Made by a program: the position numbers and the translations under genes
In this document: piece after piece, positions 1-64,000 of the stretch
How positions within the stretch are numbered: the first letter of the stretch is position 1
How the letters are laid out: every line of letters begins with the position of its first letter
The notes under the pieces: generated by a model
Told to the model about the DNA's origin: nothing
Databases searched by the model: none
Seen by the model: the letters and a program-made list of their open reading frames with translations, nothing else
NCBI RefSeq assembly: GCF_016901575.1
Contig: NZ_JACJKQ010000011.1
Span: 1 to 64,000, forward strand
Source of the DNA: Enorma phocaeensis
GTDB lineage: Bacteria; Actinomycetota; Coriobacteriia; Coriobacteriales; Coriobacteriaceae
DNA length: 64,000 bases
Reading direction: 5' to 3'

Positions 1-16
1 TGGTCCTCTTATCCAT
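1..16 (-). CDS. Start of an unidentified gene running off the left edge
   Basis: On the minus strand AAGGAGG is followed four bases later by ATG and the codons Met-Asp-Lys-Arg-Thr before the window ends. The near-perfect ribosome binding site is the only evidence. The gene points away from the CRISPR array, about 90 bp away. It could be a cas gene, but five codons identify nothing. Confidence 0.4.
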
Positions 17-104
17 GTGTCCTCCTTCGGCTGAGGACTACGCTAGGGGACCGGGGGGTCGCGGGGTGACAGAATCAAAAAACGAGGGGTGACAATTTCA
101 TTTG

Positions 105-1125
105 CTTATAACACAGTGGCATCCTGACTGGTAATCAAACTCTCCAATGCGTCTCCCGGTGTCCCGAAGGTTTTGGAGCAGTGGCATCCTGACTGGTAAT
201 CAAACGAGATCGCCGATCGAAGCGTCGACAGCCGTGTTTTGGAGCAGTGGCATCCTGACTGGTAATCAAACCGAGGGCGACGTCTACAACCGCGCCCACT
301 TGTTTTGGAGCAGTGGCATCCTGACTGGTAATCAAACCCCCGTACTCGCCCGGCTCGTCGTCGCCGTGTTTTGGAGCAGTGGCATCCTGACTGGTAATCA
401 AACTCCAGCCCCTTCTCGCGGAGGCTGCACGCGTTTTGGAGCAGTGGCATCCTGACTGGTAATCAAACTCGAGCGTGGGGATGTCAGCGGGGTCGTGGTT
501 TTGGAGCAGTGGCATCCTGACTGGTAATCAAACCCCAGTAAGCGCCTCGAAACACCGCGCGTGTTTTGGAGCAGTGGCATCCTGACTGGTAATCAAACGG
601 TAACATGTGGCCTTTCTTTAGCGTCGAGGTTTTGGAGCAGTGGCATCCTGACTGGTAATCAAACGGCCATCGTGCGCCTCATGGCGCCGTGCACGTTTTG
701 GAGCAGTGGCATCCTGACTGGTAATCAAACTCCTCAGACCACATACAATCCTAGGCTTTGGTTTTGGAGCAGTGGCATCCTGACTGGTAATCAAACATTT
801 CAGGCGGCAGGCCCTCCCACTCGAAGGTTTTGGAGCAGTGGCATCCTGACTGGTAATCAAACGGAGGATAGCGGATACATCGAGTGTCTGCTGTTTTGGA
901 GCAGTGGCATCCTGACTGGTAATCAAACCAGAAGTGGGACGTGCTCGCCGGCATGGTGTTTTGGAGCAGCGGCATCCTGACTGGTAATCAAACGGCGCAT
1001 ATCGGCATGAAAAAAGGCCCTCGGTTTTGGAGCAGTGGCATCCTGACTGGTAATCAAACTGGTACGTCTGCTGGATGGAGCTGATGTCCGTTTTGGAGCA
1101 GCGGCATCCTGACTGGTATTCTATC
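105..1125 (+). CRISPR. CRISPR array, 16 repeats and 15 spacers, type II-like repeat
   Basis: A 36-base repeat that begins GTTTTGGAGC and ends GGTAATCAAAC recurs at 105, 170, 236, 302, 368, 433, 498, 563, 629, 695, 761, 827, 893, 958, 1024 and 1090. Spacers are 29-30 bases and all different. Length, the GTTTTGG start and the AAAC end fit type II (Cas9) arrays; this is inference because no cas gene is visible. The first copy is degenerate in its 5' half (bases 105-113). The last has a diverged 3' end. Copies at 958 and 1090 carry C instead of T at repeat position 13. That variant also occurs in two outlying copies further right, which suggests the right side is the old (trailer) end. Confidence 0.97.
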
Positions 1126-1314
1126 GCGCTCCTCGGCTCGGCATACGTCGACGTGCTCTTCTGGCGCTACTGCGCAGGGGAGTCATGGGATGGTGTCGCA
1201 CGCGAGTGTGGGATGTCTGAGAAGGCTGCGCGCAGGTACGCTGACGTCGCGATCGATGCCGCCGACACCTACGGAATCGCTAGGACCATGGATGGTGACG
1301 GCATGGCCGAATGA
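1075..1314 (+). pseudogene. 3' fragment of a phage-type HTH gene fused to the last CRISPR repeat
   Basis: An open frame of 79 codons runs through the last spacer and last repeat into sequence that looks coding. The repeat reads VLEQRHPDWYS in frame. After it come LFWRYCAGESWDGVARECG and SEKAARRYADVAIDA, the layout of the C-terminal helix-turn-helix of ArpU/RinA-like phage regulators. The N-terminal half of such a protein is absent, so I read this as a gene remnant whose 5' part was replaced by the array. Whether it is translated is unknown. The family assignment is by pattern only. Confidence 0.5.
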
Positions 1315-1347
1315 TAGTAATTAATGCGATTGCCTTGGAAAACCTCC

Positions 1348-1379
1348 TCTATTATATATGGGATAGCATATATAATAGA
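1348..1379. promoter_or_regulatory. Perfect 13-bp AT-rich palindrome with TATAAT on both strands
   Basis: The arms 1348-1360 (TCTATTATATATG) and 1367-1379 are exact inverted copies around a 6-base centre. Each arm contains a TATAAT when read outward, so this could be a -10 region under an operator or a divergent promoter. It lies 26 bp before the small gene at 1406. No convincing -35 box was found. Confidence 0.5.
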
Positions 1380-1405
1380 AGGCGTCGAGAGGGGAGGTGA
1401 TCGAA

Positions 1406-1537
1406 TTGGAAGACTTCAAGAGAGGCCTCATCATCACCTTAATAGGAGTTGCCGTCGGCAAGCTCCTTGACGAGGAAGTCGAGGCGATAAAGAGAAAGGC
1501 TCCTCGTCCGCCCGGAAAGCACAGCAAGAAGCCTTAA
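1406..1537 (+). CDS. Hypothetical 43-residue protein
   Basis: A strong ribosome binding site GGGGAGGTGA sits five bases before a TTG start. An in-frame GTG nine bases earlier is inside that site and unlikely. The product has a short hydrophobic stretch near the N-terminus (GLIITLIGVAVG) followed by a charged tail ending GKHSKKP. This gives it the look of a small membrane-associated or phage-type protein. It is the first of three closely spaced small genes (1406, 1598, 1683) behind the palindrome at 1348. I do not recognise it and assign no function. Confidence 0.5.
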   Translation: MEDFKRGLIITLIGVAVGKLLDEEVEAIKRKAPRPPGKHSKKP

Positions 1538-1597
1538 GGAAAGGGGGCCGGGAGACCGGTCCCTCACCACCAGTCTACCCCAGAGGAGGGGAATGGA

Positions 1598-1681
1598 ATG
1601 AGGACATTCATCATCGCCGCCGCGACTTCGTTCGTCTGCTTCCGCATCTGGCGTGCTGCCCGCGACAGGCGGGGCGAGTAA
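1598..1681 (+). CDS. Hypothetical 27-residue protein
   Basis: GAGGAGGGG lies eight bases before this ATG. The peptide starts MRTFIIAAATSFVCF and ends RAARDRRGE, a short hydrophobic segment with a basic tail. The stop codon is one base before the ATG of the next gene, so the two are probably co-translated. No homologue is recognised. The strong ribosome binding site and tight packing are the reasons for calling it. Confidence 0.4.
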   Translation: MRTFIIAAATSFVCFRIWRAARDRRGE

Positions 1682-1682
1682 C

Positions 1683-1895
1683 ATGCCGGCGTCCGAGGCC
1701 CAGAGGCGGGCTACGGCGAAGTACGTGCGAGAGAAGGTCGTTCAGAAGCAGGTGCGGTTCTACCCGAAGGACGCCGATCTCGTCGAATGGGTTGAGTCCA
1801 TTGACGAGCCGTTCTCGGCCTACGTGCGCAGACTCATCCGCGATGACATGGAGCGCGGGTCGTGTCCGCCAGTGACCGACTGTGACCAGGTATGA
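1683..1895 (+). CDS. Small ribbon-helix-helix-like (Arc/plasmid-control type) protein
   Basis: The 70-residue product begins MPASEAQRRATAKYVREK, then KQVRFYPKDADLVEWV and FSAYVRRLIRDDMERG. A short strand (KQVRFY) followed by two helices, after an AQRRATAKY lead-in, is typical of Arc/CopG-fold DNA-binding proteins carried by plasmids and mobile elements. I chose ATG 1683 over an upstream ATG at 1653 because it starts one base after the preceding stop and gives the family-like N-terminus. Its last codons overlap an array of 10-bp direct repeats (1873-1919). RHH proteins often bind such tandem arrays, so this may be its own operator. That link is inference. Confidence 0.6.
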   Translation: MPASEAQRRATAKYVREKVVQKQVRFYPKDADLVEWVESIDEPFSAYVRRLIRDDMERGSCPPVTDCDQV

Positions 1896-1919
1896 CCAGA
1901 TTTGACCAGGTCTGACCAG
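1873..1919. repeat. Five 10-bp direct repeats (TGACCAG core)
   Basis: TGACCAG occurs at 1883, 1893, 1903 and 1913, exactly 10 bp apart, with a variant TGACCGA at 1873. Spacing of one helical turn puts all copies on the same DNA face, as in operators or replication iterons. The array straddles the end of the RHH-like gene. Confidence 0.8.
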
Positions 1920-1938
1920 CCATGCCGGGTGTTTTCTG

Positions 1939-1974
1939 GTTTTGGAGCAGCGGCGTCCTATCCGGTAGACAAAC
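1939..1974 (+). repeat. Outlying degenerate CRISPR repeat
   Basis: This 36-base stretch starts GTTTTGGAGCAG and ends ACAAAC. It matches the array consensus at 29 of 36 positions with no gaps. It lies 813 bp from the array and carries the C13 variant seen in the right-hand array repeats. It immediately precedes a 5'-truncated coding fragment. The first 12 bases are identical to the repeat and show no bulge, which argues for a relic repeat rather than a tracrRNA anti-repeat. Confidence 0.8.
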
Positions 1975-2202
1975 TTTCACAGCCATTTCGGAAGCGGCCT
2001 CTCATCGCTTGAGGACGTTCTGATAACGGTTAGGGTTGGCTGCGTTGCATATCACGTGGTCGCGCATCACGATGGAAGCATCTCTTTCATCGAGCCAGTT
2101 AATCCCGATGGGCACATAAAAGGTGAAACGAAGTATTCGGCGAGATTAAAATGGAGCTTGGCAGAAACGACGCGTCAAGAGGAGTCGCGTTTGCGGCTCT
2201 GA
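1972..2202 (+). pseudogene. 5'-truncated coding fragment of unknown protein
   Basis: A 76-codon open frame without a plausible start begins inside the outlying repeat and ends TGA at 2200. It reads protein-like, for example LEDVLITVRVGC, HHDGSISFIEPVNPDGHIKG and TKYSARLKWSLAE. An in-frame TAG at 1966 closes it upstream. I read it as the 3' part of a gene whose beginning has been lost at the repeat junction. No family is recognised. Confidence 0.4.
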
Positions 2203-2256
2203 TTAGCGAGAACGGGAATAGAAATGGCACAAGGAGAGTAGAAGCCCTTAACGCCG

Positions 2257-2415
2257 ATGTCGGTCATAGCGGAGATGACGGCTGACGAGCGTGACAAGTG
2301 GCTTATTGGCGATACCGTCGAGTTCGATCCCAAAGACCCGTTCAAGAACTTCACCAAAGACGAGCGCGAGAAGATCAAGCGCGTCATGGATGGAATCAAC
2401 GGCAAGCGTCTTTGA
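2257..2415 (+). CDS. Hypothetical 52-residue protein or fragment
   Basis: The frame reads MSVIAEMTADERDKWLIGD, then FDPKDPFKNFTKDEREKI and RVMDGINGKRL. It is charged and soluble, and ends at a repeat-like element (2408-2443). AAGGAG is present 26 bases before the ATG, too far to be a normal ribosome binding site, so the start is uncertain. It may be the tail of a longer lost gene. The stop codon lies inside the repeat-like element. No function can be assigned. Confidence 0.35.
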   Translation: MSVIAEMTADERDKWLIGDTVEFDPKDPFKNFTKDEREKIKRVMDGINGKRL

Positions 2416-2443
2416 TCTGCGGCATCCTGGCTGGCAATAGCTT
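2408..2443 (-). ncRNA. CRISPR repeat-like element, possible tracrRNA anti-repeat or relic repeat
   Basis: Read on the plus strand, 24 of 36 positions match the CRISPR repeat. The core GCGGCATCCTG (2419-2429) differs from it at one base. If transcribed from the minus strand, three mismatches (repeat positions 3, 13 and 28) become G-U pairs. The hybrid would then have a paired lower stem (1-5), an interrupted segment (6-11), a continuous upper stem (12-22) and pairing at 24-31. That is the architecture of crRNA:tracrRNA duplexes. A weak minus-strand promoter (TCGACT, 17 bp, CATAGT) lies near 2483-2511. Against it, no clear terminator hairpin with a T-run was found in the tail, and the C13 variant fits a decayed repeat. 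Confidence 0.4.
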
Positions 2444-2641
2444 CATCCCCGAGGGTCGTGGCCAATTGTTGTCCGGACGCTTGGTTACTATGGGAACAAG
2501 GCCAGGACGAGTCGAGGAGGTAGTCATGAAAAGCGGTGCTCACACGGTCGTGCGGACAGACGGATTGCTGGCGATTGTGCGGCAGATAGGGCCCAGGTGT
2601 CCCTTGTCTGGCGTGCAAACCGAGACCATTCTCTAGACGAG

Positions 2642-2833
2642 ATGGGTAACCCGTTTGATTTCGACCGGGACGGCCACTGGTCGATGCCGGAGCGTGCCTT
2701 TACGTATTACGGGGTGCGCCCACTCCTGAGCGGCGAAGGGGACCGCGGTGGGCGCGGCGGCTGCGGCTGTGGTTGCGGCTGCCTGATGGTTCTCATCGGC
2801 GTTCTGGTTGTGTTCTTACTCATTATTGGGTGA
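2642..2833 (+). CDS. Small Gly/Cys-rich single-span membrane protein
   Basis: The 63-residue product has a soluble N-terminal half (MGNPFDFDRDGHWSMPERAF). A run GGRGGCGCGCGC follows, then a hydrophobic C-terminal span LMVLIGVLVVFLLIIG. It would be tail-anchored with the Cys-Gly cluster next to the membrane. An in-frame ATG at 2597 would add 15 residues but has no better ribosome binding site. Clustered cysteines beside a membrane span could bind metal or be acylated; nothing in the sequence decides this. The 198 bases before it (2444-2641) hold nothing I can support. Confidence 0.55.
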   Translation: MGNPFDFDRDGHWSMPERAFTYYGVRPLLSGEGDRGGRGGCGCGCGCLMVLIGVLVVFLLIIG

Positions 2834-2945
2834 GCACGCAACAGCGCGCGCAAGGAAGTGCCATGGCCCCGATCAGCGTTGCCTCGCTCCGCAAGGACGC
2901 CTCAACACCATCGCGAGGACCGGCGTGGACTGCGTGCCCATCGCT

Positions 2946-2968
2946 ATGTGCTATACTGCTATACATCT
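2946..2968 (+). promoter_or_regulatory. Promoter of the toxin-antitoxin operon
   Basis: GCTATACT and GCTATACA occur back to back (2950-2957 and 2958-2965), giving overlapping -10 boxes TATACT and TATACA just before the antitoxin start at 2979. The tandem 8-bp repeat is a plausible operator for the antitoxin itself. Confidence 0.45.
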
Positions 2969-2978
2969 AAGCGAGGTG

Positions 2979-3362
2979 ATGGAGATGCCGGGAACAACCG
3001 TGGCGTCGCAGGCACGTCAGACGCAGATGAACACGCGCATAGACCCAGCGCTCAAGGAGGCCGGGGATGCCGTGCTCGCGCGTCTTGGATACTCGCCATC
3101 GGCAGCCGTGCGCGGTCTTTGGCGGTTTGTGGTCGATCACCAGGACGACGCAGCTGCCGTGCGCGAGGTCCTCGAGCCAAATGCGTCAGCCGTGCTTTCC
3201 GATGAGGTTGCCAGGAAAGCGGCCGCAATCGCCGACCTGCGGTCCCAGTACGCGCAGACGGCTGGCGAGCTTGGCATTTCCAATAAGACCGAAGCGGACC
3301 TCCCGTCTTGGGATAACCTTCGCGAGGACTGGTACGGCGAGCGCCTGGAAAGGGAGGCGTAG
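2979..3362 (+). CDS. RelB/DinJ-like ribbon-helix-helix antitoxin
   Basis: This 127-residue protein starts with a strand QTQMNTRIDPALKEAG, then helices AVLARLGYSPSAAVRGLW and FVVDHQ, as in RelB/DinJ antitoxins. The remaining ~80 residues are an acidic, probably flexible toxin-binding tail ending WYGERLEREA. The start ATG 2979 follows GAGGTG; longer frames upstream have no support. The stop abuts the ATG of the PIN toxin gene with no gap, so the two are translationally coupled. Antitoxins of this class neutralise the toxin and repress their own promoter. The tail is longer than in typical RelB/DinJ proteins, possibly because two toxins follow. Confidence 0.75.
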   Translation: MEMPGTTVASQARQTQMNTRIDPALKEAGDAVLARLGYSPSAAVRGLWRFVVDHQDDAAAVREVLEPNASAVLSDEVARKAAAIADLRSQYAQTAGELGISNKTEADLPSWDNLREDWYGERLEREA

Positions 3363-3848
3363 ATGTCACAGCCGTCGCGCGTTCTTCTTGATACCAACGT
3401 CTGGCTCGACGCGTTCGACGGCGCGCGGTCGCGCTCTCGTGCGGCGAACGAGCTGATCGACGCCTGCATTCACAAGGGGATCGACCTGCTCTTTGCGGTC
3501 GGCACGGCAAAGGACGTGTACTACCTCGTTGGGGCCTCGCTCAAGCGACAGGCGCGGGCGGCGGGAGGGGTGCTCTCCGAAAGGCAGGCGCGTGCGATAT
3601 CCGCTTATGCGGCGGCATGCGTGGCGAACATGGGTGAGGTGGCAACGGCCGTGGGTGCAGACTCCTCGGACATCTGGCTCGCCCGAAAGTACCAGCGTAT
3701 CCACGAGGACTTCGAGGATTGCCTCGTGCTTGCTGCCGTGCAGCGTGCAAAGGCGGATTTCCTCGTGACAAGTGATGAGGCGCTCCTGCGTCACGCTCCC
3801 GTGGCAGCGCTCTCGGTCGACGATTTCCTTGCATTGGTGGGGGAGTAG
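3363..3848 (+). CDS. PIN-domain (VapC-like) toxin ribonuclease
   Basis: The 161-residue protein begins with the PIN signature VLLDTNVWLDAF (Asp9 and Asn11 region). It continues with the second acidic site HEDFEDCLVLAAV and the TSDEALL motif near residue 140. These four acidic positions bind the metal of PIN nucleases. VapC-family toxins cut tRNA or other RNA and are held inactive by the upstream antitoxin. The gene begins directly after the antitoxin stop and is followed 4 bp later by a second toxin gene. PIN toxins usually pair with VapB (AbrB, Phd or RHH type), so RHH pairing is acceptable. Confidence 0.85.
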   Translation: MSQPSRVLLDTNVWLDAFDGARSRSRAANELIDACIHKGIDLLFAVGTAKDVYYLVGASLKRQARAAGGVLSERQARAISAYAAACVANMGEVATAVGADSSDIWLARKYQRIHEDFEDCLVLAAVQRAKADFLVTSDEALLRHAPVAALSVDDFLALVGE

Positions 3849-3852
3849 TTCC

Positions 3853-4131
3853 ATGCAGGCCGCGAAGGATGCCAAGAACCTCAAGACGGCGGGGCTGGAA
3901 GGGAAGGCCAAGCGCCTTGTTGAGGTCGTGCGTGCCGACCCCTTTGGGACCCCGCCGGCCTATGAAGGGCTCGTCGGGAGCCTCGCCGGGCTCTACTCGC
4001 GCCGCATTAGCATCTGGCATCGCCTTGCCTACTCTGTCGACGCGAAGCCAGTCAACCATGGCGGCACGAGCTACGAGGGGACCGTCAAGGTGGTCCGCAT
4101 GTGGACGCATTACGAGGGTGTGCGCGGGTAA
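3853..4131 (+). CDS. Txe/YoeB-family mRNA interferase toxin, apparently short at the N-terminus
   Basis: The 92 residues contain AAKDAKNLKTAGL, DPFGTPPAYEGLVG, LYSRRISIWHRLAYSVD and KVVRMWTHYEG. This is the RelE-fold Txe/YoeB layout, with Glu, Arg and His in the expected places and a C-terminal THY. Family members normally have about eight more residues (a first beta-strand) before KDAK. Here the in-frame sequence upstream overlaps the PIN gene and is not strand-like. The protein may therefore be truncated. YoeB toxins cut mRNA at the ribosome and usually pair with YefM/Phd antitoxins, which is not what lies upstream here. Confidence 0.75.
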   Translation: MQAAKDAKNLKTAGLEGKAKRLVEVVRADPFGTPPAYEGLVGSLAGLYSRRISIWHRLAYSVDAKPVNHGGTSYEGTVKVVRMWTHYEGVRG

Positions 4132-4160
4132 GGTTTGCGCCGGCTCAACGGGAGGTTGCC

Positions 4161-5189
4161 ATGCCGTTTTCCATCGTTCGCAACGACATCGCGCGCGTGC
4201 GCGCCGACGTGCTTGTCAACGCCGCCAACGAGCGGCTCGCCGCCGGGGGAGGGGTCTGCGGGGCGATCTTTTCCGGTGCGGGCGCGGGCAGGATGGCGGC
4301 CGCGTGCGCGAAGATTGGTCACTGCCCCACAGGCTCGGCGGTGACAACGCCGGGCTTCGACCTGCCGTGCCGCTGGGTGGTCCATGCGGTGGGACCCATC
4401 TGGCGCGGCGGGACGCATGGCGAGAGGGAGCTCCTGCAGAGCTGCTATCGCAGTGTGTTTGCCGAGGTGGCGCGCCTGGGTGCAGCATCGGTGGCCTTCC
4501 CCCTCATATCTGCCGGCATCTTCGGCTACCCCGTGCGCGAGGCGCTCGACGTGGCGCGGGCGGAGGCGTCGGCGTTTCTCGACGACCACCCGGACGTGGA
4601 GGTGACGCTCGTCGTCTTCACGCGCGACGTGGTGGCGCAGGGCGTGGCCCTTCTGGGAGAGCTGCGCGAGTGCGTGGACGACGCGTACGTGGACGGCAGC
4701 CCGCACCTGCGCGACCGCTCCGCCGAGCTCCGGGAGCTCTGCGCTCCCGAGGCGCGCCCCATCGCGGCGGCGCCCCTCGCCGCGCCCGCCACCATCGACG
4801 GCGGTCTGGGGACACCCGACGAGCTTGCCGAGTGTCTGGCGCACTTGGATGCCTCCTTCTCGGAGGCCCTGTTCGCCCTGATTGACGAACGCGGCCTTGC
4901 CGACGCCGAGGTCTATCGCCGGGCAAACCTCAGCCGGCAGCTCTTCTCCAAGATCCGATCCAAGCCGGACTACCGGCCGAGCAAGCCCACGGCGGTGGCG
5001 CTCGCGCTCGCCCTCGGCCTCACCCTACCGCAGACGCAGGAGCTTCTCGCCCACGCCGGGCTCATGCTCTCGCACAGCAGCAAGTTCGACGTGATCGTCG
5101 AGTTCTACCTCGCGCGCGGCGTTCACGACGTCATGACCGTGAACGAGGCGCTCTTCGCCTTTGACCAGCCGCTGCTCGGCTCGCAGTAG
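4161..5189 (+). CDS. Macro-domain protein with C-terminal helix-turn-helix
   Basis: The 342-residue product starts MPFSIVRNDIARVRADVLVNAAN, the macro-domain signature. GGGVCGAIF, TTPGFDLPCRWVVHAVGP and FPLISAGIFGYP complete the ADP-ribose pocket (residues 1-175). Residues ~230-342 form a second module with an HTH-like segment (ANLSRQLFSKIRSK) and a tail ending NEALFAFDQPLLGSQ. Macro domains bind or hydrolyse ADP-ribose and O-acetyl-ADP-ribose. The gene starts 29 bp after the second toxin with GGGAGG upstream and may be read from the toxin-antitoxin promoter. The C-terminal module resembles the HTH protein at 9197. Confidence 0.85.
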   Translation: MPFSIVRNDIARVRADVLVNAANERLAAGGGVCGAIFSGAGAGRMAAACAKIGHCPTGSAVTTPGFDLPCRWVVHAVGPIWRGGTHGERELLQSCYRSVFAEVARLGAASVAFPLISAGIFGYPVREALDVARAEASAFLDDHPDVEVTLVVFTRDVVAQGVALLGELRECVDDAYVDGSPHLRDRSAELRELCAPEARPIAAAPLAAPATIDGGLGTPDELAECLAHLDASFSEALFALIDERGLADAEVYRRANLSRQLFSKIRSKPDYRPSKPTAVALALALGLTLPQTQELLAHAGLMLSHSSKFDVIVEFYLARGVHDVMTVNEALFAFDQPLLGSQ

Positions 5190-5295
5190 GCGTAGGCACC
5201 CGCACCCGGCAAATGTCGCCCGGCGGTTTACCTTCGCGCCGGCGTCTCCGCGTAGCCTTTGGGTCGTCAGGTGGACTGCGACAGAGGAGGCAGCA

Positions 5296-5940
5296 ATGCG
5301 CACAGAGATCGTCTTCATCCTGGATGCGAGCGGGTCGATGACGGGGCTCGAGGCCGACACGATCGGCGGCTTCAACAGCCTCATCGAGAAGAACCGAGAG
5401 GAGCCGGGGGAGGCCGTGGTGTCCACGGTGCTCTTCTCGGACGGCTCGCGCGTCCTGCACGACCGGCTCGACATCCGCGAGGTGCCCCGGCTCACGAGGC
5501 GCGACTACGAGTGCTATGGGTGCACGGCGCTGCTCGACGCCGTGGGCGGCGCCATCAGGCACGTCGATTTGGTCCAGAAGGTGCAGCCCGCAGGCTACGA
5601 GGCGGACAGGGTGCTTTTCGTCATCACCACCGACGGCCAGGAGAACGCGAGCCGTCGCTACACGTACCCGCAGGTCAAGGGTATGATCGAGAAGCGCCGG
5701 AAGGAGGGCTGGGAGTTTCTGTTCATCGGCGCCAACATCGACGCCGCGGCGGAGGCGTCGAGCCTGGGCATCGCACCCGAGCGCGCGGCGGACTACGTGG
5801 CGGACGGACGCGGGACCGAGGTGCTCTACGAGGCGGTGGCGTGCGCGGTGGCAGAGGCGCGCGCGTGCCCGTCCAGCGCGGCGTTGGGCGACGCGTGGCG
5901 CGCGGGGCTCGACGCGGACGTGCGGGCGCGGAGACGGTAG
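5296..5940 (+). CDS. von Willebrand factor A domain protein
   Basis: The 214-residue protein opens with IVFILDASGSMTGLEADTIG. DxSxS is the first part of a metal-ion-dependent adhesion site. A later GCTALLDAVG supplies the conserved Thr and VLFVITTDGQEN the Asp. The whole protein is a single vWA domain without a signal peptide, so it should act in the cytoplasm as a protein-interaction module. GAGGAGGCAGCA precedes the ATG. Stand-alone cytosolic vWA proteins (TerY type) occur with kinases and phosphatases in stress or conflict clusters, and a kinase lies 4 kb downstream. Its partner is unknown. Confidence 0.85.
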   Translation: MRTEIVFILDASGSMTGLEADTIGGFNSLIEKNREEPGEAVVSTVLFSDGSRVLHDRLDIREVPRLTRRDYECYGCTALLDAVGGAIRHVDLVQKVQPAGYEADRVLFVITTDGQENASRRYTYPQVKGMIEKRRKEGWEFLFIGANIDAAAEASSLGIAPERAADYVADGRGTEVLYEAVACAVAEARACPSSAALGDAWRAGLDADVRARRR

Positions 5941-6055
5941 GCGAATGCGCGCCCGTTACCTTTCCGTGCGAAAATGCCGCTCTCCGTTGGTGGCGCCGCC
6001 CCGCGCGGGCCGGGATAATCTTCCGTGATGCAAGAGGCCGCAGGAAGGGGAGACC

Positions 6056-6124
6056 ATGATGCTCGCCCTTAAGGACATCCTCTACCAGGTCTGGAAGGCG
6101 CGCAAGGCCAGGGCCGCCAGGTAG
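6056..6124 (+). CDS. Possible 22-residue peptide
   Basis: AAGGGGAGACC precedes ATGATG and a frame MMLALKDILYQVWKARKARAAR that stops just before a strong terminator. The peptide is an amphipathic basic helix. The ribosome binding site and the terminator placement support a small transcription unit. No homologue is recognised and it may not be a real gene. Confidence 0.4.
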   Translation: MMLALKDILYQVWKARKARAAR

Positions 6125-6127
6125 CGT

Positions 6128-6166
6128 CGGCGAGAAGAACCTGCTGACCGCGGGTTCTTCTCGCCG
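6128..6166 (+). terminator. Rho-independent terminator
   Basis: The arms 6128-6141 (CGGCGAGAAGAACC) and 6153-6166 are perfectly complementary over 14 bp with an 11-base loop and are followed by TTTGTGTG. Confidence 0.8.
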
Positions 6167-6215
6167 TTTGTGTGAGTACGCTCCTCACGTTCGGCTCGCC
6201 TGACTGGAGGTGGCC

Positions 6216-6385
6216 ATGGGCTGCCTGAGCGTGCTATTCAACCTGATCTGGATTCTCGCGCGAGGCTGGGTGACGGCGCTCGGGTTTTTGTCGTGGACAT
6301 GTCCTGCTACGTCACGATCATAGGGATCCCTTAGGGCGGCAAGCGTTCAAGATGGCTGCGGTAGTACGATGGGTTTGGATGTCAC
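6216..6385 (+). pseudogene. YccF-family membrane protein, frameshifted remnant
   Basis: GGAGGTGG precedes an ATG that opens MGCLSVLFNLIWILARGW and VTALGFL, the start of YccF-type small membrane proteins. Reading then shifts frame to give CYVTIIGIP. A TAG and another shift follow before QAFKMAAVVRW, which matches the family's GIPFGKQAFKMA segment. Three frames are needed, so at least two indels plus a nonsense change have inactivated it. Family recall, not a search, is the basis. Confidence 0.65.
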
Positions 6386-6629
6386 TTGCCACCAGTCAAC
6401 CAAGGGGCCCAGATCGGGCAACGTTGCCAATCCCCGGTGAAGCCCATGCGCCCCAGCCCGTCCTCGTTCAGCGGCCTGCAAAGCGTTATCTGGCCCAGCG
6501 ACTCGTTTGGTTTTGGGCGGACTGTCGGTAACATGAGGATCAGCATCGACAAAGGAAGCTTCGATCAACTTCTTTAGAGCCGTCTCGGGGTGGGTCGACC
6601 ACTTCGGGCAAGTACGCAAGGAGGCGCCC
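6386..6629. other. Intergenic stretch without a recognisable gene
   Basis: Both strands have modest open frames, the longest on the minus strand (6347-6658), but none has a convincing start or coding character. It may hold further decayed sequence after the YccF remnant. Confidence 0.5.
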
Positions 6630-7385
6630 ATGTCGCTCGTTCGTCTGTCAGAGCGCATATCCTATCTCCCGCACGTCGAGGAGCTTGACCGTCCCGTGCT
6701 GGCGCTCGTGCGCGGGGACCGCCTCGCCCTCGCCGTCGACGCGGGCTACTCGCCGCGCCACGTCGAGGACTTCTACCGCGAGCTCGTCTCGGCGGGCCTC
6801 CCGCTGCCCGACCTCACCGCGCTCACGCACTGGCACTGGGACCACAGCTTTGGCATGGGCGCCGTGGCAGGTCTCACGGTCGCCCGGAAAGAGACGAACG
6901 AGCATCTGCTCGAGGCGCGTGGGATTCTCTTGGACCCGGCCGACCCGCGTCGTGCGGACATCCGCTCGGCCCAGGGCTTTGCCGAGGAGTTTCCGCCCGG
7001 GGAGGACCCCGCCGTCGTGACCGCCGACCTCGAGTTCGAGGGCGAGCTCGAGGTCGACCTCGGCGGCGTGACGGCCCGCCTGATTGCCACGGACGCGCCC
7101 CACACCAACGACTCGACGCTCGTCTACGTCCCCGAGGAGCGCACCCTCTTCGTGGGCGACTGTTTCTGCGAGGACTACGACTCCGGCGACGACCCGTCCG
7201 TCTGCCGCCTCGACCCCGCGCGGCTGCGCGCGCTTCTCGCCACGATAGAGGGCCTGGACCCGGCACCGGAGACCTTCGTCATCGGCCACTGCCCGCCGGA
7301 GGGACCGGACGAGTTCCTCGGGTACCTGCACGAGCTGCTGCAGCCGGCCCCGGGGGAGGGAGGAACACATGCCAGCGCTTCGTGA
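6630..7385 (+). CDS. Metallo-beta-lactamase-fold hydrolase
   Basis: This 251-residue protein carries the zinc-binding signature THWHWDHSFGMG (about residue 67). It also has a later DAPHTNDSTLVYVP and VGDCFCEDYDSGD, and a C-terminal GHCPPEG. These supply the His/Asp ligands of the MBL fold. Substrates of this broad superfamily include thioesters, nucleic acids and cyclic nucleotides, and the sequence does not decide between them. AAGGAGGCGCCC precedes the ATG. Its last 17 bases overlap the start of the ADP-ribosylglycohydrolase gene, so the two are co-translated. It may act in the same ADP-ribose-related process. Confidence 0.85.
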   Translation: MSLVRLSERISYLPHVEELDRPVLALVRGDRLALAVDAGYSPRHVEDFYRELVSAGLPLPDLTALTHWHWDHSFGMGAVAGLTVARKETNEHLLEARGILLDPADPRRADIRSAQGFAEEFPPGEDPAVVTADLEFEGELEVDLGGVTARLIATDAPHTNDSTLVYVPEERTLFVGDCFCEDYDSGDDPSVCRLDPARLRALLATIEGLDPAPETFVIGHCPPEGPDEFLGYLHELLQPAPGEGGTHASAS

Positions 7386-8157
7386 CGCGATCTATGGCCT
7401 TGCCGTGGGCGACGCGCTCGGCGTGCCGTATGAGTTCCGCCCGCGGGGGACCTTCACCTGCACGGGGATGGTCGGCCACGGCACGCACGGCAGGCCGGCG
7501 GGCACCTGGTCGGACGACACGAGCATGACGCTCGCCACCTGCGACAGCATCCGGGCGTGCGGGCGCGTGGACACAGGTGATATGCTCTCGAGGTTCCGTG
7601 CGTGGATCGAGGACGGCGCCTACGCCATCGACGGCGTGGTCTTTGACTACGGCAACACCACGGCCCGCGCGCTCGCCGCCGGCACGGGCTGTGCGGGCGA
7701 GCGCGACAACGGCAACGGCTCGCTCATGCGCATCGCGCCGCTCGCCTTCACGGATGCCACGGACGACGAGGTCCGCGCGGTCTCGGCCATCACGCACGCG
7801 CATCCCGTCTCAACCGGTGCCTGCGTGGACATGGTGCACGTGATGCGCGCGCTCGCAGCCGGCGCCTCGCCGGCGGAGGCGATTCCGGACCTCGAGGTCC
7901 TTCTCGCCGCCAGCGAGAAGGACCTCCGCTCCGGAGGCTTCGTGCGGGACACGTACTGCGCCGCGCTCTGGTGCCTTGCGGTCTCGGGGTCCTACGAGGA
8001 GTGCGTGCTGCGCGCGGTCAACCTCGGGGACGACACGGACACCACGGCGGCCGTTGCCGGCGCGCTCGCGGGCATCGCCTACGGCGTCGAGGGGATCCCG
8101 GGCGGGTGGCTCTCAGGGCTTCGGGGAAAAGACATCATCGAGCGCTGCCTGTTCTAG
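7369..8157 (+). CDS. ADP-ribosylglycohydrolase family protein
   Basis: The 262-residue protein has the family marks in order: IYGLAVGDALGVPYEF near the start, TWSDDTSMTLA at about residue 45, and NLGDDTDTTAAVAGALAG near residue 220. The acidic residues in these motifs bind the two magnesium ions in DraG/ARH enzymes, which remove ADP-ribose from proteins or other acceptors. GGAGGAACAC precedes the ATG, inside the end of the MBL gene. Together with the macro-domain gene at 4161 it gives the region two candidate ADP-ribose-reversing enzymes. No ADP-ribosyltransferase is visible. Its target is unknown. Confidence 0.88.
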   Translation: MPALRDAIYGLAVGDALGVPYEFRPRGTFTCTGMVGHGTHGRPAGTWSDDTSMTLATCDSIRACGRVDTGDMLSRFRAWIEDGAYAIDGVVFDYGNTTARALAAGTGCAGERDNGNGSLMRIAPLAFTDATDDEVRAVSAITHAHPVSTGACVDMVHVMRALAAGASPAEAIPDLEVLLAASEKDLRSGGFVRDTYCAALWCLAVSGSYEECVLRAVNLGDDTDTTAAVAGALAGIAYGVEGIPGGWLSGLRGKDIIERCLF

Positions 8158-8293
8158 GGCCGCCGCGCCACGCCGTCATTAGCTCGGAGCTAATGAATCC
8201 TTCTTCTCAAATCCCTATGCTGAGCGTGTCGGATAGCAGGGAGAAGCTCGCCTGAAGTGCCAGGAGCTTCTTGGAAGAGAGGAAGCGGTCGTA

Positions 8294-9031
8294 ATGTCTG
8301 ACGCTGCACAGCAGCCGCGCTCGGCGGCAGCGATTGTCGGCTTGGTTCTCGGCATCATCGCAATCATCATCTCGTGGGTTCCCATCGTGAACAACTTCGC
8401 CTTCATCGTCGGGGCCGTGGGCCTGGTCTTCTCGGTCGTCGCCATGGTGGGAACCATGCGCAAGAAGAAGGCGGGCAAGGGGCTGGCAATTGCCGCCCTG
8501 GTGGCCAACATCGTCTCGATCGCCATCGTGCTGGGGACGCAGAGCATGTATGGCGCCGCAATCGACGACGCGCTTGATGCGCCGGCTGCGAGCACCGCGA
8601 CGGCTCTGGGCGATGATGCCGACGCCGAGGCTCCCGCCACCTCGGACGTGGGGGACGCTCAGGAGTTCACGAACCTCGCCGTAGGGACGTCCGTGGAGCT
8701 CGAGAACGGCCTTTCGGTGACGGTCGACGCGGTCCAGACGGGACTTGTCAACTATGACGGGTCCTCGGTGGTCGGCATCCAGGTGACCTACGTGAACAAC
8801 GGCGACGCCGGCGCCGACTATAACTCGTATGACTGGAAGGGCCAGGACGGCCAGGGCGCCCAGGAGTCGAGCACCTACTATGCCGACGGCACCAACGAGC
8901 TCTCCTACGGCACCCTCGACGCCGGCGGCAGCGTGACGGGCAACATCTATTTCGCCGGCGATACGGTGATGGCGCTCTACTTTGGCAACGTGTTTGCAGA
9001 TTCCCCCGCGGCAAGCTGGGCGATCGCGTAG
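8294..9031 (+). CDS. Membrane protein with DUF4190-like N-terminus and DUF4352-like exported domain
   Basis: The 245-residue product starts with a short polar segment and three hydrophobic stretches (AIVGLVLGIIAIIISWVPIV, FIVGAVGLVFSVVAMVG, GLAIAALVANIVSIAIVLG). An Ala/Asp-rich linker follows. A C-terminal beta-rich domain begins about residue 115 (FTNLAVGTSVELENGLSVTV). This fits a DUF4190-type anchor joined to a telokin-like DUF4352 domain outside the membrane. The function is unknown in such proteins. The ATG is preceded by AGAGAGGAAG with long spacing. It is followed by a hairpin at 9086-9122. Confidence 0.7.
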   Translation: MSDAAQQPRSAAAIVGLVLGIIAIIISWVPIVNNFAFIVGAVGLVFSVVAMVGTMRKKKAGKGLAIAALVANIVSIAIVLGTQSMYGAAIDDALDAPAASTATALGDDADAEAPATSDVGDAQEFTNLAVGTSVELENGLSVTVDAVQTGLVNYDGSSVVGIQVTYVNNGDAGADYNSYDWKGQDGQGAQESSTYYADGTNELSYGTLDAGGSVTGNIYFAGDTVMALYFGNVFADSPAASWAIA

Positions 9032-9085
9032 CATCATGCCGCGCAGAAAGGCGGGCTCGGCGCATCCGCATAGCGAGGACAGAAA

Positions 9086-9122
9086 CCGTGACCGAGCGCG
9101 AGAGACGCGCGCCCGGTCACGG
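9086..9122. terminator. Strong hairpin without a T-run
   Basis: CCGTGACCG (9086-9094) pairs with CGGTCACGG (9114-9122), with an additional inner GCGCG/CGCGC. It lies downstream of the DUF4190 gene and may end its transcript, but there is no downstream U-tract. Confidence 0.45.
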
Positions 9123-9140
9123 GTGCGCAAGAGGAACCGG

Positions 9141-9155
9141 TTGGATACCATAGGC
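9141..9155 (+). promoter_or_regulatory. Promoter motif shared with the kinase gene, copy 1
   Basis: TTGGATACCATAGGC here matches TTTGATACCATGGGC at 9748-9762 in 13 of 15 positions. Each copy lies just before one of two neighbouring regulatory genes. It is probably an extended -10 element or a regulator site. Confidence 0.45.
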
Positions 9156-9196
9156 AGAGAGAGACGATGCGTTCTTTTGGCACGGGGAGGTGGACG

Positions 9197-9655
9197 ATGG
9201 GGCGCGACGCAGCGGGGGAGGGACCCCGGTCGGATGAGGAGCCCTTGACCGACGAGCTTCTGCGGGAGCTCATCTCCTCGCCGACGCCGATCGACTTCAC
9301 CGATGCCCACAACATCACGCACCGCAGCCTTTCGGACTACCTCAACCGGCTGCTGGAAGCCAAGGGGCTCCGCCGCGCCGACGTCGTTCGGGCGGCGGGC
9401 ATCAACGAGACCTTCGGCTACCAGATCTTCAAGGGCCAGCGCAATCCCTCGCGCGACAAGGTGCTGCAGCTCGCGCTGGCCATGGGATGCGACCTCACCG
9501 AGACGAACCGCCTGCTCAAGGCCGCCGGCGTCAACGAGCTGTACTGCAAGGACCGCCGCGACGCCATCATTCTGTTCTGCATCGACCGTGGGCTTGGGCT
9601 GCAGCAGGTCGACGAGCAGCTCTATCGCTTCCACGAGGACACGCTCGGGTCTTAG
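9197..9655 (+). CDS. XRE-type helix-turn-helix protein
   Basis: The 152-residue protein has an HTH region at about residues 40-100 (LNRLLEAKGLRRADVVRAAG, TFGYQIFKGQRNPSRDKVLQ). A conserved tail follows with TETNRLLKAAGV, RRDAIILFCIDRGLGL and QLYRFHEDTLGS. This tail layout repeats the C-terminus of the macro-domain protein at 4161. I chose ATG 9197, which follows GGGGAGGTGG at good spacing. ATG 9167 would add ten residues and cannot be excluded, because it lies 12 bases after the shared promoter motif. It likely regulates genes here, perhaps as partner or substrate of the adjacent kinase. Confidence 0.75.
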   Translation: MGRDAAGEGPRSDEEPLTDELLRELISSPTPIDFTDAHNITHRSLSDYLNRLLEAKGLRRADVVRAAGINETFGYQIFKGQRNPSRDKVLQLALAMGCDLTETNRLLKAAGVNELYCKDRRDAIILFCIDRGLGLQQVDEQLYRFHEDTLGS

Positions 9656-9747
9656 CGCCGCGGCGCTTCGCGTGCCGCGCTCGCCCGCGGCCGCCCCAAG
9701 GTCGGCCGAGCCTCCCAGGCCATGCCCCGGCATCGGTGTCCTCGCCG

Positions 9748-9762
9748 TTTGATACCATGGGC
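9748..9762 (+). promoter_or_regulatory. Promoter motif shared with the HTH gene, copy 2
   Basis: TTTGATACCATGGGC ends two bases before the kinase ATG at 9765, and no ribosome binding site lies between. If this is a -10 region, the kinase mRNA would be leaderless or nearly so. Confidence 0.45.
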
Positions 9763-9764
9763 TC

Positions 9765-11078
9765 ATGGATACGAATGACCCCACATACCACAGCCCGGGC
9801 GACGACGTCGAGCAGGAACTCGACGCCTACCTCGAGGCGCTGCGCCGCGACGATTGCTATCGGGTGCTGCGCAGGCTCAGCCGCTCGAGCGACCCGGCGT
9901 GTGGAACAACCGAGCTCGTTGCGTTCGAAGGCGTCAACGGCGCCAGCATGGGGCCGTTCGTGCGCAAGCGTCTGCCGCGGTGCCAAGGGCTGGGCGACGT
10001 CTACGAGGAGCTCTATCGACGCGAGCGCGCGGGCGACCATCTGCAGCATCTGCCGCGCGTTATCGACTGCTATAAGACCGCCTCCGAGCTCGTCGTGGTG
10101 CTGGAGTATGTTCCGGGCGAGACGCTTGATGGCTACGTCGCCCGCGAGGGCGCATCGACGGAGCTTGCTGCGCGGGTCATGCCGAGGCTGTGCGAAGCGG
10201 TCGCGGAGCTGCACGGGTCGACCCCGCCTGTCATCCATCGCGATATCAAGCCACAAAACATCGTGGTGTCGCCGCATGCCGTGACGCTGATCGATCTGGG
10301 CATCGCGCGCAGGCATCGCGCGGACGCTCGCGCCGACACCGTCCGGTTGGGGACGCGCGCCTATGCGCCACCCGAGCAGTTCGGCTTTGGCCAGACCGAC
10401 GTGCGCAGCGATGTCTATGCGCTGGGCATGGTGCTGTGGTTTTGTCTCACGGGGAAGGAGCCTCAAGGCCAGCCGACCGCAGAGGCGCTCTCCGCCGCCG
10501 GCGTGCCCGGAAAGCTTGCGCGCGTGGTCTTGGTCGCATGCTCGTTCGACCCGAGCGACCGGTACCCGAGCGCCCTCGCCATGCGCGACGCCGTTATGGG
10601 TGCGCTGGCAAAGGGGGAGGGGCCATCGTCTTGTGGCGCACGTGCGCCACGCCGGGCGCTTGGCGATGTCGCGGCCACGGCCTCGGCTGCCGGTCCGGCG
10701 CATGCCGCAGGCGTCCCGACGCCGCCGGAGACGGGCTCGGCGCGTTCGTCACGGCGCGGGGTGCGCGCCGGCAGGCTTCGCAACGCCTTCCTCATCGCGT
10801 TGTGCGTGCTGCTGCTTCCGGCGCTGGCGGATGCGGTTCAGCACCCGACGGGCAACAACGTCGGACAGCCCATGTGGTACCTCGTCGTGCTCGCGTTTGG
10901 CTTCATCTATCCCGCCTGCGTCGGGGGCGCCTACCTCGCCCTCGACAAGCGCCGGCTCTATGCCCGCTTCCCCGCGATTGCATCTCGTACCTGGAAAGAC
11001 GATCTCAAGGTCTACGGCATCGGCCTGCTCGTTCTTTTTGCCGTGGTCGTCGCGTGCAACGTCGCCACCCAGTCTTGA
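9765..11078 (+). CDS. Membrane-anchored Ser/Thr protein kinase
   Basis: The 437-residue protein is a Hanks-type kinase. VVVLEYVPGETLDGY is the hinge, VIHRDIKPQNIVV the catalytic loop, LIDLGIARRH the metal-binding loop (DLG instead of DFG) and GTRAYAPPEQFG the activation-segment end. SDVYALGMVLWFCLTG completes the C-lobe. The glycine-rich loop near the N-terminus is poorly conserved (GVNGASMG). After an Ala/Pro-rich linker, three hydrophobic segments in the last ~105 residues anchor it in the membrane. No extracellular sensor domain (such as PASTA) is present. It sits directly downstream of the HTH gene and shares its promoter motif. Confidence 0.88.
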   Translation: MDTNDPTYHSPGDDVEQELDAYLEALRRDDCYRVLRRLSRSSDPACGTTELVAFEGVNGASMGPFVRKRLPRCQGLGDVYEELYRRERAGDHLQHLPRVIDCYKTASELVVVLEYVPGETLDGYVAREGASTELAARVMPRLCEAVAELHGSTPPVIHRDIKPQNIVVSPHAVTLIDLGIARRHRADARADTVRLGTRAYAPPEQFGFGQTDVRSDVYALGMVLWFCLTGKEPQGQPTAEALSAAGVPGKLARVVLVACSFDPSDRYPSALAMRDAVMGALAKGEGPSSCGARAPRRALGDVAATASAAGPAHAAGVPTPPETGSARSSRRGVRAGRLRNAFLIALCVLLLPALADAVQHPTGNNVGQPMWYLVVLAFGFIYPACVGGAYLALDKRRLYARFPAIASRTWKDDLKVYGIGLLVLFAVVVACNVATQS

Positions 11079-11661
11079 GAGGGCTCCGGTCGCACGCGTG
11101 TCCCGAAGGGTGTCGGCGCCGCCCGCCCGCATAGGGCGAGCCTTCGTTTCCGGGTGCTTGGCCGCTGGCGGCTTCGCACTCTAGGGGCTGCTGTCCAGGC
11201 AATATACAGCACACAGGGGAAATGCGGGCACATTTATGCATTGTTAATCGAGTGTCTAGAGCGGTTCATTTCGAATTTCACGTGGATCTGTGCAAAAAAT
11301 CGATTTGTCGGTCATCGGGCGCTTCGTAGAGCCTCCATGCATACGTGCGGAGGGCCTCTTCCGCCAATAAAGGGGGTTATAAAATTGAGCCTTGTCATGC
11401 ATACTGGCTTCCGGCGACCGACAAATCGATTTTTTGCACAAAATCATGCTTGCACGCGAGAAATGCTTTCAAGCAGGGGTTTCCCACTTCCAATCGTATT
11501 CATTTTAGGCCTGATAGTATGCAGTTTCCTCATCTTGGGGCAGCTCGCGGCGCGTAGCAGGCATTTCTGCCATGTCGCTCGACTGTGGCGCTTGTGACAA
11601 TCTGGTTCGCCTCGTTCGTTTCGGGAGTAGAATAGACGCTTATTGAGAAAAGGAGGAATCT
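11079..11661. other. Intergenic region with a long inverted repeat
   Basis: This 583-bp stretch has no convincing gene. It contains the inverted repeat described at 11289-11440 and a GTG-start ribosome binding site (AAGGAGGAAT) for the next gene at its end. A TAGAAT near 11628 may be the -10 of the dehydratase genes. Confidence 0.6.
11289..11440. repeat. Palindromic repeat family A, copy 1
   Basis: A 25-bp arm starting TGTGCAAAAAATCGATTTG (11289-11313) is repeated exactly, inverted, at 11416-11440. The 102 bp between the arms contain a weaker hairpin. Two more copies with the same arms lie at 27686-27754 and 27769-27837. Confidence 0.9.
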
Positions 11662-12663
11662 GTGTCACTGGAGTTTGGCCGGCGCGCCGATCTCGCCGAC
11701 GTACGCCGCGTGGGCATCCCCCGCGCGCTTCTGTATTATCGCTATGGTATCGCCTGGCGCACCTTCTTCGAGCAGCTGGGCTGCGAGGTCGTGCTCGATG
11801 CGCCCTCCGACCGCGCCACCCTTGAGACGGGGGACCACCTGTCGGTCGACGAGTGCTGCCTCGCCTCGAAGCTGTTCTTGGGGCATGTCTCCGCCCTGGT
11901 CGACGAGGGCGTCGACGCCGTGTTCGTGCCCAGCCTCATGAGCTATGGCCGCTTCGAGACGTTCTGCACCAAATTCCAGGCGCTGCCCGACCTTGCCGAG
12001 AACGCCTTCATCGTCGCGGGCAGGCGCGTCCGCGTGATCTCGTTCCGCATCGACGAGCCCAAGGGCGACGCCGAGGAGGACGCCTACCTTGGCCTCGCGG
12101 CGCGTTTCGGCGCCTCGCGCAAAGAGGCGAAGCGCGCCTACAAGGCCGCGGCAGACGCCCAGCGCGCCTACGACGCATCCATGGCGCGCGAGCAGGAAAA
12201 GCTCGTGAAGGGCCTCTCCAAGCTTCCGGAGGCCGAGCGTCCGCTCACGATCCTCATCGCCGCGCACCCCTATGTGAGCCACGACCCCTTCGTCGGCGGC
12301 GTCGTCGAGGACGCCCTGCGCGAGCAGGGGGCGTGCGTGCTGTTCGCCGACGAGACCGACCGCTCCCGCGCGCTCAAGCGCAGCTACGACTTCTCGCACT
12401 CCATTCCCTGGATCGTCAACCGCGAGCTCATCGGTTCGATTCTCATGCTGCACGAGCATATCGACGGCATCGTGCTCATGAGCGCCTATCCGTGCGGCCC
12501 CGACTCCATGTGCGACGACGCCATCGAGCGCTGCATCAAGGGCAAGCCCATCCTCACGCTGACCGTGGACGCCCAGGCGGGCACGGCCGGCGTGGAGACG
12601 CGCGTCGAGAGCTTCGTGGACATCCTTTCCTACCAGAAGAAGGGCGGGTACCTCAATGCGTAG
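11662..12663 (+). CDS. DUF2229-type component of a 2-hydroxyacyl-CoA dehydratase/activase system
   Basis: The 333-residue protein carries RVGIPRALLYYRYGIAWRTF near its start, DECCLASKLFLGH and later LMSAYPCGPDSMCDD. These cysteines could bind an iron-sulfur cluster. In many anaerobes these sequences form the middle of one ~1400-residue protein with two BadF/BcrA ATPase domains and a dehydratase-like part. Here they are separate genes. The start is GTG with AAGGAGGAATCT upstream. The last 8 bases overlap the next gene. The reaction is not established for this subfamily, so no substrate is claimed. Confidence 0.75.
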   Translation: MSLEFGRRADLADVRRVGIPRALLYYRYGIAWRTFFEQLGCEVVLDAPSDRATLETGDHLSVDECCLASKLFLGHVSALVDEGVDAVFVPSLMSYGRFETFCTKFQALPDLAENAFIVAGRRVRVISFRIDEPKGDAEEDAYLGLAARFGASRKEAKRAYKAAADAQRAYDASMAREQEKLVKGLSKLPEAERPLTILIAAHPYVSHDPFVGGVVEDALREQGACVLFADETDRSRALKRSYDFSHSIPWIVNRELIGSILMLHEHIDGIVLMSAYPCGPDSMCDDAIERCIKGKPILTLTVDAQAGTAGVETRVESFVDILSYQKKGGYLNA

Positions 12664-13867
12664 TTTCCAGTCGCAGCCCGAGCAGGGCGTCGGCGAGCCC
12701 CGCGTCAAGCGTCCCGCCGAGGAGCGCGGGCGCATCGTCATGCGCGAGGGCAAGCCGCGCCCGCTGTTCTTTACCGGCAAGCGCCCCAAGCGCGATCGTC
12801 ACTCGCGCCGCAAGGTGTCGTTCTTCCATTTCCGCAACTACGAGCCGGCGTTCAAGTACTTCACCGAGCAGGTGCTCGATGCCGACTTCGTGCCCACGCC
12901 CACCCCGACGCGCGCCACGATCAAGCGCGGCGAGGAGATGAGCGCCGACTACGTGTGCACGCCGTTCAAGCACATCATCGGTGACTACGCCGCGGCGCTC
13001 GAGCAGGGGGCGGACGTCCTCGTGCAGGTGACGGGCTTCTGCCGCCTCAACTATTACGGCGAGCTGCAGGAGATGATCCTGCGCGATGCGGGCTACACCG
13101 ACTTCCAGATGCTCAACTTCTCCTATGTGGCCTCGGGCAAGATGCGAGATTACATCGCGTACTGCAAAAAGGTGGTGAACCCCAACCTGTCGGTCGCCCA
13201 TGGGGTGAAAAACCTGCTCGGCGCCTACCGCATGGTCGAGCACATCGATGCGTTCAGGGACCGCTACCTGGCAAACGCCGGGTTCGAGGTCGAGCCGGGG
13301 TCCTTCCAGCGCGTGCGCAAGGAGTTCATCTCGTCCATGAACGCGGCGAAGACGAACTCCGACATCGAGGACGGGTTCCGTCGCTCCATGGACGCGCTCG
13401 ACGCGCTGGCGACCAAGAAGCCGGCGGACCCCGTGCGCGTGGGCATCGTGGGCGAGTACTACACCGCCCAGGACCCCACGAGCTGCCTCAACCTTGAGCA
13501 GAAGCTGCTGGACATGGGGGTGGAGCTTTCCAACGCCATGTCGATCTCGGCGTTCAACCTGCACTTCAACATCGATGCGGCGCAGGCGAGCATCTCCGAG
13601 TACAGCACCTACGACATGGGGCCGACCTCCACGTTCAACATCGCGGCGGCGAAGCGCTACGCCGAGGCCGGCTACGACGGCATCGTCCATATCAAGTCCG
13701 CCGGCTGCACGCCCGAGATCGACGTCATGCCGGTCCTGCAGCGCCTGTCGCGCGACTACCACGTACCGGTGCTGTTCCTCACCTTCGACACGCAGACCTC
13801 GGATGCCGGCTTGGACACGCGTCTCGAGGCCTTCTACGACATGATCGCCATGAAGAAGGTGCGCTAG
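12656..13867 (+). CDS. 2-hydroxyglutaryl-CoA dehydratase-like protein
   Basis: The 403-residue protein has an ~45-residue basic N-terminal extension, then SFFHFRNYEPAFKYF, DYVCTPFKHIIGDY, QVTGFCRLNYYGELQE and IKSAGCTPEIDVMP. It ends with FDTQTSDAGLDTRLEAFYDM. Conserved Cys residues in CTPF, GFCR and AGCTPE match cluster-binding positions of HgdB-like proteins. It overlaps the DUF2229 gene by 8 bp, so the two are probably subunits of one complex activated by the ATPase at 14044. The role could be dehydration of a hydroxyacyl-CoA or another difficult one-electron reduction. Confidence 0.75.
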   Translation: MRSFQSQPEQGVGEPRVKRPAEERGRIVMREGKPRPLFFTGKRPKRDRHSRRKVSFFHFRNYEPAFKYFTEQVLDADFVPTPTPTRATIKRGEEMSADYVCTPFKHIIGDYAAALEQGADVLVQVTGFCRLNYYGELQEMILRDAGYTDFQMLNFSYVASGKMRDYIAYCKKVVNPNLSVAHGVKNLLGAYRMVEHIDAFRDRYLANAGFEVEPGSFQRVRKEFISSMNAAKTNSDIEDGFRRSMDALDALATKKPADPVRVGIVGEYYTAQDPTSCLNLEQKLLDMGVELSNAMSISAFNLHFNIDAAQASISEYSTYDMGPTSTFNIAAAKRYAEAGYDGIVHIKSAGCTPEIDVMPVLQRLSRDYHVPVLFLTFDTQTSDAGLDTRLEAFYDMIAMKKVR

Positions 13868-14043
13868 GGGAGGCGTCGGCGCCGAAGGCTGCCGGGGCCG
13901 CGGGCGTTTCCGACGGCTGCCGCCCCCGGCATGGCCGGCGGGCGTCCGCGCCCGCAGCTCGGGCGGCGCTTCGAGGCGCTTGTTGCTCGCACACGACGCC
14001 GCGGCGCCGAGGCGCCGCGGATTTACGGGAAAGGTTTTTGCTC

Positions 14044-15000
14044 ATGAAGGCATATCTTGGCATCGATACGGGCTCGATTTCCACGAAGGGCGTGGTGATC
14101 GGACCAGACAAGAAGATCATCGCCCGCTCGTACCTCTGGACCGAGGGCGACCCCTCGGGCGCGGTCCGACGCGTGGTCGATGACCTCCGCTCGCAGATCG
14201 ACCTTGACGAGGTCGAGGTCATGTCCATCGGAACGACGGGCTCCGCCCGCCGCCTGGTGGGCGCCATGCTCGACGCCCAGGTGGTGAAAAACGAGATCAC
14301 CGCCCATGCGGTGGGCACCACCTTCTTGCATCCCGACGTCCGCACCATCCTCGAGATCGGCGGCCAGGACTCCAAGATCATCTGCATCGAGAACGGCATC
14401 GCCGTGGACTACGCCATGAACACGCTCTGCGCCGCGGGCACGGGCTCGTTCCTGTCGAGCCAGGCGCATCGCCTGGGCGTCGAGGTCGAGGAGTTTGGCG
14501 AGATCGCCCTCACCTCCGAGAAGCCGGCGAACATCGCCGCCCGCTGCACGGTGTTCGCCGAGAGCGACCTCGTGCACAAGCTGCAGGTCGGCTATGAGAA
14601 GAAGGACGTCATCGCCGGGCTGTGCCGCGCGGTCGCGACCAACTACCTCAACAACGTCGGCAAGGGCAAGAAGATCGAGAGCCCCGTGGTGTTCCAGGGC
14701 GGCGTCTCCAAGAACGTGGGCGTGGTCGACGCGTTTGAGAAGGCGCTGGGCAAGAAGGTCATCGTCGACCCCGACGGCCACCTCATGGGCTGCTTCGGCG
14801 CGGCGCTGCTGGCTGCCGATGCGCCGAAGATGCGCGACGAGCCGTTCCGCTTCGACATCGACGACTTCGAGTTCCGCACGCGCGAGGTGGTCTGCGGGCA
14901 TTGCGCAAACCACTGCGAGATCGTGTGCGTCTACCGCGACCAGGAGCTCATCGACTCCTGGGGCAACCGCTGCGACCGCGGCGCCATCAAGGTGCGCTAG
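14044..15000 (+). CDS. Acyl-CoA dehydratase activase (BadF/BcrA/HgdC-type ATPase)
   Basis: The 318-residue protein begins AYLGIDTGSISTKGVVIG, the phosphate-1 loop of ASKHA ATPases. It continues with IGTTGSARRL, LEIGGQDSKII, CAAGTGSFL and ARCTVFAESD. The Cys of CAAGTG and the Cys near ARCTV correspond to the 4Fe-4S bridge of HgdC. A second cysteine set (CGHCANHCEIVC) near the C-terminus is additional. Such activases use ATP to inject an electron into the dehydratase. ATG 14044 was chosen over an in-frame TTG at 14038. It lies 176 bp after the dehydratase gene. Confidence 0.85.
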   Translation: MKAYLGIDTGSISTKGVVIGPDKKIIARSYLWTEGDPSGAVRRVVDDLRSQIDLDEVEVMSIGTTGSARRLVGAMLDAQVVKNEITAHAVGTTFLHPDVRTILEIGGQDSKIICIENGIAVDYAMNTLCAAGTGSFLSSQAHRLGVEVEEFGEIALTSEKPANIAARCTVFAESDLVHKLQVGYEKKDVIAGLCRAVATNYLNNVGKGKKIESPVVFQGGVSKNVGVVDAFEKALGKKVIVDPDGHLMGCFGAALLAADAPKMRDEPFRFDIDDFEFRTREVVCGHCANHCEIVCVYRDQELIDSWGNRCDRGAIKVR

Positions 15001-15198
15001 GGGGCGCCATCGGTCCTGTGCCTGCCTGCGCCCCCCGGCCTCTTTCGGGGGCGCAGGCGGCCTCTGGTTCCGGTCGCTCCCGGCTGCGGCGCTGCGTCCA
15101 GGTTGTTTGCTGCGCTGCGTCCAGGTTGCACCCGGGTGCGGCGTGCAGGCGCCGCGAAGGCCGTCGCGAGGTGCGTCCGCGCTGTGGAGACCGGCATG

Positions 15199-15219
15199 AA
15201 AAAGGCCCCTTGAGGGGCC
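15199..15219 (-). terminator. Terminator of the secreted-protein gene
   Basis: On the minus strand GGCCCCTCAAGGGGCC is followed by TTTTT. It lies ~80 bp past the stop of the gene at 15298. The rest of 15001-15297 contains no gene. Confidence 0.75.
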
Positions 15220-15297
15220 AGCTGTCGTGCGTTTCCGGGCGCGTGGTGCGGTGTGTGGTGTGGATGCGCCCGGTGCGAAGTGCGTCGAAGGTAGGGC

Positions 15298-16422
15298 CTA
15301 GATGAGGTTCATCTGGCCGGCGACCTTGTTGTACCAGTCCTGCCAGGTGGGCGGGCAGTACTTCTTGGCCGCTGCGGGGGTAAGCGTGGAGCCGTAGACG
15401 CGCTTGAGGTAGGAGACGTGCTCGTCGATGGCCTCTTCCCAGCTGCCGAAGGAACGCCAGCCGCCACCGGAAGCGCTCATGCCCCAAGCGTTGTAGCTGT
15501 TGGCGCAATGCACGCCCTTGGTGCTCTCGATGCACGAGATGGCGGGGGACCAACGGGGGTCGACGCCGTATTGCCATGCGGCGGAGGCGAAGGTGTTGCC
15601 GTAGCCGGCGAGGGGCGAACCCTCGAGATAGGCGTCGATGCGCGGGCCCCACTCGGCGACGAACTCCTCGCGGGAGACGTTCCAGTTCACGCCGCCCGAC
15701 TCGACGGGCACGTTGATGGACTCGCCGGAGGTGCCTGCGGAGCTGTTGGGGTTGCCGCCGCTCTCGCCCTCACCGGTGCCCGGGGTGGTGTCGTCTGCCA
15801 TGGCGGCAAGCTCGGCGGCGGCCTCCGCCTCGGCCTTGGCCTGGGCGTCGGCGCGGAGCTGCTGCGCGGTGGCGAGGGCGTCTGCGGCCGTCTGCTTCTC
15901 CTGCTCGAGCTGGGTCTTGGCCTGGTCGAGCTCGACCTTCTGCTGCTCCAGCTCCTGCTGCATGGCGTTGAGGTTCTCGATCGCCTCGTTGCTCGAGGAC
16001 TGGATCTGGTTCATGTAGACGCAGGTGGTGATGAAGTCGCTCAGGCTCTCGGCGTTGAGCACCAGGCCCGCGAGGGGGTTGGAGCCCTTCTGGAACTTGT
16101 ACAGCTCCTTGAGGGCCTCGCTGGCGCGCTCCTGGGCCCCGGGGAGCTGGGCCTCGATCTCGGCGATGTTGGCGGTGTTCTCATCGATCTTTGCCTGGAG
16201 CTCTTCGAGCTTGGCGACGGCCTCGTCGTAGGCCTTCGCGCTCGCCTCGACCTGCTCGGTGGCAGACGAGAGCTCGCTTTGGGTCTCGGCCGAGACGGCA
16301 TATGCCGAAACGGGGGAGAGCACGGGGGTGGCGGCGAAGGCGACCGCGAGCGCAGCACAGGTGAGTGCGCGGGCGGGCTTGGACGCAACCACGGAGATGA
16401 TGGAACGTTTTGAATCTCGCAT
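15298..16422 (-). CDS. Secreted coiled-coil protein with a C-terminal glucosaminidase-like domain
   Basis: The 374-residue product has a signal peptide (basic start, TCAALAVAFAATPVL, cut near AYA). A long coiled coil follows (about residues 45-200, Glu/Gln/Ala-rich), then a Gly/Ser linker (TPGTGEGESGGNPNSS). A domain at about residues 260-374 contains AWQYGVDPRWSPAISCIEST and SYNAWGMSASGGGW. That last part resembles bacterial muramidase/glucosaminidase folds, with a Glu in CIEST as likely acid. The arrangement is typical of peptidoglycan hydrolases in cell separation. Its promoter region (16423-16530) is AT-rich. Sequence alone does not prove activity. Confidence 0.75.
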   Translation of the reverse strand: MRDSKRSIISVVASKPARALTCAALAVAFAATPVLSPVSAYAVSAETQSELSSATEQVEASAKAYDEAVAKLEELQAKIDENTANIAEIEAQLPGAQERASEALKELYKFQKGSNPLAGLVLNAESLSDFITTCVYMNQIQSSSNEAIENLNAMQQELEQQKVELDQAKTQLEQEKQTAADALATAQQLRADAQAKAEAEAAAELAAMADDTTPGTGEGESGGNPNSSAGTSGESINVPVESGGVNWNVSREEFVAEWGPRIDAYLEGSPLAGYGNTFASAAWQYGVDPRWSPAISCIESTKGVHCANSYNAWGMSASGGGWRSFGSWEEAIDEHVSYLKRVYGSTLTPAAAKKYCPPTWQDWYNKVAGQMNLI

Positions 16423-16859
16423 CTATGTCCTCGACATTCTGCTTGCCTGAAACGCTGAAGCGATTATAGCCTGCACAAAAATTAAACTGACCCCCTAGGC
16501 AATCCTTAAGGCTCAAGTTGAAGGTTTATCACTGGTATCTACCTGCTGCTTTTATGAGTTGTTAAGATATTATGGGGGTTCAAGCTCACCTTTAAGGTTA
16601 AGGATATTCAAGGATATTCGGGCGTTTTCGGGGTGTGCGGGCTCCTCTCCTAGCTGGATGGGCAAGCTTCCTAGCTGGATGGGGACGGGTCCGTTCCATC
16701 CATGGTTGGGTTGGATGGGGACGGGTTCGTTTCATCCAACCCGCGGCCCAGCCGAACCCTGACGGCGGCAAGGGCGCGCCGCGGGCGGGGGCGGCGCCTA
16801 GGGGCGTCCGGCGCGCTGCCCTATAGAGCTGGCTCGTGTGCTAGCATGGGTCGCATATG
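16423..16859. other. Intergenic region with local repeats
   Basis: The first ~140 bp are AT-rich, probably the promoter of the minus-strand secreted protein. Around 16655-16742 the segment CTAGCTGGATGGG occurs twice and GGATGGGGACGGGT occurs twice. GGGTTGGATG (16708-16717) forms a 10-bp perfect inverted repeat with 16733-16742. No gene is seen. Confidence 0.5.
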
Positions 16860-17045
16860 CATGATGGCCTGGATGATGGTGCGGAGACGCACTGGCGCCG
16901 ACGGCGCCAAGGGGAATGGGGTGCGACGCCCCAGCTATACCAGTAACCGTGATTCGTGATGTCGACCAGAAGGCGCCGCAGATCGGACGGCGTGGGCCGG
17001 CATCGAAGCGATAAGCCGGATCGCCTCTCATCCCATGTCTCGCGA
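16860..17045 (+). ncRNA. Cobalamin riboswitch (probable)
   Basis: In order the sequence has GGATGATGGTGCGG (16871-), GGGGAATGGGGTGCGACGCC (16911-) and AGCTATACCAGTAACCGTGA (16933-), the last matching the B12-box core (canonically AGCTGTACCCGCAACGGTGA-like). Then come GACCAGAAGG (16963-) and a closing AAGCCGGATCGCC (17012-). Order and spacing follow the known cobalamin element. It ends about 35 bp before the ATG at 17080, so ligand probably hides the ribosome binding site or promotes termination. This is by-eye recognition; a covariance search would settle it. Confidence 0.75.
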
Positions 17046-17079
17046 CCGGCGGGACGGCCCTGGATAGAAAGGAGCCGGC

Positions 17080-19623
17080 ATGGCTCGGATCGACACCGAT
17101 CCTACGTTGCATTCCCCGACAGATACGATTATGCGCGAGGTCGATGCGAGGCGGCATCCCGCTGCCCGCGCCTACGTATGGCGCCGCCGCGCGGCCGCGG
17201 TGCTCATCTCGGCGGCGCTCGTGGCGGGGCAGGCCCCCACGGCGGCATGGGCGCAGGACGCCGGGGCGGGGGAGTCCCCGGCGGCCGCATCGACGCAGCA
17301 GGCGGGCCTCGAGGACGCGGCGGGGGCCGACGCTTCCGGCTCAGAGGCGGCGCCTGGCGCCGAGTGCGCCCATGAAGGGGCCGACGAGTCTCGCAGCGAC
17401 GCCTCCGCGGACTCGACGGATGCCGCGGACGCCTCCGACTCCGCCGCGACCGGCGCCGCCGAGCAGGCGGACGCGGACGGCACGGGCGCGCCGGCGCCTT
17501 CTGCGGACGCAGGCGACCAGGCGGACGCCGCCGAGGGCGCGGCGTCCCAGGCCGCTGAGGACACGATCACGGTCTCGGTAAAGGTGACGGGCGTCACCGA
17601 GCATGCAGAGGACGGCAGCTTCCACACCGAGACCTGGCTTCCCCTCGCGGAGGTCGAGGTGCCCGCGACGGGCGAGGTCACGGCGTGGGAGGTGTTCTCG
17701 TCCGCTCTTGACGAGGCCGGCTACACCTATGTCGTCGAGGGGTGGTACTGCCCCTTCTCCATCACCAGCCCCGACGGCCGAACGCTCGCGGCGACCACCG
17801 CTGAGCCCTACAGCTACTGGAGCTTCATGGTCAACGGCGACTATGCGAGCGTGGGCGCCGACCAGTATGTGATGCAGGCGGGCGACAGCATCGAGCTCGT
17901 GTACGTGGACGGCAGCGGAGAGGCCCTTCCCGAGGGCGAGGTCGACACGAACCCCGACGCGGAGCACCCCGACATTCCGAGCGACTGGAACGGCTTCGCC
18001 AACGGCGGCGGCGGAGCGGTCGTCGAGGACGCCGAAACGCCGACGGAGGGCGCCCAGGAGGCCTGGAAGGACTCGCTGCTGACCGATGAGGAGCGCGAGC
18101 AGTATGCCTCGCTCGCCGCATCCGACCCGCTCATCATCGACGGCAAGATCTATGTCGTGGCGTCTTCTGCCGTCTATGAGACGGAGCCTCCTTATAGCGC
18201 GACGAAGAGCCCGGCGCGCATCTCGGTCATCAATGCCTCCACCGGCGCGATCGAGCGTCAGGTCACCCTTTCGACCTCGCTCGACTCGGTGTGCCGCCCA
18301 GTGTATGCCGACGGCATCATCGTGGTGCCCCTTGCGGGGGGACGCCTGCAGGCGGTCTCGGCGGCGACGCTCGAGACGCTCTGGGTGCTCGACGGCATCG
18401 CGGGCGCCCAGTCCATCTCGAGCCTCACCGTCGCCGACGGCTACGTCTATGTGGCGACCGCCGATGCGCTGGGCACGGACTACACCGCGACGTCGGGCAC
18501 GGTTCGCCGCGTGAACCTGCTCACCGGCGCCCTCTCCGGCACGGCCGAGAACGCCGCTTCTGGCTATTACTGGGCGGGCGGCATCTGGATGGACGGGTAC
18601 TACCTGGTGGGCGACGACGCCGGCATGGTGCACGTGTATGCCTCCGACCTGTCGGGCGAGGTCTCGTCCGCCATGCTTTCTTCGGGCGTGCGCTCGACCC
18701 TTGTGGCAGACGGCGGCTATGTGTACGCGGTGACCAAGGAGGGCGTGCTGCACAAACTCGCCGTGGACGAGTCCGGCGCGGTGCGCGAGGTCGCGTCGGT
18801 TTCGTTTGCCGCGTCGAGCACCTCGACGCCCACGATCGCCGCTGGCAAGGCCTATGTGGGCGGCTCGTCGGCTTCCTACGCCGGCGTGCTCGCCGTGATC
18901 GATTTGGAGACCATGACGGTGTCGCAGTCGGTGACGGGCTACGCCGCATCCGACGGATCGGTGCAGGCGCTTCCCGGCGACGTGAAGAGCGTGCCGCTCA
19001 TCTCGATTCAGGGGTCGGGCACCTACGCGTACTTCACCTGCAACAACCTGCCGGGCGGCCTGTATTGCTATCGCTTGGGCGACGCTGCCGCCTCCATGCT
19101 GTACCTGCCTGCGTCCGCCGACCAGAACTACTCCATGACCTCGGCGTTCGCCGGTCCCGACGGCACGCTGTACTACATCAACGATTCGGGCAACCTGTTT
19201 GCCCTGCGCGCGGCCCAAGAGGCGCCCGGCGATGAGCCCGGGGCGGGGGAGACACCGGGCGACGACGCCGGCGGCCCCGAGAACCCCGCGGTGCCGAGCG
19301 GGCCTGCCTCGTCGCGTCCGGCCGGCACGCAGATCCAGGCGTCGCACGCCCCGCTCTCCACGGCGCTCGCCTCGACGCGCGACGGCGCCGGGACGTCCGG
19401 GCGCGCTGAGGACGCCGCGCAGGACGACAAGGCGGAGCGGGACGAGCCTGCGGGCGCGGAGGCCGTCGCCTCGCTTGCCACGACGGGCGCAGACGTCGCC
19501 GAGGCCGTCGTAGAGCGCGGGGCGAACCCCGTGGCCGTGGGCGGCGTGGTCGCCGGCGTCGCCGGCGTGGGCGTGCTCGCCGCGGTCGCGCTCTGGCTGC
19601 GCCGCAGGGGAGGTGAGGCGTAA
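17080..19623 (+). CDS. Surface protein with DUF4430 (transcobalamin-like) domain and PQQ-type beta-propeller
   Basis: The 847-residue product has a ~35-residue lead, a signal peptide (AAAVLISAALVAGQ, cut near AWAQ), then a long acidic Ala/Asp-rich spacer to about residue 155. DUF4430 covers roughly residues 165-285 (WSFMVNGDYASVGADQYVMQ). Propeller blades with the PQQ pattern fill about 340-710 (SLTVADGYVYVATADA, STLVADGGYVYAVTKEG, TPTIAAGKAYVGGSS, DGTLYYINDSGNLFALRA). A second disordered linker and a membrane span with RRR tail end the protein; LATTG before the span resembles a sortase motif only loosely. DUF4430 is related to the C-terminal domain of transcobalamin/intrinsic factor, and the gene follows a cobalamin riboswitch. 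I infer cobalamin capture at the cell surface. Confidence 0.8.
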   Translation: MARIDTDPTLHSPTDTIMREVDARRHPAARAYVWRRRAAAVLISAALVAGQAPTAAWAQDAGAGESPAAASTQQAGLEDAAGADASGSEAAPGAECAHEGADESRSDASADSTDAADASDSAATGAAEQADADGTGAPAPSADAGDQADAAEGAASQAAEDTITVSVKVTGVTEHAEDGSFHTETWLPLAEVEVPATGEVTAWEVFSSALDEAGYTYVVEGWYCPFSITSPDGRTLAATTAEPYSYWSFMVNGDYASVGADQYVMQAGDSIELVYVDGSGEALPEGEVDTNPDAEHPDIPSDWNGFANGGGGAVVEDAETPTEGAQEAWKDSLLTDEEREQYASLAASDPLIIDGKIYVVASSAVYETEPPYSATKSPARISVINASTGAIERQVTLSTSLDSVCRPVYADGIIVVPLAGGRLQAVSAATLETLWVLDGIAGAQSISSLTVADGYVYVATADALGTDYTATSGTVRRVNLLTGALSGTAENAASGYYWAGGIWMDGYYLVGDDAGMVHVYASDLSGEVSSAMLSSGVRSTLVADGGYVYAVTKEGVLHKLAVDESGAVREVASVSFAASSTSTPTIAAGKAYVGGSSASYAGVLAVIDLETMTVSQSVTGYAASDGSVQALPGDVKSVPLISIQGSGTYAYFTCNNLPGGLYCYRLGDAAASMLYLPASADQNYSMTSAFAGPDGTLYYINDSGNLFALRAAQEAPGDEPGAGETPGDDAGGPENPAVPSGPASSRPAGTQIQASHAPLSTALASTRDGAGTSGRAEDAAQDDKAERDEPAGAEAVASLATTGADVAEAVVERGANPVAVGGVVAGVAGVGVLAAVALWLRRRGGEA

Positions 19624-20540
19624 TGGGCAAGAACGTAACGACGCCTCGGGACGCGCGCGAGCAGAGCCGCCCGGGTGCCGACGCCTTCATCTCGCTTGAC
19701 GGAAGGGCCGACGCGCGGGAGGCCCCTTCCGCATCCAAGGGCACCGAGGCCCCTGAGGGCTCCTCCGCGCCGGGTGCGGGCGCGCCTTTGCCGGGACATG
19801 CCCCCTCGCGGGCAAAGGTGGCGGGGGCCGCTGTCGGGGCGGTGCTGTGCCTGGCGCTCGCCCTGGTTTCTTTGGGATTCGTCTATCCCGCGCAGGACGG
19901 CTCGTGGTCGCTTGCATGGCTGTTCCAGACGACTGAGGAGGCCGCCGACGTCTCCGCGCAGGGCTCTGTCGCCCCCACGGCGTCCGAGGACGATGCGGAC
20001 GACGGCCCGGCGGACGACGCTGCCGCCGATGACGGCTCGGCCACCTCGGGGGAGGCCGACGCCGCGGCTTCGTCTGCGACGGGTGCCGACGACGGCGCGG
20101 CGAGCGCGGGTTCGCAGGGCGCCGCAGCAGGCGGCGCATCGGATGCCGGCGGCAGCGGCTCCTCGTCTGCCGATGCGTCTCAGGACGCCGACGCCTCGGG
20201 CGGTGCGTCGTCCGATGCCGGCGAGCAGCAGCCGGCGACCGTCACCATCAGCGTCTCGGTCAGCTCGTCCGAGGTGGGCGGCCCCGTGTCGGCGAGCGGA
20301 TCGTTCACGTTTGAGGAGGGCGCCACGGCCTATGACGCGCTCTGCGCGCTCAACCTCTCGGTCAACGCCCAGAGCTCTGCCTACGGCATCTATGTGACCG
20401 CGATCGGCGGGCTCGCCCAGTTCGACCACGGCAGCAACAGCGGCTGGATGTACTCGGTCAACGGAGCCTCGCCCAACACGAGCGCAAGCTCCTATGTGCT
20501 GCGCGACGGCGACTCCGTGTCGTGGTACTACGTGGTGTAG
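19623..20540 (+). CDS. Membrane-anchored DUF4430 protein
   Basis: The 305-residue protein has an ~65-residue cytoplasmic tail and one hydrophobic segment (AVGAVLCLALALVSLGFVYP). An acidic Asp/Ala/Ser-rich stalk follows to about residue 200, then a C-terminal DUF4430 domain (FEEGATAYDALCALNLSV, NSGWMYSVNGASPNTSA, YVLRDGDSVSWYYVV). Its ATG overlaps the stop of the previous gene by one base (TAATG), so the two are co-translated. DUF4430 is the transcobalamin-type ligand-binding domain. This protein may pass cobalamin from the propeller protein to a transporter encoded elsewhere. Two hairpins end the operon. Confidence 0.8.
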   Translation: MGKNVTTPRDAREQSRPGADAFISLDGRADAREAPSASKGTEAPEGSSAPGAGAPLPGHAPSRAKVAGAAVGAVLCLALALVSLGFVYPAQDGSWSLAWLFQTTEEAADVSAQGSVAPTASEDDADDGPADDAAADDGSATSGEADAAASSATGADDGAASAGSQGAAAGGASDAGGSGSSSADASQDADASGGASSDAGEQQPATVTISVSVSSSEVGGPVSASGSFTFEEGATAYDALCALNLSVNAQSSAYGIYVTAIGGLAQFDHGSNSGWMYSVNGASPNTSASSYVLRDGDSVSWYYVV

Positions 20541-20559
20541 GCATCAGGCATAACAGCGA

Positions 20560-20623
20560 CCTTCCGCGTCCTCTTGACGCGGAAGGGAGGCGGCGGGCAG
20601 GACACATGCGATCCTGCCCGCCG
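20560..20623 (+). terminator. Tandem terminator hairpins after the DUF4430 operon
   Basis: CCTTCCGCGTC (20560-20570) pairs exactly with 20576-20586. CGGCGGGCAGGA (20591-20602) pairs exactly with 20612-20623 and is followed by TTCGTC. Confidence 0.7.
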
Positions 20624-20805
20624 TTCGTCTATCTGGTTCGTCTATCAGGCCCATCTATCGGGCTTACTTATCGGGTTCGCACATCATGCCCGCCTATCGA
20701 GTTCGCGTATCGGGTTCGCACATCATGCCCGCCTATCGAGTTCGCTCATCAGGACCACCTATCGAGTTAGCGTATCGGGCTCCCTTATCAGGCTCGCGCA
20801 TTTCG
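20624..20805. repeat. Fourteen imperfect 13-bp tandem repeats
   Basis: The stretch divides without gaps into 14 units of 13 bp that mostly end TATCGGG, TATCGAG or ATCAGG. Examples are TTCGTCTATCTGG, CCCGCCTATCGAG and TTCGCGTATCGGG. Units 5-6 are repeated exactly as units 8-9, a 39-bp higher-order period. The array begins directly after the operon terminators. It has no start codon or ribosome binding site. It may be a minisatellite or a protein-binding array. Confidence 0.85.
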
Positions 20806-20841
20806 TGGGCCGGCGTGCGCCGCGTTCATGCGATTCGTTCT

Positions 20842-20894
20842 AAACATGCAAGAATTTACGTTTTAGCGCCAGAAACGTAAATTCTTGCATGTTT
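20842..20894. repeat. Palindromic repeat family B, copy 1
   Basis: A 22-bp arm starting AAACATGCAAGAATTTACG (20842-20863) is exactly inverted at 20873-20894 around TAGCGCCAG. A related palindrome lies at 61444-61490. Confidence 0.9.
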
Positions 20895-21224
20895 ATATTG
20901 CTGAGAGGCAGTCGATGGGCAGCCCAACAGCTGGGAGGGCGCACGGCCGGCGATTACGCGGCGCCAGGATTGTGGGAGGGGGCGCCGGGGCTGTGGGGGG
21001 CGCTGAAGGGCGGTTCTCGGCGCGGCACTCGATTACGCGGCGCCGGGGCCAGCCGTTCAGTGCCGGGGGAAGTCGGCCAAGCCTCATCGGCCGAGCCCAA
21101 TCAGCCGAGTCCCATGCGCCGTGCCAATCAGCCGACGCCGGAGCAGGACTGCCAGGCCAATCAACCGGCCCCCAATCGCATCTTCTTGCCAATGAAAACA
21201 AAAAAGTTGCCGATGAAAAGAAAA
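20895..21224. other. Intergenic region with short duplications
   Basis: GATTACGCGGCGCC occurs twice (near 20954 and 21033). CCAATCAGCCGA-like words recur between 21095 and 21165. No open frame has coding character. Confidence 0.5.
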
Positions 21225-21244
21225 AGCCGGCCCGCGGGCCGGCT
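21225..21244 (-). terminator. Terminator of the first GtrA gene
   Basis: On the minus strand GAGCCGGCCCGCGGGCCGGC is followed by TTTTTC, ~30 bp past the stop at 21275. Confidence 0.8.
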
Positions 21245-21274
21245 CAGACGGTGACGTAGCAATCGGGCGCGCTG

Positions 21275-21673
21275 CTAACCGGCGAGGAACTTCTTGCGCG
21301 TGAAGAAGTTGTACCAGGTCACGCAGAAGGTGGCGATGACCTTCATGGCCTGGTAGCCCACGTTGAGCATGGTCACGCCTACAAACATGTACAGGTCGTT
21401 GAGGCCCAGCCCGATGCAGGAGAGGATGGCGAAGATCGTGAACTCGCGCTTGCGGCTCATGTCGTCGCGATGCTCGAACACGAAGCGCATGCTCAGCGCG
21501 TAGTTCAGGGCGACGGAGGTGAGGAACGACACCGTGGTGCTCACCAAGAAATCGATATGGAAGAGCTCAACCATCACGACGAGCATGATCCAATCCACCA
21601 AAAAGGAGAGGATGCCCACCGCGGCGAACTTGATGAACTGTTGCGTCACGGGGCGCTTGAGAACAGATCGCAC
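21275..21673 (-). CDS. GtrA-family membrane protein
   Basis: The 132-residue protein has four membrane segments, starting FIKFAAVGILSFLVDWIMLV. The GtrA pattern continues with STTVSFLTSVALNYALSMRF and VFEHR, and it ends FFTRKKFLAG. GtrA proteins are thought to flip or present lipid-linked sugars made by a GtrB-type glycosyltransferase, which is encoded divergently at 21913. I chose the GTG at 21673 (GTG CGA TCT), which follows GGAAG and gives the normal short cytoplasmic start. Upstream ATGs would add 36 residues of non-family sequence. A second GtrA gene lies at 23115. Confidence 0.75.
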   Translation of the reverse strand: MRSVLKRPVTQQFIKFAAVGILSFLVDWIMLVVMVELFHIDFLVSTTVSFLTSVALNYALSMRFVFEHRDDMSRKREFTIFAILSCIGLGLNDLYMFVGVTMLNVGYQAMKVIATFCVTWYNFFTRKKFLAG

Positions 21674-21912
21674 AGAACCACTTCCAACGAGGATTGTCAG
21701 ACACCCACCCGGGCGGAGGCCGCGGAGCGCGTCGGGCATGCGTGGGGCATGCGGGACGGTCGCGCTGCATAAGAGACCCACCCTGTGAGGTAGCAGAACT
21801 ATACGGTAATCATCAAGAATATGTAAGCCGTCGCAGACGTTCTATACTAGATTTGCAAATTGCGGTCACAATGGCGTCCGGGCATCCGGTCGACCGACGA
21901 TAAGGAGCGGGT

Positions 21913-22977
21913 ATGGAGGACGTCACCAGCCAAGACGGCGAGCGGCCGCAGCGCGGTTCCGCATCGCCGAGCGCGCCCGTCCTTGCCATAGTGGTGCCGT
22001 GCTACAACGAGGCGCCGGTGCTCCCGCGCACGCTTTCCCTGCTGCTGGACGAGCTGGAGCTTCTTCGCAACGAGGGCTCCATCGACGCGTGCAGCCGGCT
22101 GCTGCTCGTGGACGACGGGAGCACGGACGGCACCTGGCGCCTGATCGCCGACGCGGCCGCTCGCGACGGGCGCATCATGGGCGTGTCGCTCTCCCGCAAC
22201 AGCGGATTCCAAAACGCGCTCATGGCCGGCCTCATGGAGGCGCGCGCCTTTTGCGACGCCTGCATCAGCATCGATGCCGACGGACAGGACGACGAGCGCG
22301 CGATGGGGGCGATGGTCGAGGCGTTCTCCCGGGGCGCCCAGGTGGTCTATGGGGTGCGGTCGAGCCGGCAGGCCGACGGCGTCTTGAAGCGCGTCACGGC
22401 CCAGGGGTTCTATCGGTTCATGGCCGCCATGGGGGCGAAGACCGTCTACAACCATGCCGACTACCGCCTGCTCTCTCGTCGCGTGCTCGACGAGCTCTCC
22501 GGCTTTGGAGAGGCCAACCTGTACCTGCGCGGCCTCATCCCGCTTCTGGGATTCCCTTCGGCGACGGTGTCCTACGAGCGGCGCCGGCGCATGGCGGGCG
22601 AGAGCCATTACTCGTGGCCGGCCATGGCGGCGCTCGCCCTCGACGGCATCACGAGCCTCACGGTCAAGCCCATCCACCTTATCGCCATGGGGGGAGCGGC
22701 GCTGTCGCTGCTGAGTTTCGTGGGCGTCATCTGGGCGGTCGTCGTGTCGATTTCGGGCCATGCGGTTCCCGGCTGGGCGAGCCTGGTGTGCATCATCTGT
22801 CTCATCGGCGGGCTGCAGCTGTTTGCGCTGGGCTTGATCGGCGAATACGTGGGACGCATCTATCTCGAGGTCAAGAAGCGCCCGCGCTACATCGTGGAGC
22901 GCCGCGTCGGGCGCGCCCCCTCGCGTCGGGTCACGCCCGACGCTCCGCGTGCGGCCGAGGCGACCGAGGAGTCCTGA
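21913..22977 (+). CDS. GtrB/DPM1-like family 2 glycosyltransferase
   Basis: The 354-residue protein begins with the GT2 fold: AIVVPCYNEAPVLPRTL, LLLVDDGSTDGTW, VSLSRNSGFQNALMAGL and the DXD-like SIDADGQDD. Two C-terminal membrane spans follow (IAMGGAALSLLSFVGVIWAV, LVCIICLIGGLQLFALGL), then the GEYVGRIYLEVKKRPRYIV tail typical of polyprenyl-phosphate glycosyltransferases. It would load a sugar onto undecaprenyl phosphate at the inner face of the membrane. GtrA genes on both sides are its likely partners. A TATACT near 21843 may be its -10. Confidence 0.88.
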   Translation: MEDVTSQDGERPQRGSASPSAPVLAIVVPCYNEAPVLPRTLSLLLDELELLRNEGSIDACSRLLLVDDGSTDGTWRLIADAAARDGRIMGVSLSRNSGFQNALMAGLMEARAFCDACISIDADGQDDERAMGAMVEAFSRGAQVVYGVRSSRQADGVLKRVTAQGFYRFMAAMGAKTVYNHADYRLLSRRVLDELSGFGEANLYLRGLIPLLGFPSATVSYERRRRMAGESHYSWPAMAALALDGITSLTVKPIHLIAMGGAALSLLSFVGVIWAVVVSISGHAVPGWASLVCIICLIGGLQLFALGLIGEYVGRIYLEVKKRPRYIVERRVGRAPSRRVTPDAPRAAEATEES

Positions 22978-23114
22978 CGGGCTGCGCCAAGGACGGTGCG
23001 CCAAGGACGGTCGGAGCGCCTCGACAGGCGGCCCGGCAGACATCCGAGGTGGCCCGGCGGGACGCCCCGGCAAGCGAGCGCCCCGGCAGGACGCCCCGGC
23101 ATGCGACGAGCGGG

Positions 23115-23558
23115 CTAGCGGCCCGTCCCCCCGGCCCTGCTACCACCCCTGTCTTCGTGCTCCTCGAGAAAGATCTTGCGCGTCACGAAGTTCCACACCA
23201 TCACGACGGCGGTGGCGAAGATCTTCACCAGGCGGTAGTCGAGCGTGAGCGCATCGGTGCCCACCCACATGAGGGCGTCGTTGATGATGAGGCCCAAAAC
23301 CGAGAGCACGATGAAGATGACGAACTCGCGGCGGCGGCTCATGCCCTCGCGGTGCCGGAACACGTAGCGCATGCTCGCGAGGTAGTTGAAGATCACCGAT
23401 ACCGTGAACGAGATGGTTGCCGAGATCACCGGGTCGAGCCCAAAGGCCTCGGTCAGGAACACCATCACGCCGAAGTCGATGACGAATGCGATGGCGCCCA
23501 CCACGCCGAATTTCATGATCTGTGCGAGAAGCTGCTTCACGGGACGCCCCCTTGTCAT
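23115..23558 (-). CDS. Second GtrA-family membrane protein
   Basis: The 147-residue protein starts MTRGRPVKQLLAQIMKFGVV and has four spans. It shares motifs with the GtrA protein at 21275, such as NYLASMRYVFRHR, SRRREFVIF and FVTRKIFLEE. It converges on the GtrB gene from the other side. I chose ATG 23558, which begins just before the family core. A longer frame to 23819 would add about 85 residues unlike the family. It probably works with the same GtrB in moving lipid-linked sugars, or serves another sugar. Confidence 0.78.
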   Translation of the reverse strand: MTRGRPVKQLLAQIMKFGVVGAIAFVIDFGVMVFLTEAFGLDPVISATISFTVSVIFNYLASMRYVFRHREGMSRRREFVIFIVLSVLGLIINDALMWVGTDALTLDYRLVKIFATAVVMVWNFVTRKIFLEEHEDRGGSRAGGTGR

Positions 23559-23817
23559 GTGCGATCGCTGTGTCCGAGGGGCAAGTGTAGCGCTTTTGGG
23601 GGACCTGGCCCCGGTCGGGGGCGGCGGTCGGGCAAATCCACAGGGGATGAACGCTCTGGGCCTGCCTGCGCGCAATGTCAACATTGACTGACTTTTTGTA
23701 GAGTATGGGCGGACCTTGGGGCAGGCGTGGCTCATACGTGAGATAATGACGTGCGTATGCTGCAAGGGGGGCAGCGTCAAGCGGGCCTCCTTTCGTATAA
23801 CCAGTAAAGGAGAGCCC

Positions 23818-24705
23818 ATGGCTGATTACATGCTTTGCTGCGAGTCCACTGCCGATATGACCCACGAGCACTTCGAGCAGCGGAACATCCCCTACGTCTG
23901 CTTTCATTACGAGATCGACGGCACCACCTATAAGGACGACCTGTACCAGTCGACCACTCCCGACGCCTTCTTCACCCGCCTGAAAAATGGTGCGCAGGCG
24001 AAGACCTCGCAGGTGAGCACCGGCGACTACGTCGAGTTTTGGGAGCCCTTCCTCAAGGAGGGCAAGGACGTGCTGCACGTCACGCTCTCTTCAGGCATCT
24101 CGGGCACGTACAACTCGGCGTGCCTGGCCGCCGAAAGCCTGTCCGAGCGCTATCCCGAGCGCACCATTCGCGTGATCGACTCCCTCGCCGCGTCCTCGGG
24201 CTACGGCTTGCTGGTCGACTATATGGCGGACCATCGTGACGAGGGCATGTCCCTCGAGGAGCTTTCCGCATGGGCGGAGGAGCACAAGCTCGACGTGAAC
24301 CACTGGTTCTTCGTCTCCGACCTGGACTGCCTGAAGCGCGGCGGCCGCGTCTCGGCCACGAGCGCCCTCATCGCCACGGCGCTCAAGATCTGCCCGGTCA
24401 TGAACGTCGACTACCAGGGCAAACTCATCCCGCGCGAGAAGATCCGCACCAAGAAGAAGGCCATCGTCCAGCTCGCTCAAAAATGCATCGAGCATATCCA
24501 GGACGGCGCGAACTACACCGGCAAGTGCTACATGTCGCAGTCTGCGTGCCTCGAGGACGCGCAGGAGGTCGCGCGCCTAATCGGCGAGCAGGTCCCCGCG
24601 CTGAAGGACAACATCCAGATCTTCAGCATCGGCACGGTCATCGGCTCGCACACCGGCCCGGGCACCGTGGCGCTGTTCTTTATGGGCGACAAGCGCGTCG
24701 ACTAG
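23818..24705 (+). CDS. DegV-family fatty-acid-binding protein
   Basis: The 295-residue protein has the DegV pattern: LCCESTADMTHEHFEQRNI, KTSQVSTGDYVEFWEPF, LHVTLSSGISGTYNSA and DSLAASSGYGLLVDY. Later come SDLDCLKRGGRVSATSA and the GSHTGPGTVALFF end. DegV (FakB) proteins bind a fatty acid and present it to FakA kinase for phospholipid synthesis. No FakA gene is visible here. AAAGGAGAGCCC precedes ATG 23818; a longer frame from 23716 is not needed. The upstream leader begins near TTGACT at 23685. It stands alone between a GtrA gene and a small membrane protein gene. Confidence 0.88.
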   Translation: MADYMLCCESTADMTHEHFEQRNIPYVCFHYEIDGTTYKDDLYQSTTPDAFFTRLKNGAQAKTSQVSTGDYVEFWEPFLKEGKDVLHVTLSSGISGTYNSACLAAESLSERYPERTIRVIDSLAASSGYGLLVDYMADHRDEGMSLEELSAWAEEHKLDVNHWFFVSDLDCLKRGGRVSATSALIATALKICPVMNVDYQGKLIPREKIRTKKKAIVQLAQKCIEHIQDGANYTGKCYMSQSACLEDAQEVARLIGEQVPALKDNIQIFSIGTVIGSHTGPGTVALFFMGDKRVD

Positions 24706-24975
24706 CCGGCTCGAGGGCTCGGCGCGCCGCGCGCCGGACGGCTGGGGAGGCGAGGGTTCGGCGCACGTGCCCGGACGGCTGGGGGCGAGGGCTCGGCGCG
24801 CTGTACACCGGCTGGCCTGCCCTCCGTCTTCGCCGCCCGCCGCGCTTGCTTCGCAAGCCGCGGCGTCTGTCTGAGCTGCCCTCTTTTGATGTGTCCCGAC
24901 CGAGCAGGTGGGGAATCTGGTAAGCTGTCGACGGGTAGGCGCCGAGGACGACCATAGAGGAATGGTGACAAGGCA

Positions 24976-25125
24976 ATGGGCATTATGGATATCGTCGAGC
25001 CGATAGCGTTGTTTATCGGCGTGATTTTGGCGGCAGCCCTTATCTACGCCTTGATCGCAGCCGTGAAGTCGCGTTTTGGCCGCAGCGGCGACGGGCGCCG
25101 CGGCGGCGGCAGCCACATGCGCTAG
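24976..25125 (+). CDS. Small single-span membrane protein (49 residues)
   Basis: The product reads MGIMDIVEPIALFIGVILAA, then ALIYALIAAVKSRFG and a basic, Gly-rich tail GRRGGGSHMR. It has one N-terminal membrane span and a cationic cytoplasmic tail. The start follows GTGACAAGGC. A bidirectional terminator follows 26 bp after the stop. No family is recognised. Strong coding bias and the isolated promoter/terminator arrangement support a real gene. The 270 bp before it (24706-24975) contain imperfect tandem repeats around CGGACGGCTGGGG but no other gene. Confidence 0.65.
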   Translation: MGIMDIVEPIALFIGVILAAALIYALIAAVKSRFGRSGDGRRGGGSHMR

Positions 25126-25151
25126 GCCTGCCTCTACATCTCATGCAAACA

Positions 25152-25186
25152 AAAAAGGACGCGTCTGTGCGGGGCGCGTCCTTTTT
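25152..25186. terminator. Bidirectional terminator
   Basis: AAAAAGGACGCG (25152-25163) is exactly inverted at 25175-25186, giving a T-run on both strands between the small membrane gene and the convergent gene at 25278. Confidence 0.85.
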
Positions 25187-25277
25187 GCTATGAGCTGAAC
25201 GTCGTCAAGAGGCGCAGTCGGCCCACCTCATCCGGAGCTGCCGGAGGCGACGGGAGCCTGGCCGCGGCACACGGCGC

Positions 25278-26306
25278 CTAGCGCTTGCGATTCCGGAAAA
25301 AGAAGTGGGGGAAGCCCGTCTTCTGCTCCGGTTCGGCGGCGATGTTGTCGATGGCGTCGTCGGGGAAGGGGATGTCCGAGCGCGCCTCCAAGGGGTTGAC
25401 CTCGCCTGCGGAGATCGGGTCGATGGAGGGCACGGGATGTTCGCCCTCGCCTTCAAGCTTGCGGTAGCGTTGCATCATGTCCGCCTGGAGCATCTGCGCC
25501 GACGGAGGCGTCCAGATGATGGCGTTCGCTCCGGCGCGGATGGTCTCCATGACGCTCTCGGCCGACTTGCCGCCCGTGGCGATCAGGGGCAGGGTGGGGA
25601 AGCGCTCGCGCAGCTGGCGCAGAACCGTCGGAGTGTCGCGGCTTGCCGCCACGTTGATGATCTTGGCGCCGGCGCTCACCTTGGCCTCGGCGTCGTCTGC
25701 GCGCACCACGGTCGCGATCACGGGGATGTCCACGATGCTGACGATCTGCGACACCATCTCGGCCGACGCGGGGGAGTTTACGATGACGCCCGCGGCGCCC
25801 TGCATCTCGGACACGGCGGCAAGCTGCACGGAGCGCTTGCCCTGCGTGGTCCCGCCGCCCACGCCCACAAAGACGGGGCACTCGGCAGCGGTGAGCAGCG
25901 CCTGCGTGATGGCCGGCTGGGCGGTAAAGGGGTAGACCGCAAACACGGCGTCGGCGTTGGCGTTGCGGATGACCGCGACGTCGGTGGAGTACAGCATCGA
26001 TTTGATGCGCCGTCCAAACAGCGAGAACCCGCTGGCCTCCTCGATCTCGTCGGGCACGCGCAGGGCCGCCTTGCGCAGGTTCCCCTCGATCGGCGAGGGC
26101 TCGAGCGGCAGCACGCCGACGGGCGTGACCACATGCGGCGCCTCGGTGAGCTCGGGCGAGAGCTCGATCTCGGAGAAGTCCACGGCGGCGACGATGTCTT
26201 CGGAAAGCTCCGCCGGCACGCGCAGGGGAGGTTCAGGAGAGGGGCTCGGCATATCGACGTCCGTGTTGTCGGACGGCGTGGCTGCAGGCATATCTTCAAG
26301 GTTCAT
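25278..26306 (-). CDS. Putative TIM-barrel protein of unknown function
   Basis: The 342-residue protein has an ~80-residue acidic, Pro-rich N-terminal part. A barrel-like domain follows with VFVGVGGGTTQGKRSVQLA, DIPVIATVVRADDAEAKVSA, INVAASRDTPTVLRQL and LIATGGKSAESVMETIRAG. GGG and GGKS loops near the ends of predicted strands look like phosphate-binding loops of ThiG- or IGPS-type barrels, but no enzyme family is certain. A short basic tail ends FFFRNRKR. ATG 26306 is preceded by GAGAGG. It stands between a terminator and the methyltransferase gene at 26441. Confidence 0.55.
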   Translation of the reverse strand: MNLEDMPAATPSDNTDVDMPSPSPEPPLRVPAELSEDIVAAVDFSEIELSPELTEAPHVVTPVGVLPLEPSPIEGNLRKAALRVPDEIEEASGFSLFGRRIKSMLYSTDVAVIRNANADAVFAVYPFTAQPAITQALLTAAECPVFVGVGGGTTQGKRSVQLAAVSEMQGAAGVIVNSPASAEMVSQIVSIVDIPVIATVVRADDAEAKVSAGAKIINVAASRDTPTVLRQLRERFPTLPLIATGGKSAESVMETIRAGANAIIWTPPSAQMLQADMMQRYRKLEGEGEHPVPSIDPISAGEVNPLEARSDIPFPDDAIDNIAAEPEQKTGFPHFFFRNRKR

Positions 26307-26440
26307 GGAGACCTCTCAATCATCGGGGGCGGATGGGGCATGCGCCGCGCGGACGCGAAACTGTCCTGTTGTACCCGTATCGGCTGTCGCGCAAGCCGAT
26401 GATTATGGAACGCCCGCAAGCGTTTTACAAGGGTGCGGCC

Positions 26441-27385
26441 CTACTTTTTGCGGACGCGTGACGCCTTCTTGATTTTGGCGAGGTAGAACCCCTCGAATTC
26501 CTTGGTGGGGCGCACGGTGAGGGTGCCCTCGAGCCCGTTGGGAACCAGAGGGAGCGCGCCTGAGAACATGGCGGGCTCGAGCGGCGCCACCTCGCAGTCG
26601 CGATGGCGCTTGAGGGCTGCGCGGACCTGGTCCTCATTCTCTGCGGGAAGTATCGAGCAGGTGGAGTACACAAGGACGCCGCCGGGCTTGAGCACGGTCA
26701 GCGCCCGGTCGAGCAGCGCGCGCTGCGACTTGGTGACCTTGGAAAGGAGGTTCGGGGTGATGCGTTTCTGGGCACGCTCGTCGCCGGCGCGCACGGTGCC
26801 CGTCCCGGTGCAGGGGGCGTCCAGCAGGATCCGGTCAAACGAGAAGAACGTGTCGAGCTTGCGGGCATCGGTGCGCATGACGTTGATGTTGCGCGCACCG
26901 AGCTTGTCGAGGTTGTAGGCGAGCTTTTCGGCGCGCGGGCCGTTCATCTCGCAGGCGGTGAGGTGAGCGTTGCCGCCCGTGAGCGCCGCGATCTGGCTTG
27001 TCTTGCCGCCGGGCGCCGCGCACATGTCGAGCACATCCTCTCCGGCGGCCGCCTCGAGGACAAGCGGCGGCAGCATGGAGGAGAGGCTCTGCAGGTAGAT
27101 CTTGCCCTCGCGGTAAAGATCGAGCTCCCACAGGGCGCGTTCCCTCGTGCCGGCGTCCAGAACAAAGGCGTCTGGATACCACGGCACGCGTCCAAAGCCG
27201 ATGCCTGCGGCTTCGAGGGCCCGCGCGACCTCGTCCGCCGATGCCTTGAGGGCGTTGGCGCGCAAGGTGACGGGTCGCTCGCAGGCAGCGGTGCATCCTG
27301 CGAAGACCTGCTCCGCATCCGTTTGGTTGTAGGCCGCTTCGACCTCTTGGACGAGGAAGGAGGGCAGCTGCGTGGTGTCGATCAT
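26441..27385 (-). CDS. RsmB/RsmF-type rRNA (cytosine-C5) methyltransferase
   Basis: The 314-residue protein has the Nol1/Nop2/Sun marks: LDMCAAPGGKTSQIAAL (SAM binding), LLDAPCTGTGTVR with the first catalytic Cys (PC), and VLVYSTCSILPAENEDQV with the nucleophilic Cys (TC). An N-terminal RNA-binding part is present (ERPVTLRANALKASADEVAR), but the C-terminal PUA-like extension of longer RsmF proteins is missing. It would use S-adenosylmethionine to methylate a cytosine in rRNA or tRNA. It is transcribed alone, and its ATG follows AGAGAAGGCGCG. Confidence 0.88.
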   Translation of the reverse strand: MIDTTQLPSFLVQEVEAAYNQTDAEQVFAGCTAACERPVTLRANALKASADEVARALEAAGIGFGRVPWYPDAFVLDAGTRERALWELDLYREGKIYLQSLSSMLPPLVLEAAAGEDVLDMCAAPGGKTSQIAALTGGNAHLTACEMNGPRAEKLAYNLDKLGARNINVMRTDARKLDTFFSFDRILLDAPCTGTGTVRAGDERAQKRITPNLLSKVTKSQRALLDRALTVLKPGGVLVYSTCSILPAENEDQVRAALKRHRDCEVAPLEPAMFSGALPLVPNGLEGTLTVRPTKEFEGFYLAKIKKASRVRKK

Positions 27386-27685
27386 GGTCGCGCCTTCTCT
27401 AGGGTCTGTTCAGGTGGAGCCAGGGCCAGCGCCGCGGGCTCGCGTTCCATTGTGCCGCATCTGCCGGGCGATGCAAGGAGCCCGACAGATGCCTTGCCCA
27501 GGGAGCGGCATCGCGCCATGTTTTGCGACGCGGCACGGCTCGGCACGGCGGCCGCGCCCGTCTCGACGAGGTCGCCCCTCTGAGGCAGTGTTTGTTGCTC
27601 TATGCATGGCTTGATGTCATCTACCGAACATGTATGCATCGATTATTCATGGCAAAAAGAAAAAAGTCTCAGGAGGGGCTCAAAC
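27386..27685. other. Intergenic region without a gene
   Basis: The ~300 bp before the palindromic repeats hold no convincing open frame. AT content rises from about 27590. The rest of the gap to 27899 contains two family A palindromes. Confidence 0.5.
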
Positions 27686-27754
27686 TGTGCAAAAAATCGA
27701 TTTGTCGGTCATGGTGGGCGCATTATCGCGACCGACAAATCGACTATTTGCACA
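27686..27754. repeat. Palindromic repeat family A, copy 2
   Basis: The left arm 27686-27710 is identical over 25 bases to the arm at 11289. The right arm 27730-27754 differs at two positions. The centre is 19 bp, compared with 102 bp in copy 1. Confidence 0.9.
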
Positions 27755-27768
27755 CGTCACTGGCTGAA

Positions 27769-27837
27769 GGTGCAAAAAAGCCGATTGTCGGCCATGCATA
27801 ATCGAGCTCCTTGACCGACAAATCGACTTTTTGCACA
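27769..27837. repeat. Palindromic repeat family A, copy 3
   Basis: The right arm 27813-27837 (GACCGACAAATCGACTTTTT start) matches the family with one change. The left arm 27769-27793 is more diverged. It follows copy 2 after 14 bp. Confidence 0.85.
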
Positions 27838-27899
27838 GAATGCCTCTATTTGCGTGATTAGCGCTATAACGTGCGAGATTGACGCTGCGAAGCGCCTCT

Positions 27900-28646
27900 C
27901 TACAGCAGGATGCCTGCGACGATGAGCGCGATGCACGCCGCAAAGGCAGCGATGTCGATCCCGCGGACGGGGTAGCGCTTGTAGGAGCTTGCCCGCGTGC
28001 GCAGATAGAAGCCGCGCTGCTCGGCTGCGAGGGCGCTCGCGTCGGTCTTGCTGACCGATGAGATGAGCAGCGGCACGCACAGCGGCAGCATGAGCTGGAG
28101 CTTCTTGATGGGGTTTTTGGTATCGTATTCGACCCCGCGCGCCGTCTGGGCCTCCATGATGGCGTTCATCTCCTGCGAGAACACCGGCACGAATCGCAGC
28201 GCCGTGGTGAAGGTGAACGCGTACTTGTAGGGAACGTGCAGCTTTTCCACGCAGGCGTTTGCGAGGTCGGTGAGCTTGGTCACCATGAGCATGAGCACGA
28301 GCGGGAGCGCAACGCCCAGCAGGCGCAGGCAGGCCTTGCCGCCGGTGATGAGCCCCTCGTCGGTGGCGAAGGCGACCACGGGCGTGCCGCTGCGCACAAA
28401 GGCGAGCTGCAAAAGAAGCATGATGAGCGCCACGGGCACGAGCAGCTTGAGCAGGCGGGCGAGCCTTCCGAGCACGCCCGCGTAGGCAGCGAGCAGCAGG
28501 GTGATCGCGAGCAGTCCCACGAGGGCGGGGTAGCCGTCCGACAAGAAGGTCGCGGCGATGATGGATGCGGCGAGCGCCAGCTTGGCGACGGGGTTCAGGC
28601 GGTGCAGAAGGGTGTCGCCAGGTACGTAGTCGATCACGTTAAGCAT
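27900..28646 (-). CDS. ecfT: ECF transporter transmembrane subunit EcfT
   Basis: The 248-residue membrane protein has RLNPVAKLALAASIIAATFL at its start and the EcfT coupling motifs EAQTARGVEYD and AEQRGFYLRTR (Ala-Arg-Gly type). These contact the ATPases. EcfT links the two ATPases to a substrate-binding S component. ATG 28646 overlaps the end of the ATPase gene by 8 bp and follows AAAGGAG; an upstream TTG is less likely. It is the last gene of an operon with the ATPase (28639) and S component (30584), under a Trp attenuator. Confidence 0.88.
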   Translation of the reverse strand: MLNVIDYVPGDTLLHRLNPVAKLALAASIIAATFLSDGYPALVGLLAITLLLAAYAGVLGRLARLLKLLVPVALIMLLLQLAFVRSGTPVVAFATDEGLITGGKACLRLLGVALPLVLMLMVTKLTDLANACVEKLHVPYKYAFTFTTALRFVPVFSQEMNAIMEAQTARGVEYDTKNPIKKLQLMLPLCVPLLISSVSKTDASALAAEQRGFYLRTRASSYKRYPVRGIDIAAFAACIALIVAGILL

Positions 28647-30459
28647 GGTCTGCAAGCTCCTTTACGCGGCGGACGATGTCGCTGACCTCGGAGATGTGGG
28701 CAAACGTTGGCGAGACGTCGCGAGCGAGGCGCCCGGCGAGGTCGATGACCTGCGGGGGCGTGACGCTGGCGCGCGCCATGAGCTCGGAGTCGGCGAAGAG
28801 CTCCGAGGCGGGGCCGCGCCCCAGGATGCGCCCGTCCGCCATGACCACGATGCGCTCGGCGAAGTCGCTCACGACCTCCATGTCGTGGCAAACCATGATG
28901 ACGGCGCAGCCCTTGTCCGCCATGTCGCGCACGGTCTCCATCACGGTCATGCATTCCCGGTAGTCCAGGCCGCTCGTAGGCTCGTCGAGTACGACGACGT
29001 CGGGGTTCATGACCACGACGCCGGCGAGCGCCACCATCTGGCGCTGTCCGCGCGAGAGCGAGAAGGGGGCCTCGTCGCGGGGCAGCCCGAAGCGGTCGAT
29101 GACCGTCTCCGCCCGCCGCTGCGCCTCGCGCGAGTCGACGCCCTGCAGCTCCAGCCCGAAGGCGACCTCTTCGATGACGGTGTTCTTGCAGATCTGCCGG
29201 TCGGGATTCTGGAACAGCGTGGACACGTGCGCCGCGATCGCCGAGACGGGGTTCTCGCCCGTGTCGAGCCCGGCGACGCGCACCCTGCCCCTGCTGGGTC
29301 GCAGCAGGCCGTTCAGCAGCTTGGTGAGGGTGGTCTTGCCCGCGCCGTTCTGGCCGACGACGCCCACGAGCTCGCCGGGATAGACCTCGAGCGAGAGGTC
29401 CTCGACGCTCGCGCCCCCGCCGGGATAGGTGAAGCCAACGTGCTCGAAGGTCAGCACGGGCGCGGCTCCCTCGGCATGCGGGCGCCGGGGGGCATGCGGG
29501 GAAGGCGTCGCCGCATGCGGGGTCGCGGACGTCTGGCCGGCGGCGCAGGCGTCCGCTGCGGCAGGGGCGGCGTCGGCACCTGCGGCGCCCGGGCCCGTCG
29601 CGTCGGCGCGGCGGATGATCTGCGCGATCAGGTCGTGCGCCTCCTCGACATTGAGGCAGGGGTCGTCGGCAGCGCACAGCCCCGCGGCGGCGAGGCTGTT
29701 GGAAATGCGTGCGGTGCGGGGGCTGTCAACGCCGAGCTCCCTCAAGAGCTCCGCGCGGCGAAACACCTCGTGCGGCGAGCCCTCGAGCGCGATGCCTCCC
29801 CGATCCATGACCACGATGCGGTTGCAGTGGCTCGAGAGCAGCGCGACCTTCTGCTCGATGACGATGACGGTGATGCCGAGGCGGCGGTTGATGTCGGCGA
29901 GGGTGTCGAAGACCACCTGCGAGCTCACCGGGTCGAGCGCGGCGGTGGGCTCGTCGAGCACGAGCACGCGCGGCTCGAGCGCCAGGATGGCGGCGATGGC
30001 GACCTTCTGCTTCTGCCCTCCCGAGAGCGTGGCGATCTCGCGGTGGCGAAGCTCGGAGATGCCCGCCGTCTCGAGCGTGCGCGCGATGCGCCCCTCGATC
30101 TGGTCGTGGGGCACCCCGAAGTTCTCAAGTCCGAAGAGCAGCTCGTCCTCGACTACCGAGGCGACCATCTGCGCGTCGATGTCCTGGGCGACCGATCCCA
30201 CGGTGCGCGAGATGTCGGTGAGGGTGATCTCGCAGGTATCGTGCCCCGCGACGCGCGTGGCGCCGTAGAGCTCGCCGGTGAAATGGTGGGGGATCGCGCC
30301 CGAGAGGCATGCGGCGAGCGTCGACTTGCCTGCGCCCGAAGGACCGATGATGCCCAAAAAGTCTCCCTCTTCAACGCGGAGGGAGACGTCCGAGAGCGCG
30401 CGACGCGCGTCGGCGTCGTAGGAAAACGAGACGCCGTCCATCTCGATGATTGCTGCCAT
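28639..30459 (-). CDS. ecfA: ECF transporter ATPase, two fused ABC domains (EcfA-EcfA')
   Basis: The 606-residue protein contains two complete ABC units. The first has IIGPSGAGKSTLAACLSG, TLSGGQKQKVAIAA and VLVLDEPTAALDP. The second has VVGQNGAGKTTLTKLLNG, SLSRGQRQMVALAG and VVVLDEPTSGLD. An Ala/Pro-rich linker (about residues 300-355) joins them. The second signature reads LSRGQ instead of LSGGQ. The fusion replaces the EcfA1/EcfA2 pair and energises uptake with EcfT. ATG 30459 follows GGAAAGG. A hairpin (30536-30563) separates it from the S-component gene. Confidence 0.9.
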   Translation of the reverse strand: MAAIIEMDGVSFSYDADARRALSDVSLRVEEGDFLGIIGPSGAGKSTLAACLSGAIPHHFTGELYGATRVAGHDTCEITLTDISRTVGSVAQDIDAQMVASVVEDELLFGLENFGVPHDQIEGRIARTLETAGISELRHREIATLSGGQKQKVAIAAILALEPRVLVLDEPTAALDPVSSQVVFDTLADINRRLGITVIVIEQKVALLSSHCNRIVVMDRGGIALEGSPHEVFRRAELLRELGVDSPRTARISNSLAAAGLCAADDPCLNVEEAHDLIAQIIRRADATGPGAAGADAAPAAADACAAGQTSATPHAATPSPHAPRRPHAEGAAPVLTFEHVGFTYPGGGASVEDLSLEVYPGELVGVVGQNGAGKTTLTKLLNGLLRPSRGRVRVAGLDTGENPVSAIAAHVSTLFQNPDRQICKNTVIEEVAFGLELQGVDSREAQRRAETVIDRFGLPRDEAPFSLSRGQRQMVALAGVVVMNPDVVVLDEPTSGLDYRECMTVMETVRDMADKGCAVIMVCHDMEVVSDFAERIVVMADGRILGRGPASELFADSELMARASVTPPQVIDLAGRLARDVSPTFAHISEVSDIVRRVKELADHA

Positions 30460-30583
30460 GAGAGCCTTTCCGCCGCGCCGCCGCGGCCATGTCGTGCTGC
30501 CTTCAGGAGTCGCGGGCAGCATATCACAGAAACGGCCCCGGACGGCCTGCGCGGCGTCCGGGGCATGGTTGCTGGGCACGGGG

Positions 30584-31165
30584 CTAGTCGTTCAGCTTGA
30601 GCGCCTTCTTGACGGGGATGTAGAGCGCGCCCACGAGCACCGCGTTGAACACGGCGGTGAGGGCGACGACCGGCAGCATCGCGGCGGCGATGGCCATGTC
30701 GAACTGCATGACGGCCATGCGGATGAGCATGAAGATGAAGCCCGAGACGAAGGTGGTCACGAAGGTGCCCACGGTGGGGACGACGGCCTTGGCGGGGGTC
30801 TTCATGCCGGCGTTCACGATGAGCGCCATGAGCATGGCGGCGATGCCCTCTGCCACGAAGTCCGCGCCGGGCAGGCTCGTGGTGATCTGGATCACGGCGG
30901 CGGAGACCAAGCCGATGACGAGCGCCTGGAGCAGGCCGGGGCGCACCACCAAGATGGTGAGGCAGAAGGCGGAGATGATGAACTCGGGGCTGATGAGGTT
31001 GCCCGAGATGGCGCCGATGGCCTTGCCGGCCGTCATGTTGAGGATGAAGCCCGCGGCCAGAAGGACGGCGAGCAGGACGAGGGCCTTGATGTCGAGCTTG
31101 CCGCGGTCGGGGGAGGAGACGGTGCGGGCGGCGGTGCGGGGCTGGGAGGAGAGCTGCTGGGACAT
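30584..31165 (-). CDS. ECF transporter S component, predicted tryptophan uptake
   Basis: The 193-residue protein has six predicted membrane segments, starting LDIKALVLLAVLLAAGFILN. It continues GNLISPEFIISAFCLTILVV, and the last span leads to IPVKKALKLND. The size and fold fit a TrpP-like substrate-binding S subunit. The substrate is predicted from regulation, not from binding residues: a leader peptide with three consecutive Trp codons and an attenuator precedes it. ATG 31165 is used; the upstream TTG in the same frame would add three residues. The downstream genes encode the ATPase and EcfT. Confidence 0.8.
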   Translation of the reverse strand: MSQQLSSQPRTAARTVSSPDRGKLDIKALVLLAVLLAAGFILNMTAGKAIGAISGNLISPEFIISAFCLTILVVRPGLLQALVIGLVSAAVIQITTSLPGADFVAEGIAAMLMALIVNAGMKTPAKAVVPTVGTFVTTFVSGFIFMLIRMAVMQFDMAIAAAMLPVVALTAVFNAVLVGALYIPVKKALKLND

Positions 31166-31294
31166 GGTGGTCAACCTTTCTCGAGGATGCCGGCAAAGCG
31201 GCTGGTGAAGCTTCGTGTCGCGGTGCGACGTCGGGGGCGCGTGATGCGAGGGGAATCGGTCTCAAGGGGTCGCGGGGGCCGCAGATAACAAAAA

Positions 31295-31316
31295 AGCCCC
31301 CGGTCTCCCGGGGGCT
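31295..31316 (-). terminator. Attenuator terminator of the ECF operon
   Basis: On the minus strand AGCCCCCGG pairs with CCGGGGGCT across a four-base loop, followed by TTTTTTG. It lies between the leader peptide and the S-component gene, so it must be read through for expression. Confidence 0.9.
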
Positions 31317-31322
31317 CCGTGC

Positions 31323-31391
31323 CGCCTGTCTAAGAGATAGGCGTGATGGATCTCACCGTCGACCGACCGTATTCACATCACGCCACCACCA
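31323..31391 (-). promoter_or_regulatory. Tryptophan attenuator pairing segments
   Basis: The three Trp codons are at 31383-31391. Segment 1 (31376-31384, GGCGTGATG on the minus strand) pairs over 9 bp with segment 2 (31340-31348). Segment 2 can also start a second hairpin at 31323-31343. A ribosome stalled at the Trp codons would cover segment 1 and free segment 2. The exact antiterminator that blocks the 31295 terminator is not resolved by eye. Confidence 0.7.
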
Positions 31392-31424
31392 GTTCATGCG
31401 AGCGGTGCAAAGTGCGTTCTTCAT
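31353..31424 (-). CDS. trp-type leader peptide with three consecutive Trp codons
   Basis: The 23-codon frame encodes MKNALCTARMNWWW followed by RDVNTVGRR and stop. GAAAGGAGCCACCAGC precedes the ATG. Three adjacent Trp codons in a short peptide upstream of a terminator are the hallmark of ribosome-mediated attenuation. The peptide itself is not expected to have a function. It reports the supply of charged tRNA-Trp to the ECF operon downstream. Confidence 0.88.
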   Translation of the reverse strand: MKNALCTARMNWWWRDVNTVGRR

Positions 31425-31475
31425 GCTGGTGGCTCCTTTCGTGGTAGGGGCCCGAAGGCCTTTCAAGCGATTGAG

Positions 31476-31506
31476 GGCACTATAGCATAGCGAAGTGCCT
31501 TCGTAA
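31476..31506 (-). promoter_or_regulatory. Promoter of the leader peptide and ECF operon
   Basis: Reading the minus strand, TTACGA (31501-31506), a 16-bp spacer and TATAGT (31479-31484) form a promoter about 50 bp upstream of the leader ATG. GGCACT/AGTGCC forms an inverted repeat over the -10 (31476-31499) and could be an operator. Confidence 0.55.
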
Positions 31507-31555
31507 GCGCGCACGCAAAAGATTGCGAGCATGTTTCCTGCGGGGCGGGCCGGGC

Positions 31556-32485
31556 TTACGCCTGCGCGTGCTGGGCGAGGTTCGAGAAGTCGTCGATGAT
31601 GATATCCAGGCACTTCGGCAGCACGCGGGCGCCGAAGACGCCCTTGTTGTTGGAGATGACCTCGCCGTCGAACTGCATGCCGAGCGACGGCGTGCAGCTG
31701 ATCTTGACCTCCTTCGCCTGGAACATCTTGAACTGCGGACGCCCCAGGCCCTTGCCGGCGGGATCGAAGACGCCTGCGATCGCGGTGGGCAGCAGCTGCA
31801 CGAGGCGCGCCGGCTCGATGACCGCGATGTCCAGCAGGCCGTCGTCCATGCGGCAGTCGGGGAACAGGTTGATGTCGTTCTGGATGACCGCGGTGTTTCC
31901 CACCATGCACGAGATGCCGTCGAACTCGTCGACCTGGCCGTCGTGCTCGATGGTGAAGTGCGCCACCTGCGGCTCGAGCGTGGAGAGGGCCGACAGCACG
32001 TAGGCGATCTCGCCGATGTCGCTCTTCGAGGGAGCCGCCTTCTCCATGATGGTGGCGTCGAATCCCGACCCGGCGATGATGATGAAGCCGTGGCGGCAGA
32101 TCTCGCCGGCCTCGTCTTTCCAGTAGAGCTCGCCCATGTCCACCTTGGCGGTGCGCCCCTCGCGGCACGCCTTGGCGAGCGCCGCCGCCTCGGGGGCGTT
32201 TCCGATGTTGGAGAAGAACAGGTTCGCGGTGCCTGAGGGGAAGATGAGCGTGGGGACCCCCGTGTCGCGCAGGCAGTCGAGCACGCTCGACACCGTGCCG
32301 TCGCCGCCCGACACCACCACGCGGTCGAACGAGGAGACGTCCTCTACCGCCTGCTCGGGCTCCATCCCGTCGCCGATGTAGCGCAGGACGATCTCGTCGC
32401 CGCCCTGGGCGAGCGTGTGGGCGAACGTGTAGATTTCGTCCGTGCCGGGGCCGGAAGCGGGGTTATGGATGATGAGGCAGCGCAT
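31556..32485 (-). CDS. Diacylglycerol/lipid kinase family protein
   Basis: The 309-residue protein starts CLIIHNPASGPGTDEIYTF. It has the catalytic-loop motif VVVSGGDGTVSSVLDCL, FPSGTANLFFSNIG and GSGFDATIME. These are the nucleotide-binding and catalytic motifs of the DAGK/YegS/BmrU family, which phosphorylates diacylglycerol or related lipids. The C-terminal beta-sandwich (about residues 135-300) is complete. ATG 32485 follows GGAAAGC. It is transcribed divergently from the RNase D gene and converges on no neighbour. The exact lipid substrate is unknown. Confidence 0.88.
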   Translation of the reverse strand: MRCLIIHNPASGPGTDEIYTFAHTLAQGGDEIVLRYIGDGMEPEQAVEDVSSFDRVVVSGGDGTVSSVLDCLRDTGVPTLIFPSGTANLFFSNIGNAPEAAALAKACREGRTAKVDMGELYWKDEAGEICRHGFIIIAGSGFDATIMEKAAPSKSDIGEIAYVLSALSTLEPQVAHFTIEHDGQVDEFDGISCMVGNTAVIQNDINLFPDCRMDDGLLDIAVIEPARLVQLLPTAIAGVFDPAGKGLGRPQFKMFQAKEVKISCTPSLGMQFDGEVISNNKGVFGARVLPKCLDIIIDDFSNLAQHAQA

Positions 32486-32597
32486 TGCTTTCCGTTCTTC
32501 TATGGGGCTGCTATAGTTTCGGCGAACGTAGCGTATAGTTACGTTGACCGATATCCTACCCCCGCAGCCGGCGGTGAAACCAAGGCGACAGGTGAGC

Positions 32598-33731
32598 ATG
32601 TATATTTCCACAGTTGAAGACCTTCAGGCGTTCTGCGACCGCGCGCGCACGTTTCCCGCCGTCGCGGTGGACACCGAGTTTTTGCGCGAGCGCACCTACC
32701 ATCCGCGCCTGTGCCTGGTGCAGGTCGCCACGCCGGACGAGTGCGTGGCGATCGACCCGCTGGCGATCGACGACCTCTCGCCGCTTGCCGCCCTCATGGG
32801 CGACCCGTCGGTGGTCAAGGTCTTCCACGCCTGCTCTCAGGACATGGAGGTGCTGCTGCACACGCTTGGCGTGCTGCCCGCCCCGGTGTTCGACACCCAG
32901 GTCGCCGCGGCGTTTTTGGGCGAGCGTCTTCAGATCTCCTACAACGGGCTCGTCCACGCCTTCTGCGGCGTCACGCTTGCCAAGACCGAGTCGCTGACCG
33001 ACTGGTCGCGCCGCCCGCTCTCCGAGAAGCAGCTCGACTACGCCCTCGACGACGTCCGCTACCTCATCGTCGCCTACCACGCCATCTACGACCGCCTGCA
33101 GGAGCAGGGGCGCATGTCCTGGGTCGCCGACGAGGTCGCCAACATCGCCGACCGCGCCCACTACGTCGTGGAGCCGCGCGAGATGTACACGCGCGTGAAG
33201 CGCATCACGTCCTGCACGCGCCGCCAGCTCGCCGTCGCTCGCGAGCTCGCGGCATGGCGGGAGACCCGCGCCGAGCGCAGCGACGTCCCGCGCAAGTGGG
33301 TCATGTCCGACGAGGTGCTGCTGGCGCTCGTGAAGCGCTCGCCGCGCGATGCCGCCGACTTCCGCAGCATCCGTGGCACCGAGCAGCTCTCCGAAGGCGA
33401 TGTCTCCGCGGCGCTCGCGGCCATCGATCGCGGCAGGCGGTGCCCGGCAGACCACCTGCCGCAGGTGGGCCACGCCCGCAAGGCTCCCTCTAGCGAGCTC
33501 GAGAGCGTGAGCGACCTCATGTATGCGCTCATCCGCCTCATCTCCGAGCGTTCGGGCGTGGCGACGGCCATGATCGCCTCGCGCGACGACCTCATGGACT
33601 ACATCGACCATCCCGAGCGCAGCCGCCTGCGCGACGGCTGGCGCTTTGAGCTCGTGGGCTCCCAGCTCGATGACCTGCTGTCGGGAAACATGGGCCTTAC
33701 CGTCAAGGACCGCCGGGTCGAGATGCTCTAG
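32598..33731 (+). CDS. rnd: Ribonuclease D
   Basis: The 377-residue protein has a DEDD exonuclease domain: AVAVDTEFLRERTY (Asp, Glu), KVFHACSQDMEVLLHTLG (Asp) and SEKQLDYALDDVRYLIVAYH (Tyr, Asp). HRDC-like helices fill the C-terminal half. RNase D trims 3' ends of tRNA and other small RNAs. ATG 32598 follows AGGTGAGC; a frame starting at 32544 is extended by non-conserved residues. The gene ends before a GC-rich palindrome (GACGGCGCGCCGTC, 33733-33746), possibly its terminator. Confidence 0.88.
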   Translation: MYISTVEDLQAFCDRARTFPAVAVDTEFLRERTYHPRLCLVQVATPDECVAIDPLAIDDLSPLAALMGDPSVVKVFHACSQDMEVLLHTLGVLPAPVFDTQVAAAFLGERLQISYNGLVHAFCGVTLAKTESLTDWSRRPLSEKQLDYALDDVRYLIVAYHAIYDRLQEQGRMSWVADEVANIADRAHYVVEPREMYTRVKRITSCTRRQLAVARELAAWRETRAERSDVPRKWVMSDEVLLALVKRSPRDAADFRSIRGTEQLSEGDVSAALAAIDRGRRCPADHLPQVGHARKAPSSELESVSDLMYALIRLISERSGVATAMIASRDDLMDYIDHPERSRLRDGWRFELVGSQLDDLLSGNMGLTVKDRRVEML

Positions 33732-33830
33732 ACGGCGCGCCGTCCGGCCCCGCCGCTTTGCCCCGGATAGGGGGCAGCGGTCTGGGTACAAGGTGGGGAA
33801 TGGCGTGTATCGAACAAGGAGTGAATGCAC

Positions 33831-34532
33831 ATGCCCATCTATTACGGTCTTGGCTACGGAATCGACACGAGCTACCTGCTGCTGGTCGCGGTATCGCTCT
33901 TGTTGGGCGTGGCGACGCAAGGCTATATCAACCGCACCTATAAGACGTGGCTGCGCGTGCCCTCGGACGGGCGCTCGGGCTCCGAGGTCGCCCGCACCAT
34001 GCTCGACGCGAGCGGATGCTCGTCGGTGGGAATCCGCAGCACGCCCGGAACGCTGAGCGACCACTACGACCCTCGCGACAACAACCTCTACCTCTCGCGC
34101 GACAACCTCTCGGGCGGCTCGGTGGCAAGCGTCGCGGTCGCCTGCCACGAGGCGGGCCATGCCGTCCAGCGCGCCCAGGGCTACGCGTTCATGCGCTTCC
34201 GCCAGGCCCTCGTGCCGGTGGTGAACTTCACGCAGAACGTCTGGATGCTCGTCTTCATTCTGGGCGTCGCCATGAATCTTGCCGGCATGCAGACGCTGGC
34301 CATCGCGCTCTTCGCGTTCTCGGTGCTCTTTCAGTTGGTGACGCTGCCTGTAGAGCTTGATGCGAGCCGTCGCGCGGTCGCCTTTATCGAGTCGTCGGGC
34401 ATGGGCGAGGTCAACGTGCGGGGCGCCCGCAAGGTGCTGACCGCGGCGGCCCTCACCTATGTGGCGGCGGCCCTTACCTCGATCTTGCAGCTGCTCTACC
34501 TGCTCGGCCGCACGAGCAACAGCCGCGAGTAG
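33831..34532 (+). CDS. Membrane zinc metallopeptidase (YugP/DUF2518-like family)
   Basis: The 233-residue protein has an N-terminal membrane span (YLLLVAVSLLLGVATQGYI). It carries the metal motif VAVACHEAGHAVQRAQGY (HEXXH with Glu) near residue 105, and several C-terminal spans (VWMLVFILGVAMNLAGM, IALFAFSVLFQLVTLPV). ELDASRRAVAFI after the spans is conserved in this family and may give the third metal ligand. The active site should face the cytoplasm. AAGGAGTG precedes; ATG 33831 was preferred to ATG 33825 for spacing. The substrate is unknown. Confidence 0.8.
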   Translation: MPIYYGLGYGIDTSYLLLVAVSLLLGVATQGYINRTYKTWLRVPSDGRSGSEVARTMLDASGCSSVGIRSTPGTLSDHYDPRDNNLYLSRDNLSGGSVASVAVACHEAGHAVQRAQGYAFMRFRQALVPVVNFTQNVWMLVFILGVAMNLAGMQTLAIALFAFSVLFQLVTLPVELDASRRAVAFIESSGMGEVNVRGARKVLTAAALTYVAAALTSILQLLYLLGRTSNSRE

Positions 34533-34678
34533 CCGTCCTTGGCGCGGCGCGGCAGGCGTCTCGCGGCGCGATGCGTCCCGGCGCGGCGTCGCGGCGCAAC
34601 GCGGCCGCCGCGGCGTGCCGGTTCGTTTGTCCGCGCGGTGCGGTATCTTCTTCGCAGTCGATGAAAGGAGGAGGCGGC

Positions 34679-36187
34679 ATGTGCGCCTGGAATCTGGTGG
34701 GCACCACGCCTGCGCGCGCCGACGTGCCCTGGCCAACCGCTCCCGAGGGAGGCCGGGCGTCTCGGGCTACGTCTTCTGGCGAGGACGCCCTCTCGGTGTC
34801 TCAGGCGGTTGAGATTGCAGCTGGCGCGCTCGACGCGCTTCCGCTGCTGACGGTGATCGGGGAGGTCACGGGCTTCCGCGGGCCGAACGCGCGCAGCGGG
34901 CACTGCTATTTCCAAATCAAAGACGACGCCGCGGCGGTGGACTGCATCGTGTGGCGCGGCGTCTACGGCAAGCGCACCTTCGACCTGCGCGACGGCATGC
35001 AGGTGCAGTTCACGGGCAACTTCAACCTCTACAAGCCCACGGGGCGCATGAGCTTTGTCGCCAAGTCCTTCACGCTGGCGGGAGAAGGCCTTCTGCGCCA
35101 GCAGGTCGCCGCCCTTGCCGAGAAGCTTCGCCGCGAGGGCCTCATGGACGAGGCGCGCAAGCGGCACATTCCCGCCTTCTGCTCGCGCGTGGCGGTGGTC
35201 ACGTCGCTGTCGGGTGCGGTGATCGATGACGTGAAGCGCACGCTGCGCCGCCGCAACCCGCTCGTCGAGCTTGTGTGCGTGGGCGCAAAGGTGCAGGGGG
35301 AGGGCGCCCCCGATGAGCTCATCGGCGCCCTCGGGCGCGCGGCGGCGATCGAGCCCGCCCCCGACTGCATCTTGCTCGTGCGAGGGGGCGGGTCGTTCGA
35401 GGACCTCATGACGTTCAACGACGAGTCGCTCGCCCGCGCCGTCGCCGCCTGCCCGATACCCGTCATCACCGGCATCGGGCATGAGCCGGACACCTCGATC
35501 TGCGACATGGTGAGCGACCGCCGCTGCTCGACGCCTACCGCGGCGGCGGAGTCGGTGGCGCCCGCCATGACCGACCTCGCGGAGCTTCTCGCCGCCCGCG
35601 AGCGCAGGCTCGCCTCTGCGACCCAGTCGCTCGTCCGCGGGGCGGCGGGTCAGGTCGACACGCTTGCGCATCGCATCGTGATGGCGCAGGGCAGCAGGCT
35701 TGCCCAGCTGCGCTCGGCGCTCGACGCCGCGGCGCGCCGCCCGTGCCTGCAAGACCCCGCCTATGTGGTCGACCGCCGCGTCGCCGAGCTCGCCCAGACC
35801 GCTGATCGCCTAGCGGGCGCCATCGTGCGCGACCAGGGTCGCCATCGGGAGTCCGTAGAGCTTCTGGCCCCCCGCCTCAAGCGGAGCACGTCGGGTTTTT
35901 CCGGCAAGCGCCACGCGCTCGAGCTTGCCGCGTCGCGCTTGGCTCACGAGGGGCGGGCGCTTCTCGCGGCGCCGTCGTCTGCGCTTTCGGCCCAGGCGGC
36001 CTCCCTCGACGCGCTCTCGCCGCTCAAAGTGCTCTCGCGAGGCTACTCCATCGCCTATGACGAGACGGGCGTGGCGACGAGCGCCGACCGGTTCGAGCCC
36101 GGCTCGACCATCCGGGTCGCCCTGGCAGACGGCGAGGTCACAGGCACTGTCACCAAGGTGGAGCGAGGGCAAAGGCCCCAGATGTAG
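34679..36187 (+). CDS. xseA: Exodeoxyribonuclease VII large subunit
   Basis: The 502-residue protein has a ~40-residue lead, an OB-fold DNA-binding domain (about 40-140: LTVIGEVTGFRGPNARSGH, YFQIKDDAAAVDCIVW) and a central catalytic domain. That domain contains VAVVTSLSGAVIDDV, ILLVRGGGSFEDLMTFNDE and PVITGIGHEPDTSICDMV. Long C-terminal helices end with SRGYSIAYDETG. Exo VII degrades single-stranded DNA from either end. ATG 34679 follows AAAGGAGGAGG. The small subunit gene xseB follows 57 bp later, as usual. Confidence 0.92.
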   Translation: MCAWNLVGTTPARADVPWPTAPEGGRASRATSSGEDALSVSQAVEIAAGALDALPLLTVIGEVTGFRGPNARSGHCYFQIKDDAAAVDCIVWRGVYGKRTFDLRDGMQVQFTGNFNLYKPTGRMSFVAKSFTLAGEGLLRQQVAALAEKLRREGLMDEARKRHIPAFCSRVAVVTSLSGAVIDDVKRTLRRRNPLVELVCVGAKVQGEGAPDELIGALGRAAAIEPAPDCILLVRGGGSFEDLMTFNDESLARAVAACPIPVITGIGHEPDTSICDMVSDRRCSTPTAAAESVAPAMTDLAELLAARERRLASATQSLVRGAAGQVDTLAHRIVMAQGSRLAQLRSALDAAARRPCLQDPAYVVDRRVAELAQTADRLAGAIVRDQGRHRESVELLAPRLKRSTSGFSGKRHALELAASRLAHEGRALLAAPSSALSAQAASLDALSPLKVLSRGYSIAYDETGVATSADRFEPGSTIRVALADGEVTGTVTKVERGQRPQM

Positions 36188-36244
36188 ATTCGAGGCGAGG
36201 GCGTTTTCGAGAAGCGTCCTCCCAGCAAAAGAAAGGGAAGACCC

Positions 36245-36511
36245 ATGGCAGATGTGAAACCGGTGGACGAGCTCACCTACAAAGAGGCGTCACAGGAGCT
36301 TGAGCGCATCATTCGTTCGCTGGAGTCGGGCGACATGGAGCTCGAGGAGTCGCTCGAGAGCTATTCGCGCGGCGTCGAGCTCTTGAAGAGCCTTCGCTCG
36401 CGTCTGGCGGATGCCGAGCAGAAGGTGTCGGTGCTTCTGGCCGATGTCGACGGCACCGATACGCTCGTGCCCGCCGAGGCTGCCGACACGAGCGATACCC
36501 TCTCGTTCTAG
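36245..36511 (+). CDS. xseB: Exodeoxyribonuclease VII small subunit
   Basis: The 88-residue protein has the XseB helical hairpin: ELTYKEASQELERIIRSLES, GDMELEESLESYSRGVELLK and LADAEQKVSVL. Several small subunits wrap the XseA C-terminal helices to form the Exo VII complex. AGAAAGGGAAG lies upstream of ATG 36245. The family size is 70-90 residues, so the gene is complete. Confidence 0.92.
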   Translation: MADVKPVDELTYKEASQELERIIRSLESGDMELEESLESYSRGVELLKSLRSRLADAEQKVSVLLADVDGTDTLVPAEAADTSDTLSF

Positions 36512-36888
36512 GGAAGCTTTTCCCATCGTGCCGGCGGGCGCGATGGGGGCGGGCGACGCATAGGGGGCAGGCACGGTGATAGCCGTCTGGATCGTTGCCA
36601 CGGCGTTCACTTTGGCGAGGTTTGCGCATTCGACTCCCATGCGCCTTGCCATGTGCTGCGGCAAGGTGCGCGGCACATTCGTGTCAGCTCGCTCGGCCTT
36701 TGGCACGGCCTGTCGCAGGGCGCGTCTGCCTGGAAGCGGCCTGCCCTAAGCGGCCTGCCCGAAGTGCTGCTCCGTTCGCCATAACATCGGGTGCGCCCCT
36801 CTGCCGTCATGCGACAATAGGAGACAGGTCTGAGACGGGGCGCGCGTGTCCCGGCTTCGCTTTTCGTTGACAGAGAGAAGGATCATCC
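36512..36888. other. Intergenic region without a gene
   Basis: This 377-bp gap has scattered short frames on both strands but none with a ribosome binding site and coding character. AAGCGGCCTGCC occurs twice near 36735-36770. Confidence 0.5.
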
Positions 36889-37224
36889 ATGGACGACTGC
36901 ATTTTCTGCAAAATCGCTGCGCACGAGATTCCCTCCACCATCGTCTATGAGGACGACAAGGTCGTTGCCTTCGACGACCTCAACCCCCAGGCGCCGGTAC
37001 ATACGCTCGTCATTCCCAAGGGCCACTACGAAAACATCGTGGACGGGGTGCCCGCAGACGTGCTCGAGGCCATGACCCACGCCATCGCCGAGGTCGCCAA
37101 GATCAAGGGGCTCGACCGCGGCTTCCGCGTCATCGCCAACACGGGTGCCTCCGCTGGCCAGACGGTCATGCACTTCCATATGCACGTGCTGGGCGGCAAG
37201 GACCTGGGCGAGGGTCTCATCTAG
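36889..37224 (+). CDS. HIT-family nucleotide-binding protein
   Basis: The 111-residue protein carries the HIT signature: DCIFCKIAAHEIPSTIVYED at the N-terminus (Cys pair), VHTLVIPKGHYENIVDG and the histidine triad GQTVMHFHMHVLGGKDLG. HIT proteins of this (HINT) type hydrolyse nucleoside 5'-phosphoramidates such as AMP-lysine. ATG 36889 follows GAAGGATC. It is followed by a hairpin terminator at 37251-37283. The size matches the HINT subgroup. Confidence 0.92.
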   Translation: MDDCIFCKIAAHEIPSTIVYEDDKVVAFDDLNPQAPVHTLVIPKGHYENIVDGVPADVLEAMTHAIAEVAKIKGLDRGFRVIANTGASAGQTVMHFHMHVLGGKDLGEGLI

Positions 37225-37250
37225 GCTTTCTTCTGCATACCTCGGAGAAT

Positions 37251-37283
37251 AAGGGCCTGCCGACGCCGTGTCGGGAGGCCCTT
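37251..37283 (+). terminator. Terminator hairpin after the HIT gene
   Basis: AAGGGCCTGCCGAC (37251-37264) pairs with 37270-37283 with one mismatch, ~27 bp after the stop, followed by GTTGC. Confidence 0.6.
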
Positions 37284-37397
37284 GTTGCTGCCGGCCTCTC
37301 GCAGATAGCAGGCTCTCGCTGCTGCCGGCAGGCCTTCGTCGTCGCTGGCAGACGGCTTGGGCAAGGCCTGACGCCGCCATGTCGGACAGGTCGTCTC

Positions 37398-37498
37398 AAC
37401 TTCTACTGCACTTTGGACGCCTTGGAACAGCTTCTTCTGCAAAATGGCCGCTAAGCCTGCTCTTTTTGGCCCTTAGCGTCCAAATTGCACCAGAAGTT
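37398..37498. repeat. Palindromic repeat family C, copy 1
   Basis: Three units share the pattern AACTTCT-n-TGCA-n-TGGnCGCTAAG. Units a (37398-37423) and b (37431-37455) point right and unit c (37472-37498) is inverted. A second cluster of the same family lies at 50901-51029. The rest of the 37225-37623 gap contains no gene. Confidence 0.8.
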
Positions 37499-37623
37499 TC
37501 TCCAGGCAACACTTCTCGGATGCTTGGGGCAGAATCGCGCCGCTCAAGGCCGCAGACGTGTATCATACAAAGGTGTATGCCTCCGCCGAGGGGCGGAGCG
37601 ATTTTTCCAACGAGGGGAGTTCC

Positions 37624-38790
37624 ATGAACGTTCTTGTGATCAACGCCGGCAGCTCGAGCCTGAAGTTCCAGCTGCTTGACACCAACACTCGTGAGGTCTT
37701 CGCCAAGGGCAACTGCGAGCGCATCGGTATCGAGGGCTCGTTCGTCGGATACACGGTCAACGGCGAGAAGAAGCAGCTCGACGTCGATATGCCCGATCAC
37801 AAGACTGCCGTGCAGCACGTCTTCGAGATCCTGAAGGCCGTCGACAAGCCCATCGAGGGCATCGGCCATCGTCTGGTGCAGGGCGGCTGGTACTTCCCCG
37901 AGTCCAAGGTCGTCACCGACGAGACGCTGGGTTGGGCCCGCGAGGTCGCCCCGCTCGCTCCGCTGCACAACTATGCCGAGGCCGACGTCATCGAGATCTG
38001 CCGCGACATGTTCCCGGAGCTCGGCAACGTCATCGTGCCGGACACCGCCTTCCACTACAACATGCCCGAGCGCGCCTGGCGCTACGCCCTGCCGCGCGAC
38101 GTGGTGGACAAGTACCACGTGCGCAAGTACGGCGCCCACGGCACGAGCCACCGCTACATCTGGCGCACCGTGGACGAGTTCACCAACCACGAGACGCATA
38201 AGCTCGTGAGCTGCCACCTCGGCTCCGGCGCGAGCCTGTGCGCCATCGAGGACGGCCACTGCATGGACACCACCATGGGCCTCACCCCGCTCGACGGCCT
38301 CATCATGGGCACCCGCTGCGGCACCGTCGACCCGGCGACCGTCTTCTATCTCAACCGCGTGGGCGGCTACTCGATCGACGACATCGACACCATGATGAAC
38401 AAGAAGTCCGGCCTGCTCGCCGTCTCCGGCGTGTCGAGCGACTCCCGCGACGTGCGCGACGGCGCTGCCAACGGCGATGCCAACTGCCAGATGGCGCTCG
38501 ACATGTTCAACTATCGCGCCTCGCAGCTCATCGCTGAGATGGCCGCCTCCATGGAGGGCATGGACACCATGGCCTTCACCGCCGGCATCGGCGAGAACTC
38601 CGCCGAGATCCGCGCCGCGATCGTGGATCGTCTGGGCTGGCTGGGCGTCAAGATCGATCCGGAACTCAACGACGTCCGTTCCGACGACCCGCGCGTCATC
38701 TCCACGCCCGACTCCAGCGTGAAGGTGCTCGTGGTTCCCACCAACGAGGAGCTCATGATCGCCCTCGACGTGGAGGCGCTGCTGGGCTAA
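37624..38790 (+). CDS. ackA: Acetate kinase
   Basis: The 388-residue protein has NAGSSSLKFQLLDT at the start, HNYAEADVIEICRDM, VPDTAFHYNMPERAWRYALP, YGAHGTSHRYIW and HLGSGASLCAIEDG. FTAGIGENSAEIRAAIVDRL near the C-terminus completes the family set. It converts acetyl phosphate and ADP to acetate and ATP (or the reverse). GAGGGGAGTTCC precedes ATG 37624. Its partner pta lies 2.2 kb away on the other strand instead of in one operon. The size is typical (about 400 residues). Confidence 0.95.
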   Translation: MNVLVINAGSSSLKFQLLDTNTREVFAKGNCERIGIEGSFVGYTVNGEKKQLDVDMPDHKTAVQHVFEILKAVDKPIEGIGHRLVQGGWYFPESKVVTDETLGWAREVAPLAPLHNYAEADVIEICRDMFPELGNVIVPDTAFHYNMPERAWRYALPRDVVDKYHVRKYGAHGTSHRYIWRTVDEFTNHETHKLVSCHLGSGASLCAIEDGHCMDTTMGLTPLDGLIMGTRCGTVDPATVFYLNRVGGYSIDDIDTMMNKKSGLLAVSGVSSDSRDVRDGAANGDANCQMALDMFNYRASQLIAEMAASMEGMDTMAFTAGIGENSAEIRAAIVDRLGWLGVKIDPELNDVRSDDPRVISTPDSSVKVLVVPTNEELMIALDVEALLG

Positions 38791-38826
38791 CGCCCTAGCA
38801 TCCGTGTTTTCATAACGGGACATCTG

Positions 38827-38863
38827 CACCCGGTCGGCATGATTTGCTGGCCGGGTGTTTTTG
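38827..38863 (+). terminator. Terminator after ackA
   Basis: CACCCGGTCGGC (38827-38838) folds back on GCTGGCCGGGTG (38846-38857) with a few mismatches and is followed by TTTTTG. Confidence 0.7.
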
Positions 38864-38990
38864 TATGCGGTCTGCGCCCGGTGTGATCGTTGCCTCTGAG
38901 CACGTTGCGCGCCCCTTCGCAATGCAGCATCGGCGCCGCGCCGGTGTCCGGTGCGCCTGGCAACTCGACGTCCACGTGGATGTGCGAGCG

Positions 38991-39013
38991 TGATATAACT
39001 CAAGCAGTGCTTG
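38991..39013 (+). promoter_or_regulatory. Promoter and operator-like palindrome for malQ
   Basis: TGATATAAC (38991-38999) is an extended -10. CAAGCAGTGCTTG (39001-39013) is a perfect 6-1-6 palindrome at the expected transcription start, a typical repressor position. The regulator is unknown. Confidence 0.5.
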
Positions 39014-39053
39014 TCTGAGCCGAGCAGAGTGTGCTTGAACCGCAGGGGGACGC

Positions 39054-40550
39054 ATGAGGACTTCAGGAATCTTGATGCCGGTGACGTCGCTTCCCTCGCC
39101 GTGGGGCGTGGGAACGCTGGGTGCCGAGGCGCGGCGCTTCGTGGACTTTCTCGCCGCCGCCGGGGTCTCCGTCTGGCAGGTGCTTCCGGTCGTGCCCACG
39201 AGCTTTGGGGACTCGCCATACCAGAGCTTCTCGACGTTTGCTGGCAACCCCTACCTTATCGACTTGGACGACCTCGCCCAAGAGGGGCTGCTCGACCACG
39301 ACGACTACGCGCATCGTTTCTGGGGCGACGACCCCGAGCGCGTGGACTACGGCGCCCTGTACCGCGAGCGCTTCGTCGTGCTGCATCGGGCCGCTGAGCG
39401 CCTGCTCGCATCTTCCCGTGGCGACTTCGAGGCGTTCTGCGAGCGCGAATCGGCCTGGCTTGACGACTACGCGCTGTTCATGGCGCTCAAAGACGCGCAC
39501 GGCGGCGCCCCCTGGAGCATGTGGGAGGACGGCCTGCGCCGCCGCCGGCCGGACGTGCTTGCCGACGCGCGGACCGCATACGCCCGGGACATCCGGTTCT
39601 GGAAGGCGGTCCAGTATCTGTTCTTCTGCCAATGGGAGCGCCTGCACGGCTACGCTCGCAGCGCCGGCGTGCGCATCATGGGCGACCTGCCGTTCTACGT
39701 GTCGGGCGACAGCGCCGACGTCTGGTCGCGGCCCGAGCAGTTCGAGCTCGACGCCGACCTGCGTCCCCACGAGATCGCCGGCGTCCCGCCCGACGCGTTC
39801 TCAGAGATCGGCTAGGTATGGGGCAACCCGCTCTTCGATTGGGAGCGCATGCGTGACGAGGGCTACCGCTGGTGGGTCGACCGTGTCCGCGCCCAGTTCA
39901 AGCTCTACGACATCGTGCGCATCGACCACTTCCGCGGGTTCGACTCCTACTTTGCCATTCCGGCAGGCTCCGACACCGCGGCGGGCGGTCGCTGGCGTCC
40001 GGGCCCGGGCATCGACTTCTTCCGCGCGCTCAAGGACGAGCTGGGGCCGTGCGAGATCGTGGCCGAAGACCTGGGATACCTCACGCCCTCGGTACGCCAG
40101 CTGCTGGCAGACACCGGCTTTCCAGGCATGAAGATCTTGGAGTTCGCCTTCGACACGCGCGATGGAGGCGGGGCGGCGTACCTGCCGTTTTCCTATCCTG
40201 CAAACTGCGTCGCCTATGTGGGCACCCACGACAACGACACGGCGCTCGGCTGGCTGCAGAGCGCGCTGCCCGCAGACGTTGCCCACGCGCGCGAGTACCT
40301 GCGCCTCGACCCCGCCGAAGGGGAGGGCTGGGGCTTCATGCGGGCCATCTGGGCAAGCCCCGCAGACCTTGCCGTGGTGCAGATGCAGGACCTGCTCGGC
40401 CTTGGCAGCGAGGCGCGCATCAACACGCCCTCGACCATCGGAGGCAACTGGCGCTGGCGTGCACGGCCCGGCTTTGCGAGCGCAGACCTTGCATCCCGCA
40501 TCCATCGCCAGCTGGAGCTCTACTACCGCCTGCCCGGACAGCTCGGCTAG
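39054..40550 (+). pseudogene. malQ: 4-alpha-glucanotransferase gene interrupted by one amber codon
   Basis: The gene reads as a ~498-residue amylomaltase, with TAG at 39813-39815 (codon 254). Both halves stay in the same frame. Before it: SLPSPWGVGTLGAEARRFVD, VVPTSFGDSPYQSFSTFAG and VPPDAFSEIG. After it: VWGNPLFDWERMR, VRIDHFRGFDSYF, EIVAEDLGYLTPSV and YVGTHDNDTALGW. Family members normally have Q or similar at the stop, so one C-to-T change (CAG to TAG) explains it. The catalytic Asp, Glu and Asp all lie after the stop, so the short product would be inactive. GGGGGACGC precedes the ATG. Sequencing error, suppression and true inactivation remain possible. Confidence 0.85.
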
Positions 40551-40565
40551 GGCCCTCCACAAGAA

Positions 40566-40596
40566 GACGGCCCGGCAAGGAGGTTGCCGGGCCGTC
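40566..40596. terminator. Terminator hairpin between malQ and the DUF3592 gene
   Basis: GACGGCCCGGCAA (40566-40578) is exactly inverted at 40584-40596. It lies between two convergent genes and probably serves both. Confidence 0.65.
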
Positions 40597-40617
40597 TAGG
40601 AGTCCTTGTTGATATCC

Positions 40618-41022
40618 CTAGCCGAGCAGCTCGGGGTAGAGGGCGACGAGCATCGCGCCAACGCCAAAGATAGCGAGCCCCACCAAGAAGAACACGGTCC
40701 CGATGGCGATGTTGGCGTAGGTGCCAAACTGTGCGAGATAGGACCGCGAGGGGTCGGACAGGCTGTAGCGCACCTTGCACGGGCCGCCTCTTCGCACGAC
40801 GATGAACTTGGTCCACCCGCTCGACCCCTCGTAGACGCGGCCGTCGACCTCGTAGCGATACAGCGCCCTCATGGGCTGGCTGCCGGTTCCCAGGCCTCTC
40901 TGCGCAGAGAGGAACGTTCCTGTGGCCCGGCCCCGATAGGAGAGGAGCCTAAACCACTTGGGACCCGAGTAGAGCGCGCCGACGAGCGTGAAGGACGCCG
41001 CGACGATCCAGACCGCGATCAT
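40618..41022 (-). CDS. DUF3592-like membrane protein
   Basis: The 134-residue protein has an N-terminal span (VWIVAASFTLVGALYSGPKW). A short beta-rich segment follows (RGRATGTFLSAQRG, RYEVDGRVYEGSSG, VRYSLSDPSRSYL), and a C-terminal span (IAIGTVFFLVGLAIFGVGAM). The layout and the VRYDP-like VRYSLSDPS segment fit DUF3592. The function is unknown in this family. Its ATG follows GAGGGGCAGAC, and it lies 14 bp past the stop of pta on the same strand, so it is probably the second gene of the pta transcript. Confidence 0.7.
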   Translation of the reverse strand: MIAVWIVAASFTLVGALYSGPKWFRLLSYRGRATGTFLSAQRGLGTGSQPMRALYRYEVDGRVYEGSSGWTKFIVVRRGGPCKVRYSLSDPSRSYLAQFGTYANIAIGTVFFLVGLAIFGVGAMLVALYPELLG

Positions 41023-41036
41023 GTCTGCCCCTCGTG

Positions 41037-42023
41037 CTACTCCGCCATCTGGGCCTGGACGGCGGTGATGGCGACGACGCCCACGATGTCCTCGGCGGAG
41101 CAGCCGCGGGACAGGTCGTTCACCGGCTTGGCGATGCCCTGCAGGATGGGGCCGTAGGCCTCGGCCTGGCCGAAGCGCTGCACCAGCTTGTAGCCGATGT
41201 TGCCGGTCTCGAGGTTGGGGAACACGAGCACGTTGGCGTGGCCGGCAACCTTGGACTCGGGGGCCTTGAGCGAGGCGACCTCGGGCACGATGGCGGCATC
41301 AAGCTGCAGGTCGCCGTCGATGGCGAGCTCGGGAGCCTTCTCCTTGGCGAATGCCGTGGCCTCCTGGACCTTCTTGGCGGTGTCGCCGCCGGCCGAGCCC
41401 ATCGTGGAGTACGAGAGCATGGCGACCTGGGGCTCGACGTCGCCCATGAAGGTCTTGAAGGAGTGGGCGGAGGCGATGGCGATCTCGGAGAGCTCGTCGG
41501 AGGTCGGGTCGATGTTCAGGCCGCAGTCAGCGAAGACGAGGGTGCCGTCGGCTCCGAACTGGGGGGTCTTGGTGCACATGACCATGAAGGCGGAGACGAG
41601 CTTGGTGCCCGGAGCGGTCTTCAGGATCTGGAGCGCCGGGCGCAGGGTGTTGGCCGTGGAGTGGCAGGCGCCGGAGACCAGGCCGTCGGCGTCGCCCATC
41701 TTGACCATCATGGTGCCGTAGTAGGTGGCGTCCATCATCTGGGCGCGGGCCTGCTCGATGGTGACGCCCTTCTTGGCGCGCAGCTCGGCGAACTTCTGCG
41801 CATAGGCCTCATGCTTGGGGGCGGTCGGCGAGGTGGGGTCGATGACGGTCACGCCCTCGACGTCGACCTTGGCGGGGTCGCCCAGGATGACCAGGTTGGC
41901 CAGGCCCTCCTCGACGATCTGCTTGGCGGCCTCGATGGTGCGCGGGTCCTCGCCCTCGGGAAGGACGATGGTCTTCTTGTCCGCCTTGGCGGCGTCCTTC
42001 ATACGGTTCAGGAAATCGCTCAT
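41037..42023 (-). CDS. pta: Phosphate acetyltransferase
   Basis: The 328-residue protein is the short, single-domain Pta: KKTIVLPEGEDPRTIEAAK, MDATYYGTMMVKMGDADGLV, SGACHSTANTLRPALQIL, VFADCGLNIDPTSDELSEIA and NIGYKLVQRFGQAEAYGPIL. It exchanges CoA and phosphate between acetyl-CoA and acetyl phosphate, feeding acetate kinase. GAGGAGAGAC precedes ATG 42023; an earlier in-frame ATG at 42047 is further from any ribosome binding site. It is divergent from glf across a shared palindromic promoter. The DUF3592 gene follows on the same strand. Confidence 0.93.
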   Translation of the reverse strand: MSDFLNRMKDAAKADKKTIVLPEGEDPRTIEAAKQIVEEGLANLVILGDPAKVDVEGVTVIDPTSPTAPKHEAYAQKFAELRAKKGVTIEQARAQMMDATYYGTMMVKMGDADGLVSGACHSTANTLRPALQILKTAPGTKLVSAFMVMCTKTPQFGADGTLVFADCGLNIDPTSDELSEIAIASAHSFKTFMGDVEPQVAMLSYSTMGSAGGDTAKKVQEATAFAKEKAPELAIDGDLQLDAAIVPEVASLKAPESKVAGHANVLVFPNLETGNIGYKLVQRFGQAEAYGPILQGIAKPVNDLSRGCSAEDIVGVVAITAVQAQMAE

Positions 42024-42134
42024 GTCTCTCCTCATGATCTCGCCCATGCCCGCCGATCGTGCCGCCTGTCGATAAACTACGAGGTAGACGGCTTAAAGAT
42101 GGGCAGGTTGAGCTTTCCTTGTGTGGCACGTCAT

Positions 42135-42158
42135 ATTATAGAGCGCTAGCGCTATAAT
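42135..42158. promoter_or_regulatory. Divergent promoter with facing -10 boxes on a palindrome
   Basis: ATTATA (42135-42140, TATAAT on the minus strand, toward pta) and TATAAT (42153-42158, toward glf) flank AGCGCTAGCGCT, itself a perfect palindrome. The promoters overlap, so one transcript may exclude the other or a single regulator may control both. Confidence 0.6.
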
Positions 42159-42219
42159 CCCTCTAACAATTGGTGCCGTGTGCCCAAAGACGTCAAGATC
42201 GAGCCTGCGAGGAGCAGCG

Positions 42220-43422
42220 ATGCAGATTCATTCTGGTCTACCTGAGTCATTCAACCCCGACCTCTACGACATGATCGTGGTGGGCGCGGGTTACGCCGGT
42301 TCTGTTTGTGCCCGGCGCCTTGCCGAGAGCGCGGGGTTCCGCGTGGCGGTGCTCGAGCGCCGCGACCATATCGCGGGCAACGCCTATGACTATGTGAACG
42401 AAGACGGCATCTTGGTGCACCTCTTCGGGCCGCACATCTACCACACCTACAACGAGCGCGTGCACACCTTCCTGTCGCGCTTCACCAAGTGGACCGACTA
42501 CCAGCACAAGGTGCTCGCCAACATCCACGGCACCCTCATGCCGGTGCCGTTCAACCACACCTCGCTCAAGCTCGCCTTTGGCGACGAGCGCGGCGAGGAG
42601 CTCTACCAGAAGCTCGTGGACACCTTCGGTGAGAACAAGAAGGTGCCCATCATGGAGCTCCGCAAGAAGAACGACCCCGACCTGGTCGAGGTCGCCGACT
42701 ACGTGTACGAGAACGTCTTTCTGTACTACACCATGAAGCAGTGGGGCCAGACCCCCGACGAGATCGACCCGTCGGTGACCGGTCGCGTGCCCATCTTCAT
42801 CGGCGACGACGACCGCTACTTCCCGCAGGCGCCCTACCAGGGCATGCCGGCTGCCGGCTACACCGCCATGTTCGAGCACATGCTCGACCACGACCTCATC
42901 GACGTGTTCGTGGGCGTCGACGCGCGCGACATCTTCGAGATCGGCGAGACCAACGTCAACGTGTGCGGCAAGTGCTACGGCGGCGAGATCGTTTACACGG
43001 GCCCGCTCGACGAGCTCTTCAACCTCGATTTGGGGGCGCTGCCGTACCGCACCCTCGACATGGTCTTCGAGACCCTCGACGAGGACCAGTTCCAGCCCGT
43101 GGGCACCGTCAACTACACCACGAGCGAGGACTTCACCCGCATCACCGAGTTCAAGAACATGACGGGCCAGGTGCTGCCGGGCAAGACCACCATCATGAAG
43201 GAGTTCAGCCACGCCTACGAGCCGGGCAGCGGCCAGACCCCGTACTACGCCATCATCGACCCCAAGAACCAGGAGCTCTACGAGCGCTACCTCGACCGCG
43301 TGCAGAACCTCACGAACTTCCACCCGGTCGGCCGCCTTGCCGAGTATCGCTACTACGACATGGACGCCGTGACGGCATCGGCGCTCGAGCTCTCGGACGA
43401 GATCATCGCCTGCCATGCGTAA
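42220..43422 (+). CDS. glf: UDP-galactopyranose mutase
   Basis: The 400-residue flavoprotein starts with an FAD-binding GXGYXG (DMIVVGAGYAGSVCARRL). It continues DHIAGNAYDYVNEDGILVHL, GPHIYHTYNERVHTFL and GRVPIFIGDDDRYFPQAPYQ. The C-terminus has YTGPLDELFNLDLGALPYRT and YYAIIDPKNQELYERYL. Glf interconverts UDP-galactopyranose and UDP-galactofuranose with reduced FAD. I chose ATG 42220 after GCGAGGAGC; a frame from 42178 has no better start. It overlaps a glycosyltransferase gene by 8 bp, suggesting galactofuranose is used in a surface polymer. Confidence 0.93.
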   Translation: MQIHSGLPESFNPDLYDMIVVGAGYAGSVCARRLAESAGFRVAVLERRDHIAGNAYDYVNEDGILVHLFGPHIYHTYNERVHTFLSRFTKWTDYQHKVLANIHGTLMPVPFNHTSLKLAFGDERGEELYQKLVDTFGENKKVPIMELRKKNDPDLVEVADYVYENVFLYYTMKQWGQTPDEIDPSVTGRVPIFIGDDDRYFPQAPYQGMPAAGYTAMFEHMLDHDLIDVFVGVDARDIFEIGETNVNVCGKCYGGEIVYTGPLDELFNLDLGALPYRTLDMVFETLDEDQFQPVGTVNYTTSEDFTRITEFKNMTGQVLPGKTTIMKEFSHAYEPGSGQTPYYAIIDPKNQELYERYLDRVQNLTNFHPVGRLAEYRYYDMDAVTASALELSDEIIACHA

Positions 43423-44446
43423 GGTCATTTCGTTTGGAATCCCCTGCTACAACTCGGCGGGGGACATGGACCGCTGCATCACCTCGATCCTCGAGGGGAG
43501 CGGATACGCGGGCGACATCGAGATCATCATCGTCGACGACGGCAGCAAGGACGAGACCCCTGCCAAGGCCGACGAGTGGGAGGCGCGCTACCCGGGCATC
43601 ATCCGCGCGGTGCACCAGGAGAACGGCGGCCACGGCATCGCCGTGCTCTCGGGCCTGCGCGAGGCGAGGGGAACCTACTACAAGGTCGTAGACTCTGACG
43701 ACTGGCTCGATGGCCAGGCTCTCTCCACCATGCTCTCCATCCTGCGCGGCTTCGTGCAGCGCGACACGCGGGTCGACCTGTTCATCTCGAACTACGTGTA
43801 CGAGAAGGTGCACGAGGGCAAGCACACCGCCATCAGCTACCGCTCGGCCCTGCCGCGCAAGAAGGTGTTCACCTGGGACCAGATCGGCCGGTTTCGTCCC
43901 GATCAGAACCTGCTCATGCACAGCCTGTGCTACCGCACCGATGTGCTGCGCGAGGCAAACCTGCCGCTCCCGGCGCACACCTTCTATGTCGACAACATCT
44001 ATGCCTATGTGCCGCTGCCGCTGTGCAAGAGCCTCTACTACGCCGACATCGACCTGTACCGCTACTTCATCGGGCGCGAGGGGCAAAGCGTCAACGAGGC
44101 GACGATGGTCAAGCGGCTTGACCAGCAGTTCCGCATCACCCGCATCATGATGGGTGCCTACCATCTGTTTGACGAGGTCGAGAGCCGCCGCCTGCAGAAC
44201 TACATGATGGGCTACTTCACCATGATGATGACCATCTGCTCGGTCTTCACCAAGCTCTCGGACGACCCGGCGATGCCCGGCAAGCTCAAGGACCTCTGGG
44301 CCGAGCTGCGCACCTTCGACGAGCGCATGTATCGCCATGCCCGCTGGGGCCTTCTGGGCATTGGCACGAACCTTCCCACGAAGGTGGGCGACAAGGTCAC
44401 CATCGCCGGCTACCACCTGGCGAGCAGGATCTTCAAGTTCAACTAA
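43415..44446 (+). CDS. Family 2 glycosyltransferase next to glf
   Basis: The 343-residue protein has VISFGIPCYNSAGDMDRCI, EIIIVDDGSKDETPAKADEW, the DXD motif YKVVDSDDWLDGQA and later DNIYAYVPLPLCKSLYY, all GT2 marks. It has no membrane spans. Its ATG lies inside the end of glf (8-bp overlap), so translation is coupled. The most economical reading is transfer of galactofuranose to a cell-wall or capsular glycan, which is inference from position. A strong terminator follows 6 bp after the stop. Confidence 0.85.
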   Translation: MRKVISFGIPCYNSAGDMDRCITSILEGSGYAGDIEIIIVDDGSKDETPAKADEWEARYPGIIRAVHQENGGHGIAVLSGLREARGTYYKVVDSDDWLDGQALSTMLSILRGFVQRDTRVDLFISNYVYEKVHEGKHTAISYRSALPRKKVFTWDQIGRFRPDQNLLMHSLCYRTDVLREANLPLPAHTFYVDNIYAYVPLPLCKSLYYADIDLYRYFIGREGQSVNEATMVKRLDQQFRITRIMMGAYHLFDEVESRRLQNYMMGYFTMMMTICSVFTKLSDDPAMPGKLKDLWAELRTFDERMYRHARWGLLGIGTNLPTKVGDKVTIAGYHLASRIFKFN

Positions 44447-44451
44447 GCCAA

Positions 44452-44479
44452 GGGCGCCACGTTCTCGAGCGTGGCGCCC
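44452..44479 (+). terminator. Terminator of the glf operon
   Basis: GGGCGCCACG (44452-44461) pairs exactly with 44470-44479, followed by TTTG. Confidence 0.8.
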
Positions 44480-44659
44480 TTTGTATCCGCACCTGGAGCG
44501 TCCCGCCCCTCATGCACGCATCGAAGCGGGCGATCTCATGCGAGGCGAGCCCGGACGCTGTGGGACAATAGGTCCGCCCGCGCCGCTCGCCTTGAGCCGT
44601 GCGCGCGGGGCGGCACACGGCCGCAGCAGGAATGAGCCTTGGCTTGGAGGATTGACGCT

Positions 44660-45322
44660 ATGCGTGAGAACATGAGCTACAACCCGCGGTACTTTCAGCT
44701 GCGAGAGGCGCAGCTCTCGAGAATGCTTGCGGTGGTGAGGCAGAATCGCGCCGCCGTTCCCGGCGGGGTCGTCTTCTTCGGGGACTCGTTGACCGAGACG
44801 TATCCCATCGAGCGCTGCTTTCCCCATGTGCCGCACCTATACAATTGCGGCATTGCCGGAGCCGTCTCGGAGGAGCTTCTCTGGATCGTGGACGAGGCGG
44901 TGATCAAATACCGTCCCGCGGTCGTCGTGCTCATGGTGGGCATCAACGACCTGGGGAACACCGTCATGGCGAGCCCTCGTGAAATCGCCCTGCATGTGAA
45001 GGAGATCATCGACCTCATCCTGGGCAACTGCCCAGAAACGAAGGTCCTGCTGTGGTCGACGCTGCCTTGTGTGGAGGAGCTCTGGGGGTATCGCCAGGTC
45101 CCCGGCATCCGATGCAACGATCTGGTGCGGATGATATTCGAACAGGAGCGCGAGCTCATCCGCGACGATCGAGTCACGCTGGTCGACGTGTTCCCGGCGT
45201 TTGTGGATGAGCGCGGCGGGGTGCTGAGGGACCTCTACAGGGACGGCCTTCATCTGAACGACGAGGGGTTCGACCGGCTCACCGGCTTGCTGGCGCCCGA
45301 GATTGGCAAGCTGCTGGGGTAG
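44660..45322 (+). CDS. SGNH/GDSL-type hydrolase
   Basis: The 220-residue protein has the block order of SGNH esterases: block I GVVFFGDSLTETYPIERCF (Ser), a Gly in IAGAVSEE, block III LMVGINDLGNTV (Asn) and block V YRDGLHLNDEGFDRL (Asp and His). No signal peptide is seen, so it probably acts in the cytoplasm on acyl or acetyl esters, for example during glycan editing. I chose ATG 44660, nine bases after TTGGAGG; the frame can be extended by seven residues to 44639. The substrate is not predictable. Confidence 0.85.
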   Translation: MRENMSYNPRYFQLREAQLSRMLAVVRQNRAAVPGGVVFFGDSLTETYPIERCFPHVPHLYNCGIAGAVSEELLWIVDEAVIKYRPAVVVLMVGINDLGNTVMASPREIALHVKEIIDLILGNCPETKVLLWSTLPCVEELWGYRQVPGIRCNDLVRMIFEQERELIRDDRVTLVDVFPAFVDERGGVLRDLYRDGLHLNDEGFDRLTGLLAPEIGKLLG

Positions 45323-45458
45323 CGTTCCCAAACAGGGCAAAACCGGTCTCTCGCCCCGCTTTCTGAGCGCCTCCGCAGACGGGGGCGCCATCGTCAGGCG
45401 ACAGATGGGGGCCCGGTGCAGGCGGGCAGGGAGCCCTGGTCTCAGATACGCGGCGGCG

Positions 45459-46919
45459 CTATATGGTGATCGCTCCGGTGGCGACCATGACCGCCGAGAC
45501 GACGGCGATGACGAGAAGCGCCGCGGCGAGCGCCATCTCCCAGCGCCTCATGACCGGCGAGGCGCCGTGCTCCCTGCGGGCCATCACAAAGAACACGATG
45601 CCCGGTACATAGGCGATGCAGCACAGCATGAGCAGGTCGATCCCGGCGAGCAGGATGGCGACGGTCAAGAAGACCGTCGCGAACAGCGAGAGCGCAAACG
45701 CCCTGCCGGCCCCTTCGCGGCGCCGGGGCCAGGAGAGCTTCACCATATAGGCCGCCGCAAGCCCCCACGAGATCACGATCGACGCCGTGCAGAGCGAGTA
45801 GGCGAACTGGTATGCCGCCTCAGAGAACAGCATGACCACCGAGAGGACCTGGATCATGATGCCGGTGGTGACGAGGCACGCGGTCGGCGCCCCGTGGCGG
45901 TTGAGGCGCACAAAGAAGCGCGGCAGCAGCTCCATCTGCGCCATGCGGTTCATGGCCTCCGACGCCAGGATGGTGTAGGAGAGCCAGGCGCCGAAGATCG
46001 AGATGATGAGCCCGGCCGAGATGAAGGCGCCGCCCCAGGGGCCTACGACCTCCTGGAAGATATAGGGCATGGAGGGCGAGCCGAGCGTCATGAGCTCCTC
46101 GCGGGGCAGGTAGCCATAGGGGAGCACCGATGCCGCGACGTAGATCACCACGAGCGCCGCCACGCCGAGGATGGTGGCGCGCGAGACGTCGGCCTTGTTG
46201 CGCGCGCGGTGCCCCAGGACGCTCGCGCCCTCCATGCCCACGAACACCCACATCATGACCATGAAGCAGTTGATGACCTGCGTGGGAACGTCGCCCGGGG
46301 CGTCTGCGCCGCCCAGGTTGTTGGCGAGCGTGCCCCAGAAGTCTGCGGTGAAGACGTCGAAGCTGAAGACCAGGATCATCGCGACGATGAACACGAAGAT
46401 GGGGACGAGCTTGCAGATCATGACGATGACGTTGACTACCGAGGCCTCCTCGACGCCGCGGTTGACCAGCAAGACGATGAGCCAGTTGACGACCGAGATG
46501 AAGGCGACGGCGCCCACGGTGAGGCCGTCGGAAAACGGCGGGAAGAAGTAGCCGATCGCCGTGGCGAGCATGACGCCGAAGGCGACGTTGCCGATCCAGA
46601 TGGAGAGCCAGTAGCCCCATCCCGAGACGAAGCCCACGAAGGGACCGAATCCCTCTTTGGCGTAGGCGACGATGCCGTCGAGGTCGGGTCGCTCGAGCGA
46701 GAGGCGGCCGAAGGTATTTGCGAGCGCAATGAACCCGATGCCGGTCACGAGCCAGGCAAGCATGGCGGCGCCAGGGGCCGCGGCGGCGGAGATGTCGGTC
46801 GAGAGCGCGAAGACGCCCGAGCCGATGGACGAGGATATGACGAGGGCGATGAGGCCAAGAAGTCCGATGCCGCGCTTCTCGGGATTTGTCGTGGTTCGTG
46901 CCTCGCGGGGTGCGGTCAT
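45459..46919 (-). CDS. APC-superfamily basic amino-acid/polyamine antiporter
   Basis: The 486-residue protein has about 12-13 membrane segments. The APA-type first segment reads LIALVISSSIGSGVFALSTD, then APGAAMLAWLVTGIGFIALA and FGPFVGFVSGWGYWLSIWIG. FVGMEGASVLGHRARNKADV in the middle is the conserved loop with a Glu. Arginine/ornithine and lysine/cadaverine exchangers have this form, so it could feed the arginine deiminase pathway encoded 9 kb away. The substrate is inferred. TGGAGG precedes the ATG. A hairpin lies between it and the upstream P1 peptidase gene. Confidence 0.82.
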   Translation of the reverse strand: MTAPREARTTTNPEKRGIGLLGLIALVISSSIGSGVFALSTDISAAAAPGAAMLAWLVTGIGFIALANTFGRLSLERPDLDGIVAYAKEGFGPFVGFVSGWGYWLSIWIGNVAFGVMLATAIGYFFPPFSDGLTVGAVAFISVVNWLIVLLVNRGVEEASVVNVIVMICKLVPIFVFIVAMILVFSFDVFTADFWGTLANNLGGADAPGDVPTQVINCFMVMMWVFVGMEGASVLGHRARNKADVSRATILGVAALVVIYVAASVLPYGYLPREELMTLGSPSMPYIFQEVVGPWGGAFISAGLIISIFGAWLSYTILASEAMNRMAQMELLPRFFVRLNRHGAPTACLVTTGIMIQVLSVVMLFSEAAYQFAYSLCTASIVISWGLAAAYMVKLSWPRRREGAGRAFALSLFATVFLTVAILLAGIDLLMLCCIAYVPGIVFFVMARREHGASPVMRRWEMALAAALLVIAVVSAVMVATGAITI

Positions 46920-46952
46920 GGATTCCTCCAGCTAGATGATGCAATAATGCAG

Positions 46953-46984
46953 CCGTCACCCTCCTTTGAACAGGGATGACGGCG
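46953..46984 (-). terminator. Hairpin between the P1 peptidase and permease genes
   Basis: GCCGTCACCCT (46953-46963) pairs with 46973-46984 with one bulged base. No T-run follows, so it may be an RNA-stability element or processing site rather than a terminator. Confidence 0.45.
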
Positions 46985-47008
46985 AGACAACATGCATCAG
47001 CTTAGCGG

Positions 47009-48022
47009 TTATATACGGTTTTTGGCCGAAGGAAGCCCTAGAATCCCGTCTGCGGTCGCACATCCGGCGCAAATGGCGCGCTCGAGCGCGCGCGTGGCGG
47101 CAAGGCCCAGCAGGTCGAGGGGAACCTCGACGTCGCCCAGGCTGCCGGACGCCATGACATAGATCGTGTCGCCGTCGTTGGTGGTATGGGTGGGTCGGAT
47201 GGCGTGCGCATAGGCGTCGGCTGCCATCTGTGCCACCTTCGTCGCCTGCGCCTTGGTGAGGCGCGCGTTCGTGATGATGCACGAGATGGTGGTGTTGGTG
47301 CGGTCGAGCGGCATGCGAACGTCGGCGCCGCGCTCGAGCATGGCCTCCTCCATGTCGGCGATCTCTCGGCTCTCGGGCGAGGTGCGCATGCCGGCGATGG
47401 GGGAGAGGGTCGCGGGGTCGACCACGTTGCCGCAGGCGTTGACCACGGCGACGGCTCCCACCTTGATGTCGCCGAGCGCGATGGCCTGTGCCCCCAGGCC
47501 GCCCTTCATGGCGCATTCGGGCCCGTTGAGCTTGCCCACCGTGGCTCCGGTCCCGGCTCCCACGGTGCCCTCTTCCACCGGAGACCCCGCGCCCTCGAAG
47601 GCGGCTGCGGTGGCGCGCCGTCCGTCCTCGACGCCCGGGCGCACGCTTGCGTCGCCAAAGGCGAGGTCGAAGATGCAGCTGGAGCATACGATGGGCACGA
47701 GCGCCGGCCCGGTGTCGAGGCCGATGCCGCGCGCCTCGAGCTCGCGCGCAACGCCCGAGGCTGCCTCGAGCCCAAAGGCCGAGCCTCCCGAGAGGCAGAC
47801 GGCGTGAATCTCCTGCACGGTGTTCTCAGGGCGCAGCAGGTCCGTCTCGCGCGACGCGGGGCCGCCGCCGCGCACGTCCACGCCGGCGGCGGCGCCTTCG
47901 GGCGCCACGATGACGGTGCAGCCGGTGCCGGCCTCGCGGTTGGTGCTGTGGCCGATCAAGAAGCCGTCGACCTCATGGATGGGAATGGCGCGATAGGCGG
48001 CGCCGGCAGCGTTGTCACACAT
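47009..48022 (-). CDS. P1 family (DmpA/ornithine acyltransferase-fold) peptidase
   Basis: The 337-residue protein has VDGFLIGHSTNREAGTGCTV, GVDVRGGGPASRETDLLRPE, HAVCLSGGSAFGLEAASGVA and GTVGAGTGATVGKL. The central nucleophile region follows at about residue 240 (RTNTTISCIITNARLTKAQA). The autocatalytic cleavage residue in DmpA relatives is a Ser/Thr/Cys in that part. Members cleave N-terminal residues from peptides or beta-peptides after self-processing. AGGAACCC precedes ATG 48022; the frame can be extended upstream to 48397 without support. Confidence 0.83.
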   Translation of the reverse strand: MCDNAAGAAYRAIPIHEVDGFLIGHSTNREAGTGCTVIVAPEGAAAGVDVRGGGPASRETDLLRPENTVQEIHAVCLSGGSAFGLEAASGVARELEARGIGLDTGPALVPIVCSSCIFDLAFGDASVRPGVEDGRRATAAAFEGAGSPVEEGTVGAGTGATVGKLNGPECAMKGGLGAQAIALGDIKVGAVAVVNACGNVVDPATLSPIAGMRTSPESREIADMEEAMLERGADVRMPLDRTNTTISCIITNARLTKAQATKVAQMAADAYAHAIRPTHTTNDGDTIYVMASGSLGDVEVPLDLLGLAATRALERAICAGCATADGILGLPSAKNRI

Positions 48023-48117
48023 GGGTTCCTCCCGGGTTGTGTCTGCTGGGTATGGGGAGCGTGGGCAAAGGTTCGCGCCCCGCGGGCGAGTCGAGCCGCC
48101 TGCGCGCGCTTCGGGCT

Positions 48118-48711
48118 CTAGCGAGCCTCGTTCAGCATCTCGTCGATAAGCCTCGCGAGGCGTGCGATGGGCAGGCCCACCACGTTGTAATAGTCGCCGT
48201 CGATCTTCTTGACCAGCATGCGGCCGCCGACGCCTTGGATGCCGTAGGCGCCCGCCTTGTCGAGCGGCTCGCCGCTGTCGACATAGCGGCGGATCTCTTC
48301 GTCGATCAGCGGGTAGAAGGCCACGTCGGTGACCTCGACGAAGCGGCGCGCAGCGGCCTCGCCCGCCTCTGCGGCCTCGCCGGCCCTCACCACGCACGCC
48401 CCGGTCATCACCTGATGGGTCCGCCCCGACAGGTGCCGCAGCATGTGGCAGGCGTCGTCCGCGTCTGCAGGCTTGCCCAGGATCTCGCCGTCGATGGTCA
48501 CAATGGTATCCGCCGCGACCACCAGCTCATCCTCATGCCCATGCTGCGCGGCGACCGCCATCGCCTTCGAAACCGCGAGCCGGCCCACAAGCTCCCGCGG
48601 CCCCTCGTCGGGCAGCGGCGTCTCGTCGATGTCGGCCGGCTCTACAACAACGTCATAGCCCGCCTCGCGCATCAGCTCGATGCGCCGCGGCGATTGCGAA
48701 GCCAAGATCAT
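48118..48711 (-). CDS. maf: Maf-family nucleotide pyrophosphatase
   Basis: The 197-residue protein opens MILASQSPRRIELMREAG, the Maf signature, then ADIDETPLPDEGPRELVGRL, VVAADTIVTIDGEILGKP and YGIQGVGGRMLVKKIDGDYY. Maf proteins hydrolyse non-canonical or modified nucleoside triphosphates and affect septum formation when overexpressed. Its ATG overlaps the stop of the DJ-1 gene by four bases (ATGA), so the two are co-translated. The size is that of the family. Confidence 0.92.
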   Translation of the reverse strand: MILASQSPRRIELMREAGYDVVVEPADIDETPLPDEGPRELVGRLAVSKAMAVAAQHGHEDELVVAADTIVTIDGEILGKPADADDACHMLRHLSGRTHQVMTGACVVRAGEAAEAGEAAARRFVEVTDVAFYPLIDEEIRRYVDSGEPLDKAGAYGIQGVGGRMLVKKIDGDYYNVVGLPIARLARLIDEMLNEAR

Positions 48712-49253
48712 AGCTGGATGCCCTCGCGGACCTTCTCGACGGCCTTCTTGCCGGCGATGTCCTCGAGCACGGCGAGCGCAAAGGGAAGCGCCTGCCCCAT
48801 GGCCGAGGCGGTGATGATGTTCCCGTCGACGACCACCGTCTTGGGACCGGCGAAGGTGCCTGCGGGGAACGAGCTCTCGAAGCCGGGGAAGCAGGTCGCC
48901 TTGCGCCCGATGAGGAGTCCGAGCTCGCCCAGGATCGAGGGGGCGGCACAGATGGCGGCGACGTGCTTGGTGGAGGCAAACTCGCTCACCAGGTCGCAGA
49001 CGCGCTGGTCGCGGCGCAGGTTGGTGGTGCCGGGCATGCCGCCGGGAAGCACGATGTAGTCGTACTCGGACATATCGACCTCGTCGAGGGTGTAGTCGCA
49101 CACGATGTTCACCTGCTGGGCGCTCACCGCCTCGCGCGTCGCCATGACCGAGACAAGGGAGGCGCGCACGCCGCCGCGGCGCAAGACGTCAAGAATCGTG
49201 AGGCATTCGATGGTCTCGAAACCATCGGCTACGAGGATGGCGACAGCAGACAT
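48708..49253 (-). CDS. DJ-1/PfpI-family protein
   Basis: The 181-residue protein has VAILVADGFETIECLTILDV (conserved Glu in the nucleophile elbow region), DYIVLPGGMPGTTNLRRD and VAAICAAPSILGELGLLIGR, which contains the conserved Cys. KKAVEKVREGIQL ends it. This fits the YajL/DJ-1 branch, credited with glyoxalase III or protein and nucleotide deglycase activity. AAAGGATTTCCC precedes ATG 49253. It is the first gene of a two-gene unit with maf. Confidence 0.9.
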   Translation of the reverse strand: MSAVAILVADGFETIECLTILDVLRRGGVRASLVSVMATREAVSAQQVNIVCDYTLDEVDMSEYDYIVLPGGMPGTTNLRRDQRVCDLVSEFASTKHVAAICAAPSILGELGLLIGRKATCFPGFESSFPAGTFAGPKTVVVDGNIITASAMGQALPFALAVLEDIAGKKAVEKVREGIQL

Positions 49254-49333
49254 GGGAAATCCTTTCGACGAACGGCATCCCTGCGCTTATACCCGAAACG
49301 GGCGCTTCCGCGCAGAGAAGCGCCTGAGCGGTG

Positions 49334-50650
49334 CTAGTTGTTACGTGTAAGGTGCACGACCGTCTCGCAGTGGAAGGTCTGGGGGAAGAGGTCCACCGGC
49401 GTGGCCGAGACGACGCGGAAGGTTCCGTCGGCCCTGAAGCGGGCAAGGTCGCGGGCGAGGGTGGCGGGGTCGCAGGAGACATAGGCCACGTCTCGCGCCG
49501 AGGTCGAGGCGATGAGTCCCACGGCGTCTGCGGCGAGGCCGGCTCGCGGCGGGTCGACCACGAGCACGTCGGCGTCCTGGTCGGGGAACTCCTTCACGGC
49601 GTCGCCTCCGATGATGTCGACGTTGCTCAGGTTTGCGGCGTCGATGTTGTGGCGCAGGTCGCGCACCGCCGGCCCGTATGCCTCGACGGCGGCGACGAAG
49701 TCGCAGCGGCGGGCGAGCGGCATGGTGAAGGTGCCCGCCCCGCAGTACAGGTCGATGGCAAGATCTTCGGGCTCGGGCTTCAAGGCGTCCATCACCAAGT
49801 CGATGAGAATCTCCGCGGCGGCGGTGTTCACCTGGAAGAACGAGGGCGCCGAGACCCGCATGCGCCCGTCGGCGATCTTCTCGCTCCACGAGCCCTCGCC
49901 CGCAAGGAGCTCGACCTTGCTCACGCGGCGGGCGCGTTGCTCGCCCTTGGTCATGACGCGCACGATGCCGGTCGGGGCGAGCGCGTCCTCGAGCACGCGA
50001 GCGACGTGTGCCCGCGGGAACGGCCCGGTGGGCGTCCAGAGCGCCACCTCCACCGCGCCGGTGCGGCGGCTGGCGCGCACCCCTACGCGATCGAGCGAGA
50101 GGTCGCGCGAGTTGCCGAGGTAGCCCAGGGCGCCGGCGACCGCCTTGATGGCGCGAGAATACTTCTTCTCAAAGAGCGGGCAGGAGCCTACCGAGATGAT
50201 CTGCTTGGGGTCGCGCCCGTGCATGCCCAGCCGCACGCGCCCGCGCTCGACCGACGGGGCGAGCTCGACTTTGTTGCGGTAGCCCCAGGCATCTCTCGTG
50301 GAACGGATGGGGCGCACCAGGGCCGCGACCTCGTCGGCGGTGAACTTGCCGATGCGCATGAGCGCGGAGCGCAGGTTGTCCTCCTTGGCGGCGAGCTGCG
50401 TCTTGCGGTCGAGCGCGCCCCAGGGGCACCCTCCGCATACGCCCACGAAGGGACAGGGCGCCTCGACGCGATGGGGGGACGCCTCGACGACGCTCTCGAC
50501 GGTGGCGCGGACAAGCGAGGCGTCCTCGGAGTCCACGCGCGCCTCCACGACGTCGCCCACCACGCCGCCGGCGACAAAGACCGCCTTGCCGTCCTCGGTG
50601 TGGGCAAGGCCGTCCGGTCCGTATGCCATGCGTTCGATGGTGAGTCTCAT
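49334..50650 (-). CDS. RumA/RlmD-type RNA (uracil-5-)-methyltransferase
   Basis: The 438-residue protein starts with a TRAM-like RNA-binding domain (to about residue 60), then CPFVGVCGGCPWGALD. Three of the usual four cluster cysteines are there, with CPLF later giving the fourth. The methyltransferase part has DLYCGAGTFTMPLARRCDF, QDADVLVVDPPRAG and the catalytic AYVSCDPATLARDLARF (Cys). It would methylate a uracil of 23S rRNA (U1939 or U747 type) or tRNA U54, using SAM. AGGGACACC precedes ATG 50650. It is followed by a large non-coding region on the other side. Confidence 0.9.
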   Translation of the reverse strand: MRLTIERMAYGPDGLAHTEDGKAVFVAGGVVGDVVEARVDSEDASLVRATVESVVEASPHRVEAPCPFVGVCGGCPWGALDRKTQLAAKEDNLRSALMRIGKFTADEVAALVRPIRSTRDAWGYRNKVELAPSVERGRVRLGMHGRDPKQIISVGSCPLFEKKYSRAIKAVAGALGYLGNSRDLSLDRVGVRASRRTGAVEVALWTPTGPFPRAHVARVLEDALAPTGIVRVMTKGEQRARRVSKVELLAGEGSWSEKIADGRMRVSAPSFFQVNTAAAEILIDLVMDALKPEPEDLAIDLYCGAGTFTMPLARRCDFVAAVEAYGPAVRDLRHNIDAANLSNVDIIGGDAVKEFPDQDADVLVVDPPRAGLAADAVGLIASTSARDVAYVSCDPATLARDLARFRADGTFRVVSATPVDLFPQTFHCETVVHLTRNN

Positions 50651-51030
50651 GGTGTCCCTTTCTTGCGGTGTTTTGTTCCGCACCAGTGTAGCCGATGCCG
50701 CGCCGTGCCTGCGGCGTCGCCCAGCCCCTCGCAAAATGGCCGGATACCCAAGGGGGGCGCCCCGGCGTCCCCGCGGGCCTGCCTCGCACAGCCTTCGCCT
50801 CATCCCGACGGGCTATCTTGGTCTCCTCCGGCGCGACCTGCTCGTCCCCAAATCCATCCCGACGGCATTCCCGCTCGCTTTGCACAGCACTCAGCCAAAT
50901 CCTCTTATGCAAAATGGACGCTAAGAAAAACCCGTGTTGCGTTTCGGCCGCTAAGACCCCGTTTATCGAGGTTTAGCGGCCATTCTGCATAAGAAGTTGC
51001 TTTCAAGCGTCCATTCTGCAAAAGAAGTTT
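50651..51030. other. Intergenic stretch before the SAM methyltransferase gene
   Basis: No gene is seen from 50651 to 50900. Beyond it lies the family C repeat cluster (50901-51029). Confidence 0.5.
50901..51029. repeat. Palindromic repeat family C, copy 2
   Basis: Four units share the core TGCAnAATGGnCGCTAAG. Two point right (50901-50925 and 50934-50955) and two are inverted (50972-50998 and 51003-51029). They match the cluster at 37398-37498. Confidence 0.8.
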
Positions 51031-51720
51031 TGTGCCCACCCTCCTCCGTGCCCAGCCTCTTTGGTCTCCGGCCTCGATGCCTGCCTTGTCGAGGAGGGAG
51101 ACAGCTGTCGGGAGTCACCATCGACCGTACCTGCCATGTCGTAGATGTCTCTCAGCTGCCTCCCGGCGGCTCAAGCGTTTCTCGTATCGGCAAGTTCTCC
51201 AAGTGCGTCTAAGGAGATCCGGGGTACTTCAAAGCACTGAAAAGTGGTCACAGGTTTTCCGAGTAAGGCTTGCCGGGTCGATCGATTGATGCATTCGGGA
51301 ATCTTTATCACCTTCCAGAGAACGAGAGAGAAGCGAGACGGCTAGCAGCCGAATCCCTCATTACAAGTGTTGATGACGCGTCGGGGAGGCGGACCCGTTT
51401 GAGCCAGTGGCGCACCTGGAGCGCGAGCGCACTTGGTCAATATGGTCGTGCTCTGGGTAAGGAGGCCGCGGGACATGGGGGCTATGATCAATCCATCAGA
51501 TCTCTGGGCAAAAAGGATGTCCGACATGGAGCGCCGTGGTCAATCCGTCGGCACTCTGGGTACAGCGGTCTTGCGGATTGACCAGGAGGCCGCACGGTCT
51601 GCGTGGCACCTGCCCAGGCTGGTGAAGATTTGACCAAGAGGGCGTGAATAGGCGTGGCGAGGGCGTGAGTGGGCGAGTCGGGGGTGTGTGAGGCAGGGCG
51701 GCGGGGGCCATGCATGAACA
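51031..51720. other. Intergenic region with imperfect ~50-bp tandem repeats
   Basis: Between about 51434 and 51580 three imperfect units share GGTCAAT-like and CTCTGGGTAA-like words and GACATGG. Open frames cross it (for example 51270-51581) but lack a ribosome binding site and family resemblance. No gene is called; a degraded gene cannot be excluded. Confidence 0.5.
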
Positions 51721-51726
51721 CAAGAA

Positions 51727-51758
51727 CGGGCCGGATGCCTTTTGGAGCATCCGGCCCG
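51727..51758 (-). terminator. Terminator hairpin after ppk
   Basis: CGGGCCGGATGC (51727-51738) pairs exactly with 51747-51758. On the minus strand TTCTTGTG follows the stem. Confidence 0.6.
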
Positions 51759-51831
51759 CTGGGGTGTGGTGTGGGGTATTCCCGTCGTCCTTAGGTCGTG
51801 ACGCCCACGACGACGACCGCGGGTTGCCCGG

Positions 51832-54651
51832 TTACCTGGCCTGGCCGTCGGACTTGCCGCGGATGAGCGTCTTCAGGCCGAGGCCGATGAGCGCGAGCCC
51901 CGTGCGCACGCGGCCGGGCTGTCGCTTTGCGAGCGCCTTGTTCGAGCGGGGCTTGCGCTCGCGGGCGGTCTTGGGGGCCTTCGTCCGGGAGGGCGCAGGC
52001 TCGGCAGAAGGCTCAGGCTCGGGCTCGATGATGGTGGCGCGCAGGGGAATCTCAGCTGTGGCCTGCGCGGAGGCGGAGGTGCCGGAGACGGGCTGGCTGG
52101 CAGGTTTCGGGGAGCTGGCCGCAGCGTGGGCGGCCGAGGCGCCTGCCGCGGAGGGAGTAGCCGAAACATCGGCCTGGGAGCTGGCGGCTGGCTGGGCGGC
52201 GGGGGAGCCGGCTGCAGGTGCGGCAGGCGCGGCGGCCTCAGCGGGTGCGGCCGCGGGCACGGCGGCCTTGGGGGCCTCGGTGACGGCGGCCTGTGCAACC
52301 GGCTCGCCCGCTGCAGACACGGGCGCAGACGCGGCGCTCGTAGCGGCACCCGCCCCAGCCACCGCCGCGGCCTCGGCACCAGCGGCAACCTCCGCCTCGT
52401 GCTCGCGCGTCTCCTCTTCGGCGGTGCGCAGGGTCTCGGCCGCGGCCTCGCGCTCGCGTTCGCCCACGGCGACCTTCGCGCGATGGTCCTTGCGCGCCTC
52501 GTCGGCATGGGCGGCGCGCGCATATGCCTGCGCCAGCAGGAACTCCTGCGAGTTGAACGGCTTCTCGTCCTCGGAGCGCTCGATGACCTCCCACTCGCCC
52601 GTGCTCGACAGCTCGCGCGCCTTCACGTTGTCATCGAGCTGAGCCTGCACGTACCCGCGCACAAGCTCGCGACATGCCGGGTCGAGCACCGGATAGGCGA
52701 TCTCGACGCGGTGCTCGGTGTTGCGCGTCATCATGTCGGCAGACGACAGATAGATGATGTCGGCGTCAACGCCAAAGCTGTACACGCGCGCATGCTCCAG
52801 GAAGCGGCCCACGATGGAGCGGATGTGCACGTTCTCGGTCTTGCCGGGAATGCCGGGCAGGAGGCACGAGATGCCGCGGATGATCATCTCCACGCGCACG
52901 CCGGCCTGCGACGCCTCCACGATCTTGTCGATGATCTCGCGGTCGGTGAGCGAGTTCATCTTGAAGAACACGCGCGCCGGCTCGCCGGCAAGCGCCCGCT
53001 CGATCTCGCGGTTCAGGCCGTTCATGACCATGGGCTTGAGCCCCGCGGGCGCCACGCCCAGGTAGCGGTAGTGGCCGCGCAGGTTGCCCAGCGCGAGGTT
53101 GCGGAAGAACGAGTTGGCGTCCTCGCCGATGCCGGGATGCGCCGTCATGAGCATGAAGTCCGAGTACAGGCGCGCGGTCTTCTCGTTGAAGTTGCCGGTG
53201 CCCAGAAGGGTGATGCGCGTGAGCGCCATGCCGTGGCGGTAGGTGATCTGGCAGATCTTGGAGTGGCACTTGAAGCCCTCGGAGCCATAGATCACCGTGC
53301 AGCCGGCCTCCTCGAGGCGCTCGGCCCACTCGATGTTGTTCTGCTCGTCGAAGCGGGCGCGCAGCTCCATGAGGACGGTGACCTCTTTGCCGTTCTCGGC
53401 GGCGTCGATGAGCGCCTCGCACAGGCGGCTCTGCTTGGCCACGCGGTAGAGCGTGATGCGCATGGAGATGCAGGCGTCGTCAAAGGCGGCCTCGTGCATG
53501 AGGTCGAGCAGCGTGTTCATGGACTCATACGGGTAGAACAGCAGCTTGTCGCCCTCGATCACCTGGTCGACGATGCGGCGGCCAGGCTCGAACATGGGGC
53601 TCGGCTGGGGGCGGAACGGCCTGAACAGCAGCTCAGAGCGCGATGCTTCGGGCAGGTGGCTCTCGAGCCCGTAGACGTAGCCCAGGTCGAGCGGGATGTC
53701 GCGAACCATGACGGCGCGGCTCGTCAGGTCGAGCGACTTGCGGATGGTCTTGATGGTGGAGGGATCGAGCGTGCCGCTCACGTTGAGGCACACCGGCTGC
53801 AGGCGCAGGCGCTTCTTCAGGATGCGCTTCATGTGCAGGCGGTAGTCCTCTTCCTCCTCCACGCCCTCGCCGTCCGGGTCGATGTCGGCGTTGCGGATGA
53901 CGCGGATCACGGCGCGGTCGAGCGGGGTGTAGGAGCCAAAGCAGCTGGAGAGACAGGTGAGAATGATGTCCTCGAGCAGGATGTAGCGGTACTCGCCGGG
54001 GGCGCTGGGGATCTCGACGACGCGGTTCATGGACGAGGGGATCTCGATGAGGCCGAGCAGGCGGCCCTCGTCGACGCTGTCAAGGCCGCAGGCCAGGTAC
54101 AGCGCGCCGTTGCGCAGGTTGGGGAAGGGGTGGCGCGGGTCGATGACGAGCGGCGAGATGATGGGGGAGACGTAGGACTGGAAGTAGCGCTCCACGAAGG
54201 TGCGCTCGTCGCCCACGAGGTTCTCGGGCCCCACGCGATGCACGCCCCAGGACGCCAGGCTCGACTCGATGGAGTGGAAGATGCCGGTGGCGCGGTCCAT
54301 GAGCGGCGGCAGCGTCTCGAAGACGCGGTCGATCTGCTCGGAGGGGGTCATGTTGCTCTTGTTGTCCACGGGCTGGCGCTTGAGCGTGGCGAGGTCCGAC
54401 AGCCCGCCGATGCGGATCATGAAGAACTCGTCCAGGTTGGACTCGAAGATCGCCACAAACTTGATGCGCTCGAACAGCGGCACGGTCTCGTCAAAGGCCT
54501 CCTCGAGCACGCGGTTGTCAAACCGGAGCCAGCTGAGCTCGCGGTTCTGGGTGTAGGAGAAGTCGTAGCGCTCTGACCGCGGGATCTCGGTCACGCCCTT
54601 ACGCTTCTTGTCTGCTTTGTCCTTGGCTTTCTTGTCGGGCTTCGGTGACAT
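51832..54651 (-). CDS. ppk1: Polyphosphate kinase with a long Ala/Pro-rich C-terminal extension
   Basis: The 939-residue protein has an N-terminal PPK domain (YTQNRELSWLRFDNRVLEEA, FVAIFESNLDEFFMIRIGGL). The active-site parts follow: HRVEIAYPVL, RARFDEQNNIEWAERLEEAG, YGSEGFKCHSKICQITYRHG with the catalytic His of HSK, and LGTGNFNEKTARLYSDF. It makes polyphosphate from ATP. Family members end near residue 700. Here about 220 more residues of low-complexity Ala/Pro/Glu sequence follow, ending in a basic tail RGKSDGQAR. ATG 54651 follows GAGGAGACC. Confidence 0.92.
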   Translation of the reverse strand: MSPKPDKKAKDKADKKRKGVTEIPRSERYDFSYTQNRELSWLRFDNRVLEEAFDETVPLFERIKFVAIFESNLDEFFMIRIGGLSDLATLKRQPVDNKSNMTPSEQIDRVFETLPPLMDRATGIFHSIESSLASWGVHRVGPENLVGDERTFVERYFQSYVSPIISPLVIDPRHPFPNLRNGALYLACGLDSVDEGRLLGLIEIPSSMNRVVEIPSAPGEYRYILLEDIILTCLSSCFGSYTPLDRAVIRVIRNADIDPDGEGVEEEEDYRLHMKRILKKRLRLQPVCLNVSGTLDPSTIKTIRKSLDLTSRAVMVRDIPLDLGYVYGLESHLPEASRSELLFRPFRPQPSPMFEPGRRIVDQVIEGDKLLFYPYESMNTLLDLMHEAAFDDACISMRITLYRVAKQSRLCEALIDAAENGKEVTVLMELRARFDEQNNIEWAERLEEAGCTVIYGSEGFKCHSKICQITYRHGMALTRITLLGTGNFNEKTARLYSDFMLMTAHPGIGEDANSFFRNLALGNLRGHYRYLGVAPAGLKPMVMNGLNREIERALAGEPARVFFKMNSLTDREIIDKIVEASQAGVRVEMIIRGISCLLPGIPGKTENVHIRSIVGRFLEHARVYSFGVDADIIYLSSADMMTRNTEHRVEIAYPVLDPACRELVRGYVQAQLDDNVKARELSSTGEWEVIERSEDEKPFNSQEFLLAQAYARAAHADEARKDHRAKVAVGEREREAAAETLRTAEEETREHEAEVAAGAEAAAVAGAGAATSAASAPVSAAGEPVAQAAVTEAPKAAVPAAAPAEAAAPAAPAAGSPAAQPAASSQADVSATPSAAGASAAHAAASSPKPASQPVSGTSASAQATAEIPLRATIIEPEPEPSAEPAPSRTKAPKTARERKPRSNKALAKRQPGRVRTGLALIGLGLKTLIRGKSDGQAR

Positions 54652-55192
54652 GGTCTCCTCGTCTCACGCGGATGGTGCCGCGACGTCGTGAACGGTGTGA
54701 TGCCCCGTGCGGGGTCATCTATATATAAAAGTATAGCCCTCCCTTTATACGGCGTTCGGGGCGCGACGGCGCGGACGCCGGCAAAGCTTTATGAAAGCCT
54801 TACGTGCGCCGCCCCGCCCGGGCGCGTCGCGCGGGCGCGACCATATATACCTACGGCTGGGCGAACGGTCCAAAAATGCCCGCGGACGGTAGGAAAAGGG
54901 GGCCAATTGAATATTTTCCTAAAATTTCTGAATCAGAACGGCGGGGAATAACGCGCTGGCAAAGACTTGCATTGCTTCATAATTCAAGAAATAGTATGCA
55001 GAACTGAGATTAAAATATGCGAAAAGAAACAGCATAGACTGAGTGTTAATAATAAGTTTTCGCACGTAAATCTACTTTATCCGGGGATAGCGCCTCATGG
55101 GCATTTGTTACGTGATATACCGTTCCCCTTCACTTTTATACCGTTCAGGGGGAAGTGAGACAAAGTGGTTAGAAATGGATATATCTATAGGC
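54652..55192. other. Long AT-rich regulatory region between ppk and arcA
   Basis: This is the least GC-rich stretch of the window. It holds the ppk promoter side (TATA-like CTATATATAAAAGTATAG at 54719-54736) and no open frame with coding character. Near arcA TATACCGTTC occurs twice (55116-55125 and 55137-55146), 21 bp apart. Confidence 0.6.
55116..55146. promoter_or_regulatory. Paired 10-bp direct repeat upstream of arcA
   Basis: TATACCGTTC at 55116-55125 and 55137-55146 are identical and two helical turns apart, on the same face of the DNA. They could be an activator or repressor site for the arginine deiminase operon. The regulator is not in the window. Confidence 0.5.
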
Positions 55193-55251
55193 GTCGGTAC
55201 GAACCGCCCTGACGGAAGGGCGAAACCAATCGGGTCTCTCGGGACCCCGAC
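55193..55251 (+). ncRNA. Structured RNA leader of arcA
   Basis: GTCG (55193-55196) can close on CGAC (55248-55251) around two hairpins: GCCCT/AGGGC (55206-55221) and GGGTC/GACCC (55232-55247), a three-way junction. Alternatively CGGT-ACGA-ACCG (55195-55206) forms a hairpin exclusive with the outer stem. AGGTAGGAGG, the arcA ribosome binding site, follows directly. No known riboswitch matches with confidence. The loop words ACGA and ACGG recall guanidine-II hairpins, but the linker is absent. Confidence 0.4.
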
Positions 55252-55268
55252 AGAAAGGTAGGAGGACG

Positions 55269-56510
55269 ATGACTAAAGGCTTGCATGTGACAAGCGAGAT
55301 CGGCAACCTCAAAAAGGTCTGCCTGCATCGCCCGGGCGAGGAACTGCTGAACCTCCCCCCCGACGAGCTTGAGCGTCTGCTCTTCGACGACGTTCCGTTC
55401 CTGGAGGTCGCCCAGCAGGAGCACGACACCTTCGCGCAGATCCTGCGCGACCAGGGTGTCGAGGTGCTGTACCTCGAGCAGCTCATGGCCGAGGCCCTCG
55501 ACGCCGTTCCCGGCGCCCGCGAGGAGTTCCTCGACCAGTGGCTCGCCGAGGCGGGCATTAAGGGCAAGATCGCCCCTGCCGCCATCCGCGAGAGGCTGGA
55601 CTCCATCACCGATAACCTCGAGTTCGTGAAGAAGACCATGGCCGGCATCACCAAGGCCGAGATTGACCTGCCGCTGACCAGCTCCGTCACGCTCGATTCC
55701 CTGGTGAACACCGAGTCCGAGAGCGACCTGCTCGTCGACCCGATGCCCAACCTCTACTTCACCCGCGACCCGTTCGCGGTCGTCGGCACCGGCGTGAACC
55801 TGAACCGCATGTACTCCGTGACGCGCAACCGCGAGACCATCTACGGCAAGTACATCTTCAAGTATCACCCCGACTACAAGGACGTGTCGCTGTACTACCG
55901 CCGCGACAGCACCTTCCACACCGAGGGCGGCGACGTGCTCAACATCAACGAGCACACCATCGCCGTGGGCATCTCCCAGCGCACCCAGGCTGCCGCCATC
56001 GACGTCATGGCCCAGAACATGTTCTGGAACTCCGACTCCAAGATCGACACCATCCTGGCGTTCGACATCCCGGTGTCTCGCGCGTTCATGCACCTCGACA
56101 CCGTGTTCACCCAGATCGACGTCGACAAGTTCACCATCCATCCGGCCATCATGGGCACGCTGACCGTCTACAAGCTCACCCCGGGCTCCAACCCCGGCGA
56201 GGTCGAGATCGTGGAGATCAACGACACCCTCGAGCACATCCTGGCCAAGGCCCTCGGCATCGATGCCGTGAAGCTGATCCCCTGCGGCGGCGGCGACCCG
56301 ATCGCGGCTGCGCGCGAGCAGTGGAACGACGGCTCCAACACCCTGGCCGTCGCCCCGGGCAAGATCTGCGTCTACCAGCGCAACACGGTCACCAACGACG
56401 TCCTCTACAAGGAGGGCATGGAGCTGCTCGTCGTTCCGTCGGCAGAGCTCTCCCGCGGCCGTGGCGGCCCGCGCTGCATGAGCATGCCCTTCTGGCGCGA
56501 GGACCTCTAG
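55269..56510 (+). CDS. arcA: Arginine deiminase
   Basis: The 413-residue protein has GNLKKVCLHRPGEELLNLPP near the start and PMPNLYFTRDPFAVVG with the conserved FTRD. The active-site motif STFHTEGGDVLNINEHTIAV (Glu/His) follows, and the C-terminal nucleophile is in RGRGGPRCMSMPFWRE. It hydrolyses arginine to citrulline and ammonium. Citrulline is then cleaved by the downstream ornithine carbamoyltransferase. AGGTAGGAGG precedes ATG 55269. It follows a structured leader and AT-rich promoter region, so expression is likely regulated. Confidence 0.95.
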   Translation: MTKGLHVTSEIGNLKKVCLHRPGEELLNLPPDELERLLFDDVPFLEVAQQEHDTFAQILRDQGVEVLYLEQLMAEALDAVPGAREEFLDQWLAEAGIKGKIAPAAIRERLDSITDNLEFVKKTMAGITKAEIDLPLTSSVTLDSLVNTESESDLLVDPMPNLYFTRDPFAVVGTGVNLNRMYSVTRNRETIYGKYIFKYHPDYKDVSLYYRRDSTFHTEGGDVLNINEHTIAVGISQRTQAAAIDVMAQNMFWNSDSKIDTILAFDIPVSRAFMHLDTVFTQIDVDKFTIHPAIMGTLTVYKLTPGSNPGEVEIVEINDTLEHILAKALGIDAVKLIPCGGGDPIAAAREQWNDGSNTLAVAPGKICVYQRNTVTNDVLYKEGMELLVVPSAELSRGRGGPRCMSMPFWREDL

Positions 56511-56611
56511 TATTCATCCGTCCGGGAACCCCGCCTCTCCCTTTGTGCGGCGGGCGAGGCCGCGCCGGTCGTCGCCCGCCCCGCCCCAGGCGGCCGGGGG
56601 CTCCTGGAAGA

Positions 56612-56635
56612 CCGGGAGGCTTGTCTGCCTCCCGG
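56612..56635 (+). terminator. Hairpin between arcA and argF
   Basis: CCGGGAGGC (56612-56620) pairs exactly with 56627-56635. No T-run follows; it may be a processing or partial-termination site that sets different expression of the two genes. Confidence 0.5.
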
Positions 56636-56809
56636 GCACCGAACCTGGTTTTTGGCCCTCTAGGTTTCGCCGGCATGCCCGGATGACCTAGAACTCGTGA
56701 AGCAATGCTTCCATTTGATTCCAGACGGCGGGAGCGACTCCGCTTCCGCCATACTGGACGTTTGGGCGCCAGCCCATATCGCACGGATTTTGATTCGAAA
56801 GGAACCAAC

Positions 56810-57805
56810 ATGGGTGTCAACCTCTCCGGCCGTAGCTTCCTGCGCCTGCTCGACTTCTCCACCGAGGAGATCGAGTACCTGCTCAAGCTCTCCCGCAACT
56901 TCAAGGACCTGAAGCGCACGGGCACCCCGCACCGCTATCTCGAGGGCAAGAACATCGTCCTGCTGTTCCAGAAGACCTCCACGCGCACCCGCTGCGCCTT
57001 CGAGGTCGGCGCCATGGACCTCGGCATGGGGGTGACCTACCTCGATCCGGGCAGCTCGCAGATGGGCAAGAAGGAGTCCATCGAGGACACCGCCCGCGTG
57101 CTCGGCCGCATGTATGACGGCATCGAGTTCCGCGGCTTCGCCCAGGAGGACGTCGAGGAGCTCGCCGCCAAGTCCGGCGTGCCGGTGTGGAACGGCCTCA
57201 CCGACCTGTGGCATCCCACCCAGATGCTCGCCGACATCCTGACCGTCCAGGAGAACTTCAACTACGACATCAAGGGCAAGACCCTCGTGTTCATGGGCGA
57301 CGCCAAGAACAACGTGGCCCGCTCCCTCATGGTCGTGTGCGCCAAGCTCGGCATGAACTTCGTGGCCTGCGGCCCCGAGGAGTGCATGCCCGCCTCCGAC
57401 GTCATCGAGGCCTGCAAGCCCATCGCCGAGGCCAACGGCTGCACCATCACCCTCACCACCGACCCCAAGGCCGCCTGCACCGGCGCCCACGTCATCTACA
57501 CCGACGTGTGGGTCTCCATGGGCGAGCCCGACGAGGTCTGGACCGAGCGCATCAACCAGCTCGAGGCCTACCGCGTCACCCAGGAGCTCATGGACCTGGC
57601 CGATCCCTCCGCGATCTTCCTGCACTGCCTGCCCAGCTTCCATGACACCAACACCACCATCGGCGCCGACATCGCCAAGAAGTTCGGCGTCACCGAGATG
57701 GAGGTCACCGACGAGGTCTTCGAGGGCCCGCAGTCCAAGGTCTTCGACGAGGCCGAGAACCGCATGCACACCATCAAGGCCGTCATGTACGCGACCCTGA
57801 AGTAA
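56810..57805 (+). CDS. argF: Ornithine carbamoyltransferase (catabolic)
   Basis: The 331-residue protein has the carbamoyl-phosphate loop FQKTSTRTRCAFEVGAMDLG. GSSQMGKKESIEDTARVLG, WNGLTDLWHPTQMLADILTV and HCLPSFHDTNTTIG complete the transcarbamoylase set. In this operon it most likely runs in the catabolic direction: citrulline plus phosphate to ornithine and carbamoyl phosphate. AAAGGAACCAAC precedes ATG 56810; upstream in-frame codons have no support. It lies 300 bp after arcA. No carbamate kinase gene (arcC) is present nearby. Confidence 0.93.
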   Translation: MGVNLSGRSFLRLLDFSTEEIEYLLKLSRNFKDLKRTGTPHRYLEGKNIVLLFQKTSTRTRCAFEVGAMDLGMGVTYLDPGSSQMGKKESIEDTARVLGRMYDGIEFRGFAQEDVEELAAKSGVPVWNGLTDLWHPTQMLADILTVQENFNYDIKGKTLVFMGDAKNNVARSLMVVCAKLGMNFVACGPEECMPASDVIEACKPIAEANGCTITLTTDPKAACTGAHVIYTDVWVSMGEPDEVWTERINQLEAYRVTQELMDLADPSAIFLHCLPSFHDTNTTIGADIAKKFGVTEMEVTDEVFEGPQSKVFDEAENRMHTIKAVMYATLK

Positions 57806-57821
57806 CCGTCTTGGCAGTTTC

Positions 57822-57850
57822 GGGCCTGCCGGCCTACCACCGGCGGGCCC
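57822..57850 (+). terminator. Hairpin between argF and the antiporter gene
   Basis: GGGCCTGCCGG (57822-57832) pairs with 57840-57850 with one mismatch. No T-run follows. Confidence 0.5.
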
Positions 57851-57936
57851 GTCATGCGCGTGCCACCCCTCGGAGATTTGCACGGCACGGCGGGGGAGTG
57901 GCGCGGCTCACCTTTGACAAGAAAGGAGGATGAGAA

Positions 57937-59511
57937 ATGGCTGCTGCTGAGAAGAAAAAGCGCGGAATGCTTTCTTCGTTCACCATTCTTCTTATCCTGC
58001 TAGCGATCGTTGCGATCATCACCGTCATCGTCGCCGGGTTCTCGCCCGACGTCACCGCCGCGAAGGCGAGCGACTTCTTCACCGCCCCGGTGAAGGGCTT
58101 TGCAGACGCTCTGCCCGTGTGCCTGTTCGTCATGATCCTGGGTGGCTTCCTGGGCATGATGACCGAGACCGGCGCGCTGGACAACGGCATCGCCGTGCTC
58201 GTCCAGAAGCTCAAGGGCAAAGAGATTTGGATCGTGCCTGTGCTCATGGGCATCTTCTCCCTCGGTGGCACCACCTACGGTATGTGCGAGGAGACGGTGC
58301 CGTTCTACGCGCTGCTCACCGCCACCATGATGGCCGCCGGCTTTGACCCGCTCGTCGGCGCCGCCACCGTTCTTCTGGGCGCTGGCTGCGGCTGCCTGGG
58401 CTCCACGGTGAACCCGTTCGCCGTCGGCGCCGCCGTAGACTCGCTGCGCGGCGTGGGCATCGAGGCCAACCAGACCATCATCATCGGCCTCGGCGCCGTG
58501 CTGTGGATCGTCACCACCGTCATCTCGATCCTCTTCGTCATGCGCTATGCCAAGAAGGTCAAGGCCGACAAGGGTTCCACCTTCCTGTCGATGCAGGAGC
58601 TCAAGAACGCCGAGGAGGCCCACGGCGCGGCTGCAGCCGAGGCTTCCAAGCAGGTCATCCTCACCGGCCGCCAGAAGGGCGTCCTGGTCATCTTCGCCTT
58701 CACCTTCGTCGTCATGATCGCCGGCTTCATTCCCATCGGCGACCTGAACGCAGACGTCGCCGGCTTCTTCGATGCCGGCGCTCAGTATGAGACCGTCGAG
58801 ACCCCCGTCACCTCCGACGACCTCGTCGCCGCCTACGACGACGCCAACGGCTCCACCACCGTCATGGACGGCACCGTGGACGGCGTCTCCACCTCTGAGG
58901 TCCAGACCGCCCAGGGTTGGTCCGCCTTCATCACCGGCCTGCCCATCGGCCAGTGGTACTTCGACGAGGCTTCCACCTGGTTCTTCGTCATGGCCATCAT
59001 CATCGGCATCGTCGGCGGCCTGTCAGAGAAGCAGATCGTGAACACCTTCATCACCGGCGCCGCCGACATGATGAGCGTCGTGTTGATCATCGCCCTGTCG
59101 CGCGGCATTTCGGTCCTCATGGCCTCCACCGGCCTCGACCAGTACGTGCTCAACGCCGCGGCCAACGCCCTCGCCGGCGTCTCCGGCGTGCTGTTCGCCC
59201 CGCTGGCCTGGCTCATCTACTTCGGCCTCAGCTTCCTCATCCCCTCGACCTCCGGCATGGCCACGGTCTCCATGCCCATCATGGGCCCGCTGGCCGCCCA
59301 GCTCGGCTTCTCGCCCGAGGTCATGGTGATGATCTTCTCGAGCGCCATCGGTGTCGTGAACCTCTTCACACCCACCTCCGGCGCCATCATGGGCGGCCTG
59401 GCGCTCGCCCGCATCGAGTGGACCACCTGGCTGAAGTTCGCCATGAAGCTCATCGTGGTGCTCTCGGTGGTGTCCATGGTGATCGTCACCATCGCCCTTA
59501 TGGTGGTCTAG
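57937..59511 (+). CDS. YfcC/ArcD2-type arginine-ornithine antiporter
   Basis: The 524-residue protein has about 12 membrane segments, for example FTILLILLAIVAIITVIVAG, ALPVCLFVMILGGFLGMMTE and LGGTTYGMCEETVPFYALLT. YFGLSFLIPSTSGMATVSM and VVNLFTPTSGAIMGGLALAR, near the C-terminus, are the YfcC family motifs. YfcC/ArcD2 proteins in arginine deiminase operons exchange arginine for ornithine. AAGGAGGATGAGAA precedes ATG 57937. A charged loop with a longer acidic segment (about residues 260-330) lies outside the core. It closes the arc operon. Confidence 0.85.
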   Translation: MAAAEKKKRGMLSSFTILLILLAIVAIITVIVAGFSPDVTAAKASDFFTAPVKGFADALPVCLFVMILGGFLGMMTETGALDNGIAVLVQKLKGKEIWIVPVLMGIFSLGGTTYGMCEETVPFYALLTATMMAAGFDPLVGAATVLLGAGCGCLGSTVNPFAVGAAVDSLRGVGIEANQTIIIGLGAVLWIVTTVISILFVMRYAKKVKADKGSTFLSMQELKNAEEAHGAAAAEASKQVILTGRQKGVLVIFAFTFVVMIAGFIPIGDLNADVAGFFDAGAQYETVETPVTSDDLVAAYDDANGSTTVMDGTVDGVSTSEVQTAQGWSAFITGLPIGQWYFDEASTWFFVMAIIIGIVGGLSEKQIVNTFITGAADMMSVVLIIALSRGISVLMASTGLDQYVLNAAANALAGVSGVLFAPLAWLIYFGLSFLIPSTSGMATVSMPIMGPLAAQLGFSPEVMVMIFSSAIGVVNLFTPTSGAIMGGLALARIEWTTWLKFAMKLIVVLSVVSMVIVTIALMVV

Positions 59512-60045
59512 GGGCATCTGCCCCCGGGTGCTTCGGGCCCGCGCCCTCAGGCGCTGAGACGCGCCCGTCTCTTTGGCCCTGATGCGCCCGCTTGCCGTAT
59601 CGTCTAGCCGGGGCCGGCGGCCGGCCCGTCCGGACCCGGTGAGACCCTACCTTTCTGCCCCCTCCCGTTCCGTGCGCGGGAGGGGGCGAATCTGTATCGA
59701 GGGACGTCTTCGGGGAGGCGTCCCGCAGGGCGGTCGGCCGCGCGCCGGGGTGGGCCCGCGACCGTGGCGGGCGCGGTACAGGCGAGCCGCTTCCCTTGGG
59801 TGGGCGCCGTGCGCGCGAGCCGCTTCCGTCGGGTGGGCGCCGTGCGCGCGGGGTCGTCGCAGGGAGAAGGGTGTGGTCGTCGCGTGGAGGCGGGCGCGCG
59901 GGCCGACCTGTTCCAGCCGGTCGGGCATCGTGCATGCCAGAAGGTCTTCGAGAGGGTCTTCACGGGTGGCCTGGGATGAGACTTGCCGCGCAGCCCAAGA
60001 TGAGATTCACCCGTCTGGCCCCGGCGAGGTGTAGAAGGAGGAACC
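59512..60045. other. Intergenic region with a 33-bp tandem duplication
   Basis: A GC-rich hairpin (CCCCCTCCCG with 59677-59686 region) lies near 59657. From about 59782 to 59847 a 33-bp unit containing GAGCCGCTTCC and GGGTGGGCGCCGTGCG occurs twice in tandem. No gene is seen. Confidence 0.5.
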
Positions 60046-61170
60046 GTGGATATTGCGACGATAGGTGTCGAGGACTGGCTGAACGTCCACGAGCGCGATG
60101 CGGTGTGGGACATCGCCCAGTCGACCATCGCCTCGCTCACCATGGACGAGCTGCGCTCGCTCGACGGCGCCGACGGGGCGACGCTCGACGAGATGGTCGC
60201 CCATGCGAAGATGAACTACGGCTGGATCGAAGGCTCGCCCGAGTTCAAGGCGGAGGTCCAGAAGCTCTATCGCCGCGAGATCGACCCGCGGCACATCCTG
60301 CAGACAAACGGCTGCACGGGCGCGAACCTCAACGCGCTGCTCGCCGTCGTGCGCCCGGGCGACCACGTCATCGCCGAGTGGCCCACCTACGCGCCGCTCT
60401 ACGAGATCCCCCGCGCGCTCGGCGCCCAGGTCGACCTCTGGCAGATCCGCGAGGAGCAAGGCTGGATGCCCGACATCGCCGAACTCGAGGGCCTCGTGCG
60501 CCCCACCACGCGGCTCATCTGCATCAACAACGCCTCGAACCCGGTGGGCGCGGTGCTCGACGCCGACATGCTCGGCCGCATCGCCGAGGTCGCGGCGAGT
60601 GTGGGCGCCTACGTGCTGAGCGACGAGGTGTATCTGCCGCTCGAAGGCACCGATCGGTTCCTCTCGATGGCAGACGTCTACGACCGCGCCATCGTGACGA
60701 ACTCGGTGTCGAAGACCTATTCGCTGCCCGCCGCGCGCACGGGCTGGGTGATCGCCGACGAGGCGGTGTCGGGCGCCATCCGGACCATGCGCGACTACAC
60801 GATGATCAGCGCCGGCGTGGTGAACGACGCGCTCGCCACCTACGTGCTCGCCCATCGCGAGCAGGTCTTGGAGCGCAACCGCGCCATCGTGCTGGGTAAC
60901 CGTGCGATCGCGCAGGAGTGGATCGATGCGCAGCCTCGCGTGAGCTGGGTGGCTCCCCGCGGCGTCTCGACGTCATACATCCGGCTCGATATTCCCGAGG
61001 ACGACGAGTCGTTTTGCCTGCGCCTGCTCGAGGAGCGCGGCGTGCTGCTGGTCCCGGGGAGCCGCTTCGAGCTGCCCTGCGGGGCGAGACTTGGCTACTG
61101 CGCGCAGCGCGAGGTCCTGCGCCGGGGCCTGGAGCTGCTCGGCGAGGCCTTGTCCGAGTTCGACCGCTGA
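60046..61170 (+). CDS. Class I/II PLP-dependent aminotransferase
   Basis: The 374-residue protein has the fold-type I pattern: LQTNGCTGANLNALLAVVRP, CINNASNPVGAVLDADML, the acidic residue in YVLSDEVYLPLEG, and the PLP-binding Lys in VTNSVSKTYSLPAARTGWV. The start is GTG with AAGGAGG upstream. Aminotransferases with this NASNP and SVSKTYSLPAARTGW spacing form an alanine/aspartate or glycine-type group. The substrate cannot be told here. It may use products of arginine breakdown, because it follows the arc operon, but it has its own leader. Confidence 0.83.
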   Translation: MDIATIGVEDWLNVHERDAVWDIAQSTIASLTMDELRSLDGADGATLDEMVAHAKMNYGWIEGSPEFKAEVQKLYRREIDPRHILQTNGCTGANLNALLAVVRPGDHVIAEWPTYAPLYEIPRALGAQVDLWQIREEQGWMPDIAELEGLVRPTTRLICINNASNPVGAVLDADMLGRIAEVAASVGAYVLSDEVYLPLEGTDRFLSMADVYDRAIVTNSVSKTYSLPAARTGWVIADEAVSGAIRTMRDYTMISAGVVNDALATYVLAHREQVLERNRAIVLGNRAIAQEWIDAQPRVSWVAPRGVSTSYIRLDIPEDDESFCLRLLEERGVLLVPGSRFELPCGARLGYCAQREVLRRGLELLGEALSEFDR

Positions 61171-61792
61171 GGCGCCAGGGGGCCTGCTGACGGAGTTGGG
61201 CCGCGGAGGGCGTGCTGGCAAGGGCGCGTCCGCCGACAGACGCCCCGCTGCCGATGTCTCGTCACCGAGGCCCTGTGGACGACCTCGCCGGCGATGCCCC
61301 GATAGCTGGGCCCCTTCGACGCGAGGTGTCGGAGGTAGGGCGCTGCCAGCGGCGGCCTGATGGGGCGAGAGACGGTCGGGGTGTCGCGCGCAGGCCCGTC
61401 GGCTCGTCATTTCGCCCACGAAAACGCCTCGCAGACAGATAAGCATGCAACTTTTTACGTTTTTCGGCAAATAACGTAAAAAGTTGCATGTTTTCATGTG
61501 CGAGGGCTGCCCGTGGGAAGGATACGGGAGTTTGCGCCGGGGAAGACGGCCCATGTGAGGCATGCGGGAGTTTACGCCGGGAAGGGCCCCGCCAGCCCGA
61601 GCGCCCTGGACCAACGTGGATTCGGCCGCCGAAGGGCACCGCCAGCGCGAGCGCCCCGACAGGCACGGCCCCTGCTGCGGAAGAATCGGTGGGGTTCGCG
61701 CGTGCGCCCATGCGCCGCGGTGCGCTCGACTATACTTGACGGGTTCAGCAGACACGTGCGGCCGCCGCGCCGCCGGAGAGGAGCTTTGCCCC
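61171..61792. other. Intergenic region with palindrome and short duplications
   Basis: No convincing gene is present. CGGGAGTTTGCGCCGGG and a slightly changed copy occur near 61527 and 61564. CCGCCAGC-type words recur. The palindrome 61444-61490 belongs to repeat family B. Confidence 0.55.
61444..61490. repeat. Palindromic repeat family B, copy 2
   Basis: CATGCAACTTTTTACGTT (61444-61461) is exactly inverted at 61473-61490 around an 11-base loop. It resembles the palindrome at 20842-20894 in layout and in the CATGCAA and TTTACGTT words. Confidence 0.85.
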
Positions 61793-63274
61793 ATGCACAA
61801 GGGATTCAGTAACGAGAAGTACATCGAGCTGCAGGCGGCGCGCATCAAAGAGCGCATCGCGCAGTTCGGCGGCAAGCTCTACCTGGAGTTCGGCGGAAAG
61901 CTCTTCGACGACTACCACGCAAGCCGCGTGCTGCCCGGCTTCGAGCCCGACAGCAAGTTCCGCATGCTCAAGAGCCTCGCGGACGACATCGAGGTCATCA
62001 TCGCCATCAACGCGAACGACATCGAGAAGAACAAGGCCCGCGGAGACCTGGGCATCACCTACGACGAGGACGTGCTGCGCCTGGCGGACATCTACCGCAC
62101 CAACGGCATCGCCGTGGCGGCCGTGGTGCTCACCCAGTATTCCGGCCAGCCCGCCGCCGACCTCTTCCGCCGTCGCCTCGCAGACCTGGGCATCACCTGC
62201 AAGCTGCACTATCCCATCGAGGGCTACCCGCACGACATCGACCTCATCGTCTCGGAGGAGGGCTACGGCCGAAACGAGTTCGTCGAGACCACGCGCCCGC
62301 TCGTGGTGGTCACGGCCCCCGGCCCCGGCTCGGGCAAGCTCGCCACGTGCCTGTCGCAGCTCTATCACGAGCATCGCCTGGGGGTGGACGCCGGCTACGC
62401 CAAGTTCGAGACCTTCCCGGTGTGGAACCTGCCGCTCAAGCACCCGGTGAACATCGCCTACGAGGCCGCCACGGTCGATCTGGACGACTCCAACATCATC
62501 GACCCCTTCCATCTGGAGGCCTATGGCAAGACCACGGTGAACTACAACCGCGACGTCGAGGCCTTCCCGGTGGTGCGCGCCCTTATGGAGAAGATCGCGG
62601 GCGAGAGCCCCTACCAGAGCCCGACCGACATGGGCGTGAACATGGTGGGCTTCGCCATCACCGACGACGACGCCTGCGCGGAGGCCGCACGCATGGAGAT
62701 CGTGCGCCGCTACTTCACCGCCGCCGTGAACGTGAAGCGCACCGGTGCGGGCCAGGACCACGTCGACAAGCTCAAGCTCATCATGAAGAAGGCGGGCGTC
62801 ACCAAGGATTTCTCGCCGGCGCGCTCGGCCGCCCTTCTCAAGGAGGAGACCACCGGCTCCCCCGTGGGGGCGATGGTGCTGCCCGACGGCTCGGTGGTGA
62901 CGGGCAAGACCTCCGATCGCCTCGGTGCGGCGAGCTCGCTGCTCATGAACGCGCTCAAGAGCGTGACGGGGGTGGACATGGAGCTCGAGGTGATCAGCAA
63001 CGAGGCCATCGAGCCCATCAGCCGCCTGAAGACCCAGCAGCTGGGCAGCCGCAACCCGCGCCTGCATCCCGACGAGACGCTTATCGCGCTCTCCATCACC
63101 TCGGCGACGAGCGAGGTGGCGGCGCGCGTGCTGGCCGGCCTGCCGAAGCTGCGCGGCTGCGACGCCTTCTTCTCGGTCATCATCTCTTCGACCGACGAGG
63201 CGCTGCTCAAGAAGCTGGGCATCAACGTGTGCTGCGAGCCGAAGTTCGAGCGCAGCGGCTACTACCACAAGTAG
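61793..63274 (+). CDS. DUF1846 protein
   Basis: The 493-residue protein has the DUF1846 features: FGGKLYLEFGGKLFDDYHA near the start, VIIAINANDIEKNKARGDLG, VVVTAPGPGSGKLATCLSQL (P-loop-like GPGSGK), and AYGKTTVNYNRDVEAFPVV. The C-terminal half ends CCEPKFERSGYYHK. Such proteins are widespread in Firmicutes and anaerobic Actinobacteria. The GXGSGK loop suggests nucleotide binding, but the function is not established. GAGGAGCTTTGCCCC precedes ATG 61793; the frame can be extended upstream without support. A terminator follows. Confidence 0.88.
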   Translation: MHKGFSNEKYIELQAARIKERIAQFGGKLYLEFGGKLFDDYHASRVLPGFEPDSKFRMLKSLADDIEVIIAINANDIEKNKARGDLGITYDEDVLRLADIYRTNGIAVAAVVLTQYSGQPAADLFRRRLADLGITCKLHYPIEGYPHDIDLIVSEEGYGRNEFVETTRPLVVVTAPGPGSGKLATCLSQLYHEHRLGVDAGYAKFETFPVWNLPLKHPVNIAYEAATVDLDDSNIIDPFHLEAYGKTTVNYNRDVEAFPVVRALMEKIAGESPYQSPTDMGVNMVGFAITDDDACAEAARMEIVRRYFTAAVNVKRTGAGQDHVDKLKLIMKKAGVTKDFSPARSAALLKEETTGSPVGAMVLPDGSVVTGKTSDRLGAASSLLMNALKSVTGVDMELEVISNEAIEPISRLKTQQLGSRNPRLHPDETLIALSITSATSEVAARVLAGLPKLRGCDAFFSVIISSTDEALLKKLGINVCCEPKFERSGYYHK

Positions 63275-63346
63275 CGCGGCGACAGGCTGGCAGGGAAGCG
63301 CCGGGGCAGACGGACGCCTCGGCATGCAAGAGCCAACGACAACGTG

Positions 63347-63390
63347 ACGGGCAGGGGAGCGTCCGGTCTTCGCGGCGCGCCCCTGCCCGT
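63347..63390 (+). terminator. Terminator after the DUF1846 gene
   Basis: ACGGGCAGGGG (63347-63357) pairs exactly with CCCCTGCCCGT (63380-63390), followed by a T-run (TTTT). Confidence 0.8.
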
Positions 63391-63437
63391 TTTGCTGCGG
63401 GGGGCGATCGCTGCGGGCGCCTGCCCCGCAGCGGCCC

Positions 63438-64000
63438 CTACGCCGTAAGCGCTGCCAGAGGCACTACGTAGATGTCGTCCTCCACGCGCCGTGCGTAGTG
63501 GGACACCCCTGTGACGACTGCCATGAACTCGGGCGGACGGATTCGGGCGGAGGGGTTGGAGCAGACGCGCTCCCGCAGGCGCCGGAGGCTCGCCACGCCC
63601 TGCCCTGTGCGCGCCTCGCTCACCTTGAACTCGAAGGCGGCCCACCGTCCGTCGGATAGCTCGACCACAGCGTCGGCCTCAAGGCCTGAGTCGTCGCGAT
63701 AGTAACGCACCGGCACGTCTGCGGCGCTGTCGAGCGCGTCGGCATAGACCATCAGGTCACGCATACACATAGCCTCGAACACCATCCCAAACGTCTGCCA
63801 GTCGTCGAGCAGGGCCGAAGGCGACATTCCCAGCGCGGCCACGGCAAGGGATGGATCGGCCAGGTAGCGCTTAGGTTTGGTGCGCACGCGACCGGCCGCT
63901 CGCGCCGGAGGCTGCCAGCCGGGCACCTCCTCGAGCAGGTACATGCTCTTGAGCAGCGCAAGGTAGGATACGAGCGTGTTCTCAGAGACCATGCCCGCTG
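63438..64000 (-). CDS. C-terminal part of an AAA ATPase with DUF4143 domain, cut by the window edge
   Basis: The visible ~187 residues have MVSENTLVSYLALLKSMYLL (start of the DUF4143 winged region), KPKRYLADPSLAVAALG, DDSGLEADAVVELSDGRWAA and EFKVSEARTGQGVASLRRL. This is the nuclease-like C-terminal domain of DUF4143/AAA proteins (the DxxD and EFK residues resemble a PD-(D/E)XK core). The N-terminal ATPase lies outside the window. It converges on the DUF1846 gene. Reported roles include toxin-antitoxin-like or mobile-element functions, unproven here. Confidence 0.8.
   Translation of the reverse strand, partial: AGMVSENTLVSYLALLKSMYLLEEVPGWQPPARAAGRVRTKPKRYLADPSLAVAALGMSPSALLDDWQTFGMVFEAMCMRDLMVYADALDSAADVPVRYYRDDSGLEADAVVELSDGRWAAFEFKVSEARTGQGVASLRRLRERVCSNPSARIRPPEFMAVVTGVSHYARRVEDDIYVVPLAALTA

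Follow-up and report, generated by a model that had tools for sequence, protein, structure and literature searches.

We conclude that the genes of a self-contained ECF importer in Enorma phocaeensis are preceded by a ribosome-mediated attenuator that probably senses charged tRNA-Trp, and that the TrpP-like S component of this importer most likely binds tryptophan; we assign this reading a probability of roughly 0.9. As judged from the sequences compared, all parts of such a switch are present and conserved, its antiterminator covaries between loci, and at orthologous genes the switch is replaced by Trp-specific T-boxes. The locus lies in a window (the whole stretch of DNA that was analyzed) of 64,000 nt from assembly GCF_016901575.1, contig NZ_JACJKQ010000011.1, in which the switch occupies positions 31487-31290 of the minus strand. 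Leader nucleotides are numbered from the first base of the run of Trp codons (nt 1), such that nucleotide n corresponds to window position 31392 - n. The features of the locus are listed below in the direction of transcription.

31502-31507, minus strand: weak -35 element CTTACG, a poor match.
31479-31487, minus strand: extended -10 promoter element TGCTATAGT (TGnTATAGT), found at a constant distance in many Collinsella-type loci.
31433-31437, minus strand: Shine-Dalgarno sequence AGGAG of the leader peptide, identified from the sequence; most related loci have GGAG ahead of their leader.
31353-31424, minus strand: leader peptide ORF MKNALCTARMNWWWRDVNTVGRR, 23 codons, with ATG at 31424 and stop codon at 31355-31353; all 79 loci that include upstream DNA have an NWWWR-type leader.
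31383-31391, minus strand: sensing site, three adjacent Trp codons UGGUGGUGG (WWW).
31376-31384, minus strand: 5′ arm of the protector stem (region 1), GGCGUGAUG, nt 8-16, overlapping the last Trp codon; the helix is kept through changes on both sides.
31361-31366, minus strand: 5′ strand of the antiterminator, UCGGUC (nt 26-31), just 5′ of the leader stop codon; identified from the GGT codon constraint and a helix scan.
31340-31348, minus strand: 3′ arm of the protector stem (region 2), CAUCACGCC, nt 44-52; the helix is kept through changes on both sides.
31323-31343, minus strand: CGCCU/AGGCG hairpin (31343-31339 with 31327-31323), the apical part of the antiterminator fold; its sequence is poorly conserved between loci.
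31300-31305, minus strand: 3′ strand of the antiterminator, GACCGG, comprising the terminator loop and the start of its 3′ arm; identified by the helix scan and swap tests.
31290-31318, minus strand: intrinsic terminator GGAGCCCCCGG-GAGA-CCGGGGGCUUU with its U tract; 11 pairs (31318-31293), -22.8 kcal/mol.
30584-31174, minus strand: TrpP-like ECF S component, with a conserved-start ATG at 31165; identified by profile and fold searches.
28639-30462, minus strand: fused ECF ATPases A1-A2; TIGR04520 and TIGR04521 above cut-off.
27900-28655, minus strand: ECF T component (CbiQ family); PF02361.

A first interpretation of this DNA, made from the letters alone (hereafter the sequence-only reading), had placed the S, fused A and T genes of an ECF transporter behind the leader. 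This was confirmed, since one operon downstream of it encodes S and T components together with two ECF ATPases. Against the Pfam TrpP profile (PF17099), the S component of the window scored 16.2 bits, below the cut-off of 27.2 bits; 28 of 30 members of the S family matched the profile when E-values as high as 10 were accepted, the best of them at 2.9e-7, and an S orthologue controlled by a T-box (L121) reached 47.1 bits (3e-12). In many genomes (L091-L098, L107, L110-L112), the S gene is immediately followed by another one, S2; the S2 protein of L091 scored 33.5 bits (4.5e-8), and the ligand of S2 may differ. When a fold model of S (mean pLDDT 77) was used for searching, the ECF S components RibU and PanT were listed first, with modest E-values, and sequence searches of S against the PDB gave no useful match. 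The TrpP protein of Bacillus subtilis is controlled by TRAP, whereas the window-type S component is accompanied by its own A-A and T genes and appears to be controlled by an attenuator or a T-box. What the S family shares with TrpP is a full-length profile match (best 3e-12) and the ECF S fold, and TrpP (PF17099), a tryptophan transporter, is counted as an S component (PMC11487621). Two imperfect inverted-repeat units (GTGCAAAAAATCGATTTGTCGGTC) with 25-nt arms, 83 nt apart, also lie at 27685-27838, in the gap that separates the T gene from the gene downstream of it; they may represent terminators or a small repeat element.

The proposed promoter was found to have a good extended -10 element and, because its -35 element is poor, a scan of the leader region found no consensus sigma-70 site. 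The 23-codon leader with three adjacent Trp codons is present on the minus strand as described and is kept in related bacteria. Our comparison was based on ~140 relatives, and a search for S in named bacterial genomes yielded 80 loci, 79 of them with upstream DNA, in Collinsella, Olsenella, Thermophilibacter, Tractidigestivibacter, Parafannyhessea, Slackia, Enorma, and relatives. Every one of the 79 carries a leader with a Trp run, which is WWW in 78 and WW in one (L034), and the stop codon follows the last Trp codon at a distance of 9 codons in 80 of 80 leaders, the window included. A leader that is present at every locus with constant spacing is therefore not a product of chance. The leader RNA of the window, moreover, folds more stably than all 200 of its shuffles (z = -4.5). 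The 3′ end of the leaders follows the pattern ...GGT-CGA/CAA-NNN-stop, in which the Gly codon is GGT in all 80 leaders (window included), as compared with 69 of 1,142 Gly codons (6%) in the S genes, and the constraint therefore acts on the RNA.

The sequence-only reading had also reported a 9-bp stem that overlaps the last Trp codon, a strong terminator, and an alternative hairpin. The first two are present as protector stem (31384-31376 with 31348-31340) and as the 11-pair terminator listed above; two terminator-like sites, of which the window's terminator is one, were found in 501 nt against an expectation of 0.3. Protector stem and terminator covary, with 33 double-change cells compared with 7.8 in shuffles. 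The third claim stood in part: the CGCCU/AGGCG hairpin exists, but folding with the antiterminator enforced favors interpreting it as the apex of a longer antiterminator.

The core of that antiterminator, a helix of 31366-31361 with 31305-31300, had been overlooked. In a scan of the alignment for all possible 5-bp helices, CGGUC:GACCG ranked at the top, being paired in 37 of 37 representatives; it joins leader columns 27-31 with terminator columns 93-97 in 100% of rows, and the same scan gave lower values of 0.95 for the protector stem and 0.94 for the terminator. The longest helix at this site measured 6-14 bp in nearly all of 61 leaders. Close relatives hardly vary in the core helix and leave the covariation count nothing to score, so that the covariation rests on divergent loci, which change both strands together. 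One of these, L140, replaces both strands (CGGAUUAUCG:CGGUAAUCCG), and its stop codon comes earlier, yet the pairing segment begins at nt 27; the strands are CGGGUUAUCG:CGGUAAUCCG in L220, GGUCGAUG:CAUCGGCC in L148, and, over 14 bp, CCCUCGGUCAACUC:GAGUUGGUCGGGGG in L152. Cognate leader-terminator pairs were more stable than swapped pairs both in 61 loci (1/10,000 permutations) and in 19 diverse loci (1/50,000 permutations), in tests that leave relatedness in and for which the diverse set was picked to limit the effect of kinship. The leader segments nt 1-20 and nt 41-60, which served as controls in the swap tests, had no such complementarity to the terminator.

In the window, the antiterminator core comprises only 6 bp (-7.7 kcal/mol, compared with -22.8 kcal/mol for the terminator). 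When the antiterminator is enforced, the leaders fold into a long imperfect hairpin that on average pairs 74% of the terminator 5′ arm. An inner helix within it (columns 38-43 with 80-85) is kept in 77.5% of cells with covariation not above that of shuffles, and is therefore only suggested. As the alignments have it, the core reaches into the terminator loop and 3′ arm, which is an unusual reach for an antiterminator.

Based on these elements, we propose that when tryptophan is plentiful, the ribosome would reach the leader stop codon and cover nt 26-33 (CGGUCGA), so that the terminator would form and the operon would be off. When charged tRNA-Trp is scarce, the ribosome would stall on the UGG run, and its front edge, at about nt 20, would block the protector stem. 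The CGGUCGA segment would thereby be left free to pair with the emerging terminator loop and 3′ arm, the pairing would extend over the terminator 5′ arm, and RNA polymerase would read into the S, A-A, and T genes. If the leader were not translated at all, the protector stem would enclose CGGUCGA. It is from this arrangement that we infer ribosome stalling and read-through in vivo.

The competing folds that the sequence-only reading had envisaged were followed with partition functions on a growing transcript. A ribosome with the third Trp codon in its A site has its front edge at about nt 20, and with nt 1-20 masked, 58 of 61 leaders gave an antiterminator probability above 0.5 during emergence of the 3′ arm. 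When the mask was extended, the antiterminator survived to about nt 26 and was gone at nt 28-30, which is where a ribosome that has moved past the Trp codons would reach; with a mask at the stop codon, it was zero by construction. In this in silico geometry, the antiterminator strand is thus free when the ribosome is stalled and masked when it is at the stop codon. The untranslated leader of the window gave an antiterminator probability of 0.00, because the protector stem encloses the strand, and in the untranslated leaders of many relatives the antiterminator partly formed (mean 0.53), such that the default state is less certain in those relatives. In the full-length transcript at equilibrium, the terminator was always more stable, as it is in classical attenuators; given this and the short core, the decision between the two folds must be kinetic.

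In its logic, the switch is a classical trp attenuator. Like the attenuator of the enterobacterial trp operon (trpL), it has Trp codons in a short leader ORF, a stem over these codons, a mutually exclusive antiterminator and terminator, and a stop codon positioned to mask the antiterminator strand. In contrast to trpL, it precedes genes for uptake rather than biosynthesis, and the core of its antiterminator engages the loop and the 3′ arm of the terminator rather than the 5′ arm alone. The Rfam model RF00513 (Trp_leader) aligns end to end (model positions 1-100 of 100) at 31394-31288 with 22.4 bits (E 0.026) and does not reach the gathering score of 41 bits; with a score so far below the threshold, the leader is not filed as Trp_leader. 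In Corynebacterium and Streptomyces, predicted trp attenuators precede trp operons and trpS (PMC1262725). These are likewise actinobacterial, with double or triple UGG codons in the leader and GC-rich terminators, but they share a gGCC-rGCy-GGCC triple, whereas the class described here has the invariant CGGUC:GACCG and is found at genes for transporters and TrpB2.

In a class-wide sample, an S homologue was present in 205 of 398 genomes, and a phylum sample of 296 genomes gave matches only within the order to which the host belongs. Among second-site hits of the RNA model, those with E above ~1e-4 were taken as noise. Among 100 S loci inspected, 63 have a Trp-codon leader (W-A-W in one, L171) and 33 have a T-box. 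Two of the remaining loci lie inside operons headed by an attenuator, and two from a single genus (L159, L160) have neither; they keep S and a similar terminator (GTTGACCGGGAG) but have lost the Trp leader.

The T-boxes were found at the S orthologues of Eggerthellaceae in 12 of 12 loci tested, with scores of 56-77 bits that lie below the gathering score of 93 for RF00230; a search at the gathering threshold misses them, and E-value mode detects them. In 31 of 33 cases the specifier loop has the sequence AAA-UGG, and in 32 of 33 the bulge UGGN carries C. The tRNA-Trp genes of 12 genomes have the discriminator G73, which the bulge C fits, arguing for Trp-specific T-boxes. The discriminator of bacterial tRNA-Met is A73, and reading the specifier as AUG (Met; AAAUGG as AUG-G) was rejected on account of the bulge C together with the G73 of tRNA-Trp. 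Such a T-box likewise reads the charging of tRNA-Trp, but it uses no ribosome or leader peptide, and an Rfam search found none at the window locus. Kept Trp codons, a covarying antiterminator, and the UGG T-boxes of orthologues all favor the original suggestion that scarcity of charged tRNA-Trp switches the operon on. As separate observations, the sub-threshold UGG-specifier T-boxes upstream of S (L121-L150, L184-L190) would be missed by annotation pipelines, and the only T-box match in the host genome (L227, G000:C1:159638-159939, 59 bits) precedes an ileS-like gene.

A search of the host genome (99.8% complete) that covered TrpA, TrpB, and TrpC found no TrpA, no TrpC, and no standard TrpB; a TrpB2-like enzyme (L081) is retained. 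A WWW leader of the same class as that of the window precedes an SNF-family sodium symporter in L215-L219, the nearest solved relative of which is MhsT, a hydrophobic amino acid transporter; in L216-L219, the neighborhood of the leader showed no S homologue. In L220 and L223, the attenuator heads an operon of TrpB2 and an S-A fusion, which links salvage of indole to tryptophan with the importer. Five convergent lines of evidence, namely the Trp codons, the T-boxes, the TrpP match, the shared leader, and the missing TrpA, TrpC, and standard TrpB, point to tryptophan as the probable ligand, and much the same observations (TrpP similarity, T-boxes of orthologues, leaders at TrpB2 and the MhsT-like symporter, missing TrpA and TrpC) speak for the Trp-related substrate that had been suggested for the transporter. 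We consider it likely that the Coriobacteria have a hitherto undescribed tRNA-Trp regulon, in which one class of attenuator, capturing the terminator loop, 3′ arm, and 5′ arm, serves a Trp ECF importer, an MhsT-like symporter, and TrpB2, and is exchanged for a Trp T-box at the importer gene of Eggerthellaceae. A literature search of partial coverage found no description of the attenuator, the regulon, the alternation with T-boxes, or a Trp-specific ECF operon in these bacteria.

The attenuator might sense tRNA-Trp while the importer carries a precursor or relative of tryptophan, such as indole, another aromatic compound, or a Trp peptide. The TrpB2-like enzyme of the host could convert indole and serine to tryptophan, TrpB2 and S share one attenuated operon in two genomes, and the S component of the window is only distantly TrpP-like. 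On the other hand, indole passes membranes freely, the co-regulated symporter is nearest to MhsT, and the Pfam family TrpP is named after tryptophan transport, and we regard a substrate other than tryptophan as rather unlikely. Much less probable still is a leader of the TnaC or drug type, in which free tryptophan or some other small molecule, and not an empty A site, would cause the nascent peptide to arrest the ribosome. The E. coli tna operon does have a Trp-related leader peptide, tnaC, and includes a Trp permease, and the residues around WWW are often conserved in the present leaders (N ahead of the run, R behind it, and G-R/Q at the leader end). However, tnaC answers high free tryptophan with one critical Trp codon, whereas the window has a run of Trp codons and would answer scarcity of charged tRNA-Trp. 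In divergent loci, the residues beside the Trp run differ (AWWWHKSR, QWWWNNLSFSGQR, VWWWHMDSRFGRL), and what persists is only the Trp codons and the RNA pairing; the conservation at the leader end is explained at the RNA level by the invariant GGT, and the orthologues use T-boxes, which are readers of uncharged tRNA. A plain terminator behind a short ORF that arose by chance, or a riboswitch that binds Trp with no role for translation, would account for a terminator that is strong on its own but is already contradicted by the invariant Trp-codon spacing, Shine-Dalgarno sequence, and reading frame across 79 loci, and by the lack of any Rfam riboswitch match at the window locus.

With attenuation by tRNA-Trp thus the preferred reading, its short parts and specific predictions make it directly testable with a reporter. 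The exchange of an attenuator for a T-box at one gene within one order provides a clean case for the study of switch replacement. Vitamins and metals are the main substrates known for ECF importers, and the comparative evidence would assign one such importer to tryptophan, drawing on two unrelated sensors of tRNA-Trp at orthologous genes. Collinsella and the relatives of Eggerthella are common gut bacteria, and the assignment predicts how Trp auxotrophs among them may use host and dietary tryptophan.
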